From IMG/VR virus record IMGVR_UViG_3300024999_000422, positions 1-22,688 of that record: a DNA stretch of 22,688 nt. The stretch is one strand, 5' to 3'. This stretch comes from a virus. The notes below the pieces were generated by a model that did not search any database, had not been told where the DNA came from, and worked only from the letters and a program-made list of their open reading frames with translations. Shown piece by piece: positions 1-22,688 of this stretch (position 1 is the first letter of the stretch; every line of letters starts with the position of its first letter). The translations under genes and the position numbers were made by a program.

Positions 1-955
1 GATTGTTTCTTCTTAATATAAGCATACCACTAGGTACTGTAAAGCAATATTTAAATCCATCTAATGTTTTATATTGTTCTATTTTAGTAATAGTATGGTC
101 TTCTCTTCTATCCGTACATAAACTTATTAAGTTTCTTCTTGTAAATTGAACACCATATTCAATGGATTTTCTTATGTATACTTTATTTGCAGTGATATAT
201 TCTTGATTTACTCTATCTAGGGTATCAATGGTCGCTTTATAGCCGCAAACAACACCTACGAACTGTATAAAATCCGCATCTGATTTTATTGTTGTAAACC
301 ATCTATTTTTCCTTTTAAATTCTCCATCCCAATAAAATATTTCATCATAGATAATTTCGAATTGCTCTTTTGAACAATCGTACCATTTGCTTGTAAAGGT
401 TTTCTCGTTGTCTTTATAATAAAATTTATATACATTGTATCCTTCTGCTCCATTTAATATTTCATATTCAATATTATTTTTTGCTAAGAGATATTCAATT
501 CTTTCTTTTTTCCTTTGCTTCTTAACATTAATATAACAATCAAAAGGTTTATACTTTTTACTTTTAAAACTACCATCTGCCTTTATAGCTACCTTTAATC
601 GGATTTCCCATTCATTATAAGGCAACCCTTTTCCTTCATAGTTAAATGTTGTAATGAATTTTCCTTTAAATCCAGTCTGTTCATGATTTTCTTTAACTTC
701 CTTAAAGGACTTATGATAAAGATTATTTTTTGATGTAATGTAATAAACTTCATGCTCATCAGACAAACATTGATCTAGCCCATATTTTGTTTTGAAATTC
801 CATAAGTAATCTGACTTATACTTGTGAAATTGTGAAGGAATAACCAATTCGGCGGTTTTGCTTTTATTATATTGTAAAACATACTCCCCACTTTGATATT
901 CTAAAATCTTTTTCCATTCAGTTCCATTAAAGTATTCTGTGTCACAATCAACGCA
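1..955 (-). mobile_element. Intein with LAGLIDADG endonuclease domain, inserted in the helicase P-loop (last residues off window)
   Basis: In-frame protein-splicing element. The N-terminal splicing block starts at Cys368 (codon 953-955) with CVDCDTEYFNGTEW, directly after host residues GSAG. A His-containing stretch (QCLSDEHEVYYI) follows. The first LAGLIDADG-type motif is LKVAIKADGSF (Asp494) and the second is IYDEIFYWDGEF (Asp577), both with the catalytic Asp in place. The C-terminal block reads YCFTVPSGMLILRRNN at the window edge. By comparison with other phage inteins, only the last few residues (ending His-Asn plus Cys, Ser or Thr of the C-extein) should be missing. The frame has no stop or shift, so both splicing and homing functions look intact. 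The visible intein is 318 codons. Insertion at Walker A is a known favoured intein site in ATPases. Confidence 0.9.
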
Positions 956-2056
956 CCCCGCCGAACCAGTTAAAGCTAAGATATTTTTATCTATCATTAT
1001 CTTAATTGTCTCAATTTGTTCAGGAGTAAATTCATATCCTTGTTCTTTTTCAACTTCCTTTATAACATCGTCCCAATTTTCGATCTCAAATGGTTCACTG
1101 CGTTCTGCATTAAGTAGCCTAATCAGTTCATTATAGATATTCATCTCTAAATCATAATATCTCTTCAATCCAATAAGTTGACCATCACTAGATACATTAA
1201 TTTCTTTCTTATCAAGTAGTTGTTTTGCAACATCATTGATTATATCTTGCTCAATAAATCCAATTTGATCAAAAACAATATTCATTAATTCACTAAAATG
1301 TAAGTAACTCCTTCCTATTTCTCCGTTCTCAGATAATGTGTTTATAATACACGCTTTAACTCGTCTTGAATCATTACCCGTCATACCAATTTTCTGTGCA
1401 ATTTCATCGGCCTTTTTGAACCCTAATCCACTCACCTCAACTAATTTATATGGATTACTTTTAACAATATCAACCACTATATCGGGAGATTTATAAAAAT
1501 CTAATAATTTATTTATTAGATTTGCACTTAGGTTGGCATTGCTCAATTCTGTATAAATTTGAGAATAATCTTTACAATCTTCAAATTCTTCAATTATTCT
1601 CATGGCGGTAGCATGACCTATTCCATTAATTGACGTAAGTGCGGAAATGTCTTTATCTTCTAATAATGTAATTACATCATCATACTTTTCAAATAATTTA
1701 TATACTATATTTGGATTAATTATACCTTCTAAAAAATCAATTTGTTGTGACTTATTAGTTAAATCTATTTTCTTATTGATAAAAAGTATTTCATATGTGT
1801 CTCCATGTGTTTCATTTCTTTCAGCCAATTTACAAGCAACTTTATATGTTACATAACTTTCTAATTTGCATACTTTACCTTTTAATTTAATTTTCGATTT
1901 TCCCCAAAGTAATTTAAGGTCTTCGCAGTTTTCAATTTTGTTAACTATGTTAGCTACGAAAATGGCAAATTCGCCACTTTCCACTTCGAATCTTAATTTG
2001 GGGAAGAATATTCTATCTAACTCTATTTCACATTTTAATATTTTTTCATTTTCCAT
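1..2056 (-). CDS. recD2: RecD2-like helicase interrupted by an intein (3' end outside window)
   Basis: The reading frame is open for 685 codons from ATG 2056-2054 to the window edge, so the protein is incomplete. The start follows AAGGGGG and lies 15 bases after the polymerase stop. Residues 1-367 are the N-terminal host part. They include helix-hairpin-helix-like stretches (SINGIGHATAMRI and EVSGLGFKKADEIA), as expected ahead of the motor in the RecD2/RecD-like superfamily 1B 5'-3' DNA helicases. A Q-motif (FTPEQIETI) follows, then ILALTGSAG, the first half of a Walker A loop. At residue 368 the loop is broken by Cys and intein sequence, and the missing GK(S/T) and all later helicase motifs must lie beyond position 1. 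The role inferred is unwinding or processing of DNA during phage replication or recombination. The gene is last in the visible replication operon. The helicase family is fairly sure; RecD2 rather than another RecD-like branch is inference. Confidence 0.85.
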   Translation of the reverse strand, partial: MENEKILKCEIELDRIFFPKLRFEVESGEFAIFVANIVNKIENCEDLKLLWGKSKIKLKGKVCKLESYVTYKVACKLAERNETHGDTYEILFINKKIDLTNKSQQIDFLEGIINPNIVYKLFEKYDDVITLLEDKDISALTSINGIGHATAMRIIEEFEDCKDYSQIYTELSNANLSANLINKLLDFYKSPDIVVDIVKSNPYKLVEVSGLGFKKADEIAQKIGMTGNDSRRVKACIINTLSENGEIGRSYLHFSELMNIVFDQIGFIEQDIINDVAKQLLDKKEINVSSDGQLIGLKRYYDLEMNIYNELIRLLNAERSEPFEIENWDDVIKEVEKEQGYEFTPEQIETIKIMIDKNILALTGSAGCVDCDTEYFNGTEWKKILEYQSGEYVLQYNKSKTAELVIPSQFHKYKSDYLWNFKTKYGLDQCLSDEHEVYYITSKNNLYHKSFKEVKENHEQTGFKGKFITTFNYEGKGLPYNEWEIRLKVAIKADGSFKSKKYKPFDCYINVKKQRKKERIEYLLAKNNIEYEILNGAEGYNVYKFYYKDNEKTFTSKWYDCSKEQFEIIYDEIFYWDGEFKRKNRWFTTIKSDADFIQFVGVVCGYKATIDTLDRVNQEYITANKVYIRKSIEYGVQFTRRNLISLCTDRREDHTITKIEQYKTLDGFKYCFTVPSGMLILRRNN

Positions 2057-2071
2057 AGTATCCCCCTTAAA

Positions 2072-4567
2072 TTATACGCTTACTCTTTCTTCTTGAACTA
2101 TAATTTCACCATTGTCCATCAGTCTTGTGATTTTCATAATTGTATGTTGGAATACTGAGTTTTTATATTTTCTTGGCTTAAATTGATCTCCTAATCTGAA
2201 ACCATAGACCATCATGAGCGTTCCTCTTTTGAACCAAGATTCCTCTATTCTCTTCTTCTTACCATCTTCTTTAATTTCTGATATAGTTTTGTTGTAATGA
2301 TTGAACGAGCCATCATACATCTTACAAGTTACTACTCCACTTGGGGTTAATAATTCTACTGTATGTTTTGTCTTATCTCTGTCTAATACAGTGCCCATTA
2401 TTAACGATAATTTATATCTATTGAATGGTCTTCCTCTGTAAAAACCAGTTTCATTAGCAATCGGATCTTCAGGCAAATCATAAAAGTTTTCAATTGTATA
2501 TCGTTTGGTATTTACTTTAGATAGCTCATGCTCTGTTTTATAGTAGCTCATGCTATCCATCTCCCACTTTGCTATACTTCCTTTACAATATTTGTCATAT
2601 GCTTCTTTGTATACTATTGCATTGTATTTATTAACAACCTCTTTGTCTTTTAGGAGCATAGTAATCTTCTCAATTTTCTTATCCAACGCTTTCTTAATCT
2701 TACCTTTATGCACTATATATGTTCCAAAATCTATTTGGACATAATCTAAATCTTCCTTCATCTCATTATACTTATCTAAAAATACATCTAGTATATTGTT
2801 ACTAATATAGAACCAATCACTTTTTAAACCATCCGGCAATTTGTCTTTAGGAACTAAATTGGGTTTCGTGCATATTGCTTTATAAATGTTATAATAAATT
2901 ATTTCATCTTCGTATGTTTTAGAGATTAAACCACTGTCAATTAACATAGGAATGTTTGCTAGAGAAAATGAATCCTTTAATTCTACAATTGAATTAATAT
3001 ATTGATTCATCAAGTTAATCCTATCTCCAAAAGAATCTAAGGCACCACACTTAATTAGATTTACTACCGCATTTTTTGCTAATTGTTTGCCACTTCTTTC
3101 AATAAAATCTTCATAAGAATTAAATGGCCTATTGTTTAAAATAGTTTCAATATCTTCAGAACCAACTTCTGATAATGCTCTCAACCCGTATAATATTTTA
3201 TTTTCATATATCGTAAACGCTTCCTTGGAATAATTAATATTTGGAGAATCTACAATATCATTCATTTCTGAAACTGCTTTAGCAATCTTTCCATAGTTAG
3301 TGGTTTTTCCATCTCCAATTGCCCCTGAATTTACAGTTAGGCAAGCACATTTCCAATACATATGTCCATAAACATGAGCTAAATTCATCTCTTGAACTAA
3401 AATCCCTGTATACGGATTTGTATGATTTTTCGAGAAACTATATCCCAAGGATGGGGTTATTTGTAAATTCCAAACATAATCTAAAAATATCCTTCTGGTT
3501 CCATTCTTCAAACCCTCTTCAAAGAAAAGCATTTTAGAATCTTCGATAGTCTTTTTACTTTTTTTACTAATTCCTTTTCTCAATTTATTTGCATGAGTAA
3601 GACTAAAGTTAACTATTCCTTTGTCCATGGTTAATTCCATGACTACTTCTTGTGTATCAGCAAGCCCATATAAAGGTAATAAATGAGGTTCTAGTATACT
3701 TATCTCTTCTTCATTTAGTCCATACTCTCTCATTTCTTGATACCATAAACTAATATCATTCTTAAATCTAACATATTTGTCTAATGGTTGCTCTCCTCCC
3801 TTATTGGCTAACCTCATTAGAGAATTTCCTGTAACTAATTCTAGAAAGTTTTGTGGGTGTATTTTACTTAATGCTTGTTTGCCCACAGATCCTTCATACT
3901 GGAAGGCATTTACAACATCTCCATTATACAAAAGTTTCCACATTTCTTTATCTGTATAATCTATAACGTCAGGATGTAAATAGTGATTATAAGTATTTCT
4001 CAAACTTCCTTTCCATTCCATTTTCCCCTCTTCTACTAAAACATCCATACAAGTTCTCATACGATCTAATGATTCAATTGTTAGTGCATCAAATTTTAAT
4101 CCTCCTGTATATTCACTGTCACCTAAGTTCCAACAAGTAATGTCATCTCCATTGGGTGCTTTCATTAGGGAATTTTGTTCAATAAATCCATTGGGGAATA
4201 TGATAATACCACTTGCATGAATACTTCTACCAACAATCAATCCTTCTAATTCTAGGGCCGTTTCTCTCAATTGAGGGTAATTCTCTAATAGATTTATTAG
4301 TTCTCTGATGGGTTTTCTTTCCTCTTCTTCATTTCCAAATAAACAATCATTTAAACTCCATTGTGCTCCTCTTTCAATTGGAATCATATCAGACATTGCT
4401 TGAATTTCATCGTAATTGTAGTTCAATCCTCTACCTGCAGTAAGAATAGCCAATTTGGGTTTCAGTGTTTTAAAAGTAGCTACATTTAAAGTATTTTCAT
4501 ATCCATATTTCTCCTTGATTGCCTTTAGGATATTCCCTCTTTGTGCTGCTTCTGTATCCACATCAAT
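2072..4567 (-). CDS. dnaE: DNA polymerase III alpha subunit (DnaE type), exon 2
   Basis: C-terminal exon of the replicative polymerase, about 831 residues, joined in frame to the exon at 5855-7198 after removal of a group I intron. It begins IDVDTEAAQRGNI, the catalytic Asp-x-Asp of the family C palm domain. The third catalytic Asp is in GLKFDALTIESL. Later parts match a tandem helix-hairpin-helix segment (VVNLIKCGALDSFGDR) and a C-terminal OB-like region (around PSGVVTCKMYDG). A GTG at 4559-4561 lies in frame, but no convincing ribosome binding site precedes it. I infer that this exon is expressed only as part of the spliced message. The joined protein would be about 1279 residues, within the range for phage and bacterial DnaE. 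The gene lies between recJ-like and recD2-like genes. Confidence 0.92.
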   Translation of the reverse strand: MDVDTEAAQRGNILKAIKEKYGYENTLNVATFKTLKPKLAILTAGRGLNYNYDEIQAMSDMIPIERGAQWSLNDCLFGNEEEERKPIRELINLLENYPQLRETALELEGLIVGRSIHASGIIIFPNGFIEQNSLMKAPNGDDITCWNLGDSEYTGGLKFDALTIESLDRMRTCMDVLVEEGKMEWKGSLRNTYNHYLHPDVIDYTDKEMWKLLYNGDVVNAFQYEGSVGKQALSKIHPQNFLELVTGNSLMRLANKGGEQPLDKYVRFKNDISLWYQEMREYGLNEEEISILEPHLLPLYGLADTQEVVMELTMDKGIVNFSLTHANKLRKGISKKSKKTIEDSKMLFFEEGLKNGTRRIFLDYVWNLQITPSLGYSFSKNHTNPYTGILVQEMNLAHVYGHMYWKCACLTVNSGAIGDGKTTNYGKIAKAVSEMNDIVDSPNINYSKEAFTIYENKILYGLRALSEVGSEDIETILNNRPFNSYEDFIERSGKQLAKNAVVNLIKCGALDSFGDRINLMNQYINSIVELKDSFSLANIPMLIDSGLISKTYEDEIIYYNIYKAICTKPNLVPKDKLPDGLKSDWFYISNNILDVFLDKYNEMKEDLDYVQIDFGTYIVHKGKIKKALDKKIEKITMLLKDKEVVNKYNAIVYKEAYDKYCKGSIAKWEMDSMSYYKTEHELSKVNTKRYTIENFYDLPEDPIANETGFYRGRPFNRYKLSLIMGTVLDRDKTKHTVELLTPSGVVTCKMYDGSFNHYNKTISEIKEDGKKKRIEESWFKRGTLMMVYGFRLGDQFKPRKYKNSVFQHTIMKITRLMDNGEIIVQEERVSV

Positions 4568-5854
4568 CGGTTACACCCTAGCTTTCGCTATATTTTCACA
4601 CTCAATTAAGAGTGGGACTAGACTATATCTTCACCTTCCGACCTTTACGGCTAAGGTGTTCCGCACTTCGAATGGTAGTATCCCCACCCTACTCTCCCTT
4701 GAGATAGTCGTTGCACCTTCCTTATTATTTCTAATAAGACTTGGCACAGGATTGCCATATCATTTCTGACTTAGGTTTCCCCTGTTAGCATATTCATTAA
4801 CACTCATTTCCTAGTGCTACTAATCGTTGAATACACACCCTATTACAATCTAGGTTCACGGAAATTAACATCTACTATTTCTAATAGACTCGACTTAGAC
4901 TCTCTCTTGTTGTTGATATGCCTCTTTTACTTCTTTGTATTTTTCATATTTTCTGTCTAAATAAATTGTGGCATTTTTATAAAGTGTATCTAGTATTCTT
5001 AATACTTGAATGTTTCCACCAACATTAAAAGAATAGTTGTTTGTGCCTTTTTCTGGATGTCTTTGATGAGATTTCAAATGTGGAATATTTAAAAAAACTC
5101 TTTATTCCGTCGATTAATTCTTTCGTACCTACTAGACCCAAACCAATATTGATTTTATTATTAGGTTTGCAGTAATAACTTATACTCCCATCTCCATCAA
5201 TATATCCTCTGACAAAGTGGTGGATTAAATATTGAGGAACTTGATTTTCCTTTGGAAACAACAGAACGTTAGATTTTTTGGTTACACAACCTTGTTTTAT
5301 TAAATCATTAGATAATTTATTACTGGCAATTAAAATTCTGCAATATGGTTTACTGTTAAAATCCCCTTTCGTTTCATAAGTAGATATGTTTGCTGTTGAT
5401 TTTAGACTATTCTTAAATTTCTCAATATGTGAAATGTCACTTGCCGTTAAAGTGATACCAACACTATATCCACTATGTTTTCTCTTATTCAGAATATAGC
5501 CATCAGCATACATAAACCCTAACCAGTATGCTTTTTCTTCTGTGTTAATTATTTCAAAAAAGTCTTCATTACAAATACTTTTTAAAGCTTGCTCCCTATC
5601 TGTACGGATAGGAATATTATATTCTTTCATTAAATGGGAAATTAATTTTTGACTACATTTCATCAATTCACCAATTTTAGTCTGAGATAGACCTTCATTG
5701 TATTTGCTTTTAATGAAATCTATATGATTATCTGTAATAACCGGGGGAGTATTTAAACCATTTAATCTTTCAAATATCAATTTTTTCACCTCCTTTCAAT
5801 ATATTTTCTACAAAGAAGTAATATTACTATATCACGACAATAGATAATCTCTTA
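4568..5854 (-). ncRNA. Group I self-splicing intron in the DNA polymerase gene
   Basis: A 1287-base insertion splits the polymerase frame. Exon 1 ends ...GAT (5855-5857) followed by in-frame TAA, and exon 2 resumes with ATT GAT GTG GAT at 4567. These boundaries give an uninterrupted ELAD-IDVD protein and obey the group I rule of T before the 5' splice site and G (4568) as last intron base. The catalytic core lies in the 3' 327 bases. P4 pairs ACAGG (4781-4785) with CCTGT (4746-4750) inside the Q-like AATCCTGTGCCAAG (4740-4753). P7 pairs GACTAT (R, near 4703-4716) with ATAGTC in AAGATATAGTC (S, near 4621-4631). A P6a hairpin (TCTTATT/AATAAGG) lies between Q and R. The extra sequence between the P7 strands fits subgroup IA, which is common in phages. 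I did not identify a convincing P1. The 5' part holds the endonuclease gene. Confidence 0.9.
4895..5780 (-). pseudogene. Intron-encoded LAGLIDADG homing endonuclease, frameshifted
   Basis: The upstream frame carries a DNA-binding helix-turn-helix-like segment (LSQTKIGELMKCSQKLISHL), then two LAGLIDADG motifs, YWLGFMYADGYI and FVRGYIDGDGSI, each with its catalytic acid. Such enzymes cut the intronless allele to spread the intron. The frame stops at 5025. The expected C-terminal part (YSFNVGGNIQVLRILDTLYKNA and beyond) continues in another frame to the TAA at 4895. Removing one T from the seven-T coding run (A7 at 5091-5097 on the plus strand) restores one frame of about 294 residues. The start is probably TTG 5778-5780, eight bases after AGGAGG. 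The GTG at 5787-5789 overlaps that site and is unlikely. The gene is either inactivated, rescued by slippage at the homopolymer, or affected by a sequencing error. Confidence 0.85.
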
Positions 5855-7198
5855 ATCTGCAAGCTCCGGCTTACTGCTATGAATGTGTCTCCAACTAGGT
5901 AGATTGAATGTGATGGGGTTCATTTGAGTAATATCAATTAGATAAGCAAGGTATAGTCCCGTAACGCTACCTCTCGCGATTCCTACGAGACTTAAATTCC
6001 ACATTAGATCCACTAAATCTTTTGTTAAGCAATAATAACTACTTAAACGTTGATTAATTTTCTCACTTATCAACCAAAGTTGTTTTAATTCTTCTTCAAT
6101 TCTATCCATGTTTACTTTATCAAAATCTTGATTTTTATTCGTCATTCCTTCTTGAGTTAAGAATAATAAATATCTGTCTACTAAATAATCACTATAGTAA
6201 AATTTCTTAATGTACTCATATTTGTCTGTATAATTTTTCATTATATGGTTATCATCAAAGATTGGTATTTGAGTTGGAGGAACCACAGGATCTTGTGCTA
6301 AATCATAAAACTCAATTTTATTAGCAATTTCCAAAGTGTTGTTAGTCATTGTTTCAAAAGTTTGCTCACTAATATAGTCTTTAAAATACCCCCAAACTTC
6401 TTCTTTGGTCATTACATAAGTAGATCCGTAGAAGTCTGAAACCTCTCTTTCCCCATCTTTAGAGTTCAAAAAGGATTTATGAATTTGTTTATGATTTATA
6501 GACAAATAGTGAGAATCTGTAGTATAGATAACTTTAATATTGTATTTTTCTCCCAATTCAATGACAAATTTATTGTAATCAATTTGTTCTTGAGTTGATA
6601 ATGATGGTTGAATTTCCAAGTAGAAATCATCATTAAAGACATATTTACAAGCATTTAAAAAACTATCTATATCCTTCAACGCTTCTGGTTTGTTGGTCTG
6701 AAACTCTTTAAATTTCAGACCAACAAACCCTCCTAAACATGCTGTGCTACCAATTACATGACCTTTATATTCAGCCATCACCTCCACCAACTGTTGTGTG
6801 GTTAAAGGGGTTCTTTCCATTCTTCCAGTCCTAAATGAATTCATCCAAGCTAATGTTGACATTTTTCTTAGAGCTAGATGCCCTTCTCTTGACTTTGCAA
6901 TGAGGATAAAATGAGGGAATTTAGTGACTCCTGAAGTGTAATTATCTTTAACTTCTTCCAAACTATTTACAAGATATATTTCGTTACCAAGAGCAACTTG
7001 AAAGTCAGGATTTATTTTTTGTAATTCTTTATTGATTTTAATTGCTTCAATGTGAGCCGAAAGACACTCATGATCGGTTATTGCAATTCCTTTTAAACCA
7101 ATTTTTTCTGCATATTTAATCAAGTTTTTAGTTTTATTGGTACAGTCTGGTAGGCGTAAATTCGACATCTCTGTATGTGAATGTGCTGAAAAATACAA
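5855..7198 (-). CDS. dnaE: DNA polymerase III alpha subunit (DnaE type), exon 1
   Basis: The N-terminal 448 residues of the replicative polymerase. The start is TTG 7196-7198, after AGAAGGTGA. The PHP domain is evident from HSH (residues 6-8), ITDHE (40-44) and, later, YTTDSHYL; in this family it is a metal-dependent exonuclease or a remnant of one. The exon runs into the palm with GIARGSVTGLYLAYLI, the conserved ARGS motif that contacts incoming nucleotide, and ends ...KPELAD. The unspliced frame meets TAA at 5852-5854. The catalytic Asp-x-Asp motif is therefore supplied entirely by exon 2, and without splicing the product cannot polymerise DNA. The gene follows the recJ-like gene by 14 bases in the same operon. 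Confidence 0.93.
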
Positions 7199-7212
7199 TA
7201 TTATTCACCTTC

Positions 7213-8961
7213 TTAAAATCTAAATTTAACTACGCTTGGAGTATACATAAAATCCTCAATGATAATTTGTGGTGTAATCTTTCCATTGTATTCATTGATA
7301 CTAAATTTTCCTATGATGGTCACATTTATAGCTTGGTGTTGTTTCATATCATTATATCTATCTTCATTTGTAAAAAATTTCATAAGGGCAATTCCATCGT
7401 GGTTAATTTTTATAGTGTTTTTATTTTTACCCATTAACTCAATGTCCTTTGAATTTACTACTAAATTCTCAATTGCAAATAAAGGTTCGTCTACTGAATT
7501 TCCCCATATGTTTTTATGTTTTGCAACTGACTCAATTATAGTTTTATTTAATGTTTTATCATTAAAGATTCCATCAACATCATAAATTAGAAAATTGGAG
7601 ACTTGAATTTTACTTACAACTTCATATAAATCATTGATTTTACTATTATGTATGGAAATCCCACAAGCATTTGGATGACCTAAAGCATAATTAAATAATC
7701 CACTGTCGATACACCATTTTCTAACATCTTTTATATCCTTTTTGTCATACCCTCTAGCACTTCCTGCAAAATCTTCATCATGAGAACTAAGTAAAAAACA
7801 TGGCCTTTGATAAATATTAGTTAGTTTATTTGCCAATAGTCCAGTATAATTCTTTTCTGTTAGTCCAGTTGCATTAATAATTATAATTCCATTGTTGAAA
7901 AGTTGATATTTATCCACCTGATTCTTTGCAACTTCAACTGCTTCATCAACAAGTTTCTTCTGTTTCCTTTTGCATTTATTTCCTATCCTTACGACATAAT
8001 CTTGTAATGATAATTCAACTTCGCCTTTTCCTCTGATTTTATCTATATGTTTCTCATTAATATTGAGAAAAGCTTTAAACATTAACTCTTTTTCTTCATA
8101 AGTGCCATTTCTAATAAGTGCATTAATTAATGGAACGATGTAAAAACCAATTCCAATGATGCTTACTTCATTCTTCATATCATAAGCCTTATCTTTAATT
8201 AAAGCTGATATAAATTTATTTTTATTTTGTCCCTTAATAATTAATTCAATTCCCTTTAAAACCAAATATCTACTTTCTAAATTTCTTAAATCGCTTACGT
8301 CTCCTATCATTCCAATTGCAACTAAATCAAGATAGTCATCTGCACAATTTAGATTTAATTTTTTATCAATATATTTTATAAATTTATAGCAAACCCCAAC
8401 TCCTGTCATTGTTTTATTTGTTACCTGTGTAGATAGCTGATTATTAATTACTATTGCATTTTCACTATATCTTTCACACCCATGATGATCAATGACTAAA
8501 ATATCAATTCCCTTATTTTTGAAGTATTTGTGTTCAGCGTAATCATTACTAGATGCATCCGGTAAGATGATTAAGTTGCATCCACATTCTATTTTTATAA
8601 TTCTATTTAATGTGATTTCATCTAATCCGTGTGCCTTATCATCATGTACAATAAATGTAATTGTAGATTTACTATTGAATTTCATAATTAAATGTGTGAT
8701 ATATTGATACATTACGGAAGCACTTGTATATCCATCTGCATCACAATCCACGACAATTACAATAGCACTATCTTTTTTAATATGATATAGTAAATTTTCG
8801 AAACCTAACTCCATATGATCATATAAAGATTCATCTTCTAAATGGGATGCATTTGGATTAAGGAAGTCATTTATATTTTCTATATCTCTATTTTTTAAAA
8901 TTGTTTCTACTATATTACTGAAACCAATTGAAGTTCCTTTTAAATTGTATTTAAAACTCAT
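7213..8961 (-). CDS. recJ: RecJ-like DHH-family single-strand exonuclease
   Basis: A 582-residue member of the DHH phosphoesterase family. In bacteria RecJ degrades single-stranded DNA 5' to 3' in recombination and repair. Motifs visible are VVDCDADGYTSA (residues 71-82, metal-binding Asps), LVIDHHGCE (155-163, the DHH signature), AIGMIGDVSDL (215-225), and in the DHHA1 half SARGYD (401-406) and ALGHPNACGI (426-435). A C-terminal segment of about 100 residues could be an OB-fold, as in RecJ, but I cannot confirm it. The ATG start follows GTGAGGT with good spacing. The gene sits between primase and polymerase, as the yorK gene does in SPbeta by memory, so a role in phage replication or recombination is likely. 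Confidence 0.88.
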   Translation of the reverse strand: MSFKYNLKGTSIGFSNIVETILKNRDIENINDFLNPNASHLEDESLYDHMELGFENLLYHIKKDSAIVIVVDCDADGYTSASVMYQYITHLIMKFNSKSTITFIVHDDKAHGLDEITLNRIIKIECGCNLIILPDASSNDYAEHKYFKNKGIDILVIDHHGCERYSENAIVINNQLSTQVTNKTMTGVGVCYKFIKYIDKKLNLNCADDYLDLVAIGMIGDVSDLRNLESRYLVLKGIELIIKGQNKNKFISALIKDKAYDMKNEVSIIGIGFYIVPLINALIRNGTYEEKELMFKAFLNINEKHIDKIRGKGEVELSLQDYVVRIGNKCKRKQKKLVDEAVEVAKNQVDKYQLFNNGIIIINATGLTEKNYTGLLANKLTNIYQRPCFLLSSHDEDFAGSARGYDKKDIKDVRKWCIDSGLFNYALGHPNACGISIHNSKINDLYEVVSKIQVSNFLIYDVDGIFNDKTLNKTIIESVAKHKNIWGNSVDEPLFAIENLVVNSKDIELMGKNKNTIKINHDGIALMKFFTNEDRYNDMKQHQAINVTIIGKFSINEYNGKITPQIIIEDFMYTPSVVKFRF

Positions 8962-8986
8962 AATTACCTCACTTTTATTATTATAT

Positions 8987-10060
8987 TTATATACAACCTG
9001 TATATATCTTTTTATCCATGAGTCTCAATAGTGTTTCTTTATTAAGATCCGAAGGGGAAGCTTTATAAGGAAGTAATCCTTCCGTATCCCATAGAATAGT
9101 TACAATACAATAAGGAGCTAGTTTATTAATTATTCTTTCTCTAATATGTTTTGCCCACTTACTTGCTTCTTCACTTTCTACATTTTTGTACTGTTTGTCT
9201 AATGCAACAATAACTTCATTAACTTCTAGGCTCAATATTAAATCTCTTTGAAAATTGCTAAAACTATTCCCGCATAACGCCACCGTAAAATTTTCTTCCC
9301 CAAACATAGTGTCACACTGTAAAACACTTTTTTCACTTTCTACTAGCATTATTTTTCTCTTGCGTTTAATGGTTTCTTTATTTGTATTAATACCATATAA
9401 ATTTTGACTTAATGGGTGAGAATATATTACTTTCCTTATTTGAAATGGAGAATATTTACCATATAATTCAATCTCCTCCTCAATCATTAATCTAACTCTC
9501 ACCCCCATAAGTTGATCATTTATATTGTAGTGTGGTATTATTATTTTTTGTTGTAGTGTACTATATAATATGCCGTACTTATACATAGATTCAATACTTA
9601 TTCCCTCATCTATCCAATCTTTCCAATACATTTTCTGAAAGATATTTAAAATACTATTATCATAAAAATCTTTTTGTTTGTTAGTGTCTCCTTTCTTTTT
9701 CCTCTTGATGTTGTTTATAAAACTCCAATCATTTATCATTTCACTTTGTTGTCCAAAACCTTCAGTCAAAGTAGAAAAATTTAATTGAATACAGATCCAA
9801 TTGATTGCTTCAACAAAGGAATAATTCTTGTTTCTACAAACTAATTCTATAATATCAAAACCATCTCCACAGTCAGTAAAACAATGAAAATATTTACTTT
9901 CTTTATAATAGTATAGTTTGTGTTTTTCTCCATGATGACAAATTGTTTTGAAGATTAACGCTTCATCCGTGTCTATATAATCATCTGAACCCATTCTCCC
10001 CACTAGTTTTATAACATCAATGTCATTAATTTTAGTTTTTAATTCTTGTGCATTTAACAT
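8987..10060 (-). CDS. dnaG: DnaG-like DNA primase
   Basis: Primase that would lay RNA primers for the phage replisome. Numbered from the upstream GTG at 10069, the N-terminus holds a CHC2-type zinc-binding pattern: C44, H46, then C63 and C67 within YFHCFTDCGDGFDIIEL. The order matches DnaG, though the spacing of the first and last pairs is slightly altered. A TOPRIM domain follows with MLVESEKSV (Glu244, catalytic) and IVALDKQY (Asp291). The C-terminal helicase-interaction domain of bacterial DnaG is absent or very short, since the protein ends about 70 residues after the second TOPRIM motif. The start chosen is ATG 10058-10060, six bases after AGGTG; the GTG at 10067-10069 overlaps that site. 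The helicase stop lies immediately upstream, so translation is probably coupled. Confidence 0.85.
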   Translation of the reverse strand: MLNAQELKTKINDIDVIKLVGRMGSDDYIDTDEALIFKTICHHGEKHKLYYYKESKYFHCFTDCGDGFDIIELVCRNKNYSFVEAINWICIQLNFSTLTEGFGQQSEMINDWSFINNIKRKKKGDTNKQKDFYDNSILNIFQKMYWKDWIDEGISIESMYKYGILYSTLQQKIIIPHYNINDQLMGVRVRLMIEEEIELYGKYSPFQIRKVIYSHPLSQNLYGINTNKETIKRKRKIMLVESEKSVLQCDTMFGEENFTVALCGNSFSNFQRDLILSLEVNEVIVALDKQYKNVESEEASKWAKHIRERIINKLAPYCIVTILWDTEGLLPYKASPSDLNKETLLRLMDKKIYTGCI

Positions 10061-10069
10061 AATCTGCAC

Positions 10070-11671
10070 CTATTCTTCAAGTTTTATTTTATTGAATTCT
10101 TCAATAAGTTCTGTTGCACTACCTTCAATTTCGATTTTATCACAATCTCCAACATCATCTAATTGAAATTCTATGATAGTTTTCTTAATATCAGAAATTA
10201 ATTCGAAATCTACTGTAGTTACAAAACAATCAATTTCTCTTACTGTTCCCATATTTATTTTAGTCCAAACAATAATGTTTTTCCATTTCCCTCCTCGATT
10301 TTTAATGATATAATAACCCATATTTGGTTCTGTATAAAATCCATTATCTAATATTGGTTTTAGCTTTTGTAAATCAGCACTACTGGCAGGAAGGGCAAGA
10401 ATACCATAGTCAGGTTTCTCTAAAATGGCCTTACTTCCTTTTAAAGCGTTTCCATCTTTTTCCTCCTTCCAATTGGAGGATAATTGTGTTGAACTTCCTA
10501 GAAATATTTCATATTTATTAGCTAGTTGTTTTAAAGCCGCAGAGAATAAAAATAAGATTTGGTCTGTTCTTAATTTTACTCCTGTTTTTTGACCATAATA
10601 TGCATATAAACTTGGGGAGTCATTTATGTAATCAAAGAAACAATGGGTAATGTTTTGATTTATAATATATTGTTCAATGGTTTCTTCAATAGTCTCAATA
10701 GTAAAGTCTGGTTGATATTCGCCATAAAGCAAACTCTCTTTGACAATTTTCCCTGCTTCATAGATAACAATCTCTTCTTCAGGGGTAATATCCTTCCATT
10801 CAGTCAATCTGTCTTCATCTATTCCAGAAATATGAGCCAATAAACAAGTTTGTAATTCTTCTTTTGACAATTCTGTAGATATAAATAAAACTGGTGATTT
10901 TTGTCCAGTGGATAACCAAATGTGTTTATTCCAATCAAATAATTTATCTGATGAAATGTTACATGCTTCTGCCAAGGAGTTTCTGGTTTTTCCTCCCCCA
11001 CTTACTGAACTTCTAATCATACATTTCTTAGGTCTCAAACCTCTAAAGATAGTGGTCATATATCCACTTTGCATAGGATATCCATAACTTGTGTCTTGGT
11101 TTTTACAATCTTCAATTATATCCTCAATTCCATCACCTGCATGAAAATTGTAATTATCTCCAAAGTTTGTTTTCCACAGATTTTTGAACTCTTCAAATTT
11201 ATTTAAGAATTTACCTAACACTTGTTTACTATCCATTTGATTGAATGTTGCTAACTTATGCTCATCACTTTCATCATAAATGAAATTAATATCCATTTTT
11301 AGTTTTTCTATAGCCATTCTTAATATGGAAAATTTTCTAACAGTATCATAATATAGTCCAATATTTGGGATTTTATCTACTGTTTCTTCAATTGCTTTTT
11401 CAATGTATAGTGATCCATCATTATTTGTCCATAGAGCCAAAGCTGAAGGGAATTGAGATAATTCATTTTCTATTTCTAAAGAAGTTATTTTATCTACTGT
11501 TGATCGTTTTGCAATATTATAAATAGTTCCATAAACCATTCGATGAAATGTTTCTGAATAATCATTAGGGTTCGTTTCATATTTTTTATCTAAAATTAAC
11601 CTTGGATTATTACAATAGACTCCTAATAAAAGGAAGATATTTCTTTTATCAACTAGACCTAATACATCCAT
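10070..11671 (-). CDS. dnaB: DnaB-like replicative helicase
   Basis: A 533-residue hexameric SF4-type helicase that would unwind the phage fork. Residues 1-110 look like the helical DnaB N-terminal domain. The RecA-like motor has Walker A SVSGGGKT (222-229), VLFISTELSKEEL with the catalytic Glu267, Walker B HCFFDYIND (343-351) and a sensor-like GSSTQLSSN near residue 400. The phrase GYMTTIFRGLRPKKCMI just before Walker A corresponds to the segment that usually reads TGF..LD...GGL in DnaB. The start ATG overlaps the previous gene's stop as TAATG, behind GGAGGTG, so the two are probably coupled. Primase follows directly, giving a helicase-primase pair. Confidence 0.88.
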   Translation of the reverse strand: MDVLGLVDKRNIFLLLGVYCNNPRLILDKKYETNPNDYSETFHRMVYGTIYNIAKRSTVDKITSLEIENELSQFPSALALWTNNDGSLYIEKAIEETVDKIPNIGLYYDTVRKFSILRMAIEKLKMDINFIYDESDEHKLATFNQMDSKQVLGKFLNKFEEFKNLWKTNFGDNYNFHAGDGIEDIIEDCKNQDTSYGYPMQSGYMTTIFRGLRPKKCMIRSSVSGGGKTRNSLAEACNISSDKLFDWNKHIWLSTGQKSPVLFISTELSKEELQTCLLAHISGIDEDRLTEWKDITPEEEIVIYEAGKIVKESLLYGEYQPDFTIETIEETIEQYIINQNITHCFFDYINDSPSLYAYYGQKTGVKLRTDQILFLFSAALKQLANKYEIFLGSSTQLSSNWKEEKDGNALKGSKAILEKPDYGILALPASSADLQKLKPILDNGFYTEPNMGYYIIKNRGGKWKNIIVWTKINMGTVREIDCFVTTVDFELISDIKKTIIEFQLDDVGDCDKIEIEGSATELIEEFNKIKLEE

Positions 11672-12174
11672 TAATCCACCTCCTCAACTAAATCACCAAT
11701 ATTAAATAGAAAACTATCTTTTTTAGCATATACTTTTTCTAAATTTACCTTTACCTCATTTACTGTTTCCTCTTGATTTACGTTTTGTACACTATTGGTT
11801 ATTTTCCCTTGTTGTAAAAAATAACTTTTAGATTTTTCATAATTATATTTAACTAATGCAATTCCATATTTAACTTCACTAAAAGATTTACATTCAATTG
11901 CTTTAATAAACCATAAACAATAGGTCATTCCACCGTATGTATATCCTAGTTGATCTTTGTACTCTTTTATTTGTTTCATTATTAAACCAGTAGGTTTTTC
12001 TATGTTTAAATATTCGCAAATGGTTTTAATTAATAAATTATAATCCTGCTTACCTATAGAAATTTTATCATAACATTCTTTACAATAAGATTTACCACTA
12101 TGAACAAACTTCTCCTCTTTAGACATTTCTTTTTCGCAATCTTTGCATTTTGATTTTCTTGCCAGTATTTTCAC
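11671..12174 (-). CDS. Small zinc-ribbon protein of the replication operon, function unknown
   Basis: About 167 residues if the GTG at 12172-12174 is used. Two CxxC pairs (C10/C13 and C31/C34) form a likely zinc ribbon at the N-terminus. An aromatic-rich block follows (GGMTYCLWFIKAI and KYGIALVKYNYEKSKSYF), a style I associate with phage proteins found beside replicative helicases. Its position directly before and overlapping the DnaB-like gene makes a helicase loader or accessory factor an attractive guess, but nothing in the sequence proves it. The start is uncertain. GTG lies inside the purine-rich GGAAGGTGA, which looks like the ribosome binding site itself; the next spaced in-frame candidates are the rare ATA and CTG at codons 3 and 4. 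Confidence 0.7.
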   Translation of the reverse strand: MKILARKSKCKDCEKEMSKEEKFVHSGKSYCKECYDKISIGKQDYNLLIKTICEYLNIEKPTGLIMKQIKEYKDQLGYTYGGMTYCLWFIKAIECKSFSEVKYGIALVKYNYEKSKSYFLQQGKITNSVQNVNQEETVNEVKVNLEKVYAKKDSFLFNIGDLVEEVD

Positions 12175-12192
12175 CTTCCTTATGTTAAAGAA

Positions 12193-12212
12193 GGGAAGCT
12201 ATGACACTTCCC
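12193..12212 (-). terminator. Hairpin between Sak4-like and zinc-ribbon genes
   Basis: On the minus strand GGGAAG pairs with CTTCCC across an 8-base loop, and outer AAGAA/TTCTT arms can extend it with a bulge. TTCTTT follows. It begins 15 bases after the upstream stop codon. It could be a leaky terminator or a processing or stabilising hairpin inside the operon. Confidence 0.4.
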
Positions 12213-12227
12213 TATTAGCTTCTTATA

Positions 12228-13214
12228 TTAAAGTAATTTATATTTAGTCGCTAATTCTTCCAATTTAATAACTACAACTTTAGCTACGTCGATTTGGGAT
12301 TCTATTAAGCTATCAAACATTTTTGGAGTTCCATCATTATGAGTCCCTATTGTTGTTTTTAATATATTACTTGCTTCTTCTAAATAGCCATTTTGTGCAA
12401 GTAAACCACCTAATTCACTCCCCCTAGTTTTAATTAATTCAAAAGGTTGATCTTCAGTGATTTCTATAAAAGTCTTTTCTTTGGTTAGATATTCTATATC
12501 TATTGATTCAAATGTTTTCTCCATTGCACTTTTTAATTGGGATACTTTTATAACATCAGGCAATCCAAAACTATCCTTTAATTCTTTGAAAATACTTGTT
12601 TTCTTAAAAGTAATAATTCTTTCATCAGAAGTTTCACTTTCTTTTTTAACCAAACCTACTAAAAAAGCTTCATGAAACATTTGGGCTTTCGTGACATCCT
12701 TTAATTTGGTTTCAACAGTCGTTTGCTTAGTGATAATATTTGTATTTGTATAAGCTTGAGCTATAAAATGAACAGTAACTCCCATATTTCTCAACTCAGT
12801 TGTAACTCCCATTATACTATTTAAATATCTTTTTCCTTTACCAAAATTTAAATCTTCTATAATTTCTACTTCTTTATTAGCTGCTGTATATCTACTGGCC
12901 ATTTCTTCAAATTTATCAGCAGTATCAAACACAACACAAGAAAATCTTTCTCGAATGGCTGGATTTTTAAACTGACTTACAATAGAAAACACCTCTGAGA
13001 TATCTTTTACCCTTTGAGCCATAATCCCAGGAATCTTTTTATGTCTGTCTTCAAACATTACGAATAAAGGCTTTTTCCCATCGGGACTAATCTCTGTTAG
13101 ATATTGATTCATACTAAATGTTTTTCCGTCACCCGTTTCTCCAATCCAAACCATCGGATATTGAGTTAATTCAGTAGTTACCTTATTTTCTTCTAATGTT
13201 GCTAAATTGATCAT
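12228..13214 (-). CDS. Sak4-like RecA-fold ATPase (single-strand annealing/recombination)
   Basis: A 328-residue P-loop ATPase. Walker A is WIGETGDGKTFSM (residues 23-35) and Walker B is CVVFDTADKFEEM with Asp97. A conserved-looking stretch (NFGKGKRYLNSIM) and a sensor-like VHFIAQAY follow. This layout matches the AAA_24/Sak4 family, phage proteins related to the RecA core and linked to single-strand annealing together with a partner ssDNA-binding protein. Placement directly after the putative SSB supports that. The C-terminal 100 residues are not recognised. ATG start behind AAAGGAG with a slightly long spacer. An alternative is an unrelated DNA-packaging or replication ATPase; the neighbours favour replication or recombination. 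Confidence 0.78.
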   Translation of the reverse strand: MINLATLEENKVTTELTQYPMVWIGETGDGKTFSMNQYLTEISPDGKKPLFVMFEDRHKKIPGIMAQRVKDISEVFSIVSQFKNPAIRERFSCVVFDTADKFEEMASRYTAANKEVEIIEDLNFGKGKRYLNSIMGVTTELRNMGVTVHFIAQAYTNTNIITKQTTVETKLKDVTKAQMFHEAFLVGLVKKESETSDERIITFKKTSIFKELKDSFGLPDVIKVSQLKSAMEKTFESIDIEYLTKEKTFIEITEDQPFELIKTRGSELGGLLAQNGYLEEASNILKTTIGTHNDGTPKMFDSLIESQIDVAKVVVIKLEELATKYKLL

Positions 13215-13256
13215 TAATTATTAATCTCCTTTTTAATTCTATTTTTATTATTTTAT

Positions 13257-13286
13257 GAATAGACCTACTAACAAATAGGTCTATTC
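13257..13286 (-). repeat. Perfect 11-bp inverted repeat after the SSB-like gene
   Basis: GAATAGACCTA (13257-13267) and TAGGTCTATTC (13276-13286) form an 11-bp stem with an 8-base loop, 12 bases after the SSB-like stop. No T-run follows on the minus strand, so a classical intrinsic terminator is doubtful. It may instead be an mRNA-stabilising or processing element between this gene and the Sak4-like gene. Confidence 0.6.
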
Positions 13287-13297
13287 ATTTTAAGAAA

Positions 13298-14251
13298 TTA
13301 CTTTGATGTAAAAGGATTGAATGGATTTGCCGTTTGATTTGTTGCTGTGCCACTTGTAGCAAAAGGATTATTTATAGGAGGAGCACCATTTGTGTTGGCA
13401 ACTTTAGCAGGTTCGTTTTTTATTTTATCTAATTTTAGCTTACGTTTTGCAATGGCTTGTGCATATTCTGTTTCGTCAATTTCATGTTCAATTGGAGTGC
13501 CTTTTGGACTACCTCCCATAATTTCTTTCCTACTTACAGTGTTTGTAACTACTTTTACGTTGTCTGCTCCAAAAGCCATTTTTTCTATTATTTCAACAGT
13601 TTCTTTAGTATTTACTAACTTACCAGTGAATTTAGCGAAACCCCCCTCAAAAAAACCAGCAGACATAAAAGGTTCTGCGATTGACTTAGGAACTGTTAAC
13701 ACCACTGGAATAATTGTACCTTCATAACCCAGAAGATTTACTGTAACTTTTGCATTCCCCGTGGGTTCATTTTTATATACTTCTTCTTCTAGTTTAACAA
13801 CCACACCTTCGATTTCAAACTTAGCCTCCATAGGAGTTGTTTCAATCTCTTTTAGGGTTAGTCTATTAGCAAAATTAGCTTTGATTCCTGCGTATGTTTT
13901 AACTTCCCCATCTTTTCCCTTGTAATCTTGAACATTGAATTGCCCAGATCCAATTTTAATAATGTCTGCTTCATTTGGAAATTGTTCTAGTGCTTTATAT
14001 TCATTCATTACTGTTTCTAAACCTTTAAAAATAGAGTTTTCTCCACTACCATCTTTTTTTAGTTTCTTTGAAAAATATGATACTTCATTTTCGCTACCGT
14101 CAAGAGTTCTAATAATTAAATCTCCACTAATAGCTTGCTCTTGACCAACTACATTACCGTCTTTATCTTTTACGTCAACATTTTTAATTGCTAAATCTTT
14201 TTTAACCAATTGTCCCACCACATAAACATTGTTCATTGTTTCTTTTAACAT
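13298..14251 (-). CDS. Putative phage single-stranded DNA-binding protein
   Basis: A 317-residue protein that opens the replication operon. The start of the chain (NNVYVVGQLVKKDL) resembles the first strands of an OB fold. A second OB-like segment is plausible around residues 140-215 (AKFEIEGVVVKLEEEVY and following). The C-terminus is low in complexity and rich in Pro, Asn and Thr with three NPF triplets, ending NPFNPFTSK. This differs from the acidic DDIPF tip of bacterial SSB but recalls its Pro-Phe ending. Being first in the operon and upstream of a Sak4-like ATPase fits an SSB. I infer the function from context and fold impression only. ATG start, with GAAGGA 10 bases upstream. The leader can fold a stem that reaches this ribosome binding site. 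Confidence 0.65.
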   Translation of the reverse strand: MLKETMNNVYVVGQLVKKDLAIKNVDVKDKDGNVVGQEQAISGDLIIRTLDGSENEVSYFSKKLKKDGSGENSIFKGLETVMNEYKALEQFPNEADIIKIGSGQFNVQDYKGKDGEVKTYAGIKANFANRLTLKEIETTPMEAKFEIEGVVVKLEEEVYKNEPTGNAKVTVNLLGYEGTIIPVVLTVPKSIAEPFMSAGFFEGGFAKFTGKLVNTKETVEIIEKMAFGADNVKVVTNTVSRKEIMGGSPKGTPIEHEIDETEYAQAIAKRKLKLDKIKNEPAKVANTNGAPPINNPFATSGTATNQTANPFNPFTSK

Positions 14252-14264
14252 ATGTATTAATTCC

Positions 14265-14324
14265 TTCTTTCAATATTTTTATTTATTATTTTATACACAA
14301 ACTTTTAAAAATATATTGAAAGAA
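14265..14324 (-). promoter_or_regulatory. Leader inverted repeat reaching the SSB-like gene's ribosome binding site
   Basis: TTCTTTCAATAT (14265-14276) is the exact reverse complement of ATATTGAAAGAA (14313-14324), a 12-bp stem with a 36-base loop; flanking A/T runs could lengthen it. On the transcript the 3' arm overlaps the first bases of the GAAGGA ribosome binding site (14262-14267). Folding could therefore limit translation of the SSB-like protein, which itself binds single strands. That regulation is inference. Confidence 0.5.
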
Positions 14325-14340
14325 CTTGGCCCCTTATTTC

Positions 14341-14380
14341 TCTTAATAGGTTTCATCCCAAATGATGTCATCTTAATAGG
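14341..14380 (-). repeat. Paired direct repeat in the replication-operon leader
   Basis: The 10-mer TCTTAATAGG (plus strand) occurs at 14341-14350 and 14371-14380, exactly 30 bases apart, about three helical turns. Both copies lie just downstream of the predicted transcription start. This fits an operator pair or an RNA-binding site. I noticed no other copy in the window. Confidence 0.5.
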
Positions 14381-14426
14381 CATCAATCCTTTCTATAAAA
14401 TATTGTTTATTTTTAACCACCTAATA

Positions 14427-14455
14427 ATTATAACATAATCGACAAAACATGTCAA
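14427..14455 (-). promoter_or_regulatory. Perfect sigma-70/sigma-A promoter of the replication operon
   Basis: On the minus strand TTGACA (14450-14455), a 17-base spacer and TATAAT (14427-14432) match the vegetative consensus exactly. An AT-rich stretch upstream (14459-14473) could act as an UP element. It points to the SSB-like gene and the operon beyond it. Host vegetative RNA polymerase should recognise it, consistent with early expression. Confidence 0.88.
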
Positions 14456-14544
14456 ACATTATTTTTATATTTATAATCGAATCAAATTTTGATTTCATGC
14501 CAAGTACCGAACCCTACAACGCACTCATAGCTTGATTCTTGGTT

Positions 14545-15246
14545 TTACACTTTTGAATATTGAGTTGCATATTTGCTAAGTCCATTAATTAATTCTCTAA
14601 ATTGTGACGAATCTTTATTAGATGAATCAATAGTAATATTAATTGTAATATTTTGGACAATGTTTTCAACTTTTTGTTCTTCTACATCTTTTTCTGTCTC
14701 TTCTACCCAATCCCATTTTTCTGGTTCTGTATCTGATAGAACATCAGCAATAACTTTCACACAACTATTTCTTTGTTTAATTGCTACAATGTCATAGGCT
14801 TCATCTTCTGGAGATAAATCTTCATCATAATCATTAATTGATATTCCATAATCACTATATCCTTGTTTAATATCTTCTTTATTGCAGAATACTTTATTGC
14901 TTTCAACATCATCTAACAAAGCATATAAATCTCCATCGCGCATTTTGAAAAGCATTGAACTATTTAATTCTGATTTTTTCATTATAATATTCCCACTTTC
15001 ATTATTATTATCTTGATTTGTATTACTCTCTATGTATAGCTCAAAATCTTCTGGTAAGAAAAAATCTCCAAAATCATCTTCATTATATTTTAAAACAATT
15101 TTTTCATGATCAATTTTATATACAAATAAATATGGTTGATTTATTTCTTTTGCCATTTCCCAAACATAGCTATTGTCTAAACTGCCACATATACTCTTTG
15201 AATGAGGCACTACTTTTTGAAATGCCACAATATCTTCTCTTTTCAT
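14545..15246 (-). CDS. Acidic phage protein of unknown function, possibly two joined modules
   Basis: A 233-residue acidic protein without a recognised catalytic domain. Residues 1-75 (ending GDFFLPEDFELYI) look like one compact module. After an Asn/Glu-rich linker, a second module starts at MKKSELNSSMLFKMRDGDLYALLDD and continues through DEAYDIVAI. That pattern resembles small phage proteins usually encoded alone, with a Met-Lys-Lys start and RDG-x-LY core. The C-terminus is a Glu-rich segment followed by a beta-rich NITINITID repeat. ATG start behind GAGAGGAG. It is the last gene of the cluster read from the promoter at 17022-17050 and ends ahead of the replication-operon promoter. Confidence 0.75.
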   Translation of the reverse strand: MKREDIVAFQKVVPHSKSICGSLDNSYVWEMAKEINQPYLFVYKIDHEKIVLKYNEDDFGDFFLPEDFELYIESNTNQDNNNESGNIIMKKSELNSSMLFKMRDGDLYALLDDVESNKVFCNKEDIKQGYSDYGISINDYDEDLSPEDEAYDIVAIKQRNSCVKVIADVLSDTEPEKWDWVEETEKDVEEQKVENIVQNITINITIDSSNKDSSQFRELINGLSKYATQYSKV

Positions 15247-15303
15247 TATTTTCTAACTCCTCTCCACAACCTGAAATAACATTCCACAATCATTTTTATG
15301 TAT

Positions 15304-15441
15304 TCAATATAACTCATCACTATCCAAATTAACTTGAATACGATAATACAATGCATTTTCTTCCATGATAACTCGATAAGTATCTTTCTTAAATGAGTTA
15401 AAATCTTTAAGGAATCTTACTTTTTGCAATTTACCTATCAT
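15304..15441 (-). CDS. Small protein of unknown function (41-45 residues)
   Basis: Frame ending TGA at 15304-15306 and encoding a basic, aromatic-rich peptide (KVRFLKDFNSFKKDTYRVI). It overlaps the end of the preceding gene. The ATG at 15439-15441 has GGAGG touching it, which is too close for normal initiation. The TTG at 15427-15429, just after the upstream TAA, could be used by reinitiation and would give 41 residues. Length, gapless placement and codon pattern suggest a real gene; the start is unresolved. Confidence 0.5.
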   Translation of the reverse strand: MIGKLQKVRFLKDFNSFKKDTYRVIMEENALYYRIQVNLDSDELY

Positions 15442-15592
15442 CCTCCATAATTAATTCTTTCAAAGCAATAAATGCCATATTGTTAACCATTACTCCACCT
15501 TCACATTCATATCCACAGAACTCTAATTGTTTAATTGCTTTTGCTGGATTATTTTTAAATTCATCAATCATTTTACGTGATGTTGATTCCAT
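15431..15592 (-). CDS. Small protein of unknown function (53 residues)
   Basis: ATG 15590-15592 lies behind a strong AGGAGGTGA. The product has a charged N-terminal half (SRKMIDEFKNNPAKAIKQLE) and two cysteines in CGYEC, ending MEDDR. It sits between the 103-residue and 45-residue genes in the same direction. I do not recognise the family. Confidence 0.72.
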   Translation of the reverse strand: MESTSRKMIDEFKNNPAKAIKQLEFCGYECEGGVMVNNMAFIALKELIMEDDR

Positions 15593-15622
15593 TATATTTC
15601 TCACCTCCTATATAGAATAAAT

Positions 15623-15934
15623 CTAAACTTTCAACGACTTTAAAGATTCGCCAATAATAATTCCACTTTCCTTAATGTTTCTGGTTACTTTTTGTAATTC
15701 TAATCCAAGTAGAAAATCTGATGCTTGATGCAGTGCTTCATCAATTGTATTATCTATAAACATTACTTCTTTTCTTGGAAAATCTTCTTCATAATCATTA
15801 TCTCTATATGTCCCAAAATCATAACCATTATTTGCAACTAACCAAACTAAAAATCCTTTTCCTGCACCTAATCTTTCTTCATTAAAACAATTTACTTTAG
15901 CAACTCTAATATTATTCATTATTGAGTTAATCAA
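15623..15934 (-). CDS. Unknown phage protein (103 residues)
   Basis: The start is TTG 15932-15934, nine bases after GGAGG; the ATG at codon 6 lacks a site at proper distance. The middle reads GAGKGFLVWLVANNGYDFGTY followed by an acidic loop, and the C-terminal half is amphipathic helix. The GKG could be mistaken for a P-loop but lacks the GK(S/T) ending. It is probably soluble and in the operon driven from 17022-17050. Function unknown. Confidence 0.75.
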   Translation of the reverse strand: MINSIMNNIRVAKVNCFNEERLGAGKGFLVWLVANNGYDFGTYRDNDYEEDFPRKEVMFIDNTIDEALHQASDFLLGLELQKVTRNIKESGIIIGESLKSLKV

Positions 15935-15961
15935 AATAATATTCCTCCAATTATTTATTTT

Positions 15962-16552
15962 TTAATTATTATTACTAAATTCAATATAGTTACGCCAGAA
16001 CAGTAATTCGCTACTACTTCTGTAAGCAACTCTTTCTAAACTATCTGCACACCATTTTCTATACTTTTCTTCATCTTTGAACCTTGAATCAATTTTCTTT
16101 TTAGCTTGTCGGACTAAGTTAACGCCTTGCATGTCAGAAATTTTCTGAGAATACTTCTTTAGTTCAAATTTATTAATATCAACTTCTATGTATCCTATGT
16201 GTTTTGGCAAAAGTTCAATTGGTATGGTATTTACTGTGCTTATAATATATGTCCTTGCACAAGCTCCACAAAAACCATTTTTATAATCACTTAAACTTGC
16301 TTTTGCTTCAATTGTCTTCATGTCATAGTAGAACTTGCCTCTACCCAATGATACTTTTTTTAATCCAACGCAATCTACAATATTTTTATGTGATTTGCCT
16401 TGTTTATGAAATAATTTTGATATATCATTATCCCACATAGAACCTACTTCTGTGCCAAGTTTATTATAACCCCAACCGAATAATATGTATTTAGATATTT
16501 CTTTTAGTAGAAAGTGTGTTTCAGTTTCATTTTTTGGTCTATTAAAATTCAA
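15962..16552 (-). CDS. PD-(D/E)XK-superfamily nuclease-like protein
   Basis: A 196-residue protein. NIVDCVGL (Asp60) is followed about 20 residues later by MKTIEAKASLSDY (Glu82, Lys84), an Asp...Glu-x-Lys arrangement typical of the PD-(D/E)XK nuclease core. Then come a predicted strand (TYIIST) and IELLPKHIGYIEVD, similar in layout to MmcB-like DNA-repair proteins in which the EVK strand is followed by a 'P..iGyi' strand. The C-terminus is basic and helical. A role in processing phage or host DNA is inferred and activity is unproven. TTG start at 16550-16552 behind GAGGTGA. The alternative is a structural nuclease relative without activity. Confidence 0.6.
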   Translation of the reverse strand: MNFNRPKNETETHFLLKEISKYILFGWGYNKLGTEVGSMWDNDISKLFHKQGKSHKNIVDCVGLKKVSLGRGKFYYDMKTIEAKASLSDYKNGFCGACARTYIISTVNTIPIELLPKHIGYIEVDINKFELKKYSQKISDMQGVNLVRQAKKKIDSRFKDEEKYRKWCADSLERVAYRSSSELLFWRNYIEFSNNN

Positions 16553-16590
16553 TGAAAATTAATCACCTCAATTCACATGTAAAATATTTA

Positions 16591-16983
16591 TTAATCTTCT
16601 TCTTTTACAATATCCCATAATTTTAGATCGTCGCTATTTTTATCTTCATATGGCACAAACCCGATTACAATTTCATCATCAATAACATGTATAGGATTTT
16701 CAAAGTTATCAATATAATAACCATTTTCATTAATCCATCCATAACCAACAAAGTCTTTAAAATCTTCATGTCCTGAATATCTTGATTCGTTTCCTACCCA
16801 TATGTAAGGAGTCATAATTTTTAATTCTATATTATCTTTAAATCTTTTGTCTATAACTAAACATAAATATTTATTCTTTGAATTATATATTGCTTCTTCT
16901 TTCTTGTCTTTCTCTATGCATTCTTCCACTGGGAATTTGGTTTGCATAGATTTGAAGATGTCTGTGAAATTTGATGTTTTCAT
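16591..16983 (-). CDS. Unknown acidic phage protein (130 residues)
   Basis: First gene behind the consensus promoter at 17022-17050, with AAGGAG and an ATG start. The chain is Lys/Glu-rich at the N-terminus and then beta-rich and aromatic (MTPYIWVGNESRY, FVGYGWINENGYYIDN), ending in an acidic tail. No catalytic motif, membrane segment or cysteine cluster is seen. As promoter-proximal gene it should be the best-expressed product of its cluster. Confidence 0.75.
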   Translation of the reverse strand: MKTSNFTDIFKSMQTKFPVEECIEKDKKEEAIYNSKNKYLCLVIDKRFKDNIELKIMTPYIWVGNESRYSGHEDFKDFVGYGWINENGYYIDNFENPIHVIDDEIVIGFVPYEDKNSDDLKLWDIVKEED

Positions 16984-17021
16984 AAGTTATTCTCCTTTCT
17001 TTAATTTTTGGACTCATAATA

Positions 17022-17050
17022 ATTATACTATATTATCATACCAATGTCAA
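17022..17050 (-). promoter_or_regulatory. Perfect sigma-70/sigma-A promoter, second copy
   Basis: TTGACA (17045-17050), a 17-base spacer and TATAAT (17022-17027) on the minus strand. It shares TGTTTGACAT, TATAATTATTA and a 15-base upstream A/T block (17057-17071) with the promoter at 14427-14455, although the spacers differ. It drives the cluster from 16983 to 14545. Confidence 0.88.
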
Positions 17051-17076
17051 ACAATTTTATTTTTATATTTAAGAAA

Positions 17077-17226
17077 TCATCCTTCTTTATACCAATCGCT
17101 AATACCTTCTTCTTGCTCTTCACATTTACCATTCTCATCTAATGCTACAAGCCTATTCTCTAAAATAATAGTGCATGAGTCTTCCCAATAATATTTACAA
17201 AGCGAATTCCTACAATGAATTAACAT
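17077..17226 (-). CDS. Small cysteine-containing protein (49 residues)
   Basis: ATG 17224-17226 behind AAAGGAG. The peptide starts MLIHCRNSLCKYYWEDSC and has four cysteines (C5, C10, C18, C35), suggesting a small metal-binding or disulfide-stabilised fold reminiscent of DUF1540-like peptides. Acidic C-terminus. It ends 27 bases before the -35 of the next promoter. Function unknown. Confidence 0.72.
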   Translation of the reverse strand: MLIHCRNSLCKYYWEDSCTIILENRLVALDENGKCEEQEEGISDWYKEG

Positions 17227-17286
17227 TAATGTAATCTCCTTTCTTATCCTATAAAAATATCCTTTTATTGGATTATTTGATTTTAG

Positions 17287-17317
17287 AAACCCTTATGTAG
17301 CAAGGGTTACAGGGTTT
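17287..17317 (-). terminator. Hairpin after the zinc-binding protein gene
   Basis: AACCCTT (17288-17294) pairs with AAGGGTT (17302-17308) across a 7-base loop. A second partner for the left arm, AGGGTTT (17311-17317), allows an alternative fold. It lies 24 bases past the stop at 17341. The tail on the minus strand (TCTAAAATC) is only weakly T-rich, so termination is uncertain. Confidence 0.4.
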
Positions 17318-17340
17318 TACTTTTATTGATTAATTATATT

Positions 17341-17568
17341 TTAACTCAATAATTTACCACAATCTTTACATGCAATCCAACCATAAGGATGAGTTGATTC
17401 AGTATGCAAGTGCCGACAATGAGTATCTTCTTTTCTACATTCACATTTATCAGACAATTGTTTAACCTTATCAAGAAACCATTTTTGAAAATCCACTGCA
17501 TTACCTTCAAAATTCATGTCTGAACTAATTCCTTTACCGCAATACATACAATCATATATAACTGCCAT
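17341..17568 (-). CDS. Small zinc-finger-like protein (75 residues)
   Basis: The start is ATG 17566-17568, eight bases after GGAGGTGA; a longer in-frame start at 17604 lacks such a site. Cysteine pairs CMYC (7-10) and CKDC (67-70), with CEC and C-x-H-x-H in the middle, suggest two zinc sites, one at each end. The linker is helical and charged. Such proteins often bind nucleic acid or protein partners, but no specific family is recognised. Confidence 0.72.
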   Translation of the reverse strand: MAVIYDCMYCGKGISSDMNFEGNAVDFQKWFLDKVKQLSDKCECRKEDTHCRHLHTESTHPYGWIACKDCGKLLS

Positions 17569-17587
17569 TGTATGGTTCACCTCCATT

Positions 17588-17779
17588 TTATTTAATGTTC
17601 TCACTAATTTTATCTTCTAAATCTCTAATCCTTTGAAACATAGCTAAATGTAAATTATCAAGATGTTTACCAGCTTCCCACTGTTCATTATATCTCAATG
17701 CGTAAAACAAAAATTTTGAATTACTTGATTCTAAAATCACAGTATATTTGCCACTGTCTAGGATTACAGATTCTTTCAT
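17588..17779 (-). CDS. Unknown small protein (63 residues)
   Basis: Starts at ATG 17777-17779, nine bases after GGAAGG and overlapping the previous stop as TAATG, so translation is coupled. The ATG at 17788 touches the ribosome binding site and is unlikely. The N-terminal half is beta-rich (SGKYTVILESSNSKFLFYAL) and a C-terminal helix ends in charged residues. Confidence 0.7.
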   Translation of the reverse strand: MKESVILDSGKYTVILESSNSKFLFYALRYNEQWEAGKHLDNLHLAMFQRIRDLEDKISENIK

Positions 17780-18111
17780 TATAAACATCCTTCCAACAAA
17801 CTTATTAATTGTCTCAATTCATTCTTATCAAAACTAATAATAATTTCATTTTCAAATACTTGATTCTCATCATAATCTTTAATAGATAAAATATAATCAT
17901 TTTGAGAATTTACTTTACTAGAAATTTCAACTTTAAAATCATCACCATAAATATTATTAGTTTCTTTACTTTTAACTAAATTATGTATAAATGTTTTCTG
18001 ATAAGGTAATAAGACTTTACCTAAATCTTTTTCCAAATAATCAACGCATCTTTGATATGATTCTTTTTGTTTAATATATAATTTTTGTCCATTGTAAAAT
18101 ATTAAATCCAT
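17779..18111 (-). CDS. Unknown protein (110 residues)
   Basis: ATG 18109-18111 behind AAAGGA. A Lys-rich helical N-terminus (YIKQKESYQRCVDYLEKDLG) is followed by a beta-rich half and a C-terminal helix. Coupled to the next gene by TAATG. No motif recognised. Confidence 0.72.
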   Translation of the reverse strand: MDLIFYNGQKLYIKQKESYQRCVDYLEKDLGKVLLPYQKTFIHNLVKSKETNNIYGDDFKVEISSKVNSQNDYILSIKDYDENQVFENEIIISFDKNELRQLISLLEGCL

Positions 18112-18149
18112 ACTATTTAACGTCCTTTCTTTAATTAATATTTTTAGAG

Positions 18150-18171
18150 ATGGGGAGATTTAACTCCCCAT
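18150..18171 (-). repeat. Perfect 8-bp hairpin with 6-base loop
   Basis: ATGGGGAG (18150-18157) and CTCCCCAT (18164-18171), seven bases after the TAA at 18179-18181. It is followed on the minus strand by CTCTAAAAATATT rather than a T-run, so it resembles the hairpin at 13257-13286 more than a terminator. Confidence 0.6.
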
Positions 18172-18178
18172 ATATTTA

Positions 18179-18285
18179 TTACTTCTTTGATTTTACGCCA
18201 GAACCCAATTTATTAAACCTATCCTCTAATTTCTTAGCATCATTTAATACTAAACTCATAGATTGCTCATCTGAAAACCCTACAT
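18179..18285 (-). pseudogene. Small ORF broken at its start (ATG followed by TAG)
   Basis: A strong ribosome binding site AAAGGAGG precedes ATG 18283-18285, but the next codon is TAG. The overlapping frame beginning GTA is open for 34 residues (VGFSDEQSMSLVLNDAKKLE, then a basic tail) to TAA 18179-18181. One extra base after the ATG would restore a normal small gene. Either a point deletion inactivated it, the start is non-standard, or there is a sequencing error. Confidence 0.5.
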
Positions 18286-18309
18286 TGAAATCCTCCTTTA
18301 TATCAAGAA

Positions 18310-18543
18310 TTAATACAATTTATCAGACAACACTTTCACAATATTATAAATATCATCTATTTCTGTCAACCCTTTGATATTCTCTAATCCTTCCTTTACT
18401 ATATTTACACCTGCTTCTATTGAATCAAGCATACTTTTAACTTCATTTTCTGAAACAAATGAATCATTAAGAGTAAAACCAAAATCATTATTTTTTAATT
18501 ATTCTAATGTGTATGTAGCAAATTCTTTTCTAAATGAACTCAA
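18310..18543 (-). pseudogene. Small ORF with in-frame TAA at codon 15
   Basis: AAGGATGA precedes TTG 18541-18543. The frame reads SSFRKEFATYTLE, then TAA (18499-18501), then 62 further open codons (LKNNDFGFTLNDSFVSENEV and on, ending KVLSDKLY). The downstream part has no start of its own with a ribosome binding site and reads like ordinary protein. One substitution, for example CAA or GAA to TAA, would explain it. Nonsense mutation, readthrough and sequencing error are all open. Confidence 0.55.
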
Positions 18544-18574
18544 TTAATCTCATCCTTTCTTAGAACAATTAAAT

Positions 18575-18985
18575 TTACTTTACCGCACTTTTAACAGCGT
18601 TAGCTAAATCTTGCAAAGCATAATACTGAGGATTAATCAAATGTTTAATTCCATTTGTTAGTTCTGGCATCCCGAATATTAAGAAAAGAATACATCCTAT
18701 TACAATAAATGCAATTCCAATACCATAATACATTATTTTCTCTTCTTCAAATGAGTTTGTAGAACAAAAGTTTTCTCTATCTAATTTTTTACCTCTAGAC
18801 ATTAAAGTAAAACCAGTGACACTACATCCAACGATAAATATCAAAAACAACACTGATGCCCAAATTAAAGATGATATTCCATCTACATATGATTGTTGCA
18901 TGTAAATTTTAAATACCTCTTGACCCGTAGAACTCACCTGTTCACCCAATTTACTAAGAAAATCTAATATTAATTTTGTATCCAT
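18575..18985 (-). CDS. Membrane protein with two transmembrane helices (136 residues)
   Basis: Hydrophobic segments at about residues 38-62 (LIWASVLFLIFIVGCSV...) and 86-105 (YYGIGIAFIVIGCILFLIFG). A polar, basic loop (SRGKKLDREN) lies between them, and the C-terminal helix contains NPQYYALQDLANAV. The pattern resembles small phage inner-membrane proteins of unknown role. It is not convincingly a holin, since no endolysin is nearby. ATG start behind AAGGAGG. Confidence 0.75.
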   Translation of the reverse strand: MDTKLILDFLSKLGEQVSSTGQEVFKIYMQQSYVDGISSLIWASVLFLIFIVGCSVTGFTLMSRGKKLDRENFCSTNSFEEEKIMYYGIGIAFIVIGCILFLIFGMPELTNGIKHLINPQYYALQDLANAVKSAVK

Positions 18986-19048
18986 TTGTATTTTCCTCCT
19001 TCTTAAATTTATATTTCTAATCCATTAAAAACTACAACTTAAAGGATA

Positions 19049-19447
19049 TCAATCACATCCTCCGCAATCGCAACCACCTGAGTCATAACTTCCACCAGAA
19101 TCATACGAACTATGATAATCATGCGAACTACTATGAGAGCTACTTCCATAATCATGATGCACAGGATAAAAATCATCATCAACATATGTATTGTGACTAC
19201 GAATAGTATTTGAACTTCTTGAAGGAGTTTGAGTTTTCTTTGTAGTTGATGAAGTAATTGGTGTAGTTTTAACATCTGTATTAACTTTAGAAAATTGAAT
19301 TCTTTCTTGTGCTGGTCTGGTATATGGAATGATAATTTCTTTTTCTGATTTCTTACTTTTAGTATTTTTGGAGTTAATTATATAATATCCTATTCCTAAA
19401 CCACCTAGAGCAACAAAACCAGTAATTACATCTATAGACATTGACAT
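19049..19447 (-). CDS. Membrane-anchored protein with Ser/His/Tyr/Gly/Cys-rich tail (132 residues)
   Basis: One N-terminal hydrophobic segment (about residues 5-24, VITGFVALGGLGIGYYII) is followed by a Lys-rich stretch and a Thr/Ser-rich linker. The last 40 residues are low in complexity, with SSHSSSHDYHSSYDSGGSYD and then four cysteines in GGCDCGGCD. Similar Cys/Gly ends occur on bacterial membrane proteins of unknown function and could bind metal. ATG start behind AAGGAG, overlapping the region of the previous stop. The topology (tail inside or outside) cannot be decided here. Confidence 0.72.
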   Translation of the reverse strand: MSMSIDVITGFVALGGLGIGYYIINSKNTKSKKSEKEIIIPYTRPAQERIQFSKVNTDVKTTPITSSTTKKTQTPSRSSNTIRSHNTYVDDDFYPVHHDYGSSSHSSSHDYHSSYDSGGSYDSGGCDCGGCD

Positions 19448-19452
19448 AAATT

Positions 19453-19683
19453 TTACACTCCTTTTTGTTCAATCTCTTTTAATACTTCTTTAACATTACA
19501 ATATGGGCATAATTCTGTAGGATCATCAAAATACATATTCTTGCACTGGCAAGCATTATCGACTAATTGAATGTACGTATCTAACAAATATTCCAACGCA
19601 TCTTTTAAGTTGTCTTTATCAATAATTAGTTTGCCTAATTTCTTTGTAGTTTCATTTCTTAGACTATCCAATTCATCACACAT
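19453..19683 (-). CDS. Small protein with C-terminal zinc-binding pattern (76 residues)
   Basis: A helical N-terminal half (SLRNETTKKLGKLIIDKDNL) followed by C45-x-C47 and C59-x2-C62, a likely single zinc site. The ribosome binding site is weak (AAGTGG), and no better in-frame start is visible. Function unknown. Confidence 0.65.
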   Translation of the reverse strand: MCDELDSLRNETTKKLGKLIIDKDNLKDALEYLLDTYIQLVDNACQCKNMYFDDPTELCPYCNVKEVLKEIEQKGV

Positions 19684-19716
19684 AGTTTTGCCACTTTTTC
19701 ACTTAAATTCTTAAAT

Positions 19717-19809
19717 CTATAGGTATTTAACTGCATAATACAAGCAATATATTCCTCCTAATATCCCTATAGCTCCACCTGTAAACCATACAACCCAGTA
19801 AAATGTCAT
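19717..19809 (-). CDS. 30-residue single-pass membrane peptide
   Basis: ATG 19807-19809 behind AAAGGATGTG. The product, MTFYWVVWFTGGAIGILGG and then IYCLYYAVKYL, is almost wholly hydrophobic with a Gly-rich middle and one Lys near the end, so it should insert in the membrane. Phages encode many such micropeptides. No family recognised. Confidence 0.62.
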   Translation of the reverse strand: MTFYWVVWFTGGAIGILGGIYCLYYAVKYL

Positions 19810-19858
19810 ATTTTTACACATCCTTTAATTGAGTCAATTTATTTGTCTATAATACTCA

Positions 19859-20008
19859 CTACCTCCCCATGTACTTTTTTCGTCTCTTTTGTGCCTTATA
19901 AACGCTACCAATTATGTATCCTCTTATATCTTGCTCTTTTGCTTTAGCTTTTCTAACTACTTCTTTATCTGCTTCCTGTTTTAGATATGCAATGATCTTT
20001 TCAGCCAT
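19859..20008 (-). CDS. Small basic protein (49 residues)
   Basis: ATG 20006-20008 behind GAGGTAACTA, overlapping the previous gene's end by eight bases. The chain is highly basic (QEADKEVVRKAKAKEQ, KAQKRRKKYMGR) and helical, suggesting nucleic-acid or membrane-surface binding. Not recognised. Confidence 0.68.
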   Translation of the reverse strand: MAEKIIAYLKQEADKEVVRKAKAKEQDIRGYIIGSVYKAQKRRKKYMGR

Positions 20009-20531
20009 TAGTTACCTCTATATAATAGATACTATTTTTAGTATAAATCATATATTGCTTCTCATGAATATTAACATTAGTCACTCTTGAAGTAGTAATA
20101 GCACCTTTTCCAGTCAACATAACAATACTTCTACCAATTAATATATCTTCGCCAAACTCAACTTCTAAATTAATAAAATTACTATGTTTATCATTTCCTA
20201 AAGAATCGGTAACTTTGCTAATAACACCTTTTACAGTTAAAACTTTTCCATTGACAATATTTCCTTCCTCGTCAACATAAATTCTATATAATGGATTACC
20301 ATTAATTGTATACCAATTGCCATTGAGTTTTTCTCTTTCCATTTGGGTTAATTGTCTGCAATCTGATTTGTTAAATTTTACATTAATAAAACCATAACCT
20401 TCTTCGAAACTTCCTATGTAATGTGTATCATCATCTGAATGAATCCTAATTTTATCATCATATTTTCTGCCAATGTCACCTAGTTTATGTGTCGCAGGGC
20501 TATTTGCTTTAAGCATCATAATTTTATTCAA
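20001..20531 (-). CDS. Unknown protein (176 residues)
   Basis: The start is TTG 20529-20531, eight bases after AAGGAGG, and the preceding frame stops at the adjacent base. It is mostly beta in character, with an N-terminal segment carrying KIRIHSDDDTHYIGSFEEGY and a long C-terminal half of alternating hydrophobic residues (NGKVLTVKGVISKVTDS). It has no cysteine cluster, membrane segment or catalytic motif. Possibly a small beta-barrel binding protein; function unknown. Confidence 0.75.
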   Translation of the reverse strand: MNKIMMLKANSPATHKLGDIGRKYDDKIRIHSDDDTHYIGSFEEGYGFINVKFNKSDCRQLTQMEREKLNGNWYTINGNPLYRIYVDEEGNIVNGKVLTVKGVISKVTDSLGNDKHSNFINLEVEFGEDILIGRSIVMLTGKGAITTSRVTNVNIHEKQYMIYTKNSIYYIEVTNG

Positions 20532-20693
20532 TTATTTTTCCTCCTTAATAATTTGATCTTTCAACCATTCACTAATTTCTTGACAATAAGTTTTATTGTT
20601 GATATGACATTCAGTAGCAATATAGCATGAACAACAATCAAGTTACACTATTCCATTGTATATGATGTTGAGATGCTTTTTAGTTAAGTTCAT
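20532..20693 (-). pseudogene. Cys-rich small ORF with in-frame TAA at codon 17
   Basis: ATG 20691-20693 behind an AGGAGAAT ribosome binding site. The frame reads MNLTKKHLNIIYNGIV, TAA (20643-20645), then LDCCSCYIATECHINNKTYC and a helical, charged end to TAA 20532-20534, directly abutting the next gene's TTG. The downstream part carries five cysteines in a zinc-like spacing and reads as real protein. One base change in codon 17 would restore a 53-residue product. Confidence 0.55.
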
Positions 20694-20714
20694 TTATTTA
20701 TATTCTCCTTTATG

Positions 20715-20759
20715 TATACCATATGCAATGGTATCTGATTAAACACTACATATGGTATA
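20715..20759 (-). repeat. Inverted repeat with two alternative hairpins
   Basis: TATACCATATG (20715-20725) is the exact reverse complement of CATATGGTATA (20749-20759). A third related arm (ATGGTAT at 20728-20734) pairs with the first (ATACCAT, 20716-20722) across only five bases. On the minus-strand transcript the 3' arm can thus join either of two upstream arms. It lies between the stop of the 156-residue gene and the broken Cys-rich ORF. Confidence 0.6.
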
Positions 20760-20771
20760 TTGTTTTAAATA

Positions 20772-21242
20772 TTAAATTCCTAATTCTTTATAATCCATTG
20801 GTAACTGATAAGGCAATTCTTTTGCTTTAAACAATTCCCTATTTAATTTTTTACTATTTGAATTAAACTCAGATACGATTTTTTGATATTGTAGCAAATA
20901 TCCCTCTAGATTTTGTTGTTGAAAAGATAAATCATTTCGTACATCTTTAGGATATTTACTAGCGTCTTCTCCATAAGTTTCTTTCAAGTTATTAATTTGA
21001 GTTTTACTATTAGAAATATTAACTGCTTGTTGTTTTGCTCCTTGATAAAGATCATGGAATTGTTCATAATTAAAAAGTACATTATCAGCATTGAGTGTTT
21101 TATCCACAATTCCATATCCAGTTTCAGTAGTTTTATCTAGTACATGGACAGGAAATAGAACTGTTTTCCCTATGAACCCAACTACTCCAATGGCAACAAA
21201 CATTCCTAAAACTAATAACCAAATTTTTGCAATACTTTTCAT
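20772..21242 (-). CDS. Membrane-anchored protein with coiled-coil ectodomain (156 residues)
   Basis: A short positive N-terminus and one transmembrane helix (about residues 6-30, KIWLLVLGMFVAIGVVGFIG), then PVHVLDKTT and a long helical domain (NYEQFHDLYQGAKQQAVNI) with coiled-coil character, ending KAKELPYQLP. This layout resembles a family of phage and prophage membrane proteins with YN..S/ELPYQ endings whose function is not known. ATG start with GGAGGT inside the end of the lipoprotein gene, so the two are likely coupled and may work together at the cell surface. Confidence 0.75.
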   Translation of the reverse strand: MKSIAKIWLLVLGMFVAIGVVGFIGKTVLFPVHVLDKTTETGYGIVDKTLNADNVLFNYEQFHDLYQGAKQQAVNISNSKTQINNLKETYGEDASKYPKDVRNDLSFQQQNLEGYLLQYQKIVSEFNSNSKKLNRELFKAKELPYQLPMDYKELGI

Positions 21243-21244
21243 AA

Positions 21245-21919
21245 TTAATTACCTCCATTTATTTGATTCTTTTTAATTTGATCTTCATAATTACTTCTTT
21301 TCGATTCTTCACTTGTATCAACTTCATAAGTAATTGTTCCATATCCTGAATCAATTTTATAAGGTACAGGAGTTACAAAATAATCACCTCTATGTTGGAA
21401 TGGGCCTCTTCCTGCAGGGTCAAACCAAAATACATAATCTCCACTTGAACCATAAGCACCCATTTCATCTGGAGCTTCACCTAAAGTATAATTACCACCT
21501 GAAAGAAATTGTTGTGTAGATGTTAATCTTTTCCCTCCCGAAGTAATTTTGCCTCTAACTGGGAACCTTCCAATTACTCTTCCTGCACTCATTGGATAAA
21601 TCCAAGTTAGTTGATTTGGATCATTAGTGTTTTTAAGTCTATTGATAATATTTTCTCTTTCTAGACTACGATTAAAATTTGGTGTAGGTGTTTGTTCCAT
21701 CATATTTGCTGCTTGATTTTTCTTATTTTCATTTTGCTCTTTCAGACTACGATTAAAATTTGGTGTAGGTGTTTGTTCCATCATATTTGCTGCTTGATTT
21801 TTCTTATTTTCATTTTGCTCTTTCATTACTTGAGTTGCCTTATCTGGTTCAAGACAACCTGTTAAAACAGTAGATACAACTATTAATCCGATAATACTTC
21901 CAATAATTTTCTTTTTCAT
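21245..21919 (-). CDS. Phage lipoprotein with internal tandem duplication (224 residues)
   Basis: Signal peptide with a lipobox ending LTGC (Cys22), predicting lipid attachment and an extracytoplasmic location. Residues 33-59 are repeated exactly as 60-86 (KEQNENKKNQAANMMEQ and ten more), a Lys/Asn/Gln-rich spacer. The C-terminal domain has WIYPMSAGRVIGRFPVRGK, SGGKRLTSTQQ and DYFVTPVPYKIDS, resembling small beta-rich phage and prophage lipoproteins. Superinfection exclusion is a possible role, inferred only from its type and location. The adjoining membrane gene starts three bases downstream. Confidence 0.8.
   Translation of the reverse strand: MKKKIIGSIIGLIVVSTVLTGCLEPDKATQVMKEQNENKKNQAANMMEQTPTPNFNRSLKEQNENKKNQAANMMEQTPTPNFNRSLERENIINRLKNTNDPNQLTWIYPMSAGRVIGRFPVRGKITSGGKRLTSTQQFLSGGNYTLGEAPDEMGAYGSSGDYVFWFDPAGRGPFQHRGDYFVTPVPYKIDSGYGTITYEVDTSEESKRSNYEDQIKKNQINGGN
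21663..21824. repeat. Exact 81-bp tandem duplication in the lipoprotein gene
   Basis: Copies at 21663-21743 and 21744-21824 are identical as read. The period is 27 codons, so the frame is kept. Lack of divergence indicates a recent event. Confidence 0.9.
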
Positions 21920-21962
21920 TTATAAAACCTCTTTCTTAAATTATTTTAATATGAATATCGCT

Positions 21963-22151
21963 TTATTTGCTCAATGTTCTTTCCTGTTCATTAAGCCATT
22001 TAAGACAGTCTATTGAAATTGTACATTGCCCATTCCGCATTACTACTTCATCTCGCAAAAACACTAAGCAATTCCCACAAGACCCTTCCCAACCATTAAT
22101 AATAGTGTGAGGTAATTTTAGACAATTTAACATTTCTTTAGTTAGTTCCAT
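21963..22151 (-). CDS. Small cysteine-rich protein (62 residues)
   Basis: ATG 22149-22151 behind AGGGAG. Contains CGNC (25-28) with C43 and C49, a possible four-Cys zinc site, and a charged C-terminal helix (LKWLNEQERTLSK). Not recognised. Confidence 0.7.
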   Translation of the reverse strand: MELTKEMLNCLKLPHTIINGWEGSCGNCLVFLRDEVVMRNGQCTISIDCLKWLNEQERTLSK

Positions 22152-22199
22152 TATTATAATTTTCTCCCTTCTATAAGATGAAATGGAATTTTTATTTGG

Positions 22200-22559
22200 T
22201 TAATTGGTTACTGCTCCGTCAATAATCATTTCGATCATTTCATACATCTTTTTACCCCAAGGTTCCTGAGTTGTTTTATTAATGAAATTAACCAAACCTT
22301 CTTTATTAGAATTGAATACTTTTGCCATTTCTTCTTCGTGCCTGATAGTCCCTAGTGCGTAATTGTAAATACTAGTACCTGAACAAAAATCAAGCATTTC
22401 ACAAGTAAAATGATGAATCCATTCATTAGCTCCACTATAACTGCAAATTAATTCTTTTTGTCTATAGATAATTTCAGATGCCTCTGATGTTAAATAAAAT
22501 CTTCCATACTCAACGCTGAAATACATATGTTTGTTAATATTGATTTGTTTTTCTTCCAT
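22200..22559 (-). CDS. Unknown protein (119 residues)
   Basis: The start is ATG 22557-22559, seven bases after AGGA; an upstream ATG at 22577 lacks a convincing site. A beta-like N-terminus (HMYFSVEYGRFYLTSEASE) is followed by a mainly helical remainder with a Met-rich end (KKMYEMIEMIIDGAVTN). No motif recognised. Confidence 0.7.
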   Translation of the reverse strand: MEEKQININKHMYFSVEYGRFYLTSEASEIIYRQKELICSYSGANEWIHHFTCEMLDFCSGTSIYNYALGTIRHEEEMAKVFNSNKEGLVNFINKTTQEPWGKKMYEMIEMIIDGAVTN

Positions 22560-22622
22560 TATAATTCCTGCCTTCATAAATTATTTTAGTTCTAAATTCC
22601 ATCAAACTAATTTTTGGTGTGG

Positions 22623-22688
22623 TTACTTTTCAGAACATACAGACCACTTACCATGCTCTATCATTCTTTGATTCAATATTACTGTTGC
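22623..22688 (-). CDS. C-terminal end of an unidentified gene (5' part outside window)
   Basis: A frame open from the window edge for 21 residues (ATVILNQRMIEHGKWSVCSEK) to TAA 22623-22625. It reads like coding sequence and has the same orientation as its neighbours, but it is too short to identify. It could be chance. Confidence 0.4.
   Translation of the reverse strand, partial: ATVILNQRMIEHGKWSVCSEK

Follow-up and report, generated by a model that had tools for sequence, protein, structure and literature searches.

In this study, we analyzed a 22,688-base IMG/VR virus contig (record IMGVR_UViG_3300024999_000422, positions 1 to 22,688; the whole stretch is called the window here) and concluded, with a probability of roughly 0.93, that within it a mobile intein of the class 1 type, bearing LAGLIDADG motifs, interrupts in frame the Walker A motif (GSAG↓CGKT, the arrow marking the insertion point) of a phage RecD2-like helicase. 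The analyses confirmed that ORF 2056-2 on the minus strand encodes the N-terminal half of a RecD2-like helicase, interrupted by a LAGLIDADG intein. Relatives of this intein were found at the same position of the same short motif in numerous unrelated enzymes of phages.

Host gene and anatomy of the intein

ORF 2056-2 is free of stop codons for 685 codons up to the contig edge, and five IMG/VR relatives (L003-L007) align with the whole of it at 68-71% identity; such a long open frame together with these end-to-end matches argues against a chance arrangement. The part of the helicase present in the window is the RecD2 N-terminal region with its HHH domain, as identified by TIGR01448 over residues 26-367 and by HHH_RecD2 (E=3.5e-22), and the SF1B motor domains AAA_30, SH3_13 and UvrD_C_2 are present in the relatives L016, L020 and L091. 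A preliminary description of this DNA had proposed a RecD2-like host, and these models, together with the helicase motifs of the relatives, agree with it. It had also read an intein N-terminal block starting from a Cys straight after GSAG, two LAGLIDADG motifs and a C-terminal intein block at the window edge, all of which were recovered (Table 1), the last of them as block F.

Table 1. Features of the interrupted helicase gene in the window.
Feature	Position	Strand	Basis
N-extein, 367 N-terminal residues of RecD2-like SF1B helicase; its last residues, ...ALTGSAG, include the first half of Walker A	956..2056	minus	RecD2 models
GSAG of Walker A	967-956	minus	ORF translation
Intein cut by the contig edge; 318 of about 325 residues lie in the window (323-329 in close relatives)	2..955	minus	Relatives and motifs
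Intein Cys1 (ORF residue 368), directly after ALTGSAG	955-953	minus	ORF translation
Block A with Cys1 (CVDCDTEYFNG)	923..955	minus	Cys1 in 54/54 family members
Block B with invariant His (LDQCLSDEHEV)	746..778	minus	His (window H68) in 54/54 members
LAGLIDADG motif 1 (RLKVAIKADGSF)	566..601	minus	Catalytic Asp in 54/54
LAGLIDADG motif 2 (FEIIYDEIFYWDG)	323..361	minus	Asp in 53/54
Block F (YCFTVPSGMLILRRNN)	2..49	minus	Block G and +1 residue beyond the window

The window copy keeps all splicing and endonuclease residues as far as its sequence reaches. The 54-member alignment showed no variation, wherever the residues are present, in Cys1, the His of block B, the Cys of block F, the Asp of LAGLIDADG motif 1 and the terminal Gly-Asn; the block F His position was variable, the His of L003 being Gly in the window copy.

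The replication block of the window showed likeness to SPbeta-like Bacillus phages, with DnaE 43% identical to that of SPbetaL1. A group I intron of 1,287 nt (4568-5854; Rfam RF00028, 63 bits) interrupts the neighbouring dnaE gene (exons 7198-5855 and 4567-2072, minus strand) at its catalytic Asp motif, with PELAD on one side and IDVDTEAA on the other, and dnaE of L004 and L005 is uninterrupted at this site. A LAGLIDADG ORF within the intron (5789-5025, minus strand) has its frame broken near 5075, with the remainder in another frame, so either the gene has lost its function or the assembly contains an error here.

The C-terminal junction

Block G, which reads IFITGN in the relatives, lies outside the window record with its final strand, its Asn and the +1 residue, and no near-identical contig extending the window to the left was found in IMG/VR. 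The relatives L003-L007 all read ...RRNGSIFITGN↓CGKTATLNGIV... and continue in the same frame through the helicase core; the IFITGN↓CGKT of the relatives thus gives the complete Walker A motif as GSAG↓CGKT. Gly-Asn were the last two intein residues in all 53 full-length relatives (alignment A2), and a terminal Asn followed by a Cys, Ser or Thr at +1 was observed at 81 of 81 loci, the window's own junction being beyond the contig edge. We infer that the window copy ends like its relatives. For the junction, the preliminary description had expected His-Asn, then Cys/Ser/Thr-Gly-Lys, then helicase motifs in frame: in the relatives Cys-Gly-Lys is there and helicase motifs follow CGKT, with Gly-Asn in place of His-Asn. 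A penultimate Gly is uncommon among inteins generally. One mycobacteriophage intein with a penultimate Gly splices, and changing this Gly to His slows its splicing (PMC5050341).

Since the Hint fold is common to inteins and to other Hint domains, and the C-terminal junction lies beyond the window, a bacterial intein-like or hedgehog-type domain that cuts the helicase short without splicing was also weighed. However, in the relatives the remainder of Walker A and the helicase core come in frame after the terminal Asn, intact homologues lack exactly the intein segment, and a two-motif endonuclease is nested inside the Hint domain, which leaves this alternative extremely improbable. Equally improbable is an artefact at the window edge, through a chimeric contig or faulty assembly, as the origin of the junction. 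The location at a contig end and the failure to find a second contig of the exact phage would point to it, but the same junction is present at 14 RecD2 loci from separate contigs, a few of these being near-copies, and in GenBank phage isolates, and the residues and frame of the intein are intact.

Fold, class and detection

AlphaFold models of the complete L003 intein (mean pLDDT 96.2) and of the window copy (94.3) showed a Hint fold plus a two-motif endonuclease, matching VMA inteins and PI-SceI. The L003 model scored Z 13-23 against solved inteins, its best full-length PDB matches being TliVMA (Z 23.1), PhoVMA and PI-SceI (Z about 20). Foldseek matches included I-DmoI and PI-SceI, and no whole-length solved structure closer than VMA or PI-SceI was listed by VIA-align and Foldseek. 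PI-SceI and TliVMA share the two-domain architecture and match over the full length in structure, at only 12-14% identity, and PI-SceI ends in His-Asn. The endonuclease is accordingly predicted to be of the LAGLIDADG (DOD) type, with two helices bearing acidic residues. Cys1, the block B His, the precise in-frame insertion and the Hint fold place the intein in the class 1 type, for which splicing is predicted.

At the sequence level, phmmer with the window intein yielded chance matches only in the PDB, and the family profile reached AceL NrdHF (PDB 6zgq; E 2.8e-8), the closest solved relative by profile, with a Hint-domain match of Z 18.4. The PDB entry holds a 165-residue split intein of class 3, whereas the window intein is contiguous, keeps Cys1 and carries an endonuclease. 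Class 3 was considered for the window family as well because of the shared Cys at F4 and the mostly Thr at G5 (WCT triplet), and was ruled out since B12 is Val, Met or Ile instead of Trp and Cys1 is present; where AceL NrdHF has its Trp, two positions beyond the block B His, the family has Val, Ile or Met.

The preliminary description had suggested a search with TIGR01445 and TIGR01443. This turned out negative: the window intein matched neither these models nor PF14890, although other inteins were detected by the same model libraries. The two NCBIfam models matched 0 of 54 family members, and PF14890, the Pfam intein splicing model, gave a weak match to one and missed 53. A match to these models is a criterion of detection and not a defining feature of inteins.

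The intein family and its insertion sites

A tblastn search with the intein alone matched 187 GenBank phage records, and a scan with the intein alignment found 154 related stretches in IMG/VR, 80 of which were kept. In bacterial genomes, the intein was not found with a single-sequence query, and a profile query gave one locus in a Spirochaetes MAG, which adjoins a RecT-like gene and is probably phage DNA. Among the resulting 81 loci (80 from IMG/VR and the MAG locus), 79 had the insertion at Gly↓[Cys/Ser/Thr]-Gly, nearly always in Walker A. By Pfam, the hosts included RecD2, SNF2 helicases, primase-helicases, DnaB, RecA-like proteins, DnaX, terminase, PIF1 and RNA ligase/kinase; RtcB (DIG↓CGM) and ribonucleotide reductase (KTG↓CGN) are exceptions outside Walker A, where G↓CG is the only common feature. 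GenBank phages added PhoH and NadR, and more distantly NAMPT, TOPRIM and NrdE. In L033 (1793-5416), a vitamin B12-dependent ribonucleotide reductase contained two inteins, one of the window family (at KTG↓CGN) and the other matching TIGR01445/TIGR01443.

RecD2 P-loop inteins were also found in Enterocloster phages and other IMG/VR contigs, in genes annotated as plain hypothetical proteins or exodeoxyribonuclease V. Overall, 74 of 80 related phage RecD2 genes had an intact P-loop, and six carried an intein of the window type. Three of the former (L106, L157 and L158) had a different intein, located at the helicase motif HK↓CQGSG and recognized by TIGR01445 in L106 and L157, the two examined, so phage RecD2 has at least two intein sites. 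No RecD or RecD2 intein allele was reported in the literature searched, which covered few subscription journals and did not extend to InBase. Within that literature the idea of a new allele in the preliminary description held, and the site proved not to be unique to the window phage.

PHROG 32482, a profile named PhoH-like, matched the window at 2-1030. Its positions 51-405 align with the intein itself, and proteins that contain the intein may hence carry a wrong PhoH label. Phage Switzer gp56, noted as a DNA primase, is perhaps one such case. The mycobacteriophage TOPRIM ("DNA primase") intein that it exemplifies is a remote tblastn member of the family (22% identity) sharing the TGN end; it sits on a very long tree branch, and its site is AEGE↓CDT, not a P-loop.

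Insertion into the Walker A of an ATPase was likewise observed for TerL1-a/b of mycobacteriophages, haloarchaeal MCM-a and archaeal VMA-b (PMC5050341, PMC10643990). Those inteins occupy other hosts and the classic site after the conserved Lys (K↓T/S), whereas the window intein lies two residues earlier (G↓xGK) and in RecD2. The Bethlehem RDF intein (PMC5050341), for which splicing is experimental, starts with Cys and has a penultimate Gly as in the window family; its host protein differs from RecD2, and the two are likened by these residue features alone. P-loop inteins, phage inteins and inteins with a penultimate Gly are thus already known, and the window element is a new allele.

Movement between host genes

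Intein and host relationships were found to disagree. Between the window and L003 (the same locus as L015), the helicase N-parts were 90% identical and the inteins 48%; conversely, the inteins of the window and L021 were 75% identical with helicase N-parts at 33%, and those of the window and L043 74% with N-parts at 20%. L021 and L043 shared 91% of intein residues versus 21% in the N-exteins and 28% in the C-exteins. A tree of 70 inteins grouped the window with L021 and L043 (100/98) and required seven changes for the RecD2 hosts. Moreover, AU tests rejected a clade of the window intein with the L003 group (p=5.4e-5) and a single clade of RecD2 inteins as opposed to the DnaB and SMC-like ones (p=2.4e-5).

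The apparent jump between unrelated genes is clearest for the RecD2 gene of L009 and the DnaB-like gene of L010 (Enterocloster phage), whose intein DNA was 86.5% identical with flanks at the random baseline. In this pair the endonuclease part (dN 0.087, dS 0.154) was closer than the splicing part (dN 0.203, dS 0.414), which would fit a mosaic element. Taken together, the comparisons indicate an intein that passes from one RecD2 gene to another, distant one and, on fewer occasions, from one P-loop gene to an unrelated one, with G↓[CST]-G codons as the site in almost every case; it thus looks like a mobile parasite of one short motif.

A decayed or regulatory intein, which still splices or only cleaves, has a dead endonuclease and owes its distribution to old vertical descent with losses, is a quite unlikely alternative. 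The variable block F His position would fit it, and the absence of the intein from 74 of 80 related RecD2 genes is a pattern that losses could also give. Nevertheless, both LAGLIDADG acidic residues are present, the strong conflict between intein and extein relationships speaks against vertical descent, and dN/dS is low in the endonuclease part. Between the window and L021 it was about 0.12-0.13 in both domains (0.17/1.29 and 0.17/1.36, with dS near saturation), which suggests purifying selection with both functions kept.

The DNA core common across hosts, GGN↓WSN GGN AAR, does not exceed what coding for Gly-x-Gly-Lys demands, so the core gives no means of telling enzyme recognition apart from retention under selection. 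It is established that inteins prefer conserved sites, where their loss is hard (PMC2814812). We tentatively propose, at somewhat below even odds, a single phage intein lineage whose endonuclease may read this degenerate Walker A core and thereby enter many unrelated P-loop ATPases.

Proposed mechanism

For the mobile, class 1-type intein favored here, both splicing and cutting by its endonuclease are predicted from the conserved residues, and recognition of the P-loop codons by the enzyme is likewise conjectural. First, an N-S acyl shift would occur at Cys1, aided by the block B His, after which the N-extein would be taken over by the +1 Cys, Ser or Thr. Second, the terminal Asn, which here follows a Gly and not a His, would cyclize, and the exteins would be joined to restore an intact ATP-binding loop; the unspliced helicase would not be expected to bind ATP normally. 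At the DNA level, the two-motif endonuclease would cut the intein-free Walker A coding sequence, and repair would copy the intein in.

Significance

Our results add RecD2 as a recurrent host of phage inteins and describe a phage intein family that is widespread, concentrated on one position of one motif and poorly covered by standard models. Because those models overlook the family, intein-bearing phage ATPases are annotated as hypothetical or mislabelled. Whether the P-loop is favored through endonuclease recognition of its codons or through loss of insertions elsewhere is now a testable question, and the near-identical copies in unrelated genes provide a rare chance to study the arrival of an intein in a new host gene.

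Follow-up and report, generated by a model that had tools for sequence, protein, structure and literature searches.

Group I introns with homing endonucleases at conserved codons of phage replicase genes have long been known, for example in SPO1 and Bastille (PMC2814812, PMC3984707, PMC11878797). In SPO1, Bastille and Pf-WMP3, as in the locus described here, an intron with a homing endonuclease (I-HmuI, I-BasI and I-PfoP3I) lies in a conserved stretch of the replicase gene (PMC2814812, PMC3428280, PMC11878797). These three introns, however, interrupt an unrelated family-A DNA polymerase and encode HNH nicking endonucleases, whereas the present one interrupts a gene for DnaE and carries a LAGLIDADG endonuclease gene. 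Splicing was proven by experiment for SPO1 and Bastille, whereas splicing of the 1287-nt intron reported here is deduced from sequence.

The analyzed DNA, hereafter the window, is the whole 22,688-nt stretch of the IMG/VR virus record IMGVR_UViG_3300024999_000422. We consider it highly likely, with a probability of about 0.93, that the interruption is a self-splicing group I intron of the IA type, which carries a LAGLIDADG endonuclease gene and lies between the D401 and D403 codons of a phage DnaE replicase. Introns at the very same dnaE site are present in public records of other phages. A literature search of incomplete coverage found no paper that described introns at this site.

Insertion point in the dnaE gene

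The DnaE gene extends from 7198 to 2072 on the minus strand. Exon 1 (5855 to 7198, minus strand), delimited by its frame, Pfam matches and structure alignment, encodes aa 1-448 with the PHP domain and the first part of the palm, and ends with SSKPELAD. Exon 2 (2072 to 4567, minus strand) encodes aa 449-1279 and begins with IDVDTEAAQRG. Pfam assigned PHP to exon 1, finger and HHH_6 to exon 2, and DNA_pol3_alpha to both. The 1287-nt intron between them (4568 to 5854, minus strand; U/TAAGAG...GTAACCG/A, with slashes marking the splice sites) was delimited by the Rfam match, the restored frame and the alignment to empty sites. The junction on the minus strand reads GAG CTT GCA GAT (ending at 5855)/TAAGAG...GTAACCG/ATT GAT GTG GAT (from 4567), and excision of the intron produces a single open DnaE frame of 1279 aa. 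A sequence-only reading of this DNA had placed the cut between ELAD and IDVD, and its coordinates were correct to the base. It had also invoked the T...G edge rule of group I introns, and both the U before the 5ʹ splice site and the intron-terminal G are present.

Three relatives in IMG/VR (L010, L011 and L012) possess an uninterrupted DnaE, the aligned part of which is 92.6-96.9% identical in amino-acid sequence to that of the window. The joined junction of the window aligned with them over 600 nt without a gap at 92.8-94.2% DNA identity. This collinearity across the junction indicates that the exon boundaries are exact. DnaE was likewise uninterrupted in the more distant relatives L013-L017. 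YorL of SPBc2 (SPbeta), the type of uninterrupted DnaE to which the sequence-only reading had proposed an alignment, aligned over its whole length at 43.5% identity and showed no insert. DNA identity to the relatives peaked just downstream of the insertion site (97-100%). A co-conversion tract was considered as the cause, but the intron-less relatives showed the same peak among themselves, and thus we make no claim of co-conversion. A single scan of genome contigs returned distant DnaE only (27-28%) and no host.

A second interrupted gene was noticed in the window. The RecD2-like helicase gene (2 to 2056, minus strand) has its P-loop split (ALTGSAG/CVDCDTEYFNG) by an apparent Hint-type intein that runs past the window end. 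No Hint profile match was obtained for this insert, and its resemblance to an intein was judged by eye from the translation.

The aspartates D401, D403 and D555 are the catalytic residues of all C-family polymerases (PMC8485763, PMC3919608). In gapless alignment to the E. coli and Taq DnaE structures, the last codon of exon 1, GAT at 5857-5855, corresponded to E. coli D401 and the second codon of exon 2 to D403. The intron therefore separates the two residues of D-x-D and is located one codon downstream of the position directly before Asp-x-Asp that had been suggested. Exon 1 alone lacks the catalytic Asp pair, as had been noted; the pair is divided, and neither exon holds both residues. The first codon past exon 1 is an in-frame TAA, at which an unspliced message would stop immediately, giving a 448-aa fragment that ends at the first catalytic Asp and has no active site. 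That the insert is a group I intron and that an intact active site requires its splicing, both proposed from the sequence alone, are supported by the Rfam match, the restored frame, the exact empty sites and the compensatory pairing of P3 described below. It is a reasonable inference that phage replication depends on splicing; a host polymerase could substitute.

Ribozyme core and endonuclease gene

The covariance search with the Rfam model Intron_gpI (RF00028), which had been proposed as a check, matched 4857 to 4600 on the minus strand over the full length of the model (63 bits against a curated cut-off of 50, E=4.6e-14). This was the sole Rfam match in the window. The P4, Q, R, P7 and S elements that had been read by eye were located by Rfam and RNAalifold, all on the minus strand: the P4-P5 domain at 4746-4785 (P4, ACAGG with CCUGU; Q-type CAAUCCUGUGCC), P6/P6a at 4720-4745 (GCC...; UCUUAUU with AAUAAGG), the P7 5ʹ strand GACUA (R element) at 4705-4709 and the P7 3ʹ strand UAGUC (S element) at 4621-4625. 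P9 was also recovered, and the P9 and P9.1 hairpins occupy 4576-4616. On the same strand are the P2 hairpin GUCUAUUA-GAAA-UAGUAGAU at 4870-4889 and P8 (CACCUU with AAGGUG) at 4632-4658. Two further hairpins, P7.1 (4704-4693) and P7.2 (4692-4674), were recognized from the sequence and occupy 4674-4704 of the minus strand. P7.1/P7.2 hairpins between the P7 5ʹ strand and the P3 3ʹ strand are typical of subgroup IA, and they suggest that the intron is of the IA type.

RNAalifold on a MAFFT alignment of the cores recovered only P4-P7 and P9.1, because P2 and P3 were not alignable. P3, which no model had assigned, was then sought by motif: its strands were taken as the six nucleotides before the conserved UGAA(C/U) and the six nucleotides after the conserved GAAGUG. 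In the window the strands are UUCCG (4859-4863, minus strand) and CGGAA (4659-4663, minus strand, after GAAGUG); elsewhere they are AGCAUG with CAUGCU, AGACGG with CCGUCU, AACUGG with CCAGUU, and UUGAUG with CAUCGA. Across 12 introns of the DnaE gene, 66 of 72 positions paired while the strand sequences varied freely. When strands were re-paired between introns, the mean was 37 and the maximum 58, and none of 20,000 trials reached 66; neither did any in a control in which the best candidate was chosen per intron. The intron thus has the P3/P7 pseudoknot together with P4, P6 and P8, which is the group I core. Rfam scans of the DnaE introns of other phages gave no match at the gathering thresholds, nor at E up to 1. 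We did not read this as a lack of introns, because BLAST and the P3 test tie them to the intron of the window.

The fold is weakest at P1, where the exon pairing is 3 bp and alternatives compete. By analogy with L007, L045 and L047, we propose an internal guide GUCG at 4891-4894 (minus strand), between the endonuclease stop, which it directly follows, and the P2 hairpin. Three exon pairs can form between its GUC and the exon GAU, among them a U.G pair at the splice site, and partial pairing of UAAGA with UCUAA would extend the P1 formed with 4894-4891. The assignment of GUCG relies on the clearer arrangement in L007 and L045, where the flank of the 5ʹ splice site is perfectly complementary to the stretch before GUCG, over 19 nt in L007 and 12 nt in L045, with the endonuclease gene between the two. 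The 5ʹ end of the intron in the window (5854-5815, minus strand) also has its own GUCG and a hairpin, GUGAUAU-AGUA-AUAUUAC, as a competing candidate guide besides the copy after the endonuclease. This element resembles the guide-P2 element in the intron of phage SEP9; it may be what is left of an intron that recombined, or it may have arisen by chance.

The main frame of the LAGLIDADG endonuclease (5025 to 5780, minus strand) has a TTG start and a Shine-Dalgarno sequence, AAAGGAGG, at 5796-5789, and the gene probably sits in the P1 loop. It was identified by Pfam LAGLIDADG_3 (32.6 bits against a threshold of 22.5), by PHROG 4645 (E=4e-51) and by two LAGLIDADG-like motifs, WLGFMYADG and FVRGYIDGDG. 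The reading frame is not intact. At a run of seven T (5091-5097, minus strand) it shifts by +1 relative to the C-terminal part, so that the last ~60 codons, ending with NIQVLRILDTLYKNATIYLDRKYEKYKEVKEAYQQQERV and the stop TAA at 4897-4895, are in another frame (4895 to 5090, minus strand). The frame is unbroken across this region in the relatives L007 and L045-L048. Unless the T run reflects an error in sequencing or assembly, the endonuclease of the window is probably inactive, and the frameshift makes present-day mobility of this copy doubtful. Frameshifted endonucleases have precedents in the polymerase introns of phages phiAGATE and Moonbeam (PMC11878797). The constancy of the site across phages suggests that the enzyme would cleave the intron-less dnaE site.

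The same and neighboring sites in other phages

The insertion site, a codon boundary of DnaE that we call site B and that reads PD/[IV]D in other phages, holds an insert in about nine of them, the cultured RQ1 and SEP9 among them. The same endonuclease family was found at site B in Staphylococcus phage RQ1 (L007), L045, L046, L047, L048, L077 and L084, and all endonuclease-bearing introns found at this site carried this LAGLIDADG family. SEP9 (L008) has a site-B intron of 318 nt without an endonuclease, and its dnaE is annotated as a joined CDS. The DnaE of several site-B phages was just ~22-25% identical to that of the window. The occurrence of one endonuclease family at a single codon in very distant phages illustrates well how a known kind of selfish element aims at an unchangeable spot. 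L075 probably also carries the family at site B. Its DnaE has an insert of ~2.4 kb near the site (2691-5160), with one endonuclease of the LAGLIDADG family and an extra AACGACTA motif; this insert may consist of two introns, either consecutive or nested.

A tree was built from 86 members of the family, and one 13-row group in it (support 80/88), the inside of which was open, contained all nine endonucleases of site B. The site-B label required 5 changes on the tree against 8.7 when shuffled, and no shuffle out of 500 was as low. One change, as for a single origin of the site-B endonucleases, was obtained in 0% of bootstrap trees. P4 directly followed the GUGAA joint in L045, L047, L077 and L084, and a longer stretch was present there in the window, RQ1 and SEP9. 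The comparison at site B suggests that the ribozyme may have been exchanged around the endonuclease. A broader proposal, which we offer tentatively and hold to be somewhat short of an even chance, is that one LAGLIDADG group is specialized for the codons of the catalytic Asp pair of DnaE and moves between phages with DnaE identity down to ~22%, with markedly different group I ribozymes at site B through ribozyme exchange and with ribozymes that need little beyond the catalytic GAU for recognition of the 5ʹ exon.

In L098 (DnaE 1208-3871), site B was uninterrupted (ELAD/VDVD), and a relative of the endonuclease was found at 4001, beside a break at about aa 875. This arrangement indicates that the family is also present at other positions of DnaE.

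Introns were also found one codon upstream of site B (LP/DIDID) in PT1-1, a Staphylococcus SPbeta-like phage, EF1, L031, L041 and L043, several with HNH endonucleases, and about eleven codons upstream (WRF) in SpP and L028, with GIY-YIG endonucleases. Together with site B, three endonuclease classes (LAGLIDADG, HNH and GIY-YIG) thus converge on 12 codons, and the three insertion points, at most 12 codons from the DnaE active site, represent a tight convergence on unchangeable residues.

A second hot spot of DnaE insertions was noticed at about aa 823 (QMG/SFSxxH), ~375 codons downstream of the active-site insertions. The inserts contain stops and end with a P7 S-type sequence of group I (GATATAGTC and variants); they are located in L003 (6208-7156), L005 (2948-3888), L006 (3851-4833), L018 (6789-7099), L037 (1526-2714), L038 (5767-6955) and L039 (6780-7935). 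The split-intein junction of cyanobacterial DnaE lies in this motif.

Proposed mechanism, alternatives and known systems

In the proposed mechanism, the ribozyme in the transcript would fold via its P3-P9 core, a guanosine bound in P7 would attack after the exon-1 GAU, and joining of the exons would restore ELAD-IDVD. The endonuclease gene would lie in the P1 loop, flanked by the 5ʹ splice site and the guide, and its product would have propagated the element through cleavage of DnaE genes that lack the intron. The target of this enzyme would be the codons of the active-site motif, which are hard for phages to change.

A degenerate intron of group I origin that has lost splicing would leave truncated PHP-domain and exon-2 fragments and a reliance on another polymerase. 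We regard this as improbable: it would agree with the frameshifted endonuclease and the short exon part of P1, but every helix of the core from P3 to P9 is intact, as are the terminal G and the splice-site U, and both exons are fully open and ~92-97% identical to intron-less homologs, whereas a dead polymerase should have begun decaying. An artefact of assembly or binning, by which an intron contig was joined by chance to a dnaE contig, is conceivable for a metagenomic virus contig with near-identical intron-less alleles. It is nevertheless very improbable, given that the junction is exact to the base, that the same site is filled in about nine other phages including the cultured RQ1 and SEP9, and that the endonuclease falls in the DnaE-site group of the tree. 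DnaE is known to harbor inteins, and the neighboring helicase gene contains an insert that looks like one. For the insert in DnaE, an intein or split-protein insertion can nevertheless be dismissed for practical purposes: its first codon is an in-frame TAA, stops interrupt all frames and none reads through, no Hint domain match was obtained, and the ribozyme fold is clear.

Taken singly, the group I intron of the window is an ordinary element. With the introns described here, C-family replicases, like family-A polymerases, are seen to host introns repeatedly. Closely related phages carry alleles with and without the intron, with which homing and competition between co-infecting phages could be tested directly.

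Among cultured phages, SPbeta has the nearest DnaE family in YorL (~43-44% identity) and the same RecJ-DnaE gene order, but YorL is uninterrupted, unlike the DnaE of the window. The site-A and site-C dnaE introns of Staphylococcus PT1-1, SPbeta-like and SpP and of Enterococcus EF1 are also group I introns and lie at most 12 codons from the same motif, and the 3ʹ ribozyme part of the site-A introns is ~77-83% alike to that of the window over 60 nt. These introns are, however, inserted elsewhere, at LP/DIDID with HNH endonucleases (PT1-1 and EF1) or at WRF with GIY-YIG endonucleases, whereas the intron of the window has a LAGLIDADG endonuclease at ELAD/IDVD. RQ1 (PV344601) and vB_SepS_SEP9 (KF929199) share the identical insertion point, PD/IDID. 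RQ1 has the same LAGLIDADG family in a P1 loop closed by a 19-bp perfect stem, whereas the 318-nt intron of SEP9 lacks an endonuclease, and the ribozyme cores of both are just 51-55% identical to that of the window. The endonuclease is thus intact in RQ1 (~38% identity), broken in the window and absent from SEP9.
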